58,388 bases of DNA from contig JAIQEZ010000011.1 in NCBI GenBank assembly GCA_020073545.1, positions 1 through 58,388 of the forward strand, given 5' to 3'. The notes beneath the pieces are model-generated. The model was not told the DNA's origin, did not search any database, and saw nothing but the letters and a program-made list of their open reading frames with translations. Both the position numbers and the translations under genes were made by a program. Positions 1 through 58,388 of this stretch are shown one piece after another (within the stretch, counting starts at the first letter, position 1; each line of letters starts with the position of its first letter). Source of the stretch: Terriglobia bacterium (GTDB taxonomy: Bacteria > Acidobacteriota > Terriglobia > UBA7540).

Positions 1-201
1 CAGCTCCAGGCTTATCTTGATGAATTCGTCTTTCGCCATAATCGGCGCAAGCAACCTATGGCGGCGTTCCAAACCCTGCTGGGACTCGGGACCAAGCACA
101 AGTCCACGACCTATAAGGAGATGCGAACCAGGCGGACCGTTCCAAGCCGCCCAGCCAAGACTGACCCCAACATATTGGGGCTTGCTGAAACAACCGGATA
201 A
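1..201 (+). mobile_element. IS1595-family transposase, C-terminal end (cut by window edge)
   Basis: The open frame runs in from the left edge and stops with TAA at 199-201, giving 66 residues. It begins with LQAYLDEFVFRHNRRK and continues to MAAFQTLLGLG, which is the usual C-terminus of ISXO2-like (IS1595 family) DDE transposases. The catalytic part lies outside the window, so it is unknown whether the element is intact. The last ~25 residues (rich in Arg, Pro and Thr) fit the family less well. No terminal inverted repeat was recognised downstream. Confidence 0.75.
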
Positions 202-239
202 GCATGAGGTGACTAGTGAAGAGGTCGGAGACGTTACGA

Positions 240-274
240 GTTTCGATTTTCGAATTTCGCGTTTCGACCTCCGA
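240..274. repeat. Heptamer-phased tandem repeat (GTTTCGA type)
   Basis: Five consecutive 7-base units, GTTTCGA, TTTTCGA, ATTTCGC, GTTTCGA and CCTCCGA, lie in the gap between the transposase tail and the Crp/Fnr gene. The phasing is exact while the sequence drifts. Similar 7-base phasing with different sequences recurs at several other intergenic sites in this window. Nothing else was seen in 202-413. Confidence 0.6.
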
Positions 275-413
275 TAGCTTGATGGGCCGATCAATCGATG
301 CAGAGATGGCCCGTTCGATCGCCCGACGGCCCTCACCCCGCCTGACGCCGTGGGCTACATTCTTTCGCCCGCTACACGGGCTGACTTCACCAACGAACTT
401 CTGACTCAGAACA

Positions 414-1127
414 CTAACCGGCGGAGCCGCGTTTGGCGCCGGAGACCTGCGCCTCCAGCTCAGCCGTGTCCAATACGATTACCTTGCGGCGCTCCAGGCG
501 GATGATGCCCCGGTCCACAAACCGCCGCAGGTTCCGCGAGACCAGGTCGCGCACCGTCCCGATTTCCGCGCCGATCTCCTGGTTGGTCTCTTCCAGAGGA
601 AACTCGATTCCCCGTTTGGTGCGCACCCCCAGGTTCAGTGCCCGATCGCGCAGGAACCGCGCCAGGCGATGGCTGACTTCCTTGAGGGAGAGCTCTTCAA
701 CCAAACTGGCCAGGTACCGAAAGCGCCAAGCCAGGGAGCGGATGACGGCAAAAGCCACTTCCGAATTCCGCTGGCACAGTTCCAGAAACTCGCGCTTGGG
801 GAGGAACAGCAGAGTGGAATCCTCTACGGCCACAGCAGAGGCAGGGAATTTTCCGCCGTCGAAGACGGTGAGCTCGCCCACGGTCGAGCCGGCGCGCTCG
901 ATCACCAGGATCTGCTCGCGACCGTTTTCCGCCATCTTGAAAAGCTTGACGGCTCCCGCCTGAACTACAAAAAGGCCATCGCAAGGGTCGCCCTCGGCGA
1001 CCAGCGTTTCGTCTTTCAGCAGGCGCCGCGCCATACAATGCCCGGCGAGAACCTTCAACTCCTCGAGCGGCAGCACCGCGAAGAAGGGGACACGGCGCAG
1101 GGTTTCAGGCGGATCCAACGCTGACAT
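414..1127 (-). CDS. Crp/Fnr-family transcriptional regulator
   Basis: This is a cytoplasmic DNA-binding regulator of about 237 residues. The N-terminal ~120 residues form a cyclic-nucleotide-binding-type beta roll (GDPCDGLFVVQAGAVKLF and the following GREQILVIERAG), and the C-terminus carries a winged helix-turn-helix (TNQEIGAEIGTVRDLVSRNL). No cysteine cluster for an FNR iron-sulfur centre is visible in the N-terminus, so an Fnr-type oxygen sensor is unlikely and the ligand is unknown. I chose the ATG at 1127 because AGGA lies eight bases upstream; ATGs at 1133 and 1154 are also in frame. It diverges from a ferredoxin gene, and a palindrome between the two (1234-1243) is a candidate operator. 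Confidence 0.85.
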   Translation of the reverse strand: MSALDPPETLRRVPFFAVLPLEELKVLAGHCMARRLLKDETLVAEGDPCDGLFVVQAGAVKLFKMAENGREQILVIERAGSTVGELTVFDGGKFPASAVAVEDSTLLFLPKREFLELCQRNSEVAFAVIRSLAWRFRYLASLVEELSLKEVSHRLARFLRDRALNLGVRTKRGIEFPLEETNQEIGAEIGTVRDLVSRNLRRFVDRGIIRLERRKVIVLDTAELEAQVSGAKRGSAG

Positions 1128-1233
1128 CGCCATCGTCCTAGGCTCGGTGGGCATGGCGTACAACTCGCCTCTGTCGGGGGAATGAACAAAAGCCCGGAAT
1201 ACTTAGCTTACCAAACCCTCCCCGCAAAGGCAC

Positions 1234-1243
1234 GACTTAAGTC
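1234..1243. promoter_or_regulatory. Candidate Crp/Fnr-type operator palindrome
   Basis: GACTTAAGTC is a perfect 10-base palindrome in the divergent gap between the Crp/Fnr gene and the ferredoxin gene. Its GAC...GTC half-sites around a TTAA centre resemble Fnr/Dnr-class boxes, though the outer bases do not complete a TTGA-N6-TCAA consensus. Autoregulation or control of the ferredoxin is inferred from position only. Confidence 0.35.
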
Positions 1244-1333
1244 ATCGCACGGCAGCGGGCGGACACGTACGCTCAAGACAAGGAGGGCCAGCACGGATCG
1301 GCGAAACAGACGGGCCCTCCGGAGGAAGCTCCT

Positions 1334-1594
1334 ATGGCGTATGTGATCGCTGAACCCTGCATCAACACCAAAGACACCGCCTGCGTGGACGTTTGCCCGG
1401 TCGATTGCATCCACCCGCGGAAGGACGAGGCAAACTTCGCCGACGTGCCACTGCTTTACATTGACCCGGTGGAGTGCATCGACTGCGGAGCCTGCGTCCC
1501 GGTCTGCCCTGTCTCCGCCATCTTCCCCTTGGATGACCTGCCGGAGAAGTGGAAGAGCTTCACCGAGGTCAACGCACAGTACTATCAAAAGTAA
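1334..1594 (+). CDS. 7Fe-type dicluster ferredoxin
   Basis: An 86-residue soluble electron carrier. CIDCGACVPVCP in the second half is a complete [4Fe-4S] motif. The first motif reads C-x7-C-x3-CP, so the Cys at the third position after the first Cys of a classical 8Fe ferredoxin is Thr (CINTKDTAC). FdxA-type 7Fe ferredoxins use the outer cysteines of this motif for a [3Fe-4S] cluster, so a [3Fe-4S]/[4Fe-4S] protein is the best reading. A strong GGAGGAAG ribosome site (1321-1328) precedes the ATG; it is partly inside a CCTCCGGAGG palindrome that could mask it. The gene is single and divergent from the Crp/Fnr regulator. The redox partner is unknown. Confidence 0.88.
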   Translation: MAYVIAEPCINTKDTACVDVCPVDCIHPRKDEANFADVPLLYIDPVECIDCGACVPVCPVSAIFPLDDLPEKWKSFTEVNAQYYQK

Positions 1595-1979
1595 GCGGCG
1601 AAGCGATCGAGTGGGAGGTTCCAGGACCAGGAATCCGACCGCGTACCCCCGGCTGGCAACCCACCGAGCCATTCCGCTGGGCTCACGGCCTGAGGAGATG
1701 CCGCGGGGAGGAATGCGCTTCGTGGACAAGGCAGGTCAGCATCGAAGTGGATCGCTGCCGAATCTTTGGTCGAGCCGGCCAGCCCCATAACCCAGGACAG
1801 TCTGTTCTCTTGCCAGCATTCTGACTGTAACATCTTCAAAACAAGCACCCTCGTTGGGGGCAATCGACTTTCAGGTTGACCCCGGAATCTCTGCATAAGT
1901 AGAATTTAACATTATGGGCCCCCTGCGCGTGGGGGGTTGGTCAAGTGCTTGCTAATATCGGGTGCTGGGAGGAGTCGGC
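1595..1979. other. Intergenic stretch upstream of the lytic transglycosylase
   Basis: No convincing gene is seen in these 385 bases. The right part holds the promoter and ribosome site of the following gene (see 1876-1905); the rest shows no recognisable structure. Confidence 0.5.
1876..1905 (+). promoter_or_regulatory. Candidate sigma-70-like promoter of the lytic transglycosylase
   Basis: TTGACC at 1876-1881 and TAGAAT at 1900-1905 are separated by 18 bases, about 75 bases ahead of the start codon. The match to the -35/-10 consensus is good, but it was found by eye and not tested. Confidence 0.45.
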
Positions 1980-3794
1980 TTGACGAAACGATGGCTGCCC
2001 TGCTGTCTGGGTGTGGCCGTTCTTCTTAGTGGCTGTGCGACAGCAGAGAAGCGTCCGACGGTCGGGCGAGTCCCCACTCCACCCCCGCCTCTCAAGACTC
2101 TGCCCCTCAGGACTACTGACCGCATTATTCCTCCCGAGATGGCCTCCATCCCGGACGCCGCGGAGGTTCTGATAAAGCAAGTGGAAGACCTCTACTCTGC
2201 CGGAATGAGGGATTACCGCTCGGGGAATCTCGAAAAGGCCAAGGAGGAGTTCGACCAAGCGTTGTCGACTCTGCTGGTATCGGACCTGAATATTCAAGGC
2301 GACGAGCGGCTGCGTTCCGAGTTTGACAAAGTCGTGGAGAACGTTTACACGGCAGAGGCCGCATCGCTGGAGCATGGCGACTCGCTGAGCCCGCACAACT
2401 ACGAACCTGCTCCTCTGGATTCTTTCTCCGGCTTGACCTTTCCCGTTGATCCCAGGGTCAAGGAGCAAGCCCAGGAGGAATTGAAGTCGGTCCAATCCGA
2501 CCTGCCGCTGGTCTCCAACGATTACGTGGACGGCGTACTCACGTACCTGCAAAAGCGGGGACGCGGGTATATGGAAGCGGTGCTGAAACGCGGGGGTATG
2601 TACCAGCAAATTATCGGAGACGCGCTGCGCAAAGAAGGCTTGCCTCAGGATCTGATTTACCTCGCTGCGGGTGAGAGTGCCTTCAATCCTTTTGCCGTTT
2701 CCAGGGCGCGCTGCGTCGGAATCTGGCAGTTCGCGCTGGGTACGGGCGTGTTGTACGGCCTGAAGAAGGACCGTTGGGTGGATGAACGCAGTGACCCCAT
2801 CAAGTCCTCCGCTGCGGCAGCTCAGCACTTGAAAGATCTTTACCAGACTTTCGGCGACTGGTTCCTGGCCATGGCGGCTTACGACAGCGGCGCCCTGATG
2901 GTGCAGCGGGCCATTGAGAGGACGGGATACGCAGACTACTGGACGCTACGGAGGCTCCACGCCTTGCCGGCAGAAACCGAGAACTATGTGCCCGTCTTCT
3001 TGGCGACCACGATGATTGCCAAAGACCCCAAGGCCTTCGGGTTCGATTCGCAACCCGATCCGCCTCTCGCGCCCGATAAAGTCACCGCAGAAACACCTGT
3101 GGACCTGCGCCTGATTGCCCAACTCATCGACCACCCCGTCGAGGACTTGGTCAATCTCAACCCCAGCTTGCTGCGTTGGACGACGCCCGGCAACGACCCG
3201 GAGTTCGTTTTGAATCTGCCGCCAGGGACGAAAGACCTCTACGAGTACAGCATCGCGGTTATCCCGCCGGACAAGCGAATTTGGTGGCGAGCGCACAAGG
3301 TGGCGGAAGGCGAGACCCTGGCCGGGATCGCCAAACAATTCCGCATTTCGCCCGTGGCCCTGGCGGAAGTGAATCAACTGAGGCCGGGCGCCTCGCTGGA
3401 GGGGGGTGCACACCTCGTGGTCCCGATGGCGCCGGGCACGGACTCATCCCTGGTGCGGGTGCGGGAGAGAGGGCCCCGGCGGCTCCTGCGCTACCGCGTG
3501 CGCCCAGGAGACACCGTGGACCTAGTCGCGGATCGTTTTGACGTAACGCCTTACCAGCTTCGCCGTTGGAACAACCTGAAGTCTGCAAAATTGGCTCCGG
3601 GCAGATACCTGCGCATTTACGTGCGGTCAGAAGAGAGGAGCACCTCCCGGGCTTCCCATCCGAAGCGTAATACGAAGGCGGGTCAAGCTTCTCCCGCGAA
3701 GAACCCCGCCTCCTCGAAAGCCCCTCTCGCCGACAAGAAACCCCCTGCTTCCAGGACTCCCTCCGCCCCCGCGGCGGCCCTGCCGGTCCAATAG
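1980..3794 (+). CDS. Lipoprotein membrane-bound lytic murein transglycosylase (MltD-like)
   Basis: The protein cleaves the glycan strand of peptidoglycan in the periplasm. From a TTG start at 1980 (GGGAGGAG five bases upstream; a GTG at 1962 is the alternative) it has ~604 residues. A lipobox LLSGC puts the lipidated Cys near residue 19. The SLT domain spans ~200-330, with the catalytic Glu at about 232 in AAGESAFNPF and the usual GIWQF motif after it. Two LysM peptidoglycan-binding domains follow at ~440-482 and ~504-547. The last ~50 residues are a Lys/Pro/Ala/Ser-rich tail with no fold. The architecture is that of MltD. It stands alone with its own promoter. Confidence 0.9.
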   Translation: MTKRWLPCCLGVAVLLSGCATAEKRPTVGRVPTPPPPLKTLPLRTTDRIIPPEMASIPDAAEVLIKQVEDLYSAGMRDYRSGNLEKAKEEFDQALSTLLVSDLNIQGDERLRSEFDKVVENVYTAEAASLEHGDSLSPHNYEPAPLDSFSGLTFPVDPRVKEQAQEELKSVQSDLPLVSNDYVDGVLTYLQKRGRGYMEAVLKRGGMYQQIIGDALRKEGLPQDLIYLAAGESAFNPFAVSRARCVGIWQFALGTGVLYGLKKDRWVDERSDPIKSSAAAAQHLKDLYQTFGDWFLAMAAYDSGALMVQRAIERTGYADYWTLRRLHALPAETENYVPVFLATTMIAKDPKAFGFDSQPDPPLAPDKVTAETPVDLRLIAQLIDHPVEDLVNLNPSLLRWTTPGNDPEFVLNLPPGTKDLYEYSIAVIPPDKRIWWRAHKVAEGETLAGIAKQFRISPVALAEVNQLRPGASLEGGAHLVVPMAPGTDSSLVRVRERGPRRLLRYRVRPGDTVDLVADRFDVTPYQLRRWNNLKSAKLAPGRYLRIYVRSEERSTSRASHPKRNTKAGQASPAKNPASSKAPLADKKPPASRTPSAPAAALPVQ

Positions 3795-3824
3795 ACACCC
3801 CGCACGAAACTTCATCAATTGCTC

Positions 3825-3851
3825 TTGACAGGATGATTCTGCTGGTATACA
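3825..3851 (+). promoter_or_regulatory. Candidate promoter of the histone-like gene
   Basis: A perfect -35 TTGACA (3825-3830) is followed after 15 bases by TATACA (3846-3851). The spacer is shorter than the ideal 17. It lies ~95 bases before the ATG of the next gene. Confidence 0.45.
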
Positions 3852-3946
3852 TCTGCCCGGACTGCAGGATTTGTGGTCGTAGGGAAGCGACCTTTGACTA
3901 AAGCGAAAAACCATGGCTGAACACCAGACGACGGGAGGAGGGATTC

Positions 3947-4318
3947 ATGGCCTTCGACGATGAAAAGGAACCAGGCGACGAGCTGGAGGACTACGGAGAA
4001 GAACTCTCCTCCGACTACAAGGAAGAAGCGGAAGAGAGTTTAGGGGAAGAGGGCGAGGAGCTCGAGGAGGAAGTCTCCTACAAGGTCGAGGCGGTAGTGA
4101 CGCCTGCCAAGGAGCCGGCACCTGCCGCCGCGGGAGCTCCCAAGCCTGCGCCCGCAGCCTCCAAGCGCGCCCCGGCAAAAAGGAAGCCGGCCAAAAAAGC
4201 CAAACCCAAGGCGAAGAAGCCGGCCAAGGCCCGCAAGCCTGCCGTAAAAGCCAAGAAGGCGAAGAAGGCTGCCAAGAAGGCGAAGAAGGCTGCCAAGAAG
4301 CAAGGGCGGCGTCGGTAG
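3947..4318 (+). CDS. Histone-H1-like acidic/basic low-complexity protein
   Basis: 123 residues with two opposite halves. Residues 1-50 are strongly acidic (Glu/Asp with Tyr and Ser), and ~51-123 are Pro/Ala then Lys/Ala rich with KKAKKA-type repeats ending in GRRR. The basic half resembles the C-terminal tails of bacterial histone-H1-like nucleoid proteins, which bind DNA through charge. No folded domain is visible, so function is inferred from composition. The start is well supported by GGAGGAGGG six bases before ATG and by an upstream promoter. The acidic head could mask the basic tail or bind a partner; this is speculation. Confidence 0.75.
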   Translation: MAFDDEKEPGDELEDYGEELSSDYKEEAEESLGEEGEELEEEVSYKVEAVVTPAKEPAPAAAGAPKPAPAASKRAPAKRKPAKKAKPKAKKPAKARKPAVKAKKAKKAAKKAKKAAKKQGRRR

Positions 4319-4400
4319 GTGGGACTATCGGCACAGGGCCTCGGGCCATGGCCCCCGCGTTCGCCCCCTGCCGGGTCAGCGGACGAGGAGAGGCGCGCCC

Positions 4401-5345
4401 GTGTACCGGGCGTGTGTGCGTCCGAGGTTCCGTGCGTCCCCGACCATGCCGCCTATTGAGCCCACTGGTTTGAGCCGCAGAGCGCAGGAAGTGCAGCGCG
4501 AGGTGCTCGTGGGGAACCCTGCCGGCGGAACGGCGGCGCCCAGGGTTCGCGCCGTGGAGTTTGTCCGCCGGATGCGCGGCGCCTCCCAACCCTGCCTGCT
4601 GCGCTGCGAAGACGGGGCTAGCTACGTCGTAAAATTCCGGAACAACCCCCAGCACGCGCGCGTGCTCGCCAACGAGATGCTGGCCTCGCGCTTGGCACAA
4701 CTCGTGCGTTTGCCGGTGGCCACTCCAGCGTTTGTGGAGGTCTCCCGTCATCTGATTGGCAGTCATCCCCATCTCGCCTTCGAGGTCGGCGACCGCCGGA
4801 AACCTTTCGAGCCCGGCCTGCACTTCGGCTCGCGCTTCCCGGGAGTCCCCAGCCAGACACTGGTGGTGGATTTCCTGCCCGATCGCCTGCTGCGGCGCGT
4901 CAAGAACCTCAGTGCCGTTTTCCTGGGGGCCTATGTTTTCGACAAGTGGACGTGCAACTGCGATGGCCGCCAGGTGATCTTCCATCGCCCTGCCGACGAC
5001 GAGGAATCCACCTATTCCCTGGCGCTCATTGACCAGGGGTTCTGCTTCAACGACGGCGACTGGACCTTTCCGGACAGCCCCCTGCGCGGCCTCTATCCGC
5101 GTCGCTTGGTCTACGAGAAGGTCTGCGGGCTGGAATCGTTCGAACCCCTCCTCTCCCGCATCGAGAACCTCGCGCCGGGTGAGCTGGAGGATTGTACGCG
5201 TGGAATCCCCACCGAATGGTGCGAGCCGGATCCCGGGCAACTCGTGCGGCTGGTGGAGATTCTCTACGAACGGCGTCGCAAACTGCGCCAGGCGATCATC
5301 GACGCCAAGAACTGTGCGCTTAACCCCTTTCCCAACTGGGTGTAA
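4401..5345 (+). CDS. HipA-like kinase-domain protein
   Basis: About 314 residues. SYVVKFRNNPQHARVLANEM resembles the nucleotide-binding lobe of the HipA-like (HipA_2) family, FDKWTCNCDGRQ fits its catalytic Asp/Asn loop, and ALIDQGFCFNDG fits the metal-binding Asp. HipA proteins are Ser/Thr kinases and some are toxins; substrate and toxicity are unknown here. A GTG at 4401 has GAGGAG ten bases upstream; an ATG at 4446 is the alternative. It is followed after 32 bases by a DUF3037 gene on the same strand, a pairing known for this family and suggesting a two-gene unit. No HipB-like helix-turn-helix partner is present. Confidence 0.8.
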   Translation: MYRACVRPRFRASPTMPPIEPTGLSRRAQEVQREVLVGNPAGGTAAPRVRAVEFVRRMRGASQPCLLRCEDGASYVVKFRNNPQHARVLANEMLASRLAQLVRLPVATPAFVEVSRHLIGSHPHLAFEVGDRRKPFEPGLHFGSRFPGVPSQTLVVDFLPDRLLRRVKNLSAVFLGAYVFDKWTCNCDGRQVIFHRPADDEESTYSLALIDQGFCFNDGDWTFPDSPLRGLYPRRLVYEKVCGLESFEPLLSRIENLAPGELEDCTRGIPTEWCEPDPGQLVRLVEILYERRRKLRQAIIDAKNCALNPFPNWV

Positions 5346-5377
5346 CCTCGGCCGAGAGGGCAGGGCGGTCAGAACCG

Positions 5378-6214
5378 ATGGCAGAAGATAGCAGCTTGAA
5401 AGCCTGTTCCTATTTCCTGGTGCGCTACGTCCCCGACACCGAGCGCGAAGAGTTCCTCAACATTGGCCTGTTCCTGCACAGCGCCGAGGACCAGTTCCTG
5501 GATTGCCTTTTCACCGACGACCTCCGCCGCATCAGGCGCTTCCATCCCCGGGCTGACCTGCGGTTCCTGCGGGACTTGCAGAGTCACTTCGAGCAGCAAA
5601 TCCAGGAGCACGAAGATAATCTGGAGAGATACCTCGCGGAGATGCAGGAATCTTTCTCCAATCTCATCCAGCTCACGCCACCCCGCCCGCTGCTCGCCGC
5701 TGAGGCGCAGGCGCAAATGGCACAACTGTTCGAAAGATTTGTGGGCAAGCGCCGGGCGGAGTTTCCTGCGGCAGACACTCGCATGCGCATCAAACAGCGG
5801 CTCGCGGACGCCTTGCGACGAGCCAGGGTGCTTGATCATCCGCTCTTCGAGAAACGCATCCCGGCCGAGCAGTGGACCGAGAAAGGCGACCCTTTCCATT
5901 TCGACTTTGGCTACCGGCCGCTGCGCGCCGCCGGAAAACCCAACGGACACCTTAAGCTGATCCACGCTCTCTCCCTGCACCGCGATAATGAGATTGCTCA
6001 CGTCCTCGCCAACACCCTCCGCTACGTTCGCCGCAAAGAACCCACGGAACTCACGGCCGTCATCGAAGCCTTGCCGGCGCGGCGAGACGAAACCGCAGGT
6101 CACTCTTATCGCCTCCTGAGGGATGCCGAAGTCACCCTGCAGCCTCTCGCCGAGGTAGGGGCCTTCGCCTCCTCCGTCAGCAAGGAACTCTTGCTGAGCG
6201 CCTCCGCGTCCTGA
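5378..6214 (+). CDS. DUF3037-family protein, partner of the HipA-like kinase
   Basis: 278 residues, no signal peptide or membrane segment. The N-terminus (YFLVRYVPDTEREEFLNIGL) is the hallmark of DUF3037, a family of unknown biochemical function often encoded beside HipA-like kinases. A region rich in Glu and Gln around residues 60-100 may be a coiled coil. It lies 32 bases downstream of the kinase and is probably cotranscribed. By analogy with HipA systems it could be a regulator or substrate of the kinase; that is inference. The start ATG at 5378 fits the conserved N-terminus. Confidence 0.78.
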   Translation: MAEDSSLKACSYFLVRYVPDTEREEFLNIGLFLHSAEDQFLDCLFTDDLRRIRRFHPRADLRFLRDLQSHFEQQIQEHEDNLERYLAEMQESFSNLIQLTPPRPLLAAEAQAQMAQLFERFVGKRRAEFPAADTRMRIKQRLADALRRARVLDHPLFEKRIPAEQWTEKGDPFHFDFGYRPLRAAGKPNGHLKLIHALSLHRDNEIAHVLANTLRYVRRKEPTELTAVIEALPARRDETAGHSYRLLRDAEVTLQPLAEVGAFASSVSKELLLSASAS

Positions 6215-6252
6215 GGGACGCCTCGTGCCGCGCCCGCCCCGGGACGCGGGGA

Positions 6253-6280
6253 GTAGGCAGTAGGCAGAAGGCAGTAGGCA
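6253..6280. repeat. Heptamer-phased repeat (GTAGGCA type)
   Basis: Four exact 7-base steps: GTAGGCA, GTAGGCA, GAAGGCA, GTAGGCA. The same motif family recurs near 44337-44390 and 44655-44705. Confidence 0.7.
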
Positions 6281-6337
6281 GCGAGCGCCGTGTGCGAGTC
6301 CCGACAAAGTCGGGAAAAGTACTTCGCCCTTTGACTT

Positions 6338-6365
6338 CGGACCTCGGACCCCGGACTTCGGACTC
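6338..6365. repeat. Heptamer-phased repeat (CGGACCT type)
   Basis: Four 7-base units, CGGACCT, CGGACCC, CGGACTT, CGGACTC, directly abutting. Confidence 0.7.
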
Positions 6366-6552
6366 TCAAGGGCAGTGGCTAGTGACGAGTGAACAGCAAG
6401 CCCCAAACGGTCACGAGGCGGCCAGACTGTAGCGCCGGTGCCTCCGGTTTCTGGAGTCTCCGGTCCCAGGAGTCCGATGGACTCCATCGGAGTCCAGAAG
6501 TCGGACCGATGGGCTCCACCGGAGTCCTGAAATCGGACCCCACCGGCGTCTC

Positions 6553-6587
6553 GCTGAGAGCTGAACGCTGAGCGCTGACAGCTAAGT
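6553..6587. repeat. Heptamer-phased repeat (GCTGAAC type)
   Basis: Five 7-base units, GCTGAGA, GCTGAAC, GCTGAGC, GCTGACA, GCTAAGT. The first four bases are conserved and the last three drift. Confidence 0.7.
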
Positions 6588-6593
6588 TACTCC

Positions 6594-6850
6594 TTTTCAA
6601 CAACATCGTGGCAGAGAGACTATAACCTGCTTCTTTTCTTCAACATCGTGGCAAACCCACAAATTGACATTTTTTCTCACTTTGTTTTCAATAACATCGT
6701 GAGAGTTACCTTCATTTTGGGGCCCCTTTTTTTTCGTCACCCTCGCTACAGCAGAACAAACTAACTCCCTTTGTTTCAACGAGATGGATTTTTGCAGGGT
6801 TTTGGCTCTTCATCGCTAACCATATTTCTTTTCTATAACATCGTGGCAAA
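6594..6850. repeat. Iterated AACATCGTGGCA motif in AT-rich DNA
   Basis: AACATCGTGGCA occurs at about 6602, 6642 and 6837, and as AACATCGTGAGA at about 6692; AACATCGTGTGG occurs again near 7336. Most copies are preceded by a pyrimidine run of the type CTTTTC. Spacing is irregular (about 40, 50 and 145 bases), so this is not a tandem repeat or CRISPR array. It could be a set of protein-binding sites (operator or iteron-like) or the remains of a mobile element's ends. The nearest downstream gene is the OLD-family nuclease. Confidence 0.55.
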
Positions 6851-6914
6851 GACATGCGCGAAGCTGGGGTGAACTTCATTTAGGCCAGACCTGAAAATGG
6901 CTACGGAAAAACGT

Positions 6915-6936
6915 GTAGCGGCGACTTCACGTCGCC
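6915..6936 (+). repeat. REP palindrome, GTAG-headed, variant stem
   Basis: GTAG, then C, then stem GGCGAC, loop TTCAC, stem GTCGCC. Compared with the main REP near the RAYT gene, both arms have changed together (GGCGAT/ATCGCC to GGCGAC/GTCGCC), so pairing is preserved. Confidence 0.75.
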
Positions 6937-6964
6937 ATGCTTGGGGTGAAAACACAGGACATGT

Positions 6965-6986
6965 GGCGATGTAAAATCGCCGCTAC
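6965..6986 (-). repeat. REP palindrome, GTAG-headed, main type
   Basis: On the minus strand: GTAG, C, stem GGCGAT, loop TTTAC, stem ATCGCC. It points in the opposite direction to the copy at 6915-6936, so the two form an inverted (BIME-like) pair 28 bases apart. It lies 4 kb from the RAYT gene. Confidence 0.8.
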
Positions 6987-7232
6987 CTCGTCGGGACTGG
7001 GTTTTTCCGCAGCCTGTATTGCCCCGAGCCGGTCGGAGACTTACTGCCGCCCCGGTCTAGAAAGGCTCAAGTGAAGCTTAATCTAAAGTATCGCATCTGT
7101 CAACCCCCAAGCCGTGCAAGCAATCGGGAGCCTGCCCCGGCTCGTGCCGGGAACGGGCCGGGGATCGGGACATCGGTTCATCGGCTCACTGATTCACTGC
7201 TTTAGTGGTTCACTGATTCAGTCCCTCGTCTT

Positions 7233-7281
7233 CCTGTCCCCTGTCACCTGTAACCTGTCCCCTGTCCCCTGTTCTCCCGCC
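7233..7281. repeat. Heptamer-phased repeat (CCTGTCC type)
   Basis: Seven 7-base units, CCTGTCC, CCTGTCA, CCTGTAA, CCTGTCC, CCTGTCC, CCTGTTC, TCCCGCC. A weaker 7-base phase (TCACTGATTC-like) extends left to about 7170. A related array is at 44272-44335. Confidence 0.7.
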
Positions 7282-7433
7282 CCTTGCTTTGTTAGTCAAT
7301 CGGGTTTATAAAGGTCGGAGCTAACGTCCTGGTCAACATCGTGTGGTCAGTATATGGTCTCGCGTTCATCGGACCGCACGCATGCTAACCACGGCATGGG
7401 TACACGACCCGCGCGGTAAGAGGAGGGCAATTC

Positions 7434-9686
7434 ATGAAGCTTGAGTCCGTTAGAATAAAAAGGTTCCGCAGCATCGAGGACTGTGAGCTGACAAACCTCG
7501 GCGGCTTCAATGTACTTATCGGGAAGAATAATTCGGGCAAGTCGAACATCCTCTCGGCTATCCATGCATTCTTCAAATGCATACAGGGCGGCAATGTCGT
7601 GACGCTGCAGCCCCCGCACGGAGGGGAAATTGACTTCTACAAGAAAGAAACCAAGCTGCCGATTGAAATCAGCCTCAATTTCTCGCTATCCCTCGCGGAG
7701 AGGGATGCCCTCATCCAAGACATTGTGACCGAAGCGTCACAGGTCAGGAACGCTGCCGAAGGGCTCGACCCAGGCCTTCGACTAGTTGCCACGGTGAGCA
7801 TCACTCCCCCACCGCGCTCCTTCGGCTACACGAGCAGGATCGCCCTGGAAAACGCAGGAACGCCGACCGGCAAGCTTCCTCTCGCCGAGAGGACGATTCT
7901 TAGCATCACGCCTCAAACGGCACGGGAACTCCGCGACCGATTATCTGTTGCCAAACGAGCACGCGACGATGCAGAAAGTCTGCGTCGAATGCCTCGCTAC
8001 ATAGACAACGACGAGTGGGAGCGATTCCGTGCAATGATGGGGCGCGAATTGAAGGACCGGCCATCGTTGAGATCCATGTTGAGGCGATATACGCCACCGG
8101 GCCGTATCACCCCCGAAGCATTGGACGCCCTTGAATCGGCCATTGCGGCTTCTTCGTCGTTCCAGGAATTCGTCAGAGCCGTTGAAGGAATTGCCTCGGA
8201 GAAGGAGAAGGATGCTCTGACAATTCAACAAGAGCCCTTGGGAGAGAAGATCAGCACCTTCGCAGGTGAGGAAGCCGCGGTACCAAGGTATGTGCAAAGC
8301 CTGTTGGGCAAGATGTCAAATATTCGGGTCGCCCACTTCACGGAGCAGCGCGAGCCAATCGGGAAGGAAGAGGCTGAAAGACTCCTCTCGCTGAAGGTAA
8401 CGCGGGGGGGCCCCGAGATCCTGAAGAATTTCCAAGAAACAGTTTCGGGTTTGTTGGGTGTGAATATCGATGCATTTCAGAGCGAGTCGCGTTCGAGGGA
8501 CGAAGAGCGATCCGCAGAGATGGACGTAGACAATTTCCTCGTTGAGGTCAATGGGTCTGGCATCCGAGAGGCGCTTCGATTGGTACTGGACGTCGAGTTT
8601 GAGAACCCAAACATGCTGTTGGTTGAAGAACCTGAGATACATCTGCACCCCGCTCTCGAAACAAGTGTGATGCGATACCTCAAGCGCGTAAGCTCGACGC
8701 GGCAGGTATTTATAACGACACACTCGACCAATTTCCTCGACACCCCTGAAATGAACAATGTGTATCTAGTTACCAAGTTGGGTTCGACCCAAGTCCAACT
8801 GCTAGACCTGGTGGAGGCGGAGGCCCGAATCCCAGCGGAACTGGGAGTCCGATTAAGCTCCGTGTTTATGTACGATCGACTTGTCTTCGTAGAGGGGCCA
8901 CACGACGAAGACATCCTCCGTGAGTACGCTTCGAAACTAGGCATCAACTTGAGCCAAGTAAATGCGGGCTTCCTTCCAATGAGGGGCGCCCGGAATTTCG
9001 CGCACTTTGCCAGCAGCGCCACGCTGTCCTTCTTATCAAAACGCCAGGTCAGGATCTGGTTCGTTACCGACAGGGACGAGCGCGATGACTCGGAGATCGC
9101 AAAATTGAAACATCTCGTTGGGCCAAACGCAATTGTGTGCGTTCTCAAGAAGAGGGAAATGGAAAATTACTTGGCTTGCCCGCGCGCACTGGCCCAGTTC
9201 ATTGGCGTCAAAAGGGAGTTGTCGGGTCCCCCGAAGGGCCGGTCGGCACCGTCAGAGGCGGAAGTTGGCACAGCCATCGACCAGTGCGTGGAGGAGTTGA
9301 GACACGCAGCCATCGAGAGGCGAGTCGCCAAGATCCTATGCAGACCGCTTTATCCTGCGCTAGACAGGGTCTGCGACCGGTCCGGTGGCAACACCATTGT
9401 GGAGAGGGTGAGCCAGGAAGTCGATACGATGATCCAACAGCTGGAGCAGACCAAGGAGAGTGCGGGGAGGGTATTCGAAGAACAGGCCGGCCTCGTGGAG
9501 ACCCGGTGGGCTTCCTCAAAACTATCGATTGTCCCTGGAGATGAGCTTCTCGATATGGTTTGCCAGAAGTTTGGCGTGCGTTTCAAAAAGGAGTCCGGGG
9601 ACGGTGCCCGCTTGGTGGGATTGATGCAAGCCAGTGAGATTGATCCCGAGATAACAGACCTAATCAAGCAGCTGGGGTCGGCCTAG
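7434..9686 (+). CDS. OLD-family ATPase/TOPRIM endonuclease
   Basis: 750 residues. The N-terminal ABC/SMC-like ATPase has Walker A GKNNSGKS at residues 30-37, Walker B LLVEEPEIHLHP near 395-406 and an H-loop in ITTHSTNF near 428. The C-terminal TOPRIM nuclease has FVEGPHDEDIL near 485 (catalytic Glu) and VTDRDERDD near 543 (DxD metal site). This is the class 1 OLD architecture, shared with GajA of Gabija. No UvrD-like GajB helicase or reverse transcriptase lies next to it, so it appears to be a solitary OLD nuclease, probably anti-phage or from a mobile element; that role is inference. GGAGGG precedes the ATG. The gene sits in a repeat-rich island and its codon use looks less GC-biased than that of its neighbours. 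Confidence 0.88.
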   Translation: MKLESVRIKRFRSIEDCELTNLGGFNVLIGKNNSGKSNILSAIHAFFKCIQGGNVVTLQPPHGGEIDFYKKETKLPIEISLNFSLSLAERDALIQDIVTEASQVRNAAEGLDPGLRLVATVSITPPPRSFGYTSRIALENAGTPTGKLPLAERTILSITPQTARELRDRLSVAKRARDDAESLRRMPRYIDNDEWERFRAMMGRELKDRPSLRSMLRRYTPPGRITPEALDALESAIAASSSFQEFVRAVEGIASEKEKDALTIQQEPLGEKISTFAGEEAAVPRYVQSLLGKMSNIRVAHFTEQREPIGKEEAERLLSLKVTRGGPEILKNFQETVSGLLGVNIDAFQSESRSRDEERSAEMDVDNFLVEVNGSGIREALRLVLDVEFENPNMLLVEEPEIHLHPALETSVMRYLKRVSSTRQVFITTHSTNFLDTPEMNNVYLVTKLGSTQVQLLDLVEAEARIPAELGVRLSSVFMYDRLVFVEGPHDEDILREYASKLGINLSQVNAGFLPMRGARNFAHFASSATLSFLSKRQVRIWFVTDRDERDDSEIAKLKHLVGPNAIVCVLKKREMENYLACPRALAQFIGVKRELSGPPKGRSAPSEAEVGTAIDQCVEELRHAAIERRVAKILCRPLYPALDRVCDRSGGNTIVERVSQEVDTMIQQLEQTKESAGRVFEEQAGLVETRWASSKLSIVPGDELLDMVCQKFGVRFKKESGDGARLVGLMQASEIDPEITDLIKQLGSA

Positions 9687-9783
9687 CAAACGGCAGTAGC
9701 CACCGCGAGCGCCTTTCTAGCCCGCGCACGGCCGAAGGTCCGCCGATCCTAATGGTGGGCGAGCCGAAAGAGGCCGTGGGCTC

Positions 9784-9812
9784 TTCCATTTCCCACCCCG
9801 GCGGACCCACGG
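9784..9812. repeat. 30-base dispersed repeat, copy 1 (TTCCCACCC...GACCCACGG)
   Basis: A segment reading TTCCATTTCCCACCCC then GGCGGACCCACGG. Close copies lie at 11834-11863 and 12799-12828, bracketing the small membrane-protein genes of this island. Confidence 0.6.
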
Positions 9813-9825
9813 CAAATCTGCACTT

Positions 9826-9848
9826 GTAGCCCAGGCCCCCTGGTCTGG
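9826..9848 (+). repeat. GTAG-headed palindrome, CCAGGCC stem
   Basis: GTAGC followed by CCAGGCC and, after a short loop, GGTCTGG; pairing includes one G-U wobble. Same layout as a REP but with an unrelated stem sequence. Confidence 0.5.
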
Positions 9849-9889
9849 CCCTGCAGCTTTTCCAGCGGCGCGGGTTCTCGCCGCGCCGC

Positions 9890-9913
9890 GTAGCACGGCC
9901 ATCTTGGCCGTGC
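9890..9913 (+). repeat. GTAG-headed palindrome, CACGGCC stem
   Basis: GTAG, stem CACGGCC, loop ATCTT, stem GGCCGTG. A perfect 7-base stem directly behind the tetranucleotide. Confidence 0.65.
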
Positions 9914-9924
9914 CCTCGAGATCC

Positions 9925-9947
9925 CGCGGGCAGGATGCCCGTGCTAC
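9925..9947 (-). repeat. GTAG-headed palindrome, CGGGCA stem
   Basis: Minus strand: GTAGCA, stem CGGGCA, loop TCC, stem TGCCCG. It lies in inverted orientation to the element at 9890-9913, 11 bases away. Confidence 0.65.
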
Positions 9948-9990
9948 AGAGTTTGGCCGCGCCGCCAAGACCACGGTGCGGTCGAGAAGC

Positions 9991-10014
9991 CGCCCCGATA
10001 AGTCGGGGCGCTAC
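9991..10014 (-). repeat. GTAG-headed palindrome, CGCCCCGA stem
   Basis: Minus strand: GTAG, stem CGCCCCGA, loop CTTA, stem TCGGGGCG. An 8-base perfect stem. Confidence 0.7.
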
Positions 10015-10072
10015 GTATCCTTCCAACGGCTCGGTCATGGGAAAACTGGCCGCCGGTCGTGGTTTGGGGCGC

Positions 10073-10121
10073 GGGTTTATTCGCTGGCCAGGTTCCACCA
10101 CACATCTATTCGGCCCCGACG
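10073..10121. repeat. 49-base direct repeat, left copy, flanking DUF2569 gene
   Basis: 46 of 49 bases match 10761-10809 by eye. It starts with GGGTTTA, includes GGCCAGGTTCCACCAC and ends CGGCCCCGACG. The two copies lie on either side of the DUF2569 gene (10216-10716). Confidence 0.85.
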
Positions 10122-10132
10122 TATCGGGGCAG

Positions 10133-10156
10133 GCCCTGCACCATATGGTGCAGGGC
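10133..10156. repeat. Perfect 24-base palindrome
   Basis: GCCCTGCACCAT joined directly to its own reverse complement, with no loop. It is followed at once by a GTAG-headed hairpin (10158-10182). As a loop-free palindrome it could be a protein-binding site or a recombination hot spot. Confidence 0.7.
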
Positions 10157-10215
10157 AGTAGGGGCGCCCCTCGTGGACGGCCACACGCCTCTGAGATAAG
10201 AAGCAGGGTCGCTCA

Positions 10216-10716
10216 ATGGAGTTTCTAAACGGCAGGCAGCGCAAAACGGAACTGCAAGGCGTCGGCGGCTGGCTTCTGCTTTTCTGCGTCCTAGTGACTA
10301 TCATCGGCCCGGCGGTCGCAGTGTTCTCGTATTCCGCGGAGTTTGCCCGAATCCTGGAAAGCTGGGATGGTTTCGGGACTGTCGCCACGTTCCATCTGGT
10401 CGTCGATGTCGCTGGCTTGGGGCTGACGGCATTCGCAGTATATGCGGGAATGGCGCTCTGGACCATCAGGCCGAATGCCGTGCGGACGGCAAAGAGCTTC
10501 CTTATTGTGGGATTCGCCTTCAGGGCCATCACGGAGCTTGCTTGTCTATCATTGGGCACGAGCGATCTGTTCTGGGTGCCGGCGCCAACCGTAGAATCCA
10601 CCGTTGGAGACGAAGTAAGAAACGCCATTTCCTTCGTGATTTGGTTCACTTACTTCAAGGAATCCAAAAGGGTGAAAGCTACATACGGATCGCCAGATGC
10701 CGGAGCGGCAAGGTAG
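10216..10716 (+). CDS. DUF2569 membrane protein
   Basis: 166 residues, four predicted membrane segments at ~18-40, 58-82, 94-112 and ~132-147. GVGGWLLLF near the start and a last membrane segment ending WFTYFKESKRV are typical of DUF2569, whose function is unknown. The stop codon TAG (10714-10716) lies inside a GTAG-headed palindrome. The gene is enclosed by a 49-base direct repeat on both sides, which suggests it moved or was duplicated as a cassette. Confidence 0.7.
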   Translation: MEFLNGRQRKTELQGVGGWLLLFCVLVTIIGPAVAVFSYSAEFARILESWDGFGTVATFHLVVDVAGLGLTAFAVYAGMALWTIRPNAVRTAKSFLIVGFAFRAITELACLSLGTSDLFWVPAPTVESTVGDEVRNAISFVIWFTYFKESKRVKATYGSPDAGAAR

Positions 10717-10730
10717 CGCAGACCTCTGCG
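10713..10730 (+). repeat. GTAG-headed palindrome overlapping the DUF2569 stop codon
   Basis: GTAG, stem CGCAGA, loop CC, stem TCTGCG. A second hairpin with stem GCGCAGAGC follows at about 10736. The TAG of the head is the stop codon of the preceding gene. Confidence 0.6.
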
Positions 10731-11151
10731 GGCTGGCGCAGAGCGGGAGCTCTGCGCTGGGGGTTTACTCGGTGGCCAGGTTCCACCACGCATCTATTCG
10801 GCCCCGACGCGGCGACGCCGGACGACATATGGCGATGTAAAATCGCCGCTACGGGCGACGCCGGACGACATATGGCGATGTAAAATCGCCGCTACAAGAC
10901 GGTGGGGAGCCGCGCACGGCGGGCTAAGAGAAGCACCGGCGCGACACGAAGAAATTGCCGCAATGTTTTCTAATGTGGCGATGTAAAATCGCCGCTACAA
11001 GACGGTGGGGAGCCGCGCACGGCGGGCTAAGAGAAGCACCGGCGCTACGGCAAAAAATCGCCGCAATGTTTTCCAATTTGGCGATGTAAAATCGCCGCTA
11101 CAAAACCTTGATCGCCGGTGGGGACACCGGCGCGACGGCAAAAAATCGCCG
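10717..11151. other. REP cluster downstream of the RAYT gene
   Basis: No gene. The stretch is built of nested direct repeats. A 43-base unit occurs twice (starts 10812 and 10855) and a 103-base unit twice (starts about 10895 and 10998), each carrying one REP palindrome. The second copy of the 49-base repeat lies at 10761-10809. Confidence 0.75.
10761..10809. repeat. 49-base direct repeat, right copy, flanking DUF2569 gene
   Basis: Partner of 10073-10121 with three visible mismatches. It ends where the REP cluster begins. Confidence 0.85.
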
Positions 11152-11155
11152 CTAC
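10831..11155 (-). repeat. Four REP palindromes and a half copy, GTAG on the minus strand
   Basis: Identical REP cores (minus strand: GTAG, C, GGCGAT, loop TTTAC, ATCGCC) lie at 10831-10852, 10874-10895, 10977-10998 and 11080-11101. A half copy at about 11145-11155 touches the 3' end of the RAYT gene. A hairpin with stem CGCCGGTG (11113-11132), headed GTCG instead of GTAG, lies between them. All point in the same direction, opposite to the copies on the other side of the RAYT gene. Confidence 0.9.
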
Positions 11156-11661
11156 ACATCGCGCTTCCAGGGCGGGACGAACGGGTCGGGCGGTGCGACG
11201 GCCTTCTTCCAGTCGAACATCCACGAGCCAGAATAGGGCCAATCGCGAGGATCCTTGACCAGGCCCTTTCTCGCGGGGTTATTGAAGATGTACCACGCCA
11301 CGGCGTTTTCCTCTTCTCCCTCTCGCAGAACGTGGTCGTAAAAACCCTTCTCCCAGACATTTCTGATTCCGTCTCCGCGACCGACAGACGTGGCCTCGCC
11401 CTTGAATCCCTTTAACAGTGCGACAAGGCTGGAGGAATCCGCGAGGCCGACGAGTTCCAGGTGAAGATGGTCAGGCATGAAGCAGTAGGCGTAAACGTCA
11501 AACATCTGCACCCGGCATTTCTGTTTTAGGCAGTCGAGCAGGTTTGCAATCAATTGGCCGCTTGAAAGGTTAGGTCGGCGGCCCTCAGTGCAGATGGTGA
11601 TGAAATACCAATGGCGACCGACGTAGCTCTGGCGGGGAAGCCGGTTGCGTTTCCTTCTCAT
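11152..11661 (-). CDS. REP-associated tyrosine transposase (RAYT, TnpA_REP)
   Basis: 169 residues, a typical RAYT length. The Y1/HUH signature is clear: FMPDHLHLEL gives the metal-binding His-x-His, and WYIFNNPARKGLV carries the catalytic Tyr with the family's Asn-Pro motif. RAYTs are single-copy domesticated relatives of IS200/IS605 transposases. They bind and cleave REP palindromes headed by GTAG or GGAG. Here REPs lie on both sides: four behind the gene and three in the leader, in inverted orientation. The first leader REP begins at the base next to the start codon (11659-11661), so the mRNA leader itself would fold into REP hairpins. This match of enzyme and target makes the assignment secure. 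Confidence 0.92.
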   Translation of the reverse strand: MRRKRNRLPRQSYVGRHWYFITICTEGRRPNLSSGQLIANLLDCLKQKCRVQMFDVYAYCFMPDHLHLELVGLADSSSLVALLKGFKGEATSVGRGDGIRNVWEKGFYDHVLREGEEENAVAWYIFNNPARKGLVKDPRDWPYSGSWMFDWKKAVAPPDPFVPPWKRDV

Positions 11662-11751
11662 GTAGCGGCGATTTTACATCGCCACTCACCCCAACGTAGC
11701 GGCGATTTTACATCGCCACTCACCCCAACGTAGCGGCGATTTTACATCGCC
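11662..11751 (+). repeat. Three tandem REPs in the RAYT leader
   Basis: REP cores at 11662-11683, 11696-11717 and 11730-11751, period exactly 34 bases, separated by the 12-base spacer ACTCACCCCAAC. Each is GTAG, C, GGCGAT, TTTAC, ATCGCC on the plus strand. They cover the sequence immediately upstream of the RAYT start and may regulate it. Confidence 0.92.
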
Positions 11752-11833
11752 ATTCGTTCTTGGCCGCGCCGTCAAAGGCACGGCGCGGTCGAAGGGCCGC
11801 AAAGCTGCAACGCGAGCCTTGCGCTGCGGTCCC

Positions 11834-11863
11834 CTTGCATTTCCCACCCTTGCGAACCCACGG
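11834..11863. repeat. 30-base dispersed repeat, copy 2
   Basis: Reads CTTGCATTTCCCACCC then TTGCGAACCCACGG; compare 9784-9812 and 12799-12828. The preceding segment around 11757-11800 (TTGGCCGCGCCG then a CACGGCGCGGTCGAAG-like part) also resembles 9952-9988. Nothing else is seen in 11752-11992. Confidence 0.6.
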
Positions 11864-11992
11864 TCAATTAAAATGGCGAATTGATCGTGGCTACCGGCCG
11901 AGGGGCGAAACTCTGCGCGCTTCTCTGGCGCTGGCCAAATAGACGTCGAGCAAGCGGGAAGGTAAGAGTCTTTCTCTGGAGGCAAACTGGAA

Positions 11993-12652
11993 ATGAAAAC
12001 CAAATCCGCATCGATCTTTGTCGTGGTTGGCTCGTGGACGATTGTCGCCGTCATCGGCCTCCTCCTGGGCTGGTGGTTCAACAGCGCGTACTTCTCGATG
12101 CTCGGCGAAACTAGCCGCAGCATCGTCGAGTTCCTCTCGCTCACTTCCCTTTACTTCCGGGAGGACATCATGCCCTATGCGGAGCGGGTGTTTGAGGTGT
12201 GGCTCGTGGCGCAGGTGGCGGTATCTGTGCTCTGCCTGGGTGTCGCCTTGCCGAGGCTGCTGCCGACGCCTGGAGCGCGGCGTGCGGTGCTCGTGTCCGG
12301 TCTCTGCCTGCCGTTGGTCTTTTGCTTGGTCGCGGGAATTGCGAGGCCATTGACGCAGAAGGGTGTGCTTGGGCCATCGAGCCTGGACGGCCTCACGTTG
12401 CCAAAGCTTGCAGAGGGCGAGTCGGTCGTGATAGGGGGTTACAAATTCTCCAAGACTTCCTTCGGTCTGGGAGTTGAGAACCTCGGTGATACGAGATCCG
12501 TACCCAAGATCCTTGTCTATGATGTCGAATCCGCGTGGGAGAACAACAGGGGGGTCACCATCCTTGCGGCGCTCCTCTGGTTGGGTCTTGGGGCAGCAGT
12601 AGTTCGTCTCTGGACTGTGAAAGCGGGGGGCCCCGGTCAGAGTCCTGCCTGA
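11993..12652 (+). CDS. Hypothetical membrane protein with four hydrophobic segments
   Basis: 219 residues, not recognised. Hydrophobic stretches lie at ~8-27, 68-88, 97-118 and ~186-205. The loop between the last two (~119-185) is polar and probably folded. Near the ATG there is GGAGG (11978-11982) ten bases upstream. The gene is flanked by copies of the same 30-base repeat (11834-11863 and 12799-12828), like a cassette. No catalytic motif is visible. Confidence 0.6.
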   Translation: MKTKSASIFVVVGSWTIVAVIGLLLGWWFNSAYFSMLGETSRSIVEFLSLTSLYFREDIMPYAERVFEVWLVAQVAVSVLCLGVALPRLLPTPGARRAVLVSGLCLPLVFCLVAGIARPLTQKGVLGPSSLDGLTLPKLAEGESVVIGGYKFSKTSFGLGVENLGDTRSVPKILVYDVESAWENNRGVTILAALLWLGLGAAVVRLWTVKAGGPGQSPA

Positions 12653-12712
12653 GCGTGGATGGCGCATCCCGGTGCTGCGCTTTGCGCGGGGGTGACGACG
12701 AGAGGCGCGGCC

Positions 12713-12737
12713 GGGCGAACACGAGGTTCGCCCCTAC
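12713..12737 (-). repeat. GTAG-headed palindrome, GGGCGAAC stem
   Basis: Minus strand: GTAG, stem GGGCGAAC, loop CTCGT, stem GTTCGCCC. The element at 10158-10182 (GTAGGGGCGCCCCTCGTG) looks like a decayed relative sharing the CTCGTG part. Confidence 0.7.
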
Positions 12738-12768
12738 AACAGACGCTGGCGTGCCCTCAGGCGGGTAA

Positions 12769-12795
12769 CCACGGTCAGTGATTCTCTGACCGTGG
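12769..12795. repeat. 10-base stem hairpin between convergent genes
   Basis: CCACGGTCAG and its perfect complement CTGACCGTGG around a 7-base loop. It lies between the convergent 219-residue membrane protein gene and the SDR gene. No T-run follows, so it is not a classical terminator. Confidence 0.6.
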
Positions 12796-12798
12796 GCG

Positions 12799-12828
12799 TT
12801 TCCATTTTCCACCCCGGCGAACCCACGG
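12799..12828. repeat. 30-base dispersed repeat, copy 3
   Basis: Reads TTTCCATTTTCCACCCC then GGCGAACCCACGG; third copy of the repeat at 9784-9812 and 11834-11863. Confidence 0.6.
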
Positions 12829-12853
12829 GCAAAGCCAACTTCGGGATCGGGGT

Positions 12854-13615
12854 TCAATGACCCGCTGCGGTCATGGCGCCGTCCACCACCAGGTAGGTCC
12901 CTGAGATGAACGAGGCTGCGTCTGAGGCCAGGAAAAGCGCGGCATCGGCAACGTCGCGCGGCGTGCCGATGCGGCCCAAGGGATGGAAACTCAACACCTG
13001 CTTCAGGGTGGCCTCGGGGTCAGGCTGGAGCGCCAGCCACTCGTCCATCATGGCGGCGCTAATGTAGCCGGGGCAGATGGCGTTCGCGCGGATTCCCTCG
13101 CGGCCGTGGTCCAGTGCGAGCGCGCGGGTCAGCCCGAGCATGCCCGATTTCGAAGCATCGTACGCAGCGGTGCCCGCGTAGGAAACAAACGCATGCACTG
13201 AGGAGATGTTCACGATTGCCCCGCCTCGCCCGCGCATGTGAGGAATGGCGTATTTGCAGAACAGAAAAACGCCTTTCAGATTCACCCCGAGCTGGCGGTC
13301 CCAATCGGTGGAAGGAAGATCCACCACCTGGCCAACCACTTCGATTCCGGCGTTGTTTACGAGCACGTCGAGCGAACCGAGTTCCTCCACGGTGCGGGCC
13401 ACGGCGTTTTGCACGTCCTCCTCGCGGGCAACGTCGCCGTGGATGGCCAGAGCGCGCCCATTGCGGCTGAGACCTTGCGCCATCTGGCGGGCGCGCTCGG
13501 CGTTGATATCGAACACCACGACCGCGGCTCCCGCTTCCACAAAGCGCTCCGCGATGGCGGCGCCAATTCCCATGGCGGCGCCCGTTACGAGGGCGACTTT
13601 GTTGTCGAGGCGCAT
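12854..13615 (-). CDS. SDR-family NAD(P)-dependent oxidoreductase
   Basis: 253 residues, a classical short-chain dehydrogenase. The Rossmann motif is TGAAMGIGAAIAERF (residues ~11-25), NNAG is in VLVNNAGIEV, the catalytic Ser is in NISSVHAF, and Tyr/Lys are in YDASKSGMLGL. The C-terminal FLASDAASFISGTYLVVDGAM is standard for FabG-like enzymes. The Asp in VVFDINAER after the second strand favours NAD(H). The substrate is unknown. I chose ATG 13615 because AGGGAGG lies nine bases upstream; an upstream in-frame extension to 13759 has no family support. Confidence 0.92.
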   Translation of the reverse strand: MRLDNKVALVTGAAMGIGAAIAERFVEAGAAVVVFDINAERARQMAQGLSRNGRALAIHGDVAREEDVQNAVARTVEELGSLDVLVNNAGIEVVGQVVDLPSTDWDRQLGVNLKGVFLFCKYAIPHMRGRGGAIVNISSVHAFVSYAGTAAYDASKSGMLGLTRALALDHGREGIRANAICPGYISAAMMDEWLALQPDPEATLKQVLSFHPLGRIGTPRDVADAALFLASDAASFISGTYLVVDGAMTAAGH

Positions 13616-14179
13616 GCCGTTGAACCTCCCTGGAGATTTTCGCCGTGGGGCTTCGTCGCGCTCCGCAACCGCGAATACCACCACCATGTGGCCGGCAGCG
13701 GACCTTGTCCCTACGGCACCATTCCCCCGCGCGGCATGCGGCGATAGGGCTCGACGCACGTCCTGGGAAACGTCTCGTAGGATACCCCATCCCGCAGTCC
13801 ATCGGGTATGAGATGTTCGAGCAGGAAAGTCATCGCGGATTCCATTACGCGCCCCTACGCTTTCGGCTCGACCCAGGAATGCAGAATCGCTCGCGACATC
13901 GCGCTGATCATGAAGGCCGCAACCGAGGTCTCGAGGTAGGAGTTTTCATCGTTGAGCACGGCGTGCCAGCCGCTGAGGGACGTCGCGCGCCGCAGCTTTC
14001 TGGTCGGCAAGGCGCTGGGACGGTTGAAGATGGCCAAGTGGGGATCCGGCCGGGGGATCGATCCGGTTTCGTCCGCCCCAAGACCACGAACAGCAAAGGC
14101 TTGGTTCGAATAGCAGACGCGACGTCACCTGAAGCAACAGTTCAGGAGTTTTGCCGCGCAATTTGATACTATTGCCAGC
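13616..14179. other. Intergenic stretch with gene remnants
   Basis: No intact gene. It contains a likely glycoside-hydrolase remnant on the minus strand (13855-14037). From about 14094 onward it has sequence shared with 18763-18845, the leader of the intact beta-propeller gene. Confidence 0.5.
13855..14037 (-). pseudogene. Remnant of a GH88/GH105-like glycoside hydrolase
   Basis: About 60 codons reading SLSGWHAVLNDENSYLETS then VAAFMISAMSRAILHSWV. This resembles the region of GH88/GH105 unsaturated glycuronyl hydrolases where a W-x-x-VL-D...SYLETS motif is followed by an FxxAMARGI-like helix. Only this fragment is recognisable, and neither start nor full domain is present. Assignment by motif memory alone; moderate to low confidence. 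Confidence 0.4.
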
Positions 14180-14605
14180 GTGAGACGCCTATCTGCGTTT
14201 CTGGTTGTGGCTGTGCCGCTTGCGGCTCAAAGGGAGCCGGGGAACCCGCTGGAGAATCTGCCTCCCAACATCGAAATGCTGACCCATTTCGGGGAGCGCG
14301 CGGACATTTCCCCGGATAACCAGCGTGTTGCCTTCATGGCGAAAAGCTTCGGCGGTGTTCGAGAGCAAGGATCGAAGCTGCGTGCTGGAAGCCCAAGACT
14401 TCTACGACAACGACGCGAAGATGGTTTTCACCTGCTATGAACCGAAGGGGTCGGCGTCGGTCATGGGAATTGCTCTCGAGACAGGTAAGGTAACCAACTT
14501 TTCGAAGGCGCCGGGCAGTTACAACGAACCGGAAGGGATCTTCCCGGATGGGCTCTACACCGCCGTCGAGGCGGACCGCCAGTGCGAAGGGCACGGCGGC
14601 CAAAG
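14180..14605 (+). pseudogene. Truncated, frameshifted copy of the 18846-19856 beta-propeller gene
   Basis: The first ~55 codons match the start of the intact gene at 18846 (NPLENLPPNIEMLTHFGERA), but the start codon is GTG. The sequence then jumps from the equivalent of about 19018 to about 19392, a deletion of about 370 bases. The reading frame shifts there, and homology (VLEAQDFYDNDAKMVFTCYE and on to EADRQCE) continues to about 14605. No product is expected. Homology also reaches about 85 bases upstream (from 14094). Confidence 0.88.
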
Positions 14606-14647
14606 AAGCCGCGTGTGAAGGCGTTCTGGAAGGAGGGTGCTATCACC

Positions 14648-17600
14648 ATGCGTCCACACTTCAGGGTTCTGCGGATTCTCTCCGCCCTTGCTGCGACTCT
14701 ATTGCTCGCCAGCCTGGTTTTCGCTTCTCTTGACCGGGGGCAGATTCAAGGCACGGTGACCGACCCGCAAGGCGCCGTCGTGCCGGGAGTGGCGGTCTTG
14801 GTCACGAACGTGGATACCGGCGTTCAAAGCAAACTGACTACCAACTCCGCGGGCATCTATCTGGCGGCGGATTTGGTGCCGGGCAAGTACACCATTCACT
14901 TCGGGGCATCGGGCTTCAGCCCACTGGAATTCGCCGGGGTGATGGTCACGGCGGGCACGACGGTGACGGAGGATGCCCAACTGAAAATCGGGCCCACAGC
15001 CCAGAGGGTAGAAGTCACCGCCCAGGCGCAAGTCGTGCAGACCACTTCCTCGAATTTCAGCACGGGGGTCGGCAGGCGCTACCTTGACAACCTCCCTCTG
15101 CAGGGTCGGGATATCCAGACCCTGGTTCAGCTTTTCCCGGGAGTCATCCAATCGAGCGGGCCTTCCGGGGCGGTGTTTGGCTCCAACAGCCAGTTTGGTG
15201 GCTTCCCTGACCCGCTTCACCTGGTGGGCTCGAGTGTCAGTGCCAATGGGGGTCAGGCGGGCGCCAACGCGTGGTTTTTGGAGGGAGCCCTGAACGCCAC
15301 GGTCGGCGCGGAGGCTGCAACCGTCAATCCCTCGCCAGACGCCGTCTCCGAGTTCAACATCGTTCAGAATGGTTTGGCGGCCGAGTATGGTCGCACCAGC
15401 GGTATGGTCGTTAACGTGGTGCTGAAGTCCGGCACCAACGACCTCCACGGGTCTGCGTCTATCCTCAACCGAAATTCAGTGTTCAGCGCCACCAATCCCT
15501 TCGCGCGGCGCGACACGAACGGCGACCCCTTCCTGCAACCGTGGGTGAACTGGAACAACTTCAGCGGAACTTGGGGCGGGCCGGTTTACATTCCCGGCGT
15601 TTACAACGGGAAGAATAGGACTTTCTTCTTCGTTTCCGAGGAAATTTCCCTGCTTCACGAGCGACAGAACAAGATCTTGACCGTTCCCACGGCCGCCGAA
15701 AAGATCGGAAATTTCACCGGGGATCCGAGATATGCGGCCCAGTGCGATCCTGCCAATGGTGTGGTGAACTGCATCTATGATCCCTCCACGACAAGATGGA
15801 ATGATGCCAAAGGCTGGTTCGACCGCGATCCTTTCACCACGCCGGTCATCCCCCCCACCCGTATCGATCCGCTGGCCAAGTTCTATCTCGACACCATTCC
15901 CAGTCCGAATTTTGTAGACCCGCTCTCGCCGTGCGGCATTTACTGCAACAACTACCTGGGCGCGGTGGGGAGCAGCATGACCACGCACAATGCCTCGGTG
16001 AAGATCGACCACACCCTCACCGACAAGCACCGGCTGTTCGCTTCCTGGCTTTTCAATCCGAGCTACTACGACAACTACCGCTACCCCTGGAATGGTCCCA
16101 CGGCTCAGACCAATACGGGCATTGCGGGAGCCAATCCCTACGACACTCGAAACCAACTCGCGATCCTTGGGCTTACCTCGACCCTTACCCCGACGGTTAT
16201 TAACGATTTCCGGTTCTCGTTTGGACGCCAGAACCTCATGGCCCGGCCCAATCCTGAGAGCATAACGAACAACAAAGATGTACAGCAGCAGGTCGCGGGG
16301 CTGAACTTCTGGCTTTTCGAGCCCTCCCAGGCCGTACCCACCATTTCCTTCTGGAATGTCGACAGTAACTTCTCGTTCGGCCCGGTTCAGTACCAGAATG
16401 GCAGCATGGGGCAGCAGGCTTACACCCTGAGCGACAACGTCACCAAGATCTGGGGCCGCCACACAATCAAAACGGGCTATACATTCAGAAGGAACAACCT
16501 CTGGGGCAATTCGCCGGCGGGTTATAACCTCAACTTCGATGGCGGCTTGACCAACAACCCTGATAACGGTTCGGGCGGGAGCGGACTGGCCCAGTTCTTG
16601 CTAGGTGCGATGGGAGAGGGCGCGGGTAGTTCCGCCGTTCAGTATGCTCCCTGGCAGACCAATGATGACTGGGCCGCCTTCGGCCAGGACGATATCCGGG
16701 TGGCGAAGAGCTTCACCCTGAGCCTGGGACTGCGGTGGGACGTTTACGGCTGGATCCGCGAACGCCACAACATGCTGGCGAACTTCGACCTCTCGCAGAA
16801 GAATCCCCAAGTGAATTCCCTGGGCAAGATCGTTTACCCGGGAACACCGAGCCACCCCGATCGTAATCTCTTCCCGGCCAACAAGGACAGCTTCGGCCCC
16901 CGGATCGGTTTTGCATGGTCGCCGTTTGGGAACGACAAGACGGTCATCCGCGGCGGCTACGGACTCGTGTACAGTAACAGTCTGTCGGCGGCCTTTGGCC
17001 AGGGGAACGGTGCCTTTTCGACCATGGGGTCTTACGTCCCAGTGTACACGCCATGGGCCGACCAGTATTACTACATGCTGGTCGGTTGGACCCTGAGTCA
17101 GGGCGCTCCGTCGCTGGTCTTCCCGGACCTGAACGCTAACCGAAAAAACCAATACCAATTTGTAGGCGACCCGACGAACATCTACGGTTTCATCAAAGGC
17201 GACAAGGACCCTTACATTCAGCAGTGGAACCTCTCCGTCCAGCGGGAACTGCCCGGCAATATTCTGATCAGCGCGGCCTACGTTGGCAGCCACGGCTCGC
17301 ATCTGCTCGGAGACGAAATCCGGAATACCAATCAGGTGTCAAAGAGGGACATGGCGAGAGTTCGATGGGCGATCAGCGATTACGTCTACACGGTCGATCC
17401 GTCCTTCGATGGTATCTTTGGTGATTGCGGCCGGTGGTACGATCCCAACCAGGTAGTCTGCTCAGGATGGTACGCCCTCGAGCCCTACCCGTTCTGGTGG
17501 TCCGTTCAGGCTATGCTCTCGCCGGACGGCTACAACAAGTATCATTCCGCCCAGTTGCGAGTGGAGAAGCGGTATTCGTACGGGCTCAATTTCATCGGCG

Positions 17601-18481
17601 CGTACACCTACTCCAAGAACATCGTAAGCGCAGGGCTCGGGGCGCTGGCGGCAAACACCATGGGTCCCACCACGATCGGCAATCGGGGCGTGGGCCGTCT
17701 GGCTCATATTCCCGGGGCGGCGGGCGGCGGCGTTGTGGACGGCTCCACGCATACGGGCGCGGAGGACCTCCAGAATCTCCGCCGGTACGACGCTCTCTCC
17801 CCCGACGACACGACTCATGTCTTCAACTTCGCCTCGACTTACGAACTGCCGTTTGGCAAGGGGAAGCACTTCGCGAATGTCGGGGGCTGGGCCAACGCCT
17901 TGGTCGGTGGCTGGAAACTGACCCAGAACTGGAACGTCCAGTCAGGCGTGCCGATGTTCTTCGATACAGGCGCCTGCGATGGCGCGTATGGATACGTGAG
18001 CTGCCGGCCCAACCTAGTTGGCGATCTCTCTGCGGGCCGGAGTAGCAAAACGCGACTGCAGCAGGAGCAGCAGTGGTACAACCCCAGTGCCCTCTGCGCC
18101 CCATGGGGATGTGACCAGGCGTTGACAACCGCTCTTTCCACCGGAGATCACGCCTTCCAGGACAGCGTCGACGGCTTTTGGCAGCTCGGCAACATCGGCT
18201 TGCGTCCGCCTTCGGGACGCATTCCTGGTTACTGGAATGCCGATCTGTCCCTGGGGAAGGACTTCCGCCTTACAGAGACCCGGTATTTCAATTTCCGCTG
18301 GGACGTCTTCAACGCTCTGAACCATCAGAACCTCGGTGTCCCGGATAGCCACTGGTGCTTGCCGCCGGGGCCGAACGGCGAGACGGACTACGTCCGCACT
18401 TTCGGATGCTCGTTTGGCCAGATCACTAACGTCCAGACCGACCCTCGCGCCATGCAGTTCTCACTCAAGTTCTACTGGTAG
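14648..18481 (+). CDS. Oar-like TonB-dependent receptor with carboxypeptidase-regulatory domain
   Basis: About 1277 residues, outer membrane. A signal peptide (residues 1-27) precedes a CarboxypepD_reg-like domain (~30-105, starting GQIQGTVTDPQGAVVPG). A plug domain follows (LPLQGRDIQTLVQLFPGV) and then a long beta barrel ending QFSLKFYW, with the terminal aromatic expected for BAM recognition. The family is highly expanded in Acidobacteriota and is thought to take up large substrates such as glycans; the substrate here is unknown. GGAAGGAGGG precedes the ATG. The gene begins ~40 bases after a broken copy of the beta-propeller gene and is followed by the intact copy. No TonB box was identified with confidence. 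Confidence 0.9.
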   Translation: MRPHFRVLRILSALAATLLLASLVFASLDRGQIQGTVTDPQGAVVPGVAVLVTNVDTGVQSKLTTNSAGIYLAADLVPGKYTIHFGASGFSPLEFAGVMVTAGTTVTEDAQLKIGPTAQRVEVTAQAQVVQTTSSNFSTGVGRRYLDNLPLQGRDIQTLVQLFPGVIQSSGPSGAVFGSNSQFGGFPDPLHLVGSSVSANGGQAGANAWFLEGALNATVGAEAATVNPSPDAVSEFNIVQNGLAAEYGRTSGMVVNVVLKSGTNDLHGSASILNRNSVFSATNPFARRDTNGDPFLQPWVNWNNFSGTWGGPVYIPGVYNGKNRTFFFVSEEISLLHERQNKILTVPTAAEKIGNFTGDPRYAAQCDPANGVVNCIYDPSTTRWNDAKGWFDRDPFTTPVIPPTRIDPLAKFYLDTIPSPNFVDPLSPCGIYCNNYLGAVGSSMTTHNASVKIDHTLTDKHRLFASWLFNPSYYDNYRYPWNGPTAQTNTGIAGANPYDTRNQLAILGLTSTLTPTVINDFRFSFGRQNLMARPNPESITNNKDVQQQVAGLNFWLFEPSQAVPTISFWNVDSNFSFGPVQYQNGSMGQQAYTLSDNVTKIWGRHTIKTGYTFRRNNLWGNSPAGYNLNFDGGLTNNPDNGSGGSGLAQFLLGAMGEGAGSSAVQYAPWQTNDDWAAFGQDDIRVAKSFTLSLGLRWDVYGWIRERHNMLANFDLSQKNPQVNSLGKIVYPGTPSHPDRNLFPANKDSFGPRIGFAWSPFGNDKTVIRGGYGLVYSNSLSAAFGQGNGAFSTMGSYVPVYTPWADQYYYMLVGWTLSQGAPSLVFPDLNANRKNQYQFVGDPTNIYGFIKGDKDPYIQQWNLSVQRELPGNILISAAYVGSHGSHLLGDEIRNTNQVSKRDMARVRWAISDYVYTVDPSFDGIFGDCGRWYDPNQVVCSGWYALEPYPFWWSVQAMLSPDGYNKYHSAQLRVEKRYSYGLNFIGAYTYSKNIVSAGLGALAANTMGPTTIGNRGVGRLAHIPGAAGGGVVDGSTHTGAEDLQNLRRYDALSPDDTTHVFNFASTYELPFGKGKHFANVGGWANALVGGWKLTQNWNVQSGVPMFFDTGACDGAYGYVSCRPNLVGDLSAGRSSKTRLQQEQQWYNPSALCAPWGCDQALTTALSTGDHAFQDSVDGFWQLGNIGLRPPSGRIPGYWNADLSLGKDFRLTETRYFNFRWDVFNALNHQNLGVPDSHWCLPPGPNGETDYVRTFGCSFGQITNVQTDPRAMQFSLKFYW

Positions 18482-18845
18482 CAATCCGGGCGCGGGTAAG
18501 TCCACGAAGATTCCAGACTCCAGAGGTCCTGTGCAGGCGCCCAGCCTGCGCAGGGCTTTCCTGGGGACGCTCGCCTGGGCCAGTCTCAGTGGTGATCCGC
18601 TCGCGTGGGATTGGGTCAATCGCTGCGGCGAGAGGTTGCGAGGCCTGAAGCTCGATCTCGCCCAGGCCGACGCGCGCACCGGCGTGGTGCACTCGCACAT
18701 GATGTGCCAGTTTCATTCTTATACCGGCGACGCAAGGTACCTGGAAGCCGTCAAGGCGCCGAAGGCTTGGTTCGAATAGCAGACGCGACCTCACCTGAAG
18801 AAACAGTGCAGGGGTTTTGACGCGCAATTTGATAGTATTGCCAGC
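18482..18845. other. Gap between receptor and beta-propeller gene, with coding remnant
   Basis: Holds a degenerate coding fragment (18510-18779) and the leader of the next gene. From 18763 the sequence is repeated at 14094. Confidence 0.5.
18510..18779 (+). pseudogene. Degenerate coding fragment of unknown family
   Basis: The frame reads DWVNRCGERLRGLKLDLAQ then a stretch ending HSHMMCQFHSYTGDARYLEA and KAWFE before a stop. It has the feel of a helical (alpha/alpha toroid) segment, but I cannot assign a family. There is no credible start: the frame opens only inside the preceding receptor gene. The KAWFE-stop end is repeated at 14094-14109. Confidence 0.35.
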
Positions 18846-19856
18846 ATGAGACTCTTATTTGCATTTCTTGTTCTGGCCGCGCCGCTTGCGGCTCAAAGGA
18901 AGCCGGGGAACCCGCTGGAGAATCTGCCTCCCAACATCGAGATGCTGACCCATTTCGGGGAGCGTGCGGACATTTCCCCGGATAACCAGCGTGTTGCCTT
19001 CATGGCGAAAAGTTTCGGCGACGCCATGGGCATCGACCTGAACACGCGGATCATCCAATGCCTAACCTGCAACGTGCCTGGTGCGGCATTCCTCCGCGTG
19101 ATGCACCTGGTCACGGGCGATTACATCCTGATCGGCCCGGATCACTTCGAGAACATCCACACCAGCCGCACGCGCGACAATGAATTGTGGTTCCTGAGCA
19201 AGGAGCGCGGGTCCAGGCCCGTCAAATTGGGGCAAAAGATGAGCGAAGGCGCGGCGATTTCAAAGAAGACTCTGAAAGTCGCTTTCTCGCAGACATCAGC
19301 CCAGGCGCCGGACCTCGCGCCGGAGGCTTCACGACTGGTGGTGGCTGACCTGGATCTTTCCGGGGGTACGCCCAAACTGATCAACAAGAAGACGGTGTAC
19401 GAGAGCAAGGAGCGAAGCTGCGTGCTGGAAGCCCAAGACTTCTACGACAACGACGCGAAGATGGTTTTCACCTGCTATGAACCGCCTGGGGCGGCGTCGG
19501 TCATGGGAATTGACCTCGAGACAGGCAAAGTGACCAACTTCTCGAAAGCGCCGGGCAGTTACAACGAACCGGAAGGGATCTTCCCCGATGGACTCTACAC
19601 GGCCGTCGAGGCGGACCGCCAGTGTGAGCGGCTCGGCGGCCAGCGTGGCCCCGGGAACATCGACATTTGGAAGCTGAAACTGGACGGAACAGGGAAAGAC
19701 TTCGTCCGGCTGACGAACTTCAACGACTACGAGGGGGGTAAGGCGTCTAACCCCGTGGTCTCGACAGATGGGCGATTCATGGCATTTCAGGCTGCCAGGA
19801 CGACGGATCCTGCCGGTGTGGGTTACGGCATCCTGCTGTACTGGTTCAAGAAATGA
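18846..19856 (+). CDS. Exported WD40-like (PD40/TolB-type) beta-propeller protein
   Basis: 336 residues with a signal peptide (MRLLFAFLVLAAPLAAQ). Repeated SPDNQRVAFMA and STDGRFMAFQAA motifs are typical of PD40/TolB-like propeller blades, and the middle carries several blade-like strands. Such proteins act as periplasmic or surface binding scaffolds; the partner is unknown. A truncated second copy lies 4.7 kb upstream. The gene ends only three bases from the end of the convergent TPR gene (19860), leaving no room for a separate terminator. Confidence 0.8.
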   Translation: MRLLFAFLVLAAPLAAQRKPGNPLENLPPNIEMLTHFGERADISPDNQRVAFMAKSFGDAMGIDLNTRIIQCLTCNVPGAAFLRVMHLVTGDYILIGPDHFENIHTSRTRDNELWFLSKERGSRPVKLGQKMSEGAAISKKTLKVAFSQTSAQAPDLAPEASRLVVADLDLSGGTPKLINKKTVYESKERSCVLEAQDFYDNDAKMVFTCYEPPGAASVMGIDLETGKVTNFSKAPGSYNEPEGIFPDGLYTAVEADRQCERLGGQRGPGNIDIWKLKLDGTGKDFVRLTNFNDYEGGKASNPVVSTDGRFMAFQAARTTDPAGVGYGILLYWFKK

Positions 19857-19859
19857 TGT

Positions 19860-21578
19860 TCAGGGGTTCGTCTTGGGGGGTTCGTCCGCCGTGAAGACGA
19901 ATTGTTGGATCTCGTGCCGGCGCTTTTCAGTTTCGGTGACTTGTTGTTTGTGCAGCTTGTCGTAAAGCTGGAATTCTTCCTGGCCGCGTTCCTTGTTGCC
20001 GGTGCGAGCGTAGGCCTGCGCCAAGCGGTAATGAGGGTCAGGATCGTCGGGCTTGAGTCGGATGGCGGCCTGGAACTCCGGAATGGCCTCTTGATCGCGG
20101 CGCTGGTCGTGAAGAAGGACCCCGAGCTGAAGATGGGCGTCCGCCAATCGCGGGTCGAGTGAGATCGATTTCCGGAGCAGGGCCTCAACCGCCGCCAAAT
20201 CTACCCCCTGAGCGCCCCCCCGCGTGCCTTTCCAGGAACTGAGGGCGTAGTAGTAACAAGCAAACGCGTTGTCAGGGTTCGTTTCCATGAACCGCTTCAT
20301 TCGCTTCGCGACCTCATGGGCCTTCCCCACCGAGACGTTGTACATCTTGCCGAGAAAGAGGTAGGGTCGCGGGTCCGAGGGATTCAGGTCCGAAGCGTGG
20401 CAGAGCGCCTCGATGGCTCCGTCGTAAAGGCTGCGGGAATAATAGGCGATGCCCAATCCGATGTACATCCGCTGAGAGTTGGGATAAAGCGCAACGCCGC
20501 GCTTGAAAACTTCAACAGCAGGTTCAATGGTTTCGTGGAGGAGCAATTCGTTCCCCCAGTCAAAGAGGTTCTTCTCGTTGGGGTCCAGGTGCGCGGCAAG
20601 CTGGTATTCCTTGACTGCGGAGATCGGATCGCCCCGAGCCTCATCGACCTCCCCGAGCAGGTTGTGGAGTTCGGCGGCGTCTTTCCGCCGGAGCATGTCC
20701 TGCAATAAAGATCGCGCGGGGCCAGGGTTTTTTGTCTCGAGGTAGGCGACGGCGAGATCGTATCCGTTGGCGTAGTCTTCGGGCTTCAACTTTTGCGCTT
20801 TTTCAAGGTAAGGGATACCGGTTTTCAAATCGCCCTCCGAAAGATAAAACTCCCCAAGTTGATGATTGGCCTCGAAACTGTCGCGATGGGCCCGGAAGGC
20901 GGTTTGGAGCTCGCGTTCCGCCTGCGCGGCTTCGGGGCTTCCCGGTTCTCGGGGCCGGGTCTTGGGCACGCTGCCGGTGAGCCTGGGGCCCTCACTCATC
21001 AAACGTTGCGGGCTCTGGGCTTGTGAGGAGTACCCGGCTGCGTCGATCGTGGTCTTGACCGCGCTGGCCTTTAAGGGGGTGTCGTCGTAATAGCCGGGCT
21101 GGGGTGGGACGGGGGGCGCCTGGCCTGGACCCGGCGGGGCCGCCGCTACGAGAAGCAAGTCCACGGTGGTGGAAGTTCCGCCCGTAACCCGCACCGCGGT
21201 TCGCGTCGCAGCCTGATAACCGGCAGCTTCAGCGGAAAGGGTGTACGTGCCGGGTTCCACCGAGGCAAACGAATAATGCCCACTCTGATCCGCGGCGACG
21301 GATTGCCGGCTCCCATCGGCAGCCGCCAGCGTCACCTTTGCACCGGGAATCGGGGCTTGGGAAGGACCGGCCACGATTCCCGTCACAGTGCCTTTCTCGC
21401 CTGCTAGGAGGCAGCCCGCTCCCACCAGGAAGGCCAGCAGCCAGCCCAGAAGGGCAGCCCTGACGAGCGCGCCGTCAGTTAAAGGTCGGGGTTTGCGTTG
21501 ACCCTTGGCAGCACGCGAAGAAGCGAGCTTGTGTGGAGAGCCTTCCGCCGCGAAGTGGTCTATCCCAGCCATCGACAT
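19860..21578 (-). CDS. Membrane-anchored or secreted TPR protein with carboxypeptidase-regulatory-like domain
   Basis: About 572 residues from ATG 21578. A hydrophobic segment at ~38-58 (LGWLLAFLVGAGCLLAG) serves as signal or anchor. A CarboxypepD_reg-like beta sandwich follows (GTVTGIVAGPSQAPIPGAKV to TVDLLL), then a Pro-rich linker, then about nine TPR-type repeats to near the end. The TPR part is a paralogue of the gene at 24570-25970; both share HNLL, AAHLDPNE and NLFDWG motifs in the same order. TPR proteins scaffold protein complexes; the partner is unknown. Charged C-terminus KTNP. Confidence 0.82.
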   Translation of the reverse strand: MSMAGIDHFAAEGSPHKLASSRAAKGQRKPRPLTDGALVRAALLGWLLAFLVGAGCLLAGEKGTVTGIVAGPSQAPIPGAKVTLAAADGSRQSVAADQSGHYSFASVEPGTYTLSAEAAGYQAATRTAVRVTGGTSTTVDLLLVAAAPPGPGQAPPVPPQPGYYDDTPLKASAVKTTIDAAGYSSQAQSPQRLMSEGPRLTGSVPKTRPREPGSPEAAQAERELQTAFRAHRDSFEANHQLGEFYLSEGDLKTGIPYLEKAQKLKPEDYANGYDLAVAYLETKNPGPARSLLQDMLRRKDAAELHNLLGEVDEARGDPISAVKEYQLAAHLDPNEKNLFDWGNELLLHETIEPAVEVFKRGVALYPNSQRMYIGLGIAYYSRSLYDGAIEALCHASDLNPSDPRPYLFLGKMYNVSVGKAHEVAKRMKRFMETNPDNAFACYYYALSSWKGTRGGAQGVDLAAVEALLRKSISLDPRLADAHLQLGVLLHDQRRDQEAIPEFQAAIRLKPDDPDPHYRLAQAYARTGNKERGQEEFQLYDKLHKQQVTETEKRRHEIQQFVFTADEPPKTNP

Positions 21579-21758
21579 TCCTGACTCGGCGCCGCCTGAG
21601 AAGACAATTGTAGCATCACGCTTCAGGCACAACCAAGACCCGCGCGGGCGCCTTGCATTGAAAAGGACTGGTGCTGGGAATATAATTCAGGACTCCTCGA
21701 ATCAGCGGGGCCGAACGAGGCTGGATTCAGAGTGAAGTCACTCTCGAGAGGTTTATTC

Positions 21759-22988
21759 ATGGAGAATAGACTTCGCCTAGACACCCAGGTAGACACCAAG
21801 CTTGCCAGCGATCTTGAGTTGCTTGCGGACCCTTCCAAGCGGACGTTCCTGCGCGCGGCGGGATTGCTCGTGGCTGGCCTTGTGGCGCCGCAGGTAGGCG
21901 CCCGCCAGAGCCTTCCTGGCGCTGTCGGCCCCGGCCAGAAGGTTGTCGTCGTCATTCCTGGTGGTGTGCGCCACGCCGAGTCTTTTTCGCCCGAGGGGCT
22001 GGTGAATATCCCCCACTTGGCGGGAGACCTGCTCCCCAAGGCCCTGTTCTATCCTCGCACGCGCAACGAAGGCGTGACCGCGCACTTCAACGCGATATCG
22101 AGCATCCTCACCGGGAACTGGCAGCGCGTGGACGACTGGGGAAAGCTTGCCCCGACCACTCCCACCCTGTTCGAGCAATTTCGCAAGCGGCTCCGCGTCG
22201 ATCGGAGTGAGACCTGGGTTGTGGCCAGCAATAAGGCGCTTACCAGCCTGATCGGCGCGAGCTCGGCTTCGGACTATGGCCCGGCGTATGGCGCCAACGT
22301 GGTGTTTCCCAAGCAGCTGATGCTCACGGCTGTCGCCGACGCTCTCCGCCGGGGACGAGCCGCCAACATGGCTGATCGGGCCAAGGTTGAGGCCGAGCTG
22401 GAGAGCGCGATGGAAGGGAGCAACTACGAAGGGCTGGGCTGGACGGTGTTCGACGCAGCCGAGCGGCTTGATCCCCGCGTGCGGAGCAGTATTGAGAACG
22501 CCATCACCAGTTTCGTGCGGGGCGGCGGCCCGACCTCCGGCGACGAGCTCACCTTTTTCGTCAGCCGTGAGGTCATGCGTAAGTTCTCACCTCGCTTGTT
22601 AGTGGTCATTTTTTCGGACGTGGAGGTGGCGCACTTCGGCTCTTATGCGCTCCACCTGTCGGGCATCCGAACGGCAGATCGCCTTGCCTACCAACTGTGG
22701 CAGGAGGTGGAAGCGAACCCCGAATACCGGGGGAGGACCACGATGGTGATTCTCCCCGAGTTCGGGCGGGATCCTGATGGCTCAACGACGAACGGATTCT
22801 TCAATCACCGTGCTAATGAAGAGTCAACCCGGACCACCTGGATGATGGCTCTGGGGGCAGCCGTCGACAAGCCTCAAATCATCGAACGTCCCGTTCGCCA
22901 CATCGATCTTTGCCCGACACTCGCGGGCCTGCTGGGTTACCCGCCTCTGGATTCGCAAGGCGCAATGCTGCGAGAGTTCCGAGGTTAG
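21759..22988 (+). CDS. Exported alkaline-phosphatase/sulfatase-fold protein
   Basis: About 409 residues from ATG 21759 (GAGAGG eight bases upstream). The N-terminus has SKRTFLRAAGLLVAGLV, a Tat-like signal with Lys-Arg instead of Arg-Arg. The body shows the alkaline phosphatase superfamily plan: KVVVVIPGGVRHAESFSPEG near the start, LLVVIFSDVEVAHFGSY in the middle, and a C-terminal HIDLCPTLAGLLGYP. The usual nucleophile position after the first strand (D-G-L/V) reads PGGV, so the canonical nucleophile is not obvious and activity is uncertain. It is followed by an unknown gene on the same strand, and the pair lies between two TPR paralogues on the other strand. Confidence 0.72.
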   Translation: MENRLRLDTQVDTKLASDLELLADPSKRTFLRAAGLLVAGLVAPQVGARQSLPGAVGPGQKVVVVIPGGVRHAESFSPEGLVNIPHLAGDLLPKALFYPRTRNEGVTAHFNAISSILTGNWQRVDDWGKLAPTTPTLFEQFRKRLRVDRSETWVVASNKALTSLIGASSASDYGPAYGANVVFPKQLMLTAVADALRRGRAANMADRAKVEAELESAMEGSNYEGLGWTVFDAAERLDPRVRSSIENAITSFVRGGGPTSGDELTFFVSREVMRKFSPRLLVVIFSDVEVAHFGSYALHLSGIRTADRLAYQLWQEVEANPEYRGRTTMVILPEFGRDPDGSTTNGFFNHRANEESTRTTWMMALGAAVDKPQIIERPVRHIDLCPTLAGLLGYPPLDSQGAMLREFRG

Positions 22989-23152
22989 CAGCTTGCAGAA
23001 AAGCCCCGGTTTGTCAGGGCGAGCAAAGCGCAACATCTCTGTCTCGCGGAAAAGCAAGAGATCCTACTCAGCGCGCCGGATGACAAGGGGTTAGCTCCGC
23101 ACAGGTCGAGATGAATTCGGGGCGGGCGAGATTCCATAACCAGGAAGGTATC

Positions 23153-24457
23153 ATGCGGGTCGAGGAGAAGTTGCCGGAGGAAGTTCAGGACGCTTTGCGG
23201 AAAGGCCTGCTCAAACGCCTACCGATGACCTTCCTTCCCTATGTCAATCAACAACTCCGCGAGTGGGATTACCTTTTCCCCAACGAACGGCAGTCCGTTC
23301 TGAGGTTACTCCTTTACGTGGAGGGCCTGAACCAGGAGCAGTGTTCCGACCTCTTCCGGGATGTCGTGCAGCTCGAAGAGAAGATGGGGGTACGCCACTG
23401 GCAGTTCTCGACCAGCGAACAGACCATCCTTAACGCCTCTCTGCTTGCCCGCTCGCCATACTATCAGGAATGGCGGCGCGCCGTGCAGGCGGTCTTCGAT
23501 GCGGCTGAGCAGCATGCGCTGAGGACGAACGGCGCCGCGGTCAAGTCAAGAAATCGACTGGTTCTGCTCGTCATCCCCCGGCCTCTCCCCGTCGATCCGG
23601 CGAGCGTTTGGCGCCGGTGGCAGGGAGTCGGCCGGCCTCTGAAGCTCGATCTCGCCCTATCCGGCGAATCCCCCAGCCCTTTGGAAACCCTTCTCGCAGG
23701 CATACCCAGCGCGGCCGGTGGGCGTTCCGGAGGACTGCTGGATGTTGCGTTGCGCCGCCCGGACGCCCCGCCTGCGAACGCCTGGGTTGTTGATGCTGGA
23801 ACCAGCCTGGTCGATCATGTACTGAAGCCAGAGCCTACTCGCACGACCGCGGACCAGGCTATCTTGCTGAGCTACTGGCGGCTGGCTCCCTACCGGGAGA
23901 GCTTCTCGCGCGAAATGAACACCATGCGCAAGGACCTGGCCGACGCCGATGCGGTGTATGACCGCCTGCGCAAGGTGGACGTGACACCGTGGTGTCCTCC
24001 GGAAGTGGCGTCGCAACCGGCAATTAGGGAATTTCTGCGGTCGCTGTTTCTCTCCGGTAACGGCGCCGTGATCTTTGGCAACTCTTTCGTGGAGTGGGCG
24101 GCCTCGGAAGCGTTGCGTCGCGCCCGGCCTTCATTCCTGGCGGCACAATTCGGGGTACGCAGCAAGCCCAAACCTTTCACCGGCGTGGCCCTGTTCGACA
24201 ACCCGGATCAAATCAACCCCCTCCCTGCCGTCGACGACTTGCCGGGCAGCGCCGTGGACGCCGAGATGCTGGCGCTGTACGTGTGGCTGGCCGCCCTTCG
24301 TTTCGAGGAATACCAGCGCTCGACCGTCTGCGTCTGTCTGGCCGAGAGCCTTTCCGAAGCTTACGTTGTCGCCCCGCAGGAATTCGCCCTCGGGCACGAA
24401 ACGGCGCCGGTTACGCTCGACCGGCTCGCCGCCGACCTTCGTGCCTGGATAGCCTAG
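23153..24457 (+). CDS. Hypothetical protein, partner of the phosphatase-fold protein
   Basis: 434 residues, not recognised. No signal peptide and no membrane segment. AGGAAGG lies six bases before ATG 23153. It looks soluble and mainly helical in its N-terminal third (LPMTFLPYVNQQLREWDYLF). A middle part (RLVLLVIPRPLPVDP) resembles the edge strand of an alpha/beta fold. The orientation and 164-base gap suggest cotranscription with the preceding gene. The gap holds a degraded GGATGAC-type repeat. Confidence 0.7.
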   Translation: MRVEEKLPEEVQDALRKGLLKRLPMTFLPYVNQQLREWDYLFPNERQSVLRLLLYVEGLNQEQCSDLFRDVVQLEEKMGVRHWQFSTSEQTILNASLLARSPYYQEWRRAVQAVFDAAEQHALRTNGAAVKSRNRLVLLVIPRPLPVDPASVWRRWQGVGRPLKLDLALSGESPSPLETLLAGIPSAAGGRSGGLLDVALRRPDAPPANAWVVDAGTSLVDHVLKPEPTRTTADQAILLSYWRLAPYRESFSREMNTMRKDLADADAVYDRLRKVDVTPWCPPEVASQPAIREFLRSLFLSGNGAVIFGNSFVEWAASEALRRARPSFLAAQFGVRSKPKPFTGVALFDNPDQINPLPAVDDLPGSAVDAEMLALYVWLAALRFEEYQRSTVCVCLAESLSEAYVVAPQEFALGHETAPVTLDRLAADLRAWIA

Positions 24458-24460
24458 AGG

Positions 24461-24567
24461 CATTGGTGATCTGTGATGGATGATTGGTAATTGAGGATCA
24501 GCGATTGGCGATTGGACCAGAGGGTTTGAGATGAAATTCTCCAACCCCCCATCGCCAATCACCAATG
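24461..24567. terminator. Long hairpin of 7-base-phased repeats between convergent genes
   Basis: Left arm units ATTGGTG, ATCTGTG, ATGGATG, ATTGGTA, ATTGAGG, ATCAGCG, ATTGGCG, ATTGGAC step by exactly 7 bases. The right arm (ATCGCCAATCACCAAT) pairs with parts of it, and an inner stem GGGTTTGAGA/TCTCCAACCC closes the loop. It separates two convergent genes ending at 24457 and 24570, so it probably ends transcription from both sides. A similar structure sits at 31391-31478. Confidence 0.55.
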
Positions 24568-24569
24568 TA

Positions 24570-25970
24570 TCAGGGAGCGCCCTTCAGCGAATAGACAAAC
24601 TGCCGAATTTCCGACCGCTGCTTGTCAATGTCCGCCAAATGCTGCTCGTAGAGTTGCTTGTGGACCTGGAATTCCTTGTCCGCCAGATCCTTCTTCCCCA
24701 CGCGAGAATAAGCCTGCCCCAGCCGGAAGTGGGCGTCAGGGACATTCGGGGAGAGCCTAAGCGCCTGCTGATACTCTGGCACCGCCTCGGCATACTTCTT
24801 GCGCTGGGAGTAAAGGTTTCCAAGCTGGAGATGGGCCTCAGCGAACGAAGGGTCAAGCGCGATCGCTTTCTTCAATAGAGACTCAACTTGATCAAGGTAG
24901 GCCTGGGAAGTCTCTGACCGCCTGCCCTTCCAGAGGCTCACGGCGTAATAAAGGGTGGCCTGCGCATCACGAGGCCGAAGGTCCGCAAAGCGGCGGAAGC
25001 GCTCCACCACCTCATCGGCCTGGCTCGGGGCACGGTCATACGCTTTGCTCAAGAAATAGTAGGCCCGCGCATCGGAGGGGTCCAGGTCGATGCCTCGCAT
25101 AAGGGACTTCACGGCGTCGTCGTAGGCGCCGCGCACATCAAGGGCCAGACCGAGTCCAAGCGCGAGCCGTGGAGAATTGGGATGACGTTTCACCCCTTCC
25201 GAGAAAACCGCGATGGCGGGATTCGGGGTTTGATGGACCAGAAGCTCGCTGCCCCAATCGAAGAGATTCGCCTCGTTCGGATCCATGTGCGCGGCCTTCT
25301 CATATTCGTTGACGGCGGCCACATAGTTCCGGGCCTTTTCTTCGACCCCGGCCAGCAGGTTGTGTAATTCGGCGGTGTCTTTCTGCTTCAGAAGCTCCTG
25401 AATCTCCCGCCGGGCCTCCGGCAAACGGCCTTCTTCCTGGTACGCCAGTGCCAGATCGTAGCCGTTGTCATACGACGCGGGATTTTCGCTCTGGGCCTTT
25501 TCCAGGTACGGGATGGCCGCCGCGATTCTTCCCGTTCGCACGTAGAACGCGCCCAGATTGCGGTTAGCGTCGAAGCTCCGGGGCTCGAGTTCGACCACCT
25601 TTTTGAATTCCGCCTCGGCCAATGAGGTCTTTCCCAGCCGCGCCAGGTTCGTGGCCAGGTTGTTCCGGGCGGGGCCGGATTCCGGGCGCAGACGGACGGC
25701 CGCCTCGAAAGGAGCCGTGGCCTTTTCCTCCTGGCCTTCGGCGGAGTAAACCAGCCCCAGCAGTTCCTGAACTTCAAAGCTATTGGGCAAAGTCCGGGCG
25801 AGGGATTCAAGCTCGCGCTGTGCGGCGGCATACTGCCCGGAATTGAAATGAGCAAGCGCCGACTGGAACTTGCGGTCGAGCGCATCGGCGCCCGTCTGGT
25901 TCGCCGCGAGCGACGGGGACAACGCCGCGAAGAAAAGCAGAGCTGCCACTGGCCAGCGGAAGGAGAACAT
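24570..25970 (-). CDS. Secreted TPR protein, paralogue of 19860-21578
   Basis: 466 residues with a signal peptide (MFSFRWPVAALLFFAALSPSLAA). About ten TPR units fill the rest, including the GRLPEARREIQELL and AEAHLQLGNLY types. Order and motifs match the C-terminal 350 residues of the other TPR gene, but this one lacks the carboxypeptidase-regulatory domain. It is likely a periplasmic scaffold. The two paralogues bracket the phosphatase-fold and hypothetical genes, suggesting a duplicated unit. Confidence 0.83.
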   Translation of the reverse strand: MFSFRWPVAALLFFAALSPSLAANQTGADALDRKFQSALAHFNSGQYAAAQRELESLARTLPNSFEVQELLGLVYSAEGQEEKATAPFEAAVRLRPESGPARNNLATNLARLGKTSLAEAEFKKVVELEPRSFDANRNLGAFYVRTGRIAAAIPYLEKAQSENPASYDNGYDLALAYQEEGRLPEARREIQELLKQKDTAELHNLLAGVEEKARNYVAAVNEYEKAAHMDPNEANLFDWGSELLVHQTPNPAIAVFSEGVKRHPNSPRLALGLGLALDVRGAYDDAVKSLMRGIDLDPSDARAYYFLSKAYDRAPSQADEVVERFRRFADLRPRDAQATLYYAVSLWKGRRSETSQAYLDQVESLLKKAIALDPSFAEAHLQLGNLYSQRKKYAEAVPEYQQALRLSPNVPDAHFRLGQAYSRVGKKDLADKEFQVHKQLYEQHLADIDKQRSEIRQFVYSLKGAP

Positions 25971-26029
25971 GGCGTCTCTATCTTAGCAAATCTTTGGTGG
26001 AAGAATGACCCTGCCCGTGCGACGACGTT

Positions 26030-26127
26030 CCCTGGCGGTCACCCCCGCGAAACCTGCCTGCCGCAGGCAGGGCGGGGGTCCATGGATGGCTTCTTGCATG
26101 GATTCCCGCGTAAGCGGGAATGACGAA
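26030..26127. repeat. Dispersed hairpins (CCCGC...GCGGG type)
   Basis: Two nested hairpins: ACCCCCGCG ... CGGGGGT around a CTGCC/GGCAG core (~26040-26079), and ATTCCCGCGTAAGCGGGAAT (26102-26121). Sequences of this kind recur as dispersed repeats in many bacterial genomes. A CCCCCGCGCAGGCGGGGG relative is at 58224-58241. Confidence 0.65.
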
Positions 26128-26149
26128 CCCGGCGAGCGCTAGCCGCGGA

Positions 26150-26184
26150 AATGAAAAGGGCGCCCCGATGGATTGGGGCGCCCT
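26150..26184 (-). terminator. Rho-independent terminator of the second receptor
   Basis: Read on the minus strand: stem AGGGCGCCCC, 8-base loop, perfect complement, then TTTTCATTT. It lies about 22 bases after the stop codon of the gene ending at 26207. Confidence 0.85.
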
Positions 26185-26206
26185 GGTTGGTGGTGCTTTG
26201 GTTTTT

Positions 26207-29200
26207 CTAGAAGTAAAGCTTCAGCGCGAACTGGATCTGACGCGCATCCTGGTTGGGGAAACGCGTCGCGCCACTCTTGCCGAAGTTCCCGTTTAGGAAG
26301 TCGCCCGAGCCCGCTAGGGCTACGACGCCGTTCCCGCCCAGGTTCGGCGGCATGAACGTGGGGTGGTTGAGGATGTTGAAGAATTCACTCCGGAACTGCA
26401 TCCGGAACCGCTCGCTGATCTGGAAGTCCTTGAAGAGCGAGTAGTCCAGCCGGACGATGCCCGGACCGCGGACCTGGGTAGGCGCCCCGCCCAACAGGCC
26501 AAGACCCGTTAGCGCGACGCAGCCCACAGGCCCGCCGGTATCAGGGTTGCAGGGCTGAGTGAAGGCGGCCGCGTTCCACATTCCGTTAGGCGCCTCCTTG
26601 CCTGTATAACGGCTCCCAGGAAGGAGGAGCGCGGTGCAGTTCAAGCCGTTGGTTGTTCCGGTATTGCAATTAATGGTTGCTGGTTGACCGCCTTCGGCGG
26701 TAAGGATCCATTGCATGCTCCAGCCGCCGACAATATGTTTCTCAACTCCCGTGGCGTTCTGGAGGAACGCTCTCCCCGGACCGAAGGGAAGCTCGTATCC
26801 ACCACTGAAGTGAAATACATTTCGGATATCGAAGTTCGCGTCGCGGTAGTCGTACTGAATTCCGCAGCCGTCCATGGTGGGGCAGCGATACTGTTCCCCA
26901 ACCCCGCCATTCAGGAGGTCTCCGGCGTCGCTCCGGGTCCTGGAAAACGTGTCATTCGCCAGAAAATACAAACCCTTCGCTAAGTGCTTTTCGACCGAGA
27001 GCTGGAGGCCGTGGTAGTAACTGGATCCCTCCGTCGCCGCGTAGCTGCTGTTCTGGCCGAAGTGCGGGTACTCGAGGACCTTGGTACCGGACGGCGGGAT
27101 GATGGTGTTCACGCGATTCGTGCCAGGGAACACTTCGATGTGGCGGGCGCCGTTCCCGACATAACCCAGCGATACCGTCGTGGAGGGCGTTATTTCGTAC
27201 TGGAATGTCAGGTTCCAGCCCTGCGTGTAAGGAGTTTGGTAATTATACTGAATGCCTAGCAGGGCCAGGCCGGACGCCCCGACGAGGGACGGTGTGAGCG
27301 GTGTACAAGAGAAGCCAGATTCAAAGTTATAGACGTTGGCGCAGTTGGTGCCGGCAAAGTTCGTAAAGGTGGCGGCGTTAATCGGCGTTTGGTCATTCTG
27401 ATTGCTGATATTGAAGCCGAACTGGAAGGGATAGTTTTCGCCGATGTTGGGTGAATAGCCACGGTTTTCAAACCCGTTGTAGAACAGGCCGAAGCCGCCG
27501 CGCATCACCAATTTCGGCATCCATTGGTAAGCGAAGCCTATACGCGGCCCGAAATTGGTTTTCTGCGAGACGCCCAGACCTGGATTGTCGCTGTACACGA
27601 TGGAAATGCCATCTGCGGCTGTCAAGTCGAGGAAGCTCTGGGAGAGAACGTCGCTCTTTCGCTGGTTGGGAATCAAATATTGGGCACTCCCCGCCGGGGC
27701 CGGAATGAAATTGGCTTGGGCGCCGAAGTGCTCAAACGTCTGGCCGAAATAGTCCCAGCGAACTCCCAGGTTTAAGGTCAGCTTGGAACTCACTTTCCAG
27801 TCGTCTTCGAGGTAACTACCCCAGTAGTTCTTGCCGTCATCGGTCTGGGCAATATTGGACACGAAGACTTGGTTTGATCCGCCGACGAAGTCGACCCCGC
27901 CTACCGTGCTCGTCTCTGGAATCAAGAGGAACTGAGCTCGCCCGGCGTTCTGGGATGACCCCCCTGGAATCCTGGTGAAGTTGCCGTCATAGTTGAACTG
28001 ACCGTGCGACCAGGGTGGTTGAAGGGTGGAGTACTTGACCCGTTGGTATTCAATACCCGCCTTAAAGGTGTGCTTGCCGTAGGTCTTGGTGAAGTTGTCC
28101 GTCACCTGGGTCGTCTGAGTCACCTCATCCGAAGGCAGGAAGTTGTTGCTCCCCAGGGTGTTCAGACTGTTGATCCCGAATGCGGGAAGGCCACCGTTGA
28201 GGGAGACCTGGGGGATATCCTGGATTCCATATTTTTCCGGAAGCCCCAACGTATTTGGGAGTGGGCCGGTGCGGGAAGTTCCGATGCGGTTGAGCCCAAT
28301 CCGCGCCTCATTTACCGTAGTGGGTGACAGTGTGTGGGTCCATGACAGGGCTGGCAGGACGGTATTCGCCGTCTGAATGCCCTGTTGGAAAGCCCCGCCA
28401 TCGGCAATTCCCTGGAACGGACCCGGGATAAACTGGGGGTCGTCAACGTAGCTGAAGGTAGCGAAGATTTGGTCTCTGTCACCCTTGTTGATGTCCACCC
28501 GTATGTCGAAAGCGTTGCGGTGTTCGTTCCGCTTGGGGACGGTCGTATTGTTGGCGAAGAGCTTCCCGTTGGTTTGCGTGGGGTAGAGGTTCAGGAGCGC
28601 AATCGCGTTTTGATCGAGCCGACCGGCGGGAAGCGTGTTTAGAGCGCAGTCAGCGACCGTGAAGAGCGTGGTGCTGGGCGCACAAGTGCCGAAGGGATCG
28701 CGGACATAACCCGTTGCCGTCGGTGTCAGGCCCGAAACGGGATCCACTACTGCGCTGGTGACCAGCCGGGTGGTCGCAGGATCAAAAATGGTTCCGTAGG
28801 GGGTCGACCGGCCGAGGAGGTCAGTGTTCGGACTGTTGCCTGGCTGGCCCGAAATCAGGTCCGACAAATCGGTGTAATTGCTATCGCGCTCAGCCGTAGT
28901 TGGAACGCTGTTGGTGAACACCGTCCCTTGCCGCACGCGCAGGCCCTCGTAATCGCCGAAGAAAAAGGCCTTGTTTTTCTTGATGGGACCGCCGAGGGCC
29001 ACTCCAAACTGGTTCTGCCGATACGCACCCTTCTGTACACCCCCTGCGTTTTCAAAAAAGTCCGCGGCGTCGAATTTATCGTTGCGGAGAAACTCCCAGA
29101 GGGTGCCATGAAGGTTGTTCGTCCCGGACTTGATCGAGGCGTTCATGATCGCCCCGCCGGCGCGCCCAAGCTGCGCGCTGTAATTCGAGGTCTGCACCTT

Positions 29201-29890
29201 GAATTCCTGAATGGCATCGACCGGTGGAAGGACCACGAAATTCGTGCCGTTCAGGAAGTCCACGGTGTTCGAGTTGTTGTCGATCCCGTTCAGCAAGTAG
29301 TTGTTCTGAGCGGGCCTCATGCCGTTGGCCGAAAAGGCCCCCGACTGGGCATTGCCTCGCGTGTCGGCTTGCGGCGTGTTGACCCCTGCCGCCAGTTGGG
29401 CCAGGAAGGTGAAGTTCCTCCCGTTCAAGGGCAAGTCGTTTACGTTACGTGCATTGACCACTTGCCCCAAGGAGGCATTCTGGGTCTGCAGGGCCGGAGG
29501 CGCGCCGGTCACCTCAATCGTTTGGGTAACCATGCCCGGCTTGAGCGTGAGGTCCACCACGAGTTGCTGCTGAATATTCAGCGTGATGTGGGGTTGAATC
29601 GCCTTGGCAAACCCCTGGATTTCGGCGCTGACCGAGTAAATCCCGATCTTGACTGCCGAGAAGATGTAACCGCCATCCCCGCCCGCAGTCACGGTAAGGG
29701 CAAGGTTGGTCCCTTCATTCGTCAGGGTCACCTTGGCATTGGGGATCACCGCACCGCTGGGGTCCTTGATAGTCCCCTGAATCGAGCCAGTGTCCGCCTG
29801 GGCGTGAAGGCTCACACTGGTCAGAACAAACATGACGGGGACTGCCAAGGCCAAAAAGAGAAAGCGCAGGAAAAAACCGCGTCTTTGCAT
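26207..29890 (-). CDS. Oar-like TonB-dependent receptor with carboxypeptidase-regulatory domain
   Basis: 1227 residues, outer membrane. Signal peptide (~1-32, ending SLHAQA), CarboxypepD_reg-like domain (~35-115, GSIQGTIKDPSGAVIPNAKV), plug domain (VNDLPLNGRNFTFLAQLAAG), then a beta barrel ending QIQFALKLYF with terminal Phe. GGAGGA lies eight bases before ATG. It is divergent from a LacI-type regulator with an operator-like palindrome in the shared gap, an arrangement typical of receptor genes controlled by sugar availability. The substrate is unknown. It shares architecture but little close sequence with the receptor at 14648. Confidence 0.92.
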   Translation of the reverse strand: MQRRGFFLRFLFLALAVPVMFVLTSVSLHAQADTGSIQGTIKDPSGAVIPNAKVTLTNEGTNLALTVTAGGDGGYIFSAVKIGIYSVSAEIQGFAKAIQPHITLNIQQQLVVDLTLKPGMVTQTIEVTGAPPALQTQNASLGQVVNARNVNDLPLNGRNFTFLAQLAAGVNTPQADTRGNAQSGAFSANGMRPAQNNYLLNGIDNNSNTVDFLNGTNFVVLPPVDAIQEFKVQTSNYSAQLGRAGGAIMNASIKSGTNNLHGTLWEFLRNDKFDAADFFENAGGVQKGAYRQNQFGVALGGPIKKNKAFFFGDYEGLRVRQGTVFTNSVPTTAERDSNYTDLSDLISGQPGNSPNTDLLGRSTPYGTIFDPATTRLVTSAVVDPVSGLTPTATGYVRDPFGTCAPSTTLFTVADCALNTLPAGRLDQNAIALLNLYPTQTNGKLFANNTTVPKRNEHRNAFDIRVDINKGDRDQIFATFSYVDDPQFIPGPFQGIADGGAFQQGIQTANTVLPALSWTHTLSPTTVNEARIGLNRIGTSRTGPLPNTLGLPEKYGIQDIPQVSLNGGLPAFGINSLNTLGSNNFLPSDEVTQTTQVTDNFTKTYGKHTFKAGIEYQRVKYSTLQPPWSHGQFNYDGNFTRIPGGSSQNAGRAQFLLIPETSTVGGVDFVGGSNQVFVSNIAQTDDGKNYWGSYLEDDWKVSSKLTLNLGVRWDYFGQTFEHFGAQANFIPAPAGSAQYLIPNQRKSDVLSQSFLDLTAADGISIVYSDNPGLGVSQKTNFGPRIGFAYQWMPKLVMRGGFGLFYNGFENRGYSPNIGENYPFQFGFNISNQNDQTPINAATFTNFAGTNCANVYNFESGFSCTPLTPSLVGASGLALLGIQYNYQTPYTQGWNLTFQYEITPSTTVSLGYVGNGARHIEVFPGTNRVNTIIPPSGTKVLEYPHFGQNSSYAATEGSSYYHGLQLSVEKHLAKGLYFLANDTFSRTRSDAGDLLNGGVGEQYRCPTMDGCGIQYDYRDANFDIRNVFHFSGGYELPFGPGRAFLQNATGVEKHIVGGWSMQWILTAEGGQPATINCNTGTTNGLNCTALLLPGSRYTGKEAPNGMWNAAAFTQPCNPDTGGPVGCVALTGLGLLGGAPTQVRGPGIVRLDYSLFKDFQISERFRMQFRSEFFNILNHPTFMPPNLGGNGVVALAGSGDFLNGNFGKSGATRFPNQDARQIQFALKLYF

Positions 29891-30149
29891 CGACTCATCC
29901 TCCTGTCCTCCACCGCATGGGAACGCGGCTGGGGATCTGCGAAATGATGAAGTGAAGTTCGGCCTGCTTGGCCCGTGGGTAAGACTTGGCTCTCAATCGT
30001 CTCTCCTCGGGTTTCGCTGCCACATAACTACTGCACCGAAACGTGAATCGAGAGGCGGTTTTTCTTCAGGCACTCCTGAATGGATTACAGCCGCTCTTCT
30101 GCTCGATTCTTACGCGCCCTCTACCCGACGAAAGAGACAATAAATCACA

Positions 30150-30161
30150 TTAAGCGTTTAA
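30150..30161. promoter_or_regulatory. Candidate LacI-family operator
   Basis: TTAAGCGTTTAA: TTAA arms around a central CG, imperfect only at two inner positions. LacI-family operators are typically AT-rich palindromes with a central CpG. It lies in the gap between the receptor and the LacI gene, fitting control of one or both. Confidence 0.5.
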
Positions 30162-30209
30162 GGTAATAGCACGCACTGAGAAGGCCTGTCAAGCTTTTTT
30201 TGGCATCTC

Positions 30210-30238
30210 TTGAAGATTTTTGTTGGACCGTGTATTGT
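30210..30238 (+). promoter_or_regulatory. Candidate promoter of the LacI gene
   Basis: TTGAAG (30210-30215) and TATTGT (30233-30238) with the ideal 17-base spacer. Confidence 0.5.
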
Positions 30239-30304
30239 CTAAAAACAAGGGCGGTAGTATTTTGAGATTACCTGGACACCGTCTTTTACTTAAGGAACCC
30301 GGCT

Positions 30305-31369
30305 TTGCCCATGGCTCTGACCATTCGGGACGTAGCTCGCGAGGCCAAAGTATCCACGGCCACCGTGTCGCACGTTCTCAACAATACCGGTCAGGTGAGC
30401 GGGAAAACACGCCGCCACGTCCTCTCGGTCGTGCGCCGCCTCGGTTACTTCCCCAACGCTCACGCGCGCAACCTGGCTTGGCGAAGCAGCCGCACGCTCG
30501 GCATGATTTTCTCCGATATCGAGAACCCCTTTTTTCCGGAGGTCATCAGGAGCTTCGAGACTCGCGCCCGGCAAATCGGCTACGAAGTCATCCTGAGCGA
30601 TACGAACTATGATCCTGCCCTCGTGCGGCGCGCCACCGAAAAAATGCTCGAGCACCACGTCCGGGGCGTAGCCGTGATGACTTCTGAGGCTAACCCGCAG
30701 TTGATGGACGAAATCTACCAGCGCCGGATCGCCGTCACTTTTCTGGACCTGGGGCTGGTGCGGCGATACGTCAGCAACCTGCGCATCGACTATTTTTCGG
30801 GTATTCAGCAAGTCGTCAAGCACCTGTTTCAACTTGGCCACCGGCAAATGATTTTTGCCGGCGAACGGCCGAGTTTGAATTCGAACACTGCGCGCCGCCA
30901 GGCCTTTATCCAGTGCACGAAAGCTCTGGGCTTGGATCCCGGCCCGACCTTGCTCGGCGACTTACGTTTTGAAGGCGGCGTGGCGGCGGCACTCAGCATC
31001 CTGAAGCTGAAGCCCCGGCCCACGGCCGTTGTGGCCGTCAATGATCTGACTGCCGTGGGCCTGATTAAAGGCTTCACCCAAGCCGGCCTCCGCGTGCCGG
31101 AAGATATTTCCGTGACGGGCTTCGACAAGACCCACCTGGCGGACTACATTACTCCTTCCATCACCACCGTGGACATTCACCCCGACTGGCTAGGGCGAAT
31201 CGCGGCCGATTCGCTCCACGAATTGTCCACCGCGGACGAGCACATGGGTAAGGAATACTCGATTCCCGCAGAGTTGATCGTCAAAGCCTCAACGGGTCCT
31301 GTCCCTTCCCGGTCAAGCCGCGAGGAGGATCTCGCCCAGGTCGCCGCAGACCTTCGGTTCGGCACGTAA
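30305..31369 (+). CDS. LacI-family transcriptional regulator
   Basis: About 354 residues. The N-terminal helix-turn-helix (TIRDVAREAKVSTATVSHVL) and hinge helix region (GYFPNAHARNLA) are classical. The rest is a periplasmic-binding-protein-like sensor domain (TLGMIFSDIENPFFPEV, AVVAVNDLTAVGLIKG, DISVTGFD). It likely senses a sugar or sugar derivative. A TTG start at 30305 has AAGGA eight bases upstream; ATG 30311 is in frame but 14 bases from it, so TTG is slightly favoured. It is divergent from the receptor, which is its most probable target. Confidence 0.93.
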   Translation: MPMALTIRDVAREAKVSTATVSHVLNNTGQVSGKTRRHVLSVVRRLGYFPNAHARNLAWRSSRTLGMIFSDIENPFFPEVIRSFETRARQIGYEVILSDTNYDPALVRRATEKMLEHHVRGVAVMTSEANPQLMDEIYQRRIAVTFLDLGLVRRYVSNLRIDYFSGIQQVVKHLFQLGHRQMIFAGERPSLNSNTARRQAFIQCTKALGLDPGPTLLGDLRFEGGVAAALSILKLKPRPTAVVAVNDLTAVGLIKGFTQAGLRVPEDISVTGFDKTHLADYITPSITTVDIHPDWLGRIAADSLHELSTADEHMGKEYSIPAELIVKASTGPVPSRSSREEDLAQVAADLRFGT

Positions 31370-31390
31370 ACCCGCTCCGACCGAAACCAG

Positions 31391-31478
31391 TCGCCGATTA
31401 CCGATTGTCGATTGACGATCGAAGGGCGCTCTTCTGGCGCTCCTTGTCAATCGGCAATCTTCCATCGACAATCGTCGA
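31391..31478. terminator. Long hairpin of 7-base-phased repeats between convergent genes
   Basis: Left arm units GTCGCCG, ATTACCG, ATTGTCG, ATTGACG, ATCGAAG step by 7 bases. The right arm (ending CGACAATCGTCGATT) pairs with them, with an inner AAGG...GCGC stem. It lies between the convergent LacI and TPR genes, with the same logic as 24461-24567. Confidence 0.5.
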
Positions 31479-34049
31479 TTAAGGGGACTGATCGGCAAGG
31501 GCCAGGGCGATTTGCAGGAATTGTTGCCGCGCTTGGGGCGTCAGCTCACGAACCCTCCCGCTACTAGAACTCTCCGACGCTGCGGCGGACAGAGTCTGCT
31601 CGATCCGCTGGACGTCGAGCGCGCCGCGCGGGCCCCCCTGCTTAAACCGCTCCAAGGTTTCCCGCGCCTTGTCGATTTGCCCGGTCTGGTAATAGAGCAC
31701 CCCGAGCGCCGAATAACCTCCTGGCCATCCGGGCAGCAGGTCCACCGATTCTTTCAGATGCCGCTCGGCTTTCTCGGTGTCCCCTTCCACTGCCGACAAG
31801 ACCCCCACGCCCCAGAGGAGCTCGCCGGAGTCTGGAGTGCGCTCGAGCCCCCGTTGCAGTGCCTCACTCGCGCCAGACGTGTTACCAGAGCGGAGGTAGA
31901 CCAGGGCTAGAGATAGATAGGCTTGGCCCTGATCCGGGTTCTCGGCTATTTCCTGGCGCAACAGCCTTACAGCCTCATCGAACCGGCCGAGGTGGGCAAA
32001 GATGTCAGCGAGCAGGGCCAAATAACTTGCGTCCTTTTGCCCTTGGCCTGAGACGTGCTGCGCTGCCGTTAGGGCGTTCGCATAATCGCGCTTCCGGAAA
32101 TAGGCATCGGCGAGGTCGTACCACGCGTCGTCCGAATTCGGATTGGATTTAAGAGCTTCCTGAAAGTGCGCCACGGCCTCCGCATAAAGGCGGTAACGCG
32201 CCAGCAGCACTCCGACTCCCATCGTGGTGCGAAAATCACCCTGGCTCAACTGATCGAGCTGAGCGATAGCCTGCTTGGCGTCTTCGACCCGCCCCTGCTT
32301 CAAATAAGCTTCGGCAAGAAAGTAAAGGTTCTGCGGCTGACCAGAATGGAGCTTCACTTCCTTTTCCAACTGCTCGACATCAAACTGGGTCCGCTGCTGG
32401 GGACTAAGGTCAGCCCGCTGATCCAGATAAGCGAAAATGTGCTGGAAGGGGGCGGGTGCGGGATTGGGGTCTCGGGAGAGGGTTTGGAAGATTTTCAGAT
32501 CCCTTTCCGCCGCTTCCGTCTGGTGGAGCTCCCGCTCCGCCGCCTGGAGCCGGTAGTAGACTGGCGCAGGATGGGGATGCAACTTAGCGCACTTACGCAA
32601 CAGGGGTACGGCTTCCTCAAACTTCTTCTGGTGCATCTTCAAGTTGGCCAATTCCAGAAGGGCCTCGGCGTAGTCCGGGTCGACCTCTAGGGCTTGTTTG
32701 AGCCATTTCTCCCCCATGTCGTATTGCCCCTGCCGACTCGCGATGTAGCCCATGTTATACAGGCACGACACGTCGTGAGGATCAACCTTCAGCCCTTGCT
32801 CCAAGTATTTCTGCGCCTCGTCAAACCGTCCCAGGTTGCGGTAACAAAGACCCATAAAAGCGTACGAGCGAGCGGAAGGGTCAACCTGGATGAGCGTCTG
32901 GAATGTGTCTTTGGCCTTCTCGACGTTCCCCATCATGAAGTAGCATTCCCCGAGCGCTGCGAGCAGGCTCGGGCGGTGGGGAACAACCTTGAGTCCCTCC
33001 TCCAGCAACGGAATGGCATCTTCATAGAACGCCTGCTTCATGCTGAGGCGCGCCATGAGGAAGATCACATCGGTATCGCGTGGAGCAAGCTTGTGCGCTT
33101 TGACGAGCAGTTCGAGGGCATCGAGGTCCTTGCCCTCCTCCGAGTATGTCTGCGCAATCAGATAGAGCGTCTCAGCGGATTCCGGGGAGACTCTCAGAAC
33201 TCGACCCAGAACAATCCGCGCCTTCTCATTATCCCCTTTCTTAAGGTAGGCTTGGCCGAGGTTGTGAAGGATCTCGAACGTGTTGGGCTGGAGCGAGTTC
33301 GCCACCTCGAACTCATGGATGGCAGCGTCGTACTGCTTTTGTTTGGCCAGGAGCACCCCGAGCGTGAAGTGGGCGCGAACGTCGTTCTTGGCCTGCTCAG
33401 AGAGCGACCGCGCAAGTTCAAGGCCCTTCTCCTTCTGGCCGGCGCCCAAGTACGCCTGGGTCAGGTTGAAGAGAACCTCCGGGCCTTGTGGCTGCACTCG
33501 GCTGAAGTATGTTATGGCGTCTCGCGGGTCGTTCCGGGCCAGCAGTAGCAACCCGAGGTTGTAATTCGCGTCACGGTTGCGCGGATGGTAGCGCAGCGTG
33601 CCGCGGAACTCGCTCTCTGCCAGATCGCTCTTCTGCTGAACGACATAGCTGTTGCCCAGATTGTTGTGAGTCTCCGCCGAGTGAGGGTCGAGCTTCAGCG
33701 CCTGCTGGAAGGTTTCCACTGCTCCTGTGAAATCCTTCTGTCCTCCCAGCGCGATACCGAGGAGGTTGAGACCCTCGAGGCTCTGGGGCGCCAGCTTGAG
33801 CCCGGCTCGGATCTCCGCCTCCGCCAATTTAGGGGTGTGCTGCCCCAGCAGTTTCCGCCCGGCGGCGAAATGCGCACTGGCTGCTGCCGGCAGTCGCGCT
33901 GGGGCGGGCGGGCGGGATGCTGTCTGCGCGTGCATCAAGGGGAGCGGAAGCTGCAGCCCGGCAACGAGCAGAGCGAGATGCAGAACCAGCTTCGCTCGTG
34001 GCAAGCGGGCAGCGCTCTCGGCGGGCTTGTCCAACCTTCCTTGCGGCAT
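31479..34049 (-). CDS. Large secreted TPR protein
   Basis: 856 residues from the second of two ATGs (34049), six bases after AGGAGG. A signal peptide (~15-43, ending LMHAQT) is followed by about 20 TPR units over nearly the whole length. Examples are SAETHNNLGNSYVVQQKSDL and QGQAYLSLALVYLRSGNTSG. Such long TPR superhelices act as scaffolds or lipopolysaccharide/peptidoglycan assembly factors; no catalytic domain is present. It lies 41 bases downstream of the FG-GAP/ASPIC/TPR gene on the same strand, so the two are probably one operon. Confidence 0.87.
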   Translation of the reverse strand: MPQGRLDKPAESAARLPRAKLVLHLALLVAGLQLPLPLMHAQTASRPPAPARLPAAASAHFAAGRKLLGQHTPKLAEAEIRAGLKLAPQSLEGLNLLGIALGGQKDFTGAVETFQQALKLDPHSAETHNNLGNSYVVQQKSDLAESEFRGTLRYHPRNRDANYNLGLLLLARNDPRDAITYFSRVQPQGPEVLFNLTQAYLGAGQKEKGLELARSLSEQAKNDVRAHFTLGVLLAKQKQYDAAIHEFEVANSLQPNTFEILHNLGQAYLKKGDNEKARIVLGRVLRVSPESAETLYLIAQTYSEEGKDLDALELLVKAHKLAPRDTDVIFLMARLSMKQAFYEDAIPLLEEGLKVVPHRPSLLAALGECYFMMGNVEKAKDTFQTLIQVDPSARSYAFMGLCYRNLGRFDEAQKYLEQGLKVDPHDVSCLYNMGYIASRQGQYDMGEKWLKQALEVDPDYAEALLELANLKMHQKKFEEAVPLLRKCAKLHPHPAPVYYRLQAAERELHQTEAAERDLKIFQTLSRDPNPAPAPFQHIFAYLDQRADLSPQQRTQFDVEQLEKEVKLHSGQPQNLYFLAEAYLKQGRVEDAKQAIAQLDQLSQGDFRTTMGVGVLLARYRLYAEAVAHFQEALKSNPNSDDAWYDLADAYFRKRDYANALTAAQHVSGQGQKDASYLALLADIFAHLGRFDEAVRLLRQEIAENPDQGQAYLSLALVYLRSGNTSGASEALQRGLERTPDSGELLWGVGVLSAVEGDTEKAERHLKESVDLLPGWPGGYSALGVLYYQTGQIDKARETLERFKQGGPRGALDVQRIEQTLSAAASESSSSGRVRELTPQARQQFLQIALALADQSP

Positions 34050-34092
34050 CATGCGCCTCCTGCTGAGTGTAACTCCGTCTTTGCCAGGGAAT

Positions 34093-37000
34093 CTACTGGC
34101 CCACCTGTTCGAGCATGCTCCTCGCCGCGGCGTGCTCGGGATGCCGAGCGAGCCACTCGCGCAGAATCTCGCGGGCCTGAGTCTTCTCTCCCTGCGTCAT
34201 GTAAAGCCGCGCCAGGTTCAGGTAGGGCTGATCAAAATCGGCCGCCACACGAATGGCTTTCTGGAACTGCTCTTGGGCTTCGGCCGTCCGTCCCTGACGC
34301 AAAAAGAGCACGCCGAGGTTGTTGAGCACCTCCGGGTAGTCCGGACGAAGCTGCAGGGCCTGCTGCCAATACTTGAGCGCCCGATCCTGATCGTTCAGTT
34401 GCGCGTAAAGCATCCCGACTCCGTAATTCATCTCTGGGTCATCCGGGGCCAAGGCGACGGCGCGCTCCAAAGCCTGCTTCGCCTCGTCGAACCGCTGCTC
34501 GCGGCGATAGACGTTTCCCAGGTTGAACAGAGCGAGGGCGTAATCGGGGCGCTGGCGGATCGCCTCCTGAAAATAACGGATGGCCTCACGCGTCTCGCCA
34601 GCCTGCGCCGCGAGTAATCCGAGATTGTTGAGCGCGTCGGGATACTCGTGGCGCAACTCCAGCGCGCGCAGAAGGTGGCGACGGGCGTCGGCAGGCTTCC
34701 CTTGCTTCAAATAGAGCGTTCCCAGGTTGTAATGCGCCTCGGCGTAATCGGGATTGGTCTCGAGCGCCAGAGTGAATTCCCGAATCGCCTGGTCGAAGTA
34801 TCCTGCCTGCGAAAAGGCCGCACCGTACGTGAACATATTGCGCCGGAATTCCCCCAAGTGCAGCGTCCCGGGAAATGGCAGCGCCAACCTTCCCCTGTCT
34901 TCGGGGGTTTGCGGAATGCGCTCGCGGTCCGCGTTCAAGCGCTCCGCATCGACGGGTCCCTGATACACCTTCACAATGAACCCCTTGGGGTCGATGAGAA
35001 ACGTGGTGGGCAAACCGAGATTGCGCCGCCGGTCAAACATGAAGTGGTAGACAAGACTGTAAATCCCGGCGACGTCCTCGCCGGCCAGCAACACGGGCAA
35101 GCGCAGGGAATTCCCGCGGACGAAGGCGCGGACCTGTGCCGCCTGTTCCGGCTTGTCGAGGTTGATGGCCAGCACCTCAAGAGTCCCTGGCTTCCTCAGG
35201 GTCGGCGAACGGTCAAGCGCCTTCAGAAGTTCGATACTGGGCGGGCTCCAGGTGGCCCAGAAATTCAGAACCACGGCTCTGCCTCGCAGCGTCGACAGAA
35301 GGTGACTCTTCCCGGTGAGGTCAGGCAGTTCGAAATCGGGAGCCAGGATGGGATCCATCAGCCAGGTTTCACAGGTGGCGGGCGGTGGCACGGCCGCCGG
35401 GGGATCTGGAATCACAGGCAGAGGTTGATGGGGATGAAATGGCGTCGCGCGAAACTGCTCCGCGCCTTCTTCAACCTCGATGCGATGATTCGCAGGCAGC
35501 CCCTCGAAATGCTGCACGCCGCCACTGGGCCAGCGAATTTCGGCGCCTACGGAAGCGGCCTTGCCGATTCCGAAGAAGATCTCCTTGGTGTGTTGCGAGG
35601 GAAAGCCTGTGCCGGCTTGCAGGATCTTCATCTGCCTTCCCTCCGCAGTCTGGAGGATGACCACCGCGCCGACTGCGTCGCGGTTGCTCTTCGTGCCGCG
35701 CAGTCGGAAGGCCAAGGCGTTGCCGAGGCCGGTCGCTTCGCAGCGCAGGATGCGCAATTGTGGTCCTGTCCGATTCTTCAGGGCGACCTCCAGCCGCCCG
35801 TCCTGATCGAAATCGGCGAGGGCGAAGGCTCGGCTGTCATCCGGGAAATCCAGGCCGACCACGCCGGAGATGTCGGAAAAGGTGCCGTCTCCGTTGTTGA
35901 AAAAGAAAATGTTGCGTCGATAGCCTGCCCAGGTGCCGTCAGAGCGGATCAACTCGTTGATGGCGTTCCAGCCGAGTTCGTAAGGGACAGTGGGATGAGC
36001 GTCCGCCGGAGACTGCGAAACCACCTGTTGCCAGAAGAAACTCTCCAGGTCATCGCGGCTGGGGCCGGAAATCATGCCATTGGCGATGTAAAGGTGCGAG
36101 CGTCCATCATGGCCGAAATCCCAGGCGTGGCAGGACCATGACCAGCCCGCCTTTTCGATTCCCGCCGCGGCGCTGCGATCCTCGAAGCGGCCGTTGCCGA
36201 GGTTGCGGAAAAGGGAATTCCCCTTGGCGTGGCGACGGAACAGCGCACGCACCTCCGCCGGCAGGTGTTCCAGAAAATTCATCTGCGACGTCAAGCGCAT
36301 GCCGGAGGCTTCCCACATGTCCGAAACGTAGAGGTCGAAGTTCTGGTCGTTGTCGTAATCGAACCAGCAGGAACTCATTCCGGGTCCCAGATCCACAACC
36401 CCGGCTTCCTCGGCGATATCCGTGAACGTCCCGTTACGATTGTTGTGATAAAGATTCTTCCGCCCGAAGTCGTTCACGACATACAGGTCCGGCCATCCAT
36501 CGTGGTCGAAGTCGCACCAGTTGCAGTCGAAGCTGAACCGGTCGTTGTTTTGGTTGAGCCCTGAGGCCGCGGTGACATCCTGGAAAGTCGCGTCGCCCTC
36601 ATTGTGGAAAAGGAAGTTGGGCGGGCCGTTTCGCGCGTCGAAGTACGGTACCGGAAAGTGGTATTGCTCGAGTCCCTTGTAGTAACTGTACAAGCAGAAG
36701 TAGATGTCCAGGCGCCCATCGCGATCGTAATCGCCGAAGGCCGCGCCGGTAAAGGTTCCCTGCGGAGGTTGCGCAAACCGAAACGCCCCAGGCTTCAGCG
36801 CAAACTTCCCGTTTCCCTGATTGAGGAACAGCAAAGGACCATTGGCGGCAACGACCAACAGGTCCTGACGGCCGTTGTTGGTGACGTCCGCGAAGAGGGC
36901 GCAAGGGGTATTGTCCAGGACGCCCACACCGGCGGCTTCCGTCACGTCCTCGAAAGTTCCGTCACCACGGTTGTGGTAGAGCCGATTGGGGAGACCGGAA

Positions 37001-37932
37001 GGCTGGCAGATGTAGAGATCGTCGAGCCCGTCATTATCGTAATCGCCGGCCGCGATGCCGTTGTTTCCGTAGATGTCGATTCCGGTCGCCGCGTCGAGCA
37101 CCGTCCGCCAATAATCCGCGCCATGCAGCATTTGCGTGCGGTACGAGGAGACGTCCTGGAGCGCGGTCGAAGTGATGTCCACAAAAATCGGTTGAGAGGA
37201 AAGGCTCTGGATTTCCGAAAGGGGTTGCCACTTCTTTGCCAGCAATTCCCCTGCCGGGCCTTGCTCCCAATCAATCTGCCACACGCCGATTCGCTGCAAG
37301 CGGTGCAGCCGCGCCCCCGTGCCCACCAACGCGTACCGAACCTGCGTCGTGATGTGGAGTGGAGAAGCAGAGGCGACCTCTGAATCCGCCACCGTGAATT
37401 CGGCGACGAGAAACTCCGAGATCAAACCCAGGGAAGATCGGAACTCCTCGAGAAAGGCGTCCCGGCCGAGTGACAGCTCCGAGGAAAAACTGGCGCGCCG
37501 GACGACGAGGATCGAATCCTCGCGGATGCGGTCGAACCCCTGAGGGGCAGGCGAGGCCGCCGTGAGTTGCGGCGAAAGGAACGCCGCGAGCGCCCGCAAG
37601 TCATCCTTCTTCTGGAGAAGCTCCACCGCCCAGCGTGCGAAATGATTTTCGATCTCCCGTGCATACTTCTCGCTGGGATAATCGTCCTCCTTCTGCCGGG
37701 CTTTGCGGATTAGCTCCTCGAGGGGAGAGTGCGCCCGATATTGCGGAAGAACTCGGTAATCCGGGTGGAGAGGAGTGGCAGCCGCCACGCGTGGGGCAGC
37801 CTCCTGAGCAAGCGGGGAGGCCATTGCCCCGAACAGCGGCGCGGGGAGAAGCAGAGTGGATGCGTACCCACAGGCGCCCAGGAAGTCCCTCCGTGTAAGC
37901 GTGCGTTCGATCCGCCGTGGACGAGTTCCCAT
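34093..37932 (-). CDS. Tat-exported FG-GAP/ASPIC-UnbV + thioredoxin-fold + TPR fusion
   Basis: 1279 residues. A Tat signal (TRRDFLGACG at ~13-22) is followed by a region without assigned domain (~40-260) and FG-GAP/VCBS beta-propeller repeats (~285-730) with Ca-binding loops such as DYDNDGLDD, DYDRDGRLD and DFDHDGWPD. An ASPIC/UnbV domain (~760-835) comes next, then a TlpA/AhpC-like thioredoxin fold (~865-1000) and about seven TPRs (~1030-1275). In the thioredoxin part the CxxC site reads FWATWSPPSIELL, so both cysteines are Ser and disulfide chemistry is unlikely. CRTAC1-like proteins with TPRs are frequent in Acidobacteriota; the function is unknown. It heads an operon with the large TPR gene. 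Confidence 0.9.
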   Translation of the reverse strand: MGTRPRRIERTLTRRDFLGACGYASTLLLPAPLFGAMASPLAQEAAPRVAAATPLHPDYRVLPQYRAHSPLEELIRKARQKEDDYPSEKYAREIENHFARWAVELLQKKDDLRALAAFLSPQLTAASPAPQGFDRIREDSILVVRRASFSSELSLGRDAFLEEFRSSLGLISEFLVAEFTVADSEVASASPLHITTQVRYALVGTGARLHRLQRIGVWQIDWEQGPAGELLAKKWQPLSEIQSLSSQPIFVDITSTALQDVSSYRTQMLHGADYWRTVLDAATGIDIYGNNGIAAGDYDNDGLDDLYICQPSGLPNRLYHNRGDGTFEDVTEAAGVGVLDNTPCALFADVTNNGRQDLLVVAANGPLLFLNQGNGKFALKPGAFRFAQPPQGTFTGAAFGDYDRDGRLDIYFCLYSYYKGLEQYHFPVPYFDARNGPPNFLFHNEGDATFQDVTAASGLNQNNDRFSFDCNWCDFDHDGWPDLYVVNDFGRKNLYHNNRNGTFTDIAEEAGVVDLGPGMSSCWFDYDNDQNFDLYVSDMWEASGMRLTSQMNFLEHLPAEVRALFRRHAKGNSLFRNLGNGRFEDRSAAAGIEKAGWSWSCHAWDFGHDGRSHLYIANGMISGPSRDDLESFFWQQVVSQSPADAHPTVPYELGWNAINELIRSDGTWAGYRRNIFFFNNGDGTFSDISGVVGLDFPDDSRAFALADFDQDGRLEVALKNRTGPQLRILRCEATGLGNALAFRLRGTKSNRDAVGAVVILQTAEGRQMKILQAGTGFPSQHTKEIFFGIGKAASVGAEIRWPSGGVQHFEGLPANHRIEVEEGAEQFRATPFHPHQPLPVIPDPPAAVPPPATCETWLMDPILAPDFELPDLTGKSHLLSTLRGRAVVLNFWATWSPPSIELLKALDRSPTLRKPGTLEVLAINLDKPEQAAQVRAFVRGNSLRLPVLLAGEDVAGIYSLVYHFMFDRRRNLGLPTTFLIDPKGFIVKVYQGPVDAERLNADRERIPQTPEDRGRLALPFPGTLHLGEFRRNMFTYGAAFSQAGYFDQAIREFTLALETNPDYAEAHYNLGTLYLKQGKPADARRHLLRALELRHEYPDALNNLGLLAAQAGETREAIRYFQEAIRQRPDYALALFNLGNVYRREQRFDEAKQALERAVALAPDDPEMNYGVGMLYAQLNDQDRALKYWQQALQLRPDYPEVLNNLGVLFLRQGRTAEAQEQFQKAIRVAADFDQPYLNLARLYMTQGEKTQAREILREWLARHPEHAAARSMLEQVGQ

Positions 37933-38375
37933 GAAAGCTCACGACCCAGGTGAGGTGTCGGACGCTCTAACCTAACAACAAGGTCGCTCGCGGTCAAGAA
38001 AGCGTGCCCCTGGGTGGTGGCCCATTGTGCCACCAGGCGTGTCCAAAATACGGTCGGTCCGACGGGAGGTGACCTGCGGCCCCGCCGCATTGAGCACTCG
38101 AATGGTTCGCTAATTTGGACAGCCCTCTTTTGATACAGACAGGTCTCAGGCTTGACCTCCGGTGGGGATCGGTGCAATAGGGGGGCGGTGCCCATGAGCG
38201 CTGAGACAAGGAACTGACTTCGGGTTCCAATCTGCGATTGCGGGAGGCAAATGAATGCCTTTGATTAGGGCTGGAGAACCTGGTGTGACTGTTTCCTCCG
38301 CTCTCGGAAATCACTGACCGCTGCCCCGGAGCGCTGCCGCGGACCTGGGAACCCGGGTCCACGTTACGCTCTGCG
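37933..38375. other. Intergenic stretch of about 440 bases
   Basis: No gene is recognised. An imperfect palindrome GGACCTGG...CCCGGGTCC at 38341-38360 lies just behind the small membrane-protein gene on the minus strand. It may end its transcript, though no T-run follows. The rest shows nothing definite. Confidence 0.5.
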
Positions 38376-38549
38376 TCACCCGCTGTGCCAGTGCCTTAGG
38401 TAGATCCAAAGTTGCAGAGCCAGCATGACCCCGCCCAGGAAGGTAAGAAGTGCGCCGACAGCCTTCAGGCCCACTCCCTTCGTCAAGAGCAGCACGCAGA
38501 TGCCCAGCAGCAAGAGAAACGCTGGCCCCCACCAAGCAAAAAGGATCAT
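38376..38549 (-). CDS. Small two-helix membrane protein
   Basis: 57 residues: MILFAWWGPAFLLLLGICV, a short KGVG turn, then a second hydrophobic run (VGALLTFLGGVMLALQLWIYL) and a charged end HWHSG. Two transmembrane helices joined by a tight loop. A G-rich ribosome site (GGAAGGGGGG) precedes the ATG by ten bases. It lies 70 bases downstream of the FKBP gene on the same strand. No known family is recognised. The hydrophobic pattern and ribosome site support it as real, but it is short. Confidence 0.55.
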   Translation of the reverse strand: MILFAWWGPAFLLLLGICVLLLTKGVGLKAVGALLTFLGGVMLALQLWIYLRHWHSG

Positions 38550-38619
38550 CAAGGGCTGGCCCCCCTTCCGGTCCCCAGGTGCTAACGTAGCCCCTTCTCC
38601 AGGTGGATCCGACCCACCA

Positions 38620-39111
38620 TTACTTGATCTTGAGCAGTTCGACGTCGAAGGTCAGCGTGGAGTTGGGCGGAATCACACCGGGGTAGCCGGCTTGGCCGTA
38701 AGCGAGATCCGGAGGGATGCGCAGCTTGCGCTTGCCACCTACGTGCATCGACCCCACGCCTTGGTCCCAACCCTTGATAACCTCTCCACGGCCGAGGTGA
38801 AATTCAAAGGGCCGCTTGCCGACGGAGGTGTCAAAGACTTTGCCGTTTGTGAACTTGCCGGTGTAGTTGACGACGACGGTGTCGCCCTCTTTTGGCTGGG
38901 GGCCCTTACCCACGACCACATCCTGATACTTCAAGCCGGACGGCATGGTCTCCCACGGCGCGGCGGGGGCGGTCTGGGGCGGTGTTGCGGCCTTCGTCGT
39001 GGCCTTCGTGGTCCCCGCCTTAGTCGAAGTCTCCTGCCCTGCCGTCTGCGCGCAGAGCGTTGCAGCCGAAACGAAACTCAAGAGAAAAAGCATGACGATT
39101 GATCGCCTCAT
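38620..39111 (-). CDS. Exported FKBP-type peptidyl-prolyl cis-trans isomerase
   Basis: 163 residues from ATG 39111 (AAGGA six bases upstream). Signal peptide MRRSIVMLFLLSFVSAATLCAQ, then a Thr/Ala/Lys-rich linker to ~50, then one FKBP domain (~60-163). VVVNYTGKFTNGKVFDTS, the VIKGWDQGVGSM motif and GYPGVIPPNSTLTFDVELL are all typical. It would catalyse prolyl isomerisation of exported proteins in the periplasm. No chaperone-type N-terminal domain (as in FkpA or Mip) is seen. Confidence 0.92.
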   Translation of the reverse strand: MRRSIVMLFLLSFVSAATLCAQTAGQETSTKAGTTKATTKAATPPQTAPAAPWETMPSGLKYQDVVVGKGPQPKEGDTVVVNYTGKFTNGKVFDTSVGKRPFEFHLGRGEVIKGWDQGVGSMHVGGKRKLRIPPDLAYGQAGYPGVIPPNSTLTFDVELLKIK

Positions 39112-39299
39112 GGCCCATCCTTTCGAAAGAAGTTGTCGCGGGTAAGGTATCAAGACCCCGGAGGCAATTCAAGAACTCCGCTGTGAACTCGCCGCGGTGC
39201 CACCCTGAAGGTCTGGCTTTCGTTCCCGACGCCCGCGGAGACGCCACTCGGAACGAGGGCCAAGGTCTCCGTCGAGAGCCGTGTGGACAACGCCCAAGC

Positions 39300-39887
39300 C
39301 TAATACCCCGACACCCGGTGGCCATATCCACCGAAGTACCAGCGCGCGGAGACGGTGGTGTAAACGCTGAGGGGACCGTTCTTTCCCAGGTCTGCCGCCC
39401 CGAGGTTGTTGTTGTACTTTCCGAACCAGTCCACGCGGTGAGTGGTCAGGCGGAGCTCGAGGTTCCGCGTCACACTCACTCCGAGGCCCTCCGCGCGCTC
39501 GAGGGCGATGGGCGACATGGAAGCGGTGTACGAAAATTGCGGAACGTTGCCGCCCATAAAAGCACGCGGTTCGAAAAATACAAAGAGACGGCGAAACGGC
39601 CCCGTGCCGACGGGACGAAGTTCCACATAACCGCTGCCCATATAGCGGGCGAACGCCGAGCAAGGCGCCTGGGCGCCGCCATCGGCGCCGGCCGAGGACG
39701 CGCAGCGATTCACATCCGGCTCGTTGTGAGGTGGCGCAACAGCAAAGTCAACAAAACCACTTACCCAGTCCTTGGGGAAGAACTTGCGGCCGGTGGATGG
39801 ATCCTGCGACGAGCCGTCGCCGGCCAGCGTCGACGGAATGCATGCCAGGGTTAAAGCTACCAGTGAGACAGCTAGGGAGCCGCGCAT
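39300..39887 (-). CDS. Exported protein, probable outer-membrane beta-barrel-like
   Basis: 195 residues from ATG 39887 (AGGTG six bases upstream). Signal peptide MRGSLAVSLVALTLACIPSTLA. Alternating hydrophobic/aromatic strands such as YVELRPVGTGPFRRLFVFFE and LELRLTTHRVDWFGKY suggest a small beta barrel. The chain ends RWYFGGYGHRVSGY; an aromatic C-terminus is compatible with outer-membrane insertion. No family is recognised. It is followed on the same strand by the FKBP gene (188-base gap). Confidence 0.65.
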   Translation of the reverse strand: MRGSLAVSLVALTLACIPSTLAGDGSSQDPSTGRKFFPKDWVSGFVDFAVAPPHNEPDVNRCASSAGADGGAQAPCSAFARYMGSGYVELRPVGTGPFRRLFVFFEPRAFMGGNVPQFSYTASMSPIALERAEGLGVSVTRNLELRLTTHRVDWFGKYNNNLGAADLGKNGPLSVYTTVSARWYFGGYGHRVSGY

Positions 39888-40652
39888 GTGTACACCTCGC
39901 GCCTGCCAGAGCGCCGTTAAGAATGGTTTCAGACCCGGTAATCTCGCGGCTTGTATATACACCCATTCGGAGAGATGTCCAAAGGAATAGTGCCCGCGGT
40001 ACGCGCCTGCGACGACCGCCGCCCCACTACCCGCCCACCTCAACGCGCGTGCGCATGAGGCCATGGCGGGGGGTAAGTCCTCGCGCTGCGTGCCCCTCAC
40101 CCACTGCCGGCTGACGTCTTAGCCAGACCTGAGCCGCACTCGCCGTTGGGCGTGGAGGAGACGAGTCGCCAGGACCATCCAGAGATCGACAGCGCGCGGA
40201 CGGGCGCCCGCCACATGGTTCTGGCATCCCGGCGGGCGGAACTCAAACCTGTGCGAGTGGTTCCGATTCCCCAACGAGGGGTAATCGAAGAGTAACTTTG
40301 CGCTTTTTCACACCATCAGCGACATGATGACCGTCATTTTGCGCATTGATGGCGGGCGGGGTTTGTTTGCAGCAGAGAATGTCGAGAATGTCCGGGCCCA
40401 GTTAAGTCCTTTCTTGACAGCACATCCTTCGTTGACGGGGCGGGGTTCGGCGGGTAGGACTGTTTGGCACATGGGTTGCCCCATACGCGGGTGCGAGGGA
40501 CTTCGGGTCCTAGGAACCTGGGTAAAACCAGGTTGGGGGTTGGGGATACCGGAAATCGGACGACCCGGGATCTCCAACCCCCGTAAGTTAAGTTCAAACG
40601 CGGTTATTGGGCAAAGCTTCCGCAGACAACGCGAATGGTTCAGAGGCACGTG
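39888..40652. other. Intergenic stretch of 765 bases
   Basis: I see no convincing gene, RNA or repeat. The open frames here lack ribosome sites and family motifs. Confidence 0.45.
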
Positions 40653-40955
40653 ATGTTGGACATCACAGAGCTCTATTGTTCCCATCCGGGGATTGCCGCC
40701 CAGACGCCGAGGCTAGTGAGCAAGCTGGGCGTTTTAGCGCCGACGCGGCGTTCTGGGTCGCTTTCCATGGCCGCTCCCAAGCCTTTGGTTATCTGGCAAG
40801 TGACCCGTTCCTGCGACCTGAACTTTCTAAGCTGCTACTCGGACTCCCGCCCTCGCAAGTACGGCGCCGAGTTCACCACGCGCGAAGTGCTGGGGTTGAT
40901 CGACGGCTTGGGGGAGTCCGGCCTGCCGCAATGGAAAACGACGTGCTCTTGTTAG
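40653..40955 (+). pseudogene. N-terminal fragment of a radical SAM protein, degenerate
   Basis: 100 residues. PKPLVIWQVTRSCDLNFLSC corresponds to the start of SPASM-type radical SAM enzymes, followed by a recognisable helix (FTTREVLGLIDGLGESGLPQ), then the frame is lost and stops. The cluster motif CxxxCxxC has become CxxxFxxC, so no [4Fe-4S] cluster could form. It lies 49 bases ahead of an intact paralogue (41005), suggesting a broken tandem duplicate or an ancestral neighbour gene. Confidence 0.75.
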
Positions 40956-41004
40956 AGCGGGCTGCGTAAAACAGCCAGTTCGAGTTCTGAGTCGTGAGCT
41001 GCTG

Positions 41005-42219
41005 ATGAAAACTGCGACTGACAAACCGCGACTCATTTTTTGGGAGGTGACAAAGGGCTGCAACCTGCGTTGCATCCACTGTCGCGCCACCGCTACAGAA
41101 CCCTCATCATTACTAGACCTACCTATTAACAAAGCCCTGAACATAATAAAGCAAGTCTCTCAGCTATCCCTACCAATCCTAGTTCTGAGCGGTGGCGAAC
41201 CTCTTTTTCGTGACGACATTTTTGAATTGGCCCGCTATGCCCGCGAGTGTGGATTGCGCGTGGCGCTGGCCACCAATGGAACTTTGGTCAACAGGGAAGT
41301 CGCCCGCCAGATCGTGGATGCCGGCGTGCGCCGCGTCGCCATCAGCTTGGACGGGGCGGACGCCGCCACCCACGATGCCTTTCGGGGCATCCCGGGAGCC
41401 TTCGACCGCGCCCTCGAGGGCTTGCGAAACCTGAAAGAACTCGGCATGTCGGTGCAGATCAACATGACCATCGCGCGGCACAACGCGCACCAGCTCCCCG
41501 CCGTGCTGGAGATGGCGCGCCGGCTCGGCGCGGACGCGCTCCACACTTTCCTGCTGGTGCCGGTCGGCTGCGGTGTGAACATCGCGGAAGAGCAGATGGT
41601 CCCGGCCGACGAATACGAAAAAATCCTGAACTGGTTTTACGACCGCGCGCAGGAAGGCGGCATCGAGTTGAAAGCAACCTGCGCGCCGCACTACTTCCGC
41701 GTGGTGCGCCAGCGACGCGCCGCGGAACGTCGCGCCGCTTCGCAGGCGGAGCCCGCCCCCGGCGGCCACCGCCGCGACATCGGTCCCACTGAAATGACCA
41801 TGCCCGGCTCGACAGGAATCGCGCTCCACCCACACGCCGGGCGTCCCGGCGCGGGCCACCCGGACAGCATGCAGGCCATGACCAGGGGCTGCCTGGCAGG
41901 TACAGGCGTTTGCTTCATTTCTTATCAGGGTGAAGTTTATCCCTGCGGTTACCTGCCGGTTCTGGCCGGCAATCTCAACCAGCAAACTCTCGCTGAAATC
42001 TGGGAAAGCGCCCCCGTGTTCCAGCAGCTCCGAGATACCGACAACCTGAAAGGCAAGTGCGGCTATTGCGAGTTCCGCAACATTTGCATGGGCTGCCGCG
42101 CGCGGGCCTTCGCCGCCACGGGAGACTACTTGGACGAGGAACCCTTCTGCGTCTATCAACCTCGCAAAGCCGAAACGGTCCGAAAAGACAGGGAGGCGAG
42201 CCATGTTTCAATTCACTGA
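41005..42219 (+). CDS. Radical SAM/SPASM protein of NirJ/AhbD type
   Basis: 404 residues. The SAM-cluster motif CNLRCIHC lies at residues 19-26, with GGEP near 70 and conserved LATNGTLV and ISLDGADA strands. A C-terminal Cys-rich SPASM-like region (CLAGTGVCFISYQGEVYPCG, then CGYCEFRNICMGCRARAFA) would hold auxiliary clusters. The overall plan matches enzymes such as AhbD/NirJ that act on haem precursors and their relatives in peptide modification. A ~50-residue insert rich in Arg, Ala and His (~235-285) is unusual. The substrate cannot be told from sequence. It overlaps the next gene by 17 bases and heads a four-gene operon. Confidence 0.85.
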   Translation: MKTATDKPRLIFWEVTKGCNLRCIHCRATATEPSSLLDLPINKALNIIKQVSQLSLPILVLSGGEPLFRDDIFELARYARECGLRVALATNGTLVNREVARQIVDAGVRRVAISLDGADAATHDAFRGIPGAFDRALEGLRNLKELGMSVQINMTIARHNAHQLPAVLEMARRLGADALHTFLLVPVGCGVNIAEEQMVPADEYEKILNWFYDRAQEGGIELKATCAPHYFRVVRQRRAAERRAASQAEPAPGGHRRDIGPTEMTMPGSTGIALHPHAGRPGAGHPDSMQAMTRGCLAGTGVCFISYQGEVYPCGYLPVLAGNLNQQTLAEIWESAPVFQQLRDTDNLKGKCGYCEFRNICMGCRARAFAATGDYLDEEPFCVYQPRKAETVRKDREASHVSIH

Positions 42220-42430
42220 TCTGGTGCGGGGCGGAGAAACGGTGCGAGAGGTCAAACAAAAGTTTCCCGAGACCGAGCCGGTCTTTGAGCGCTTCGGGCT
42301 AAAGCCCTCCTGCTACGACTGCTCGATTGAAATGGCCGCGCGCAAGGTGGGTGCTCCCTTCGAGGATTTGCTCGTGGAAATCAATACCGCCATCTACAAA
42401 AGCCGGGGAGTGACCGCCCGGGCGTCTTGA
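42203..42430 (+). CDS. Small DUF1858/ScdA_N-like protein
   Basis: 75 residues. TVREVKQKFPETEPVFERFGL followed by SCYDC and SIEMAARKVGAPFEDLLVEIN follows the pattern of DUF1858 and of the ScdA N-terminal domain (DUF542): a helix, a short Cys motif and a LxxLNxAI-type helix. Cys37 and Cys40 could bind metal or be redox active. Such domains occur in nitrosative-stress and hybrid-cluster contexts. It is translationally coupled to the radical SAM gene through the overlap. Confidence 0.72.
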   Translation: MFQFTDLVRGGETVREVKQKFPETEPVFERFGLKPSCYDCSIEMAARKVGAPFEDLLVEINTAIYKSRGVTARAS

Positions 42431-42442
42431 GGCCCGACTGCC

Positions 42443-43299
42443 ATGGCCAGTACGACCCCCGCGCTCCATACGCTTACCCGCTCCCGGTTGCGCTCATTGG
42501 TCTGGCCTCGTGAACACGGTGCCTGGGGAATGCTCCTGGTCCCGCTGGTCACCGGCGCGTCGGTAGGCCATCCGGATGGGGAGCGGCTTGTCTGGGTTTT
42601 GTTGTCCGCCGCGGTCGCGCTAGGGCTCTTCTGCCTTCGGACGCCGGTTGAAGCTTGGCTAGGAATTTCACCGTTGCGTCCGCAGAACGACGCGGAACGG
42701 AGGCTGATTCATTATTCCATTTATACTTACGCCTCCTTTGCCGGCCTCGCCCTGGGCGTCCTGCTCGTTTGGGCTCGCGCCTATGGACTTCTGCTGTTAG
42801 GCGCGGCCGCGGCGACAGCTTTTCTCGTTCAGGCCATCCTGAAACAACTTGGCCGGGAAACCCGCATGAACGCCCAGTTGACGGGCGCGGTCGCGCTCAC
42901 CTCCACGGCCGCGGGAGCCTATTACCTGGCGGCTGGCCGACTCGATCGGACGGCAGTGATCGTCTGGGCGGCGAACTGGCTCTTTGCTGCCAACCAGATT
43001 CATTTCGTCCAACTCCGCATCCACTCCGCGCGGGTGATGACGCCGGCTGAGAAAATCGTCCGGGGGCAAGGCTTTTTGCTTCATGAAGCCTTCTCCCTTC
43101 TTCTCCTGGGAATGGCTTGGCGAGCCGGTTGGCTCCCCGGGCTCGCGCTGGTGGCATTCGCGCCCGTGTTCTTCCGAGGACTCGCCTGGTTCGTCGAATC
43201 ACCCCGACCGCTCCAGGTCCATCGGTTGGGAGCGAGCTTGTTTTTGCGCTGGTCTTCGGAGGGTTGTTCATTGCGGGCTACCACGTCCGACTTCCGTAG
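42443..43299 (+). pseudogene. YwiC-like membrane protein, frameshifted near the C-terminus
   Basis: The first ~260 codons encode a YwiC-like protein: WPREHGAWGMLLVPLVTGAS at the start and about seven hydrophobic segments. The frame then runs into LHRWSS-type nonsense and stops at 43301-43303. In the neighbouring frame the expected ending, SELVFALVFGGLFIAGYHV to a stop at 43297-43299, is intact. A single-base deletion or sequencing error near 43228-43231 explains both. If it is an assembly error, the gene is functional. In other bacteria ywiC-type genes neighbour anaerobic nitrate-respiration genes. Confidence 0.8.
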
Positions 43300-43312
43300 G
43301 TGAAACTTGGCT

Positions 43313-43984
43313 ATGCGAGACCATGCCTGCGCGGGCAACAACGGTACTTTGACCAAGGCCTCACTGCGTGTGGGGCCGAGCTTCACCCGCTTCAGCGCCC
43401 AGGATATCCCTGACGCCTGCTTGGAACACGTCATCGAAATGGCCCGGCTCGCGCCCTCGGAATGGGACGTCCAGCCCTGCCGCTGGATCGTGGTGCGCAG
43501 CGAAACCGCCAAGAAACAGCTCGAGGCGGCCACTCATATCAAAGTCCCCCTCAGTTCCGCCCCCGCCATTCTGATCTGTCTGGCCGATACCTTGGCTTGG
43601 AAGTCCGCTCCGCAGCACCTGCAGGAAATGGTCGCGAACCAGAGAATCACCGAGGCGGAAGCCCGCGACGCCCTGCGCAGCCTGCGCGAATACTATTCCG
43701 CGTCTCCGGAGGTCGCCAGGCGTACCGCGCTCGCCAGTAGTTTCGTCGCCCTGCACCAGATGCTTCTGGCGGCTGCCGAGTGCAGCCTTTCGGCTTACTG
43801 GGTGACCGAATTCGACGAACTCAAAATCAAGACGCATTTCCACATTCCTGACCACTTCCTGGTTGCGGCGCTGCTCCCCCTCGGCTACCGCGAGGAGACT
43901 CTGCCGCCGCCGGTCCCCAAACTCCCCCTGCGTGCCCTCGTGTATCAAGAAAAGTTCGGCGAAACCTTGAACGCAAAACCCTGA
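43313..43984 (+). CDS. Nitroreductase-family protein
   Basis: 223 residues from ATG 43313 (AGGTGA nearby; a TTG at 43307 is also in frame). The family pattern is visible: VIEMARLAPSEWDVQPCRWI (FMN phosphate contact region), VALHQMLLAAAECSLSAYWV and HFLVAALLPLGYREE near the end. These enzymes are FMN-dependent NAD(P)H oxidoreductases; the true substrate is open. It is the last gene of the operon with radical SAM, DUF1858-like and YwiC genes and starts 14 bases behind the YwiC stop. Confidence 0.85.
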   Translation: MRDHACAGNNGTLTKASLRVGPSFTRFSAQDIPDACLEHVIEMARLAPSEWDVQPCRWIVVRSETAKKQLEAATHIKVPLSSAPAILICLADTLAWKSAPQHLQEMVANQRITEAEARDALRSLREYYSASPEVARRTALASSFVALHQMLLAAAECSLSAYWVTEFDELKIKTHFHIPDHFLVAALLPLGYREETLPPPVPKLPLRALVYQEKFGETLNAKP

Positions 43985-44337
43985 CAAGGCTTTAGACGCA
44001 AAGAATAGTGACGAGTGACCCGCCGCGGCGGGACGAGTGGCGGGCGAGCCCCCCGCAGATTTCTGGCTCCAGACCCCGGTTCATCTTCCCACCCAAATCT
44101 GCCGATAACCGATGCGGGGAAGTGTGTCACGGGGGCATCATGGATCGGCTGATCGGATCATCGGGCCATCGGTCCATTGAGTCATCGGATGAAGGCCGGA
44201 AGTTAGATCACCCGACCACCAGATCTCCCGATCACCGGATTCTTCTGCCTCCTGCCCTTCCTCTTCCCTATCACCGGTTCCCTGTAACCTGTCCCCTGGT
44301 CTTTCCGCCCCTAGCACCTAGTCCCTGCCCTGGAGAC

Positions 44338-44640
44338 GGTAGCAGTAGGCGGTAAGCGGTGGGGGGTGGTGGCGTGCGGTAGGTGGGGGACGTCGATTTG
44401 GGGCTACCGGCGGGCCGAGAATGCACCGGCTGCTTGTCTGGGAACCCGCGTGCGGGGGGGCTGTCGTCCTGAGGCGAAGCTGGAGGATCCTTGTCATTTC
44501 GCTCAGGGTAAACTCCGCGGAGAATCCCGGCCTTGGATCGAAGAGACTCTTTTCCACTGGACGAGCGCACTGCCGAGATCCTTCGTCCTCCCGATAAGAT
44601 CGGGACTCCTCAGGATGACAGCGTGGGCGAGAAAAACCGC
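44338..44640. repeat. ~320-base duplicated non-coding unit, copy 1
   Basis: Starts with GTAGGCG-type heptamers. It contains GGGGGACGTCG, a shared stretch GGATCCTTGTCATTTCGCTC, and ends in CCCGATAAGATCGGG then CTCAGGATGACAGCG. The same blocks appear in the same order 318-325 bases later. Confidence 0.85.
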
Positions 44641-44654
44641 CAGAGCCGCGGGGT

Positions 44655-44960
44655 GAGGGCAGTGGGCAGTAGGCAGCAGGTGGTAGGTGGCATGCGGCAG
44701 GTGGGGGACGTCGCTTTTCGGCTACCGGCGGGCGAAGAATGCACCGGCTGATTGTCCGGGAACTCGCCTGCTGGGAGGTCTGTCATCCTGATCCCGCCGT
44801 GCGGGAGAAGGATCCTTGTCATTTCGCTCAGGGTAGACTCCGCGGAGAATCCCGACATTGGATCGAAAAGACTTTTTTCCACCGGACGAGCGCACTGCGG
44901 GGATCCTTCGTCGTCCCGATAAGATCGGGGCTCCTCAGGATGACAGCGGACGGCCAGAGC
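44655..44960. repeat. ~320-base duplicated non-coding unit, copy 2
   Basis: Second copy of 44338-44640, diverged by small indels and substitutions. Both start with GTGGGCA/GTAGGCA-type 7-base repeats. The GGATCCTT...CTCAGGATGAC core is a kind of dispersed repeat; a decayed trace lies near 23060. Confidence 0.85.
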
Positions 44961-45061
44961 CCGCCCTGAGCTCGCCGAAGGGACCTGTCCCGATGTTGTT
45001 GATCGGGAGGGCCGCGCTAGGGGGCCGGATCATCTTAAACGTTATTGGTTGAAGGAAACCG

Positions 45062-45529
45062 TCAATCGGAGATCAACACGAGCCGGCCGATTACCCCCAA
45101 CACGATTGCAGCCGCTAATTGCGTTTGTTCCTTTCCAAGCTTGAGACGCGACAGATAATCATTGAGGACCGAGATAGCTTGCAGGGGGTTCCGCCTGTCC
45201 AGTTCAATGTATTCCTTGTCGATCTCGAAGCCCTTGACCGGGACTCCTCGCTCTACGACAAGGATTCGTGTCTTCCCGCAAGCCCGTGCAAAACCGATTT
45301 CCTGATTAACGAACGCTGAATAGGCTCCACCTTGAGTCCAGAACGCAACGAGGCAATCGCTGGTCCTAATTGCGTTCTCGATTTTCTGCGGCAAGGAGTT
45401 CCCGAATTGCCAGTCCCTCTCTGCGATGTAGCAGCCTATGCCCCTGAGTTGAGCTTGCTTTGCCGCCTCATAGACGATGGCGAGATCATCTTGACGCATG
45501 CTGTGACTCACAAAAACACTGAAGCCCAT
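45062..45529 (-). CDS. TIR-domain protein with C-terminal membrane helix
   Basis: 155 residues. The TIR domain fills residues ~1-130: FSVFVSHSMRQDD at the start, GCYIAERDWQFGNSLPQKIE in the middle (box 2-like) and SAFVNQEIGFA with Glu77 at the position of the NADase catalytic Glu. A hydrophobic segment (~138-152, AAAIVLGVIGRLVLI) at the end may anchor it in the membrane. Prokaryotic TIR proteins are often NAD-degrading or signal-making effectors in phage defence. A very strong ribosome site (GGAGGTGATC) precedes the ATG. It lies 26 bases downstream of a type ISP enzyme fragment on the same strand, suggesting a defence locus. Confidence 0.85.
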   Translation of the reverse strand: MGFSVFVSHSMRQDDLAIVYEAAKQAQLRGIGCYIAERDWQFGNSLPQKIENAIRTSDCLVAFWTQGGAYSAFVNQEIGFARACGKTRILVVERGVPVKGFEIDKEYIELDRRNPLQAISVLNDYLSRLKLGKEQTQLAAAIVLGVIGRLVLISD

Positions 45530-45555
45530 TTTGAGATCACCTCCCGGTGACCGCC

Positions 45556-45804
45556 TTACTCAATCGGCCATTTGGGGATGGCGGCGTCAATTTCCGCCAT
45601 GAGGCGGATTGTTTCTTTCAAGGCCACGATTACTTTCTGATAGTGAAAGATGTCGTCAGACGAAAGCTTCCGTCCACGGCGGTCTTTGAGCCACTTCTCG
45701 CAAACCTGATAGCCGCCGATGTGGAAATTCCAGACTTCGGGCGGCACGCCTTCGAAGTACCACCCCAAGTTCCCGCTTTGCGCGCCTCCCCTGTTTATGT
45801 ACAT
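45556..45804 (-). pseudogene. C-terminal fragment of a type ISP restriction-modification enzyme
   Basis: 82 codons from an internal ATG; the open frame extends upstream to about 45858 without a start. YFEGVPPEVWNFHIGGYQVC, then KWLKDRRGRKLSSDDIFHYQ and LKETIRLMAEIDAAIP, match the extreme C-terminus of single-chain type ISP enzymes (LlaBIII-like), part of the target-recognition region. The helicase, nuclease and methylase parts are absent from the window, so this is most likely a relic. As a stand-alone gene upstream of TIR it might still be expressed. Confidence 0.78.
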
Positions 45805-45858
45805 GCGATCCGCTCTAGAAAAGACGCATCTCGTCAGCGCCTGATTGCTCTGGCCAGG

Positions 45859-46254
45859 GTCACGATGCTAGCTGCCCCGTTGAGCAGGTTGAACGCCACA
45901 TAAACGAGGACAACCCACACCGGTCGCTTAGGATTCTGCTCTTGGGGGGACCTGCAAATCCTGCGCCGGAACCGGTAGCATGTGCTCACAGAACTGCGAT
46001 TGCTGCAGCGGGAACTGTAACCCAGGTGTCGGTTACCGTTGCACATGACACGGGTGGAGCAAGTCACGGCGCTTCTAACCGGGTTTGCCCGGGGGGATGT
46101 GTCCGCGCGCCTGAAGAGGCCGGCACCCCTGCGTTCTCGCCGGAAAGCCGAGGGCCTCAGGACTTGAGGGGAATGGAGCGGAGGTGTAGACTTAATCAAG
46201 GTGGGGGCATTTGTAGGGAAAAGCCCCCAGACTAGCTCCTCTGGTGTCGCGGCG
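45859..46254. other. Intergenic stretch upstream of the VWFA gene
   Basis: Nothing recognisable beyond the leader of the next gene. An alternative GTG start for that gene lies at 46201. Confidence 0.45.
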
Positions 46255-48348
46255 ATGAATCCTTCCCGCCCAGGCCCACGGTACCAGAAGCTGGCGGGCA
46301 CTCTGCTGCCATGCCTGGTGGTAATGGGGGTGGCGGTTTTCGCGCCGCCGATGCACGGCTCTGGCCAGGCTGCGGAGGAGCCCAGCCCGCAAGGCGTCAT
46401 CCGCATCACGGTCAACCTGGTGCAGGTTGATGCGGTCGTTACCGATTCGAAGGGCCACCAGGTTACGAATCTTCGGCCGGAGGACTTTGAGATCCTCGAA
46501 GACGGCCGCCCGCAGACCATCACGAACTTCTCATACATTGCGGTGGCCGCCCCTGCCGGCCGCGGAGCTCTCGCCCAGCCTCCTGCGGTGCCGGCCGGTG
46601 TGCCCCGGGTGCCGCCAGTGCGGCTGCGGGCTGAACAGGCCCGTCGAACTATCGCTATTCTGGTTGATGATCTGGGGTTGTCCTTTGAGAGCACAGCATA
46701 TGTTCGCGATGCCCTGAAAAAGTTTGTGAACCATGACGTACAACCCGGAGACCTCGTGGCAATCGTGCGCACATCCAGCGGAATAGGGGCGCTTCAGCAG
46801 TTCACGAACGATACGCGCTTGCTAATGGCTGCCATCGACCGCATTCGCTGGGCTTTTGTGCGTCGCTACAGTTCCTTCCCCTTGACGAATGACGGTGCGC
46901 TAGGCCGTGATCGTCCGGGCATCTCAAGCCAGGGTCAGCGGGACGACATTGAGGCAGCTCAACAACGCGAAGACGAGCATTTCGAGCGCGTCCACGCGTT
47001 CGGCACATCAGCTGCTCTTCGTTATGTCCTGCGAGGATTACGAGACGTTCCTGGTCGCAAGGCGGTGATTCTGCTCTCCGAGGGACAGGTACTTGGCGGG
47101 TCCACGGATCCCAGCATTCAGCAGATGCAGCGCAAGCTGGTTGATCTTGCTAACCGGTCGTCAGTCGTGATTTATACCATTGATCCGCGGGGCCTCCGCG
47201 TGCTCCTGTACGGCGCAGACCAAGCGCAGCCGCCGCCAATTCTGGCAGGCATTGCCGATTACTTCGACTCACAGGGTGGTATGGCCTACCTGGCCAAGCA
47301 GACCGGCGGCTTTTTCGTCTATAACAATAACGATATTGTTGGCCCAATGCGCCAAGCCTTGAACGACCAAAGCGGCTACTACTTGATCGGCTATAAGCCG
47401 AGTTCGGATACCTTCACAGCTAAGAACGCCCGCGGCTATCACCACCTCCAAGTGAAGGTCAAAGTCCCCGGCCTTCACATCCGCTCGCGGACGGGCTTCT
47501 ACGGCATACCGGACAAAGAATGGCGGCCTGTCTATCGCACTCGGGTCGAGCAATTAAGGGCTGCCATCGCTTCGCCGTTTGGGGCCTCGGCGGTTCACGT
47601 CTATCTCGCTTCCCAATTTGTGGGCACGGGTTCCAAGAACTCCATCGTGCGCCTGTGGTTACACATCGACGCAGCCGATTTGACATTTCAGGAAACGCCG
47701 GACGGGATAAAGCAGTCGGCAATCGATGTTATGGCCTTGACCTTTGATGACCATGGAGCGCCTGTCAACGGCATGGATCGTACTTTCACCGGGTCTTTTG
47801 GACGCTACGAATTCGACGCAATTCGCAAACTGGGAGTGAATTTCCGGATGGAGATTCCCATCAAGGACCCGGGGGCGTACCAGTTACGGGTGGCAGCTCG
47901 AGACCCGGCTTCGCAACGAGTCGGTTCTGCCAGCGAGTTCATCGAGATTCCGGACCTGGGGCGAAACAGGCTGACCCTGTCAGGCATCGTCCTCAACGCC
48001 GGTGGCCTGGGCGAGAAGGGCCCGGCGATGCGACGATTCCGCCCCGGCGACCGCGTGGGCTACCAACTGGAAATCTACAATGCCCGCCGGGGCGCGCCCG
48101 GGCAGGCTCCTGACCTGGAGGGAAGGGTTCAGATTTTTCGCGACGGCCGTTTGGTGTCAACGCTGAATCCCGGAGCGATCAGCGAAATCCCGTGGAACGC
48201 GAAGCGTCTGGTGATGACAGGTGAGTTGACGCTCGGTCCCGAGATGCTCCCCGGTGATTACGTGCTCCAGATCACAGTTACCGACAAGCTGGCGCCCCAA
48301 CATCGTTCGGCCGCGAGTCAGTGGATTGATTTTGAGATACTGCCGTGA
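46255..48348 (+). CDS. Exported VWFA-related protein of acidobacterial type
   Basis: About 697 residues from ATG 46255 (GTG 46201 would add 18). A hydrophobic signal segment (LAGTLLPCLVVMGVAVFAPP) precedes the family hallmark IRITVNLVQVDAVVTDSKGH with LRPEDFEILEDGRPQTI. The VWA domain follows with a MIDAS-like VDDLGLS near residue ~145, QPGDLVAIVRTSSGIGALQQFT and GRKAVILLSEG. The C-terminal ~300 residues are beta rich. The domain order fits the family described as VWFA-related acidobacterial domain proteins; they are exported and probably mediate adhesion or protein contacts. There is no good ribosome site for either start. Confidence 0.87.
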   Translation: MNPSRPGPRYQKLAGTLLPCLVVMGVAVFAPPMHGSGQAAEEPSPQGVIRITVNLVQVDAVVTDSKGHQVTNLRPEDFEILEDGRPQTITNFSYIAVAAPAGRGALAQPPAVPAGVPRVPPVRLRAEQARRTIAILVDDLGLSFESTAYVRDALKKFVNHDVQPGDLVAIVRTSSGIGALQQFTNDTRLLMAAIDRIRWAFVRRYSSFPLTNDGALGRDRPGISSQGQRDDIEAAQQREDEHFERVHAFGTSAALRYVLRGLRDVPGRKAVILLSEGQVLGGSTDPSIQQMQRKLVDLANRSSVVIYTIDPRGLRVLLYGADQAQPPPILAGIADYFDSQGGMAYLAKQTGGFFVYNNNDIVGPMRQALNDQSGYYLIGYKPSSDTFTAKNARGYHHLQVKVKVPGLHIRSRTGFYGIPDKEWRPVYRTRVEQLRAAIASPFGASAVHVYLASQFVGTGSKNSIVRLWLHIDAADLTFQETPDGIKQSAIDVMALTFDDHGAPVNGMDRTFTGSFGRYEFDAIRKLGVNFRMEIPIKDPGAYQLRVAARDPASQRVGSASEFIEIPDLGRNRLTLSGIVLNAGGLGEKGPAMRRFRPGDRVGYQLEIYNARRGAPGQAPDLEGRVQIFRDGRLVSTLNPGAISEIPWNAKRLVMTGELTLGPEMLPGDYVLQITVTDKLAPQHRSAASQWIDFEILP

Positions 48349-48572
48349 AGCGGGCAGTGAATAGTGGAAGTGGACAGCCCGGCGGAGCCGCAAGCCGAGA
48401 ACGAAATCACCACCAAGACCACGGAGGTCGCAGAAATCCCAGGGAAGAGACGGTAAGCATCTTTCTCTTTGGTCTCTGTGCGCTTCGGGGTGAATCTTTT
48501 CTCGGGGGTCCGAGGAGGCAAGCAACTTTGGGGGTGTGAACTTCCGACCTCCCGTGCAGACAGGGGGAAGTC

Positions 48573-51500
48573 ATGAAGCGCCATTGCCAGCCGGCGATAA
48601 AGGCAATCCTATCCCTACTGGTGTTTTTCGCGGCAGGGTGCGTCTGGCGGGCGTTTTCACAACAAGGCGTTATCAGTAGGCGGACAGGTGGCCGGTTGAA
48701 CACCGCGTCGGCGCGCCAAGCGAATTCCCGTGCAGTGCGAATGAGTGCCAACGGGAAAGACAAGCACGGTGCGGATCCTCGTAGTAGCAAGGACGCCTCC
48801 GGCGGACAGTGGACACTAATCGGCCCACAGCCGCTAATCGGTCCGACGGGGGAGCCGAGCGGCGGGATGGTGGCACATTCGGGCCTGGTGAACGGGCTTG
48901 CCGTGGACCCACGGAACTCCAACGTGGCGTATTTGGGGGCCGCCGGAGGCGGCGTGTGGAAGACTACCGACGGCGGCCAGACCTGGACTCCATTGACCGA
49001 TAACCAACCCTCCCTCCAAATCGGAGCGCTCGTGCTCGATCCCACTAATCCCGATACTGTTTATGCCGGTACCGCCGTGTCAAACCTCTTTTTCGGCAAT
49101 ACTGGGGCGGGGATATTGAAATCGGTCGACGGGGGAGCCACATGGGGGCAGTTGCCAGGACCGTTGCCGTACGGCCCAGGGCTCGAAGCGGTCATCTGGT
49201 CGCTGGCCGTCAGCCCCAGCGACGGCAATATCCTGCTCGCCGTGGATTCGTCAGCTACGGGCGCCGCCGTCTATCGCTCGGCGGATGGCGGGAATACTTG
49301 GAATCAGGTTATTGCCCCTAATACCGCATTTGCCGGCCAAGTGCTATTTGACCCTTCGAACGGAAACATTGCCTACGCGACCCTTGGCGGAGTCTACAAG
49401 TCAACCGATGGCGGCAACACCTGGACGGGCGCCAACGGAACCGGGAGCAACGTGCTTCCGACCGGGGGCTTTATTTCTCTGGCCATTGCCGCCTCCAGTC
49501 CTGAGACGCTCTATGCCGGAACTCCAGACTCCACCGGTGCACAGATGTTCAAGACGGTTGATGGCGGACAGAGCTGGACGCCCTTGTCTGGTTCGCCATG
49601 GTGTTGGGACGTTCTAGTGGACCCCGTCAACGCAAACGTTGTCTTCGCCGGAGCCGCGGGCTTGAATCGATCAACGGATGGCGGTCTGACTTGGACCTTG
49701 CTCTCCGCCGGGGGAGGCGGGTACCACGGGGGCATGGCATTTTCGGCTGATGGCAGCACTCTCTATCTTGGGAGCGAATGGGGCGTATGGGTTGCCAGCG
49801 ATCTGACGAACAGCAATTTGACTCTAAAGGACCTCAACACCACGCTGGCGATACAGGAGTTTTTCGGCATCGTGATTCATCCGACCAACCCGGAAATCGG
49901 CTTCGCGGGGTCAGAAAGCAACGGCGTGGACATGTACTCGGGTTCATTACAGTGGCAGTGGGTCACCTGCGACGACGGCGGGCCGGATTTCGCTTTCGAT
50001 TTCATGAACCCCAGTACCATCTATGTCGCCTGCTCCTCACCCCCGAGCGTTCAAAAGTCCACCAACAACGGAGCCAGCTTTGTTCAGGTCCAAAACGGAA
50101 TCGATCCTAGCGAGTTCCTACCGGGGATGGCTCCGGGCTTGGCGATGGACCCCGCGAATTCACAGAGGCTCTATCTCGCCGCCGGCCACGTGTGGCAGAC
50201 GAACGACGGCGCCAATACCTGGACGGCCATTTCGCCGGTCCTAGGCCCTGGGAATGGGCTGACCCAGGCATTGGCCGTAGCCTCGACTGACCCGAATACG
50301 GTCTATTGGGGGAACTCGAACGGCGTCTACGTCACCACGAACGCGCTAGCTGGCTCCGGCGCAACCTGGGCCGACGTTGGCACTGGATTGCCACCGCTCC
50401 TAAACCAGATCGCGGTTGATCCCGCGAGCGCCGGCACGGCGTATGCCGCGTTCGCGAGCTACGTCGGCGGTCATGTTTACAAGACCACGAACCGTGGAGC
50501 GAGTTGGACCGATATCAGCGGCTATCTCCCCAATCTCAAGGTCAATGATGTCGCCGTCGATCCGGATGTCCCCAACACCTTGTATATTGCAACCGAGCAG
50601 GGCGTTTATTCGACGGCGGACGGAGGCAACGCCTGGAATCTGCTGGGTGCCGGGCTGCCGAACGTGACGGTGACGGCGCTCAAGCTTCACCGGCCCACCC
50701 GCATCCTGCGCGCCGCCACGCTGGGTCGAAGCGCGTGGGACCTGCAACTGGCCGCGGTGGCTTCCCCGGTGGCGCTGTCAACCACCAGCCTCTCGTTTGG
50801 CAACCAAGCTGCGGCCCAGACCGTTACACTCACCAATAGCGGCACGGCGCCACTTACCCTGTACAGCGTTAGCGCCCCCACCGGCTTCTCGCAGAGCAAC
50901 ACTTGCGGCATCCAGCTCCAGGCTGGAGGCAGTTGCTCGATAACGGTAAGCTTTGTCGCCAACGTGTCTGGCTCCTATTCCGGTAACATCACCGTCACCG
51001 ATGACGCTCCGGGCCAGCCGCAGTTGATTGCCGTGAGCGGGACAGGGAGCGGCGTTCCGGATTTTTCGTTGGCCATTCCTTCGGGATCGTCCCCTGCCAC
51101 AGTCACTGCGGGACAAAGGGCAAGCTACGCCCTGAGTGTTACCCCTCAAGGAGGTTTCAGCCAGACGGTATCACTCGCGTGCACCGGGGCGCCTTCCGAG
51201 GCGACCTGCTCCGTGTCACCGGCCTCAGTCACGTTGGATGGCAAGGATGCTGCTACCGCCACTGTGACAGTTACCACAACTGCCCCATCGCTTGTTGTGC
51301 GCAGCCCCTTTGACACGCCTGCAAACGGCCGCACCCCCAGAGTTTTTCCACCAGTGTGGGCTTGGGCTTTAGCGCTGATTGGTGTCCTGCTCGCCTTGAG
51401 CTTACCAAGTAAACTTCGCCGAGTCCCGACCGCGAGCGAGCTGGGCTTAGGGCTCATGATCCTCGTCGTGATGCTCTGGGCTGCCTGTGGCGGCGGTGGC

Positions 51501-51620
51501 GGTACCACTCATAACTCCGGAACGCCCGCCGGAACCTACACGCTGACGGTGACGGGCAGCACGGGTTCGGGCTCTTCTGCCCTGAGCCACAGCGTGACGC
51601 TCACCCTGACGGTGAGTTAG
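48573..51620 (+). CDS. Large surface protein with Asp-box (BNR/sortilin-type) propeller and Ig-like domain
   Basis: 1015 residues, GGGGGAAG before ATG. A signal or lipoprotein-like N-terminus (AILSLLVFFAAGC) precedes a propeller with at least eight Asp-box motifs such as KTTDGGQTW, KSVDGGATW, RSADGGNTW, KSTDGGNTW and RSTDGGLTW (~residues 100-720). An ASPM/Hydin-like Ig fold follows (LSFGNQAAAQTVTLTNSGTA, ~735-825), then a second Ig-like segment and two hydrophobic stretches (~928-945 and ~955-970). A Gly-rich, Thr-rich tail ends the chain. Such proteins resemble sialidase/VPS10-type propellers without visible catalytic residues; binding or structural surface role inferred. Confidence 0.82.
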   Translation: MKRHCQPAIKAILSLLVFFAAGCVWRAFSQQGVISRRTGGRLNTASARQANSRAVRMSANGKDKHGADPRSSKDASGGQWTLIGPQPLIGPTGEPSGGMVAHSGLVNGLAVDPRNSNVAYLGAAGGGVWKTTDGGQTWTPLTDNQPSLQIGALVLDPTNPDTVYAGTAVSNLFFGNTGAGILKSVDGGATWGQLPGPLPYGPGLEAVIWSLAVSPSDGNILLAVDSSATGAAVYRSADGGNTWNQVIAPNTAFAGQVLFDPSNGNIAYATLGGVYKSTDGGNTWTGANGTGSNVLPTGGFISLAIAASSPETLYAGTPDSTGAQMFKTVDGGQSWTPLSGSPWCWDVLVDPVNANVVFAGAAGLNRSTDGGLTWTLLSAGGGGYHGGMAFSADGSTLYLGSEWGVWVASDLTNSNLTLKDLNTTLAIQEFFGIVIHPTNPEIGFAGSESNGVDMYSGSLQWQWVTCDDGGPDFAFDFMNPSTIYVACSSPPSVQKSTNNGASFVQVQNGIDPSEFLPGMAPGLAMDPANSQRLYLAAGHVWQTNDGANTWTAISPVLGPGNGLTQALAVASTDPNTVYWGNSNGVYVTTNALAGSGATWADVGTGLPPLLNQIAVDPASAGTAYAAFASYVGGHVYKTTNRGASWTDISGYLPNLKVNDVAVDPDVPNTLYIATEQGVYSTADGGNAWNLLGAGLPNVTVTALKLHRPTRILRAATLGRSAWDLQLAAVASPVALSTTSLSFGNQAAAQTVTLTNSGTAPLTLYSVSAPTGFSQSNTCGIQLQAGGSCSITVSFVANVSGSYSGNITVTDDAPGQPQLIAVSGTGSGVPDFSLAIPSGSSPATVTAGQRASYALSVTPQGGFSQTVSLACTGAPSEATCSVSPASVTLDGKDAATATVTVTTTAPSLVVRSPFDTPANGRTPRVFPPVWAWALALIGVLLALSLPSKLRRVPTASELGLGLMILVVMLWAACGGGGGTTHNSGTPAGTYTLTVTGSTGSGSSALSHSVTLTLTVS

Positions 51621-52207
51621 TCAAAGCAAGGCGCAATAGGCTCAAGCCCTGCGCCGCCGAAGGTCCGCCGATCTAGATGGCTGGCGGGTCAAAGGAGACC
51701 CGCGCAAGGCGGGTGAAAAGACACCTTGGTCCCGGTTTGCGGGATGAGGTCGTTTGTTTTTTCACGGCTTCTTACCGCTGGCTCATGGCGGATTTCTCGC
51801 CAAACCCCCTGGCCGTGTTTCATTCCCAGTCGAGGCCCATGCCAGTATCTGGGTGTTACTTCGGAAGGTCCACAACCAAGGATGCCTGTACTCGGCGCTC
51901 GGCTGCTTGCCAACTGCGGAGTTCAAGCGCAGTTTGCTGGCTCCATCCAACGCTGACAATGTGTCCCCGCGAGAGTAATGCGGCTCAAAGTCGTCCTCTA
52001 TGTGACTAACCGCATCAGAAAGGGAACTGTTGAGGAAATTAACGCAATGCGATGGAAAACGCGGGCACGGCTGACGCGATCAGTGTCGGCGGTCCACAAC
52101 GTAAAGAAAATGAACGATTTCTAAACGTGACGTCAGACAAAATCTACATGGCAATGGCGATATGTTTGCTGTATGCTATCACCCCGTCGAGTTGCTGACC
52201 GTGCCAA
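51621..52207. other. Intergenic stretch of 587 bases
   Basis: No gene is seen. At 51656-51672 lies GCCGAAGGTCCGCCGAT, repeated at 9731-9747 behind the OLD gene, so it is a dispersed element. The remainder is unstructured by eye. Confidence 0.5.
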
Positions 52208-52951
52208 ATGGAAAGAGGCTCACTCAAGAGACGGCCAACGCAAAGGAGAAGGGTTACTCTGGTATTCCTGCTCGTCACATCGCCACTTGTCATGTCGAAA
52301 GTTAGCAGGCTCTCCGGCGAGGATATGATCGAACACCCTTTCATCGAAAAAAAGGATATTAGGTCCGAAACCTGCCTCACCTGCCATCCCGAGAAGAAGG
52401 ATGCGAAGTTCGTGCATACCGCCCTCGGGATGGGATGCACCAACTGCCATCGTGTAACTTCCGAGAACAACAAAACGACCATCACGCTCCTGGCGACGGG
52501 TGGGGACCTGTGCGCCATCTGCCATGCAGCCAAGAAAAACTCCGTGCTGCACGGACCTTACAAAGCCGGGCAGTGTTTGGTCTGTCATGACCCCCATACG
52601 GGCGACCATCCAGGCCAGACCCGCGCCGAAATCAACACGCTCTGTCTGAGTTGCCACGGGAGGGGTCAGTCCAACGTGAAAGTGAATCCGGAAACCCAGC
52701 TCGTGGCGTTGCTGGGGAACCAGAGCGTGAGCCTCGACGACTACCGCCAGGCCCCCAAGCTGGAGCTGGATCGTGGCGGAACCTCCGGGCACCCCATCGT
52801 GGGCCACCCGCTCGTGGGCAAGGACCCGCGAAACAAGGACGCCACGCTGAGTTGCTTGAGCTGTCACGACCCGCACAGCTCGGCGCTCCCCAAGCTGATG
52901 GCCGCCGGGGTCAAGAGCCAGACCGATCTATGCGCGGAGTGCCATAAGTGA
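52208..52951 (+). CDS. Seven-heme periplasmic c-type cytochrome
   Basis: 247 residues. A signal sequence (RRRVTLVFLLVTSPLVMS) is followed by seven CxxCH heme sites: CLTCH, CTNCH, CAICH, CLVCH, CLSCH, CLSCH and CAECH. The CHDPHTGDHPG and CHDPHSSALP contexts are typical of doubled CxxCH periplasmic carriers in DmsE/NrfB-like proteins. It would carry electrons through the periplasm. It lies 208 bases upstream of a ten-heme cytochrome and an MtrB-type porin on the same strand, so it probably serves that conduit. Confidence 0.88.
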   Translation: MERGSLKRRPTQRRRVTLVFLLVTSPLVMSKVSRLSGEDMIEHPFIEKKDIRSETCLTCHPEKKDAKFVHTALGMGCTNCHRVTSENNKTTITLLATGGDLCAICHAAKKNSVLHGPYKAGQCLVCHDPHTGDHPGQTRAEINTLCLSCHGRGQSNVKVNPETQLVALLGNQSVSLDDYRQAPKLELDRGGTSGHPIVGHPLVGKDPRNKDATLSCLSCHDPHSSALPKLMAAGVKSQTDLCAECHK

Positions 52952-53159
52952 GGAGCCGCGCAAGCTAAGATGAGCAGATTCCAATCGTCTTTATATCCGT
53001 AAAGATGAGCCCGTCCAGAATAAACAGTCGCTCTCGACCCAAGCATGTCGGATTAATCAGCACGCAATCACGCGGTCGAACATTTCGATAATCTGGATGC
53101 TAAGGAACCCAACGAAAAGTAAGACGTAAGCCGCACACCGAAATTGTGGGAGCACTTTT

Positions 53160-54206
53160 ATGACGAAACGCAACCGGAAATGCAGAATCTGGGTTTGGCT
53201 GCTTATGGCCTCGGCGACGCTGGTCTCCGGCGTCACCCTTCATGCCCAGAAGCAACCCGCAGCTACAGCGTCCTCCTACGTCTCCTCGCCCGCACCGGAC
53301 GAAGCGAAGGCCGAGGCACAGAGCGCGAAAGCGCCACCACGGGCGATGGGGGTCGGAGACTACGTGGGGACAGAAACTTGCGTGGGCTGTCACACGGATC
53401 AGCAGAGGCGTTTCAAGAACACGGTCATGGGGAAGATCTTCGCCCGTCCCCGGACTGAACTAGAAAAGCTTGGTTGCGAATCTTGTCACGGGCCCGGCAA
53501 AGCTCACGTCGAAGCTGGCGGCGGCAAGGACACCATCCCCCTCGGCTTCGGCAAGGATTCCAACAACTCGATCGAAGAGCAAAACGCCGCTTGCTTAGCG
53601 TGCCATTCACGCGGCAACCGGCTGTTCTGGAAGGCCAGCCCGCACGAATCGCGCGGGATGGCCTGCGTGGACTGCCACCAAGTGAAGCAGGAGCTGCAGG
53701 TCTCGCTCTCGTCCGACACCCGCTACAGCGCTCCGCTGACCGAGAACCGGGGGGTCAAGAAGGCGCAGCCGGAACTCTGTCTGCAGTGTCACCAAATGCG
53801 CCGCGCACAGTTGCAGCGCTCCTCGCACATGCCGTATCGCGAAGGCAAGGTGACGTGCACGAGCTGTCACAACCCGCACGGCACTCCCAACCCGAAGCAG
53901 TTGATTCAGAGCACGGTCAACGAGAACTGCCTCACCTGCCATACCGAGCGTCGTGGTCCTTTCCTGTGGGAGCACCCGCCGGTGATGGAAAACTGCGCCA
54001 ACTGCCATGAGGCGCACGGCACCAACAACCCGCAGTTGCTGAAGGTGCGCATGCCTCGGGTTTGCGATAGCTGCCACGACACCAGTCGTCACCCAACTAC
54101 CCCGACACTCCTCAACGCCATCCGGGATTTCAACCGGGGTTGCACGAACTGCCATTCCGCGATCCACGGATCGAACCATCCCTCCGGGAACATGTTCCTG
54201 CGCTAG
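53160..54206 (+). CDS. Decaheme c-type cytochrome, DmsE/MtrA family
   Basis: 348 residues with a signal peptide (~1-30, WLLMASATLVSGVTLHAQ). Ten CxxCH sites are visible: CVGCH, CESCH, CLACH, CVDCH, CLQCH, CTSCH, CLTCH, CANCH, CDSCH and CTNCH. Length, heme count and the CHNPHGTPNPKQL and CHEAHGTNNPQLLK contexts match DmsE/MtrA/PioA proteins. These insert into an MtrB-type barrel and pass electrons across the outer membrane. GGGAG lies eight bases before ATG. The porin gene starts 13 bases downstream, a clear operon. No outer-surface multiheme protein (MtrC/OmcA) is encoded in the window. Confidence 0.93.
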   Translation: MTKRNRKCRIWVWLLMASATLVSGVTLHAQKQPAATASSYVSSPAPDEAKAEAQSAKAPPRAMGVGDYVGTETCVGCHTDQQRRFKNTVMGKIFARPRTELEKLGCESCHGPGKAHVEAGGGKDTIPLGFGKDSNNSIEEQNAACLACHSRGNRLFWKASPHESRGMACVDCHQVKQELQVSLSSDTRYSAPLTENRGVKKAQPELCLQCHQMRRAQLQRSSHMPYREGKVTCTSCHNPHGTPNPKQLIQSTVNENCLTCHTERRGPFLWEHPPVMENCANCHEAHGTNNPQLLKVRMPRVCDSCHDTSRHPTTPTLLNAIRDFNRGCTNCHSAIHGSNHPSGNMFLR

Positions 54207-54219
54207 GAAGGAGAGAGCA

Positions 54220-56808
54220 ATGAAATTGATGAGACAGCCTACGATACTGGTACTGCTCGCGCTGCTGCTCGTCCCGAGTTTGCTGTTCGGCCAGGAATCG
54301 TCGACGCAGCAGGAACAGCCCCCTCTGCATGGCAGCGTGGAGTTCGGAATCCGTCATGTCTGGGGCGATGAGTATGGGCGTCCGGATCTTCCGTTCACTC
54401 CGGACGTGATCACTTCGAAATTTAACGAATATGGCGACCGCAGAAGCGGCTTTTTCATCCGCAAGTTCTACATAAATTCTGACGACATCCTCGGCTCGAA
54501 GAACTATGTGAACCTCCAGTCGCAGAGCACCTTGTACAAGAACCAAAGCTATCTGGCCACCTTCGGCCAATACGGCAAGTTCAAGGTCCAGTTCCGCTAC
54601 GACGAGATACCGCACATCTACACCAATACCGCTCGCACCCTCTACACCCAAACCAGCCCGGGCGTGTTTACGCTGCCTCTTGCGCTGAAGACCAGCCTGC
54701 AGGCCCAATCCTTAAGCGCCACGGCTGCCACAACTCTGCCGAATTTCATGGTTACTCAGGTGGTGTGTGGCACAGCCATACCCCCGGCAACGCAGCCACC
54801 ACCCTGTAGCGAGCAGTTCATTACTCCGTCGATCTTGCGCAAGGCCGGAACCGGAACGATCAGCTATTACGTCACCCCGGACTGGATTATCTCCGGCTTG
54901 TTCTCGCGGGAGAACGAGGTTGGTAGCCGGCCGATCGGGCTGATCCTTAATTCCAGCCCGAGCGCAAGTGCTACCGCCGGCGCTGGCGCCGAGCTTCCGG
55001 AACCCATCGACTACTTCAACAACACGGTCAAGGTAGGCACCGAGTACGGCAAGGAGGACTGGGGCGTGCAGCTCGGCTATCTGGGATCGTTCTTCGAGAA
55101 CAACATCGGTCAGTTGGTGTTTGACAACCCATTCCGCGCTACCTCCGAGAACGCAAGCAACCCGCTTACCGGGCGCATGGACCTGTATCCCAATAACCAC
55201 GCGAACTACGTGAACTTTGCGAGTGCGTTCGACCTGAGCAAGCACCTGCGCCTCATGGCCAGCCTCAGCCCGGGCTGGCTGAGCCAAAACGACCCCTTCC
55301 TGCCCTACACCACCAACAGTGCGATCAATACCTGCGGCGACGGTACGGAGGCCTGCTCTTCGCTTGCGGTACTGCCGGCTCGGAGTCTGAACGGCAGCAA
55401 GCAAACTTTGGCCATGAACTACACGCTCGTCACCTTACCCTGGAAGAAATTCCAGGTGAAGGCGGCCTACCGCTTCTACGACTATTACAACAACACGCGA
55501 GTGCACGACTTCACGCCCTCGGAGGGTGACGTGGGTGTCCCCGACGTGACCAGCCCCGAGGAAAACAAACCCTTCGGCTACAACAAGAAAAACCTCGAAC
55601 TGACCGCCAACTGGTTCTTCGCCAAGAGGAGCTCCTTAAAGGCCGGTTACGAAGGTGAATTCTTCGACCGTTCGCATCGCGACGTGGAGCACTCGGTCGA
55701 GCACTCGTTCATCTCTGCTCTGGACCTGAGCCCACGCAAGGACCTGCTCTTCCGGCTTGCCTACCGCCACTCGGACCGGAACCCCGGTAGATACCAGGAC
55801 GAGGCCGCCAGCGACCCCACGACGGGTGCCGCGGTCGAGTGCACCTCCACCAGCACGGTTTTCACGGAAGAGCAGCGTTGTCATCGCAGATTCGACGAGG
55901 CTGCCAGACTGCTGGACCGTGCCGACGCGACGGTGGAATACGACGTGCAGAAGTTCAGCTTTGATGCGGGCTTCCAGACGATCCAAATCAACAGCAACCG
56001 GCCCGGTGGCAGCAATAGCCCCACGCCCCTTAATTTCCTCACGGGCGCCGCGGCGACCACAGCACCCTACTACCTCTATGGGGCGTTGAAGGACCTCTCG
56101 TACATCTACACCTTCGATGCGAGCTACGCGCTTTCGCCGGCGGTGTCACTGTTCGCCGAATATACGCACGAGAGGTACTACAAGAGAATGATCTCGCGGA
56201 ACCGCACGCCGACTTCGGGTACGCAGACAATTCTGACTTGCTTGGGCTGCGACACCGCCAATAATGACTGGGAAAGTACGTACCACGACATATTTGACAC
56301 CTACGCTGGGGGCTTGGATCTGTATCTTGGGAAGAAGGTCTACCTGACGACGTACTACTCTCTGGCGGCAGGTAAGGGCAATGTCTTTTCGAACGCGCTA
56401 GGCGATCCCACCATCACTACCGGTGCCGACAGGTTCGTCCTTACCGGCACCAGCGAAGCCCAGAACTACCCGGAGACGACCACCCGAATTCACGAACTCG
56501 GGGTCGTCTTCAAGTACAACCTCACGAAGAACATCATGCCGAAGGTGGAATACCGTTACCAGCAGTTCGATAACAGGGACTACCAGACTTCCGCCATGAC
56601 TCCGTACATGGGTTGCATCGGCACGACCGCGGCCCCGGTTACGGGCTGTCCCAGTGCGACTGCGAACGTTGGAATACCGCAGCCCAGCTCCTTCTACCCG
56701 GGTTTCGTCGTCGGCGATACCTCGGCGGCCAGGTACATCTTCATGGGCGTGGATCAGCCTTCGTACCGGGTCCACGTCTTGACGGCCACCGTCGAATACC
56801 ACTTCTAG
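54220..56808 (+). CDS. MtrB/PioB-family outer-membrane porin
   Basis: 862 residues with a signal peptide (LVLLALLLVPSLLFGQ). The mature protein is a long series of amphipathic strands rich in Tyr, Phe and Asn, for example SGFFIRKFYINSDD, RYDEIPHIYTNTARTLYT, LSYIYTFDASYALSPA and TRIHELGVVFKYNLTKN. It ends in VLTATVEYHF with the C-terminal Phe of outer-membrane barrels. Position directly behind a decaheme gene, length and strand pattern identify it as the barrel that sheathes the decaheme protein. The N-terminal CxxC seen in Shewanella MtrB is not present, closer to PioB-like proteins. A strong AGGAAGGAGAG site precedes ATG. The stop TAG is also the first bases of a 58-base dispersed repeat. 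Confidence 0.9.
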   Translation: MKLMRQPTILVLLALLLVPSLLFGQESSTQQEQPPLHGSVEFGIRHVWGDEYGRPDLPFTPDVITSKFNEYGDRRSGFFIRKFYINSDDILGSKNYVNLQSQSTLYKNQSYLATFGQYGKFKVQFRYDEIPHIYTNTARTLYTQTSPGVFTLPLALKTSLQAQSLSATAATTLPNFMVTQVVCGTAIPPATQPPPCSEQFITPSILRKAGTGTISYYVTPDWIISGLFSRENEVGSRPIGLILNSSPSASATAGAGAELPEPIDYFNNTVKVGTEYGKEDWGVQLGYLGSFFENNIGQLVFDNPFRATSENASNPLTGRMDLYPNNHANYVNFASAFDLSKHLRLMASLSPGWLSQNDPFLPYTTNSAINTCGDGTEACSSLAVLPARSLNGSKQTLAMNYTLVTLPWKKFQVKAAYRFYDYYNNTRVHDFTPSEGDVGVPDVTSPEENKPFGYNKKNLELTANWFFAKRSSLKAGYEGEFFDRSHRDVEHSVEHSFISALDLSPRKDLLFRLAYRHSDRNPGRYQDEAASDPTTGAAVECTSTSTVFTEEQRCHRRFDEAARLLDRADATVEYDVQKFSFDAGFQTIQINSNRPGGSNSPTPLNFLTGAAATTAPYYLYGALKDLSYIYTFDASYALSPAVSLFAEYTHERYYKRMISRNRTPTSGTQTILTCLGCDTANNDWESTYHDIFDTYAGGLDLYLGKKVYLTTYYSLAAGKGNVFSNALGDPTITTGADRFVLTGTSEAQNYPETTTRIHELGVVFKYNLTKNIMPKVEYRYQQFDNRDYQTSAMTPYMGCIGTTAAPVTGCPSATANVGIPQPSSFYPGFVVGDTSAARYIFMGVDQPSYRVHVLTATVEYHF

Positions 56809-56863
56809 GCTGCTGGTGTCCGGGCAGGGGATCGACCCTCCCCTCTCCGGATTCCGCGCTTCC
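56806..56863. repeat. 58-base dispersed repeat, copy 1 (fused to IS110 remnant)
   Basis: 55 of 58 bases match 57649-57706 by eye. It begins at the TAG of the porin gene, contains GGGGATCGACCCTCCCC and CCGGATTCCGCGC, and ends CTTCC exactly where the IS110 remnant's recognisable coding sequence ends. Confidence 0.85.
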
Positions 56864-57171
56864 CCGTTTTCGTGTTCCAACCGGCGCCTCACGATCTCGC
56901 CGAGTGTCCAGCATGGCAATTTCCTCGTAGCGCGGGTGCCAATCACATCCGATAATCAACATGTTCGGCTCCTCCTCTCGTAGAGTCACTGGCTTCCTCA
57001 CACCGCCAGTCTATTCTCCCCGTCGAGGAGCCCATGACCTTATGCCATCAGACCTGTTTTGAAGGTCCGCGGCTTCTCCGTCCAAGAACCGCAGACCTCA
57101 AGACGACGGACGCTACCTGCTCGGGCCAACGGGTTGCTGATGGACTCGATTCTCTATTCCGAGGTTCTTGT
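56809..57171. other. Gap after the porin gene: repeat and IS remnant
   Basis: No intact gene. It holds repeat copy 1 (to 56863), the IS110 fragment (56858-56962) and the leader of the following small gene. Confidence 0.6.
56858..56962 (-). pseudogene. N-terminal remnant of an IS110-family transposase, frameshifted
   Basis: From ATG 56962 (GGAGGAG upstream) the frame reads MLIIGCDWHPRYEEIAMLDT, the typical DEDD-transposase start with its first catalytic Asp. The reading then shifts by one base, and LGEIVRRRLEHENGEA continues in the neighbouring frame. Homology stops at the edge of the 58-base repeat. Only about 35 codons remain, so it cannot work. Confidence 0.75.
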
Positions 57172-57594
57172 ATGCGCCACATTATTTGCCTCGTATTAGC
57201 AACGCTGCTTTTTGCTACCACAACCTTGGAAGCGAAAGTTGGCGCTGCCGGCGCGGTTCCTGCTGGTCAAGCGGGAACCAAGCGGAAGCAGACGGTGAAA
57301 GAGCGGATTCTGGAAGTGCCACCCGGAACCATGATTGAGGTGCGCCTCCTGAACAAGCAGAGAATCAGAGGCCGGTTGGGCGAGCTCACGGATGAAGGGT
57401 TCAGCCTCACAACAGCGCAAGGCGAGAAGATCGCGACTCAAAAGGTCCCCTTCACCGACCTGAAGTCCTTCAAGAAGGTCGAAGGCGCCAAGGCTGCAAA
57501 AACTGCTGGTTGGATAGTGCTCGGCGTGTTGGCAGGATTCGCCGCCCTCATCTTGATCCTTGTGGCCGTGGAAGTGAAAGCGGCGGGAGGTTAG
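57172..57594 (+). CDS. Small exported/membrane protein with Sm-like strand pattern
   Basis: 140 residues from ATG 57172. Signal peptide MRHIICLVLATLLFATTTLEA; a middle region (GTMIEVRLLNKQRIRGRLGELTDEGFSLTT) with the alternating strand-turn-strand look of Sm/LSm-like barrels; and a C-terminal hydrophobic helix (AGWIVLGVLAGFAALILILVAV). Function unknown. It is followed by the second copy of the 58-base repeat. Confidence 0.68.
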   Translation: MRHIICLVLATLLFATTTLEAKVGAAGAVPAGQAGTKRKQTVKERILEVPPGTMIEVRLLNKQRIRGRLGELTDEGFSLTTAQGEKIATQKVPFTDLKSFKKVEGAKAAKTAGWIVLGVLAGFAALILILVAVEVKAAGG

Positions 57595-57648
57595 ACTGCA
57601 GCAAACAGCGCGCCCCCCTCGACGGGAGCAAGCTTTTCCGCAACCTGC

Positions 57649-57706
57649 TAGGCTGCTGGCCTCCGGGCGGGGGATCGACCCTCCCCTCTCCGGATTCCGC
57701 GCTTCC
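57649..57706. repeat. 58-base dispersed repeat, copy 2
   Basis: Second copy of 56806-56863, here about 55 bases behind the small membrane-protein gene, with three visible differences. Confidence 0.85.
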
Positions 57707-57911
57707 GAAACTGCCAGGACCGGCGCGACTTTGCAGCCCGGGAAGCGCGCCGGATGCAAGCCGCCAAGCTGCTTGAGCAGGACCCACCCCAAGCCGAGAC
57801 CGTCCGGCCTTCCGGCGTCAGCCGGCCCACCGCCCATCGTTGATATCAAGCCTGCCGTCGTGCGCGGGCGACAGCCGTATAAGCGTTAACCTAAGGCGGT
57901 TTGCGCTCGGT

Positions 57912-58241
57912 TGGCCCCTGGCGGGGCCGCAACACTTGCAGTCAAGCCCCAAAGGGGCGGTCCATCCCAGCCCAGGCCGAAGGCCTGGGTCAGGAGGCAT
58001 ACCCATTTCCAAGTTCCCGCCCTGAAGGGGCGGGCGAATCGGGAGGGGATGGGAGGGTGAAAATCGTAGCGCGCCCTTTCAGGGCTTTCTGCCCACACTG
58101 CCGTACTCTGCACCCTGGGCGTTGCCCAGGGCTGTGATAGGACGCCCCTTCGGGGCTTACATCGAACTCGAATTCGCTACCTGTTTGTGACCAGGGAGGG
58201 GCTGCTGGCTTCTTGTCGTCGCCCCCGCGCAGGCGGGGGTC
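57912..58241. repeat. Cluster of at least eight GC-rich hairpins
   Basis: In order: GGCCCC..GGGGCC (~57914), GCCCC..GGGGC (~57944), CCCAGGC..GCCTGGG (~57970), CCGCCC..GGGCGG (~58018), GCCCT..AGGGC (~58074), CCCTGGG..CCCAGGG (~58110), GCCCC..GGGGC (~58144), CCCCCGC..GCGGGGG (~58224). Stems are 5-7 bases, loops 2-6 bases, with different sequences. The density rules out chance and coding use. Confidence 0.75.
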
Positions 58242-58284
58242 CACTGCCGCCGCGGTCTGGATTCGCTAAGTTCACGCTGCAAGT

Positions 58285-58314
58285 GCAACACCTTGCTTGT
58301 ATAAGAGGTGTTGC
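58285..58314. repeat. Inverted repeat at the 5' end of the IS30-type element
   Basis: GCAACACCT (58285-58293) and AGGTGTTGC (58306-58314) are perfect complements directly before the start codon. This may be part of the element's terminal inverted repeat or a leader hairpin. Confidence 0.55.
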
Positions 58315-58315
58315 G

Positions 58316-58388
58316 ATGGGAAAACGATATGGGCAATTGACGGTGGAGGAGAGGGTTGAGGTTTACCGTCTGCATGCAGACGGTAAAC
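58316..58388 (+). mobile_element. IS30-family transposase, N-terminal start (cut by window edge)
   Basis: From ATG 58316: MGKRYGQLTVEERVEVYRLH and on, cut by the window end after 24 residues. YxQLTxEER followed by an xxYRLHADGK helix is the N-terminal helix-turn-helix of IS30-family transposases. An inverted repeat lies directly upstream. The rest of the element is outside the window. Confidence 0.72.

Follow-up and report, generated by a model that had tools for sequence, protein, structure and literature searches.

REP-associated tyrosine transposases (RAYTs, TnpA-REP) and their cognate GTAG-headed REPs are known as REPtrons (Nunvar 2010, PMC2817692; Quentin 2018, PMC6006769). In the draft genome of a Terriglobia bacterium (Acidobacteriota; 5.28 Mb, 261 contigs, 95.5% complete), one RAYT gene lies among palindromes that share the GTAG head and have unrelated stems. 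Does a single enzyme serve all these stems, or do several REP families meet at this locus? Both answers had been offered in a first-pass annotation of the window, i.e., the whole analysed stretch of 58,388 bp (contig C216). We consider it quite probable that the locus is an acidobacterial REPtron with a REP family of its own, whose intergenic stretch has also taken up REPs from five or more further families. Recognition by each RAYT clade would depend on the GTAG head, on the loop, and on the spacing together with the lower stem, whereas the apical 2-3 bp would need only to pair; the other families would have been left by sister RAYTs.

The RAYT gene and its cognate REPs

The RAYT gene is intact, and its frame carries the HUH motif DHLH and the class-2 tyrosine motif YIFNNP. 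The protein scores 92.2 bits against NF047646, the NCBI model for REP-associated tyrosine transposases (cut-off 80), and 26.8 bits against PF01797, the Y1 transposase domain (cut-off 23). Furthermore, E. coli TnpA-REP (4ER8) aligns with it over the HUH and Tyr regions (E 1.7e-11). Besides the Y1 domain and the motifs, the features that mark a RAYT/TnpA-REP gene and are found here are GTAG palindromes on both sides and the presence of the palindrome in multiple copies. Indeed, the canonical REP GTAGCGGCGATTTTACATCGCC flanks the gene with four copies on the left and three on the right, just as the first-pass annotation had described it on both sides. Genome-wide, this family (designated A; consensus GTAG-N-GGCG-RN-TTNAY-N'Y-CGCC) has 25 copies, nine of them in the window, and family A (GGCG-nn-TTNAY) alone appears to be cognate to the window RAYT. 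RAYTs of the same taxonomic family that are 59-63% identical have the A architecture as well, with other apical pairs (GC, AG, GG).

Like known REPtrons, the locus combines an HUH-Y1 enzyme of class 2 (Y---NP) with flanking GTAG hairpins, and the genome contains several REP families, each RAYT having its own. It differs from them in the Acidobacteriota host, in the motif combination DHLH/WE/YIFNNP, which fits no single published subclass exactly, and in the arrangement of the seven family A copies beside the gene, which are head-to-tail tandems and not the inverted doublets of REPINs. The copy number of family A shows no clean link to the presence of its RAYT across genomes and was therefore left out of the evidence: four genomes (G012, with 270 copies, G001, G003 and G006) have many family A copies and no close RAYT hit. 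Such genomes, with many copies but only distant RAYT hits, count against our reading.

The first right-hand REP abuts the start codon of the RAYT gene (11659-11662), so that a hairpin sits where the ribosome-binding stretch normally lies; translation of the RAYT may be impaired by it. A gene for an OLD-like AAA ATPase with a TOPRIM domain, possibly a defence nuclease, neighbours the REP cluster.

Features of the window around the RAYT gene (positions are those of the window)
Feature	Position	Strand	Sequence or stem	Remarks
RAYT	11152..11661	(-)		169 aa, intact; HUH (DHLH) and Y---NP motifs
Four cognate REPs (family A)	10831-10852, 10874-10895, 10977-10998, 11080-11101	(-)	GTAGCGGCGATTTTACATCGCC	tandem duplications, 43 and 103 bp
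Three cognate REPs (family A)	11662..11751	(+)		head-to-tail tandem, 34 bp
Family A inverted REP pair (REPIN)	6915-6936, 6965-6986	(+), (-)	GGCGAC, GGCGAT
Family D REPIN	9890, 9947	(+), (-)	GTAGCACGGCCATCTTGGCCGTG, GTAGCACGGGCATCCTGCCCG	loop ATCYT; both stems perfect
Family C REP	9991..10014	(-)	GTAGCGCCCCGACTTATCGGGGCG	perfect stem at 10014; sorting feature there CGCCCCGA
Family F REP	10713..10732	(+)	GTAGCGCAGACCTCTGCGGG, CGCAGA	perfect stem at 10713; apparently truncated; likeness to GTAGCGCAGACCT...AGGTCTGCGG
Family E REP	11858..11894	(-)	GTAGCCACGATCAATT...AATTGACCGTGG, CCACG	one mismatch
Family E REP	12765..12795	(+)	GTAACCACGGTCAGTGATTCTCTGACCGTGG	degenerate head GTAA
Family G REP	12713..12737	(-)	GTAGGGGCGAACCTCGTGTTCGCCC	loop CTCGT; perfect stem at 12737
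Doubtful GTAG hairpin	9826..9850	(+)	CCAGGCC/GGTCTGG	one mismatch
39-bp repeat	9774-9812, 11825-11863, 12790-12828
49-bp repeat	10073-10121, 10761-10809
OLD-like ATPase	7434-9686			750 aa

GTAG-headed palindromes in the window

All GTAG heads listed in the first-pass annotation are present. Of the 22 GTAGs in the region 9820-12740, 12 stand at the head of a perfect stem of 6 bp or longer, whereas 300 dinucleotide shuffles gave 0.07 on average and never more than 1; the comparison with shuffled DNA that had been proposed thus bears out the excess. Genome-wide numbers come from pattern searches and from a 581-kb genome sample taken as stretches. In this sample, GTAG is the one of the 256 tetramers with the largest excess before hairpins of at least 7 bp (32 versus 8.0 expected), and the hairpin rate per occurrence is highest for three mutually overlapping tetramers, TAGC, GTAG and TAGG.

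When the palindromes of the window are grouped by the spacing of the head, the basal stem and the loop, six families emerge; we drew their boundaries from the sequences. Copy numbers are exact-pattern matches and hence lower bounds, and draft genomes lose repeats at contig ends. Families C, D and E have eight pattern copies each in the genome (the window pair included for D), and the reversed control patterns for A, C, D and E gave no match genome-wide. Family F gave 22 pattern matches, about 15 of which are true copies as judged by eye (3 matches for the reversed control). Family G has about seven copies, also judged by eye, with 37 matches to a G-type pattern versus 2 to its reversed control.

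This sorting changes the earlier list of six additional, unrelated stems. Its heads stand, but CACGGCC and CGGGCA belong together as opposite halves of one family D pair, and the CCAGGCC palindrome at 9826 has a GTAG head and an imperfect stem, for which no family support was found. The families that the list did hold are present; family E, with the stem CCACGG at two sites, had been missed.

It is extremely improbable that the non-cognate palindromes arose as chance hairpins or serve as terminators, their GTAG head being incidental. Intergenic hairpins are common in this GC-rich genome, and the palindromes at 9826 and 10713 are weak; however, the shuffles leave almost nothing of the 12 hairpin-heading GTAGs, C, D and E have repeated copies and empty reversed controls, and the G-type pattern far exceeds its control. 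The shuffles and reversed controls refute this explanation for all palindromes except that at 9826, with 10713 uncertain.

The non-cognate REPs are dense here, with about seven in 3 kb versus two family copies in 362 kb of unbiased genome sample. Beyond a permissive intergenic island, our model leaves this density unexplained.

Two further repeats are found in this part of the window. The core pattern of a 39-bp repeat, present three times, occurs only in the window among 13 genomes searched, and the end of the repeat, CCCACGG, resembles family E. A 49-bp repeat, present twice, has three further copies in the genome; one copy of this repeat (C21:4715) lies about 170 bp from a family G REP.

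Sister RAYTs and the other REP families

A second intact RAYT in the genome (C240) is enclosed by an inverted family E pair (L022, 11693+/12371-). The assembly yielded no RAYT for C, D, F or G; at its level of completeness, loss of their RAYT, absence from the assembly and use of the window RAYT are not fully separable. F-type REPs flank RAYTs in related genomes (L130-L132, L136, L138, L142), and D-like loops (L149) and G-like loops (L069-L077), which are less certain than the F-type REPs, also occur beside RAYTs of related genomes. The earlier suggestion of several REP families meeting here is thus well founded: families C-G recur in the genome, E owns the C240 RAYT, and REPs beside related RAYTs resemble F, D and G. 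The earlier picture of many stem families with one RAYT is not supported: family E has the C240 RAYT, and C, D, F and G have none in this assembly.

On this reading, the palindromes have their head in common because GTAG guides the canonical RAYTs in general, and not because the window enzyme handles the other families. Sister RAYTs are the most likely source of the non-cognate REPs; that of family E is still present, and the others would reside in related genomes or have been lost. The data show the presence, enrichment and copy numbers of the REPs, the association of their architecture with RAYT clades and the covariation of the apical pairs; how REPs are recognised and mobilised, and where each non-cognate copy came from, we infer.

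REP architecture and RAYT phylogeny

GTAG hairpins flank the gene within 1.5 kb at 37 of 40 related RAYT loci. REP architecture and RAYT clade go together: on a tree of 63 Y1 proteins, 52 of which had flanking REP architecture and were scored, the architecture changes 20 times, versus 34-43 times with shuffled labels. Most of the clade to which the window RAYT belongs shows the loop TTNA. At 38 RAYT loci, the density of cognate REPs falls from 4.3 per kb within 400 bp of the gene to 0.19 beyond 1 kb. Non-cognate hairpins at 38 RAYT loci show no rise toward the gene (0.15, 0.08, 0.16 and 0.08 per kb with distance), and the crowding in the window is therefore not typical of RAYT loci.

One RAYT of relaxed stem specificity, which the first-pass annotation had also considered, would mobilise all GTAG palindromes here if the head alone were decisive. 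We regard this as very unlikely, since REP architecture tracks the RAYT phylogeny, the surroundings of RAYTs show no enrichment of non-cognate hairpins, the C240 RAYT belongs to family E, and every other family differs in loop and spacing while group 3 enzymes depend on loop bases. This assessment takes into account that the GTAG head is common to all palindromes, that C, D, F and G are without another RAYT in the assembly, that E. coli TnpA-REP is reported to be substrate-flexible, and that group 3 enzymes partly tolerate stem changes (PMC8266576). Alternatively, RAYT loci could attract foreign REPs through a target preference for existing REPs, which would make the cluster a nested insertion site. 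The window and the C240 locus each hold several families within 2 kb, and copies of A, C and D sampled elsewhere in the genome are mostly solitary; given the flat density of non-cognate hairpins toward the gene, however, we consider nested insertion unlikely.

Fixed and variable parts of the REP

If, as we prefer, sister RAYTs with their own REP architectures left the other families, which parts of a REP belong to its enzyme? The search pattern for family A did not fix the two apical base pairs on either arm. These pairs are complementary in 140 of 152 copies (149 listed matches and three seen in other listings), as compared to a shuffled mean of 31, and AT, AC, GC, AG and GG all occur. When the pattern did not specify the loop, GTAG-N-GGCG was followed by TTNAY far more often than by any other loop, and family B (GCCG-nnC) and its relatives also retain TTNA. 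The relaxed stem specificity suspected earlier therefore exists within the cognate family, whose two apical pairs vary, and is not supported across families: stem flexibility is real and confined to 2-3 apical base pairs, with pairing kept.

In the Marinomonas enzyme, the loop bases T, T and A are essential, the third base is free, and the stem sequence carries little weight if paired; in the Stenotrophomonas enzyme, one loop base is crucial (PMC8266576). The Marinomonas REPtron Mb resembles the window locus in its short stem set off from GTAG and in its loop TTTA, and differs in stem sequence and spacing, the comparison being one of features and not of homology. By analogy across such distant proteins, the agreement in TTNA may bear on recognition by the window RAYT, which seems to read the head, the stem base and the loop, not the whole stem. 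The apparent puzzle of one enzyme with many stems would then become a testable rule: a REP points to its RAYT clade by head, basal stem and loop, with the apical stem free to vary. Under such a rule, REP families of uncultured genomes could be matched to their enzymes, and the results of cleavage assays can be predicted.

Families A-G resemble GTAG families 1-24 (Di Nocera 2013, PMC3733652) in the GTAG head, the stem of 6-9 bp, the division by alternative complementary stem residues and the coexistence of families in a genome. They differ in coming from Acidobacteriota, absent from the hosts given in the results of that study, against which they are set by description. Multiple REP families per genome with their own RAYTs, alternative complementary stem residues, REP classes that persist after their RAYT is gone and genes flanked by more than one REP subfamily have all been published (PMC3733652, PMC6006769, PMC3686654), so that the finding is ordinary in kind. 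New here are the host group, the division of the REP into fixed and free parts in each clade, and the finding that doublet partners are nearly always unlike.

Inverted doublets

At 30 RAYT loci, the partners differ in 51 of 54 inverted doublets (from L066-L077, L111-L145 and the window), mostly at apical arm positions, with pairing preserved inside each hairpin. REPs within one locus differ in 62 of 199 comparisons in the same orientation and in 170 of 213 in opposite orientation. In one genome (G042), 29 of 30 doublets genome-wide are heterotypic, whereas random re-pairing gave 18.0 and never reached this number (0 of 5000); in another (G050), 7 of 8 are heterotypic, which is not significant. 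For family A doublets of four genomes, the count is 26 of 32 (random 21.0; 222 of 10000 as high). As copies from one doublet are not independent, the weight rests on different base changes in different clades.

REPINs of P. fluorescens SBW25 (Bertels and Rainey 2011, PMC3116915) are likewise inverted doublets dispersed as units; their halves, however, are typically identical and form one long hairpin, in contrast to the unlike halves found here. Heterotypic doublets are known from the Y/Z pairs of E. coli (PMC6006769).

With slightly more doubt than confidence, we suggest that selection keeps the doublet halves unlike across several RAYT clades of Acidobacteriota and other phyla, compensation taking place within each hairpin and not between them, and that single-stranded doublets fold as two RAYT-readable hairpins, not as one long hairpin. 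In that case the enzyme would read each hairpin singly, by its head, basal stem and loop, and the differing, free apical stem would block pairing with the partner. The mismatch between partners is also relevant to the form in which doublets move, as a single long hairpin or as a pair of short ones. In an energy comparison, real doublets always favoured separate hairpins as compared to homotypic doublets; as any mismatch has this effect, the comparison is only illustrative.

Other Y1 genes

Two Y1 genes, C163 (L024, 10325) and C98 (L026, 9932), contain the GTAG palindrome GTAGGGGCGCAYGGCCRTGCGCCC in frame between their HUH and Tyr halves; an in-frame GTAG palindrome is a hallmark of subclass 2.4 (PMC6006769). 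Near the class-2-like genes C50 and C107, no GTAG hairpins were found. A Y1 gene of the Y---Q--HH type (G000:C110; L028, 7791-8383) lies between the members of an inverted pair, GTAGCCCACAGC-N4-GCTGTGGG; this type corresponds to subclass 1.2, described as generally without terminal structures. The same arrangement of GTAGCCCACAGC and GCTGTGGG is present in the genome G038 (L218; G038:C37, C63, C75), in which three short pairs, about 120-140 bp apart and too tight for a gene, are MITE-like.
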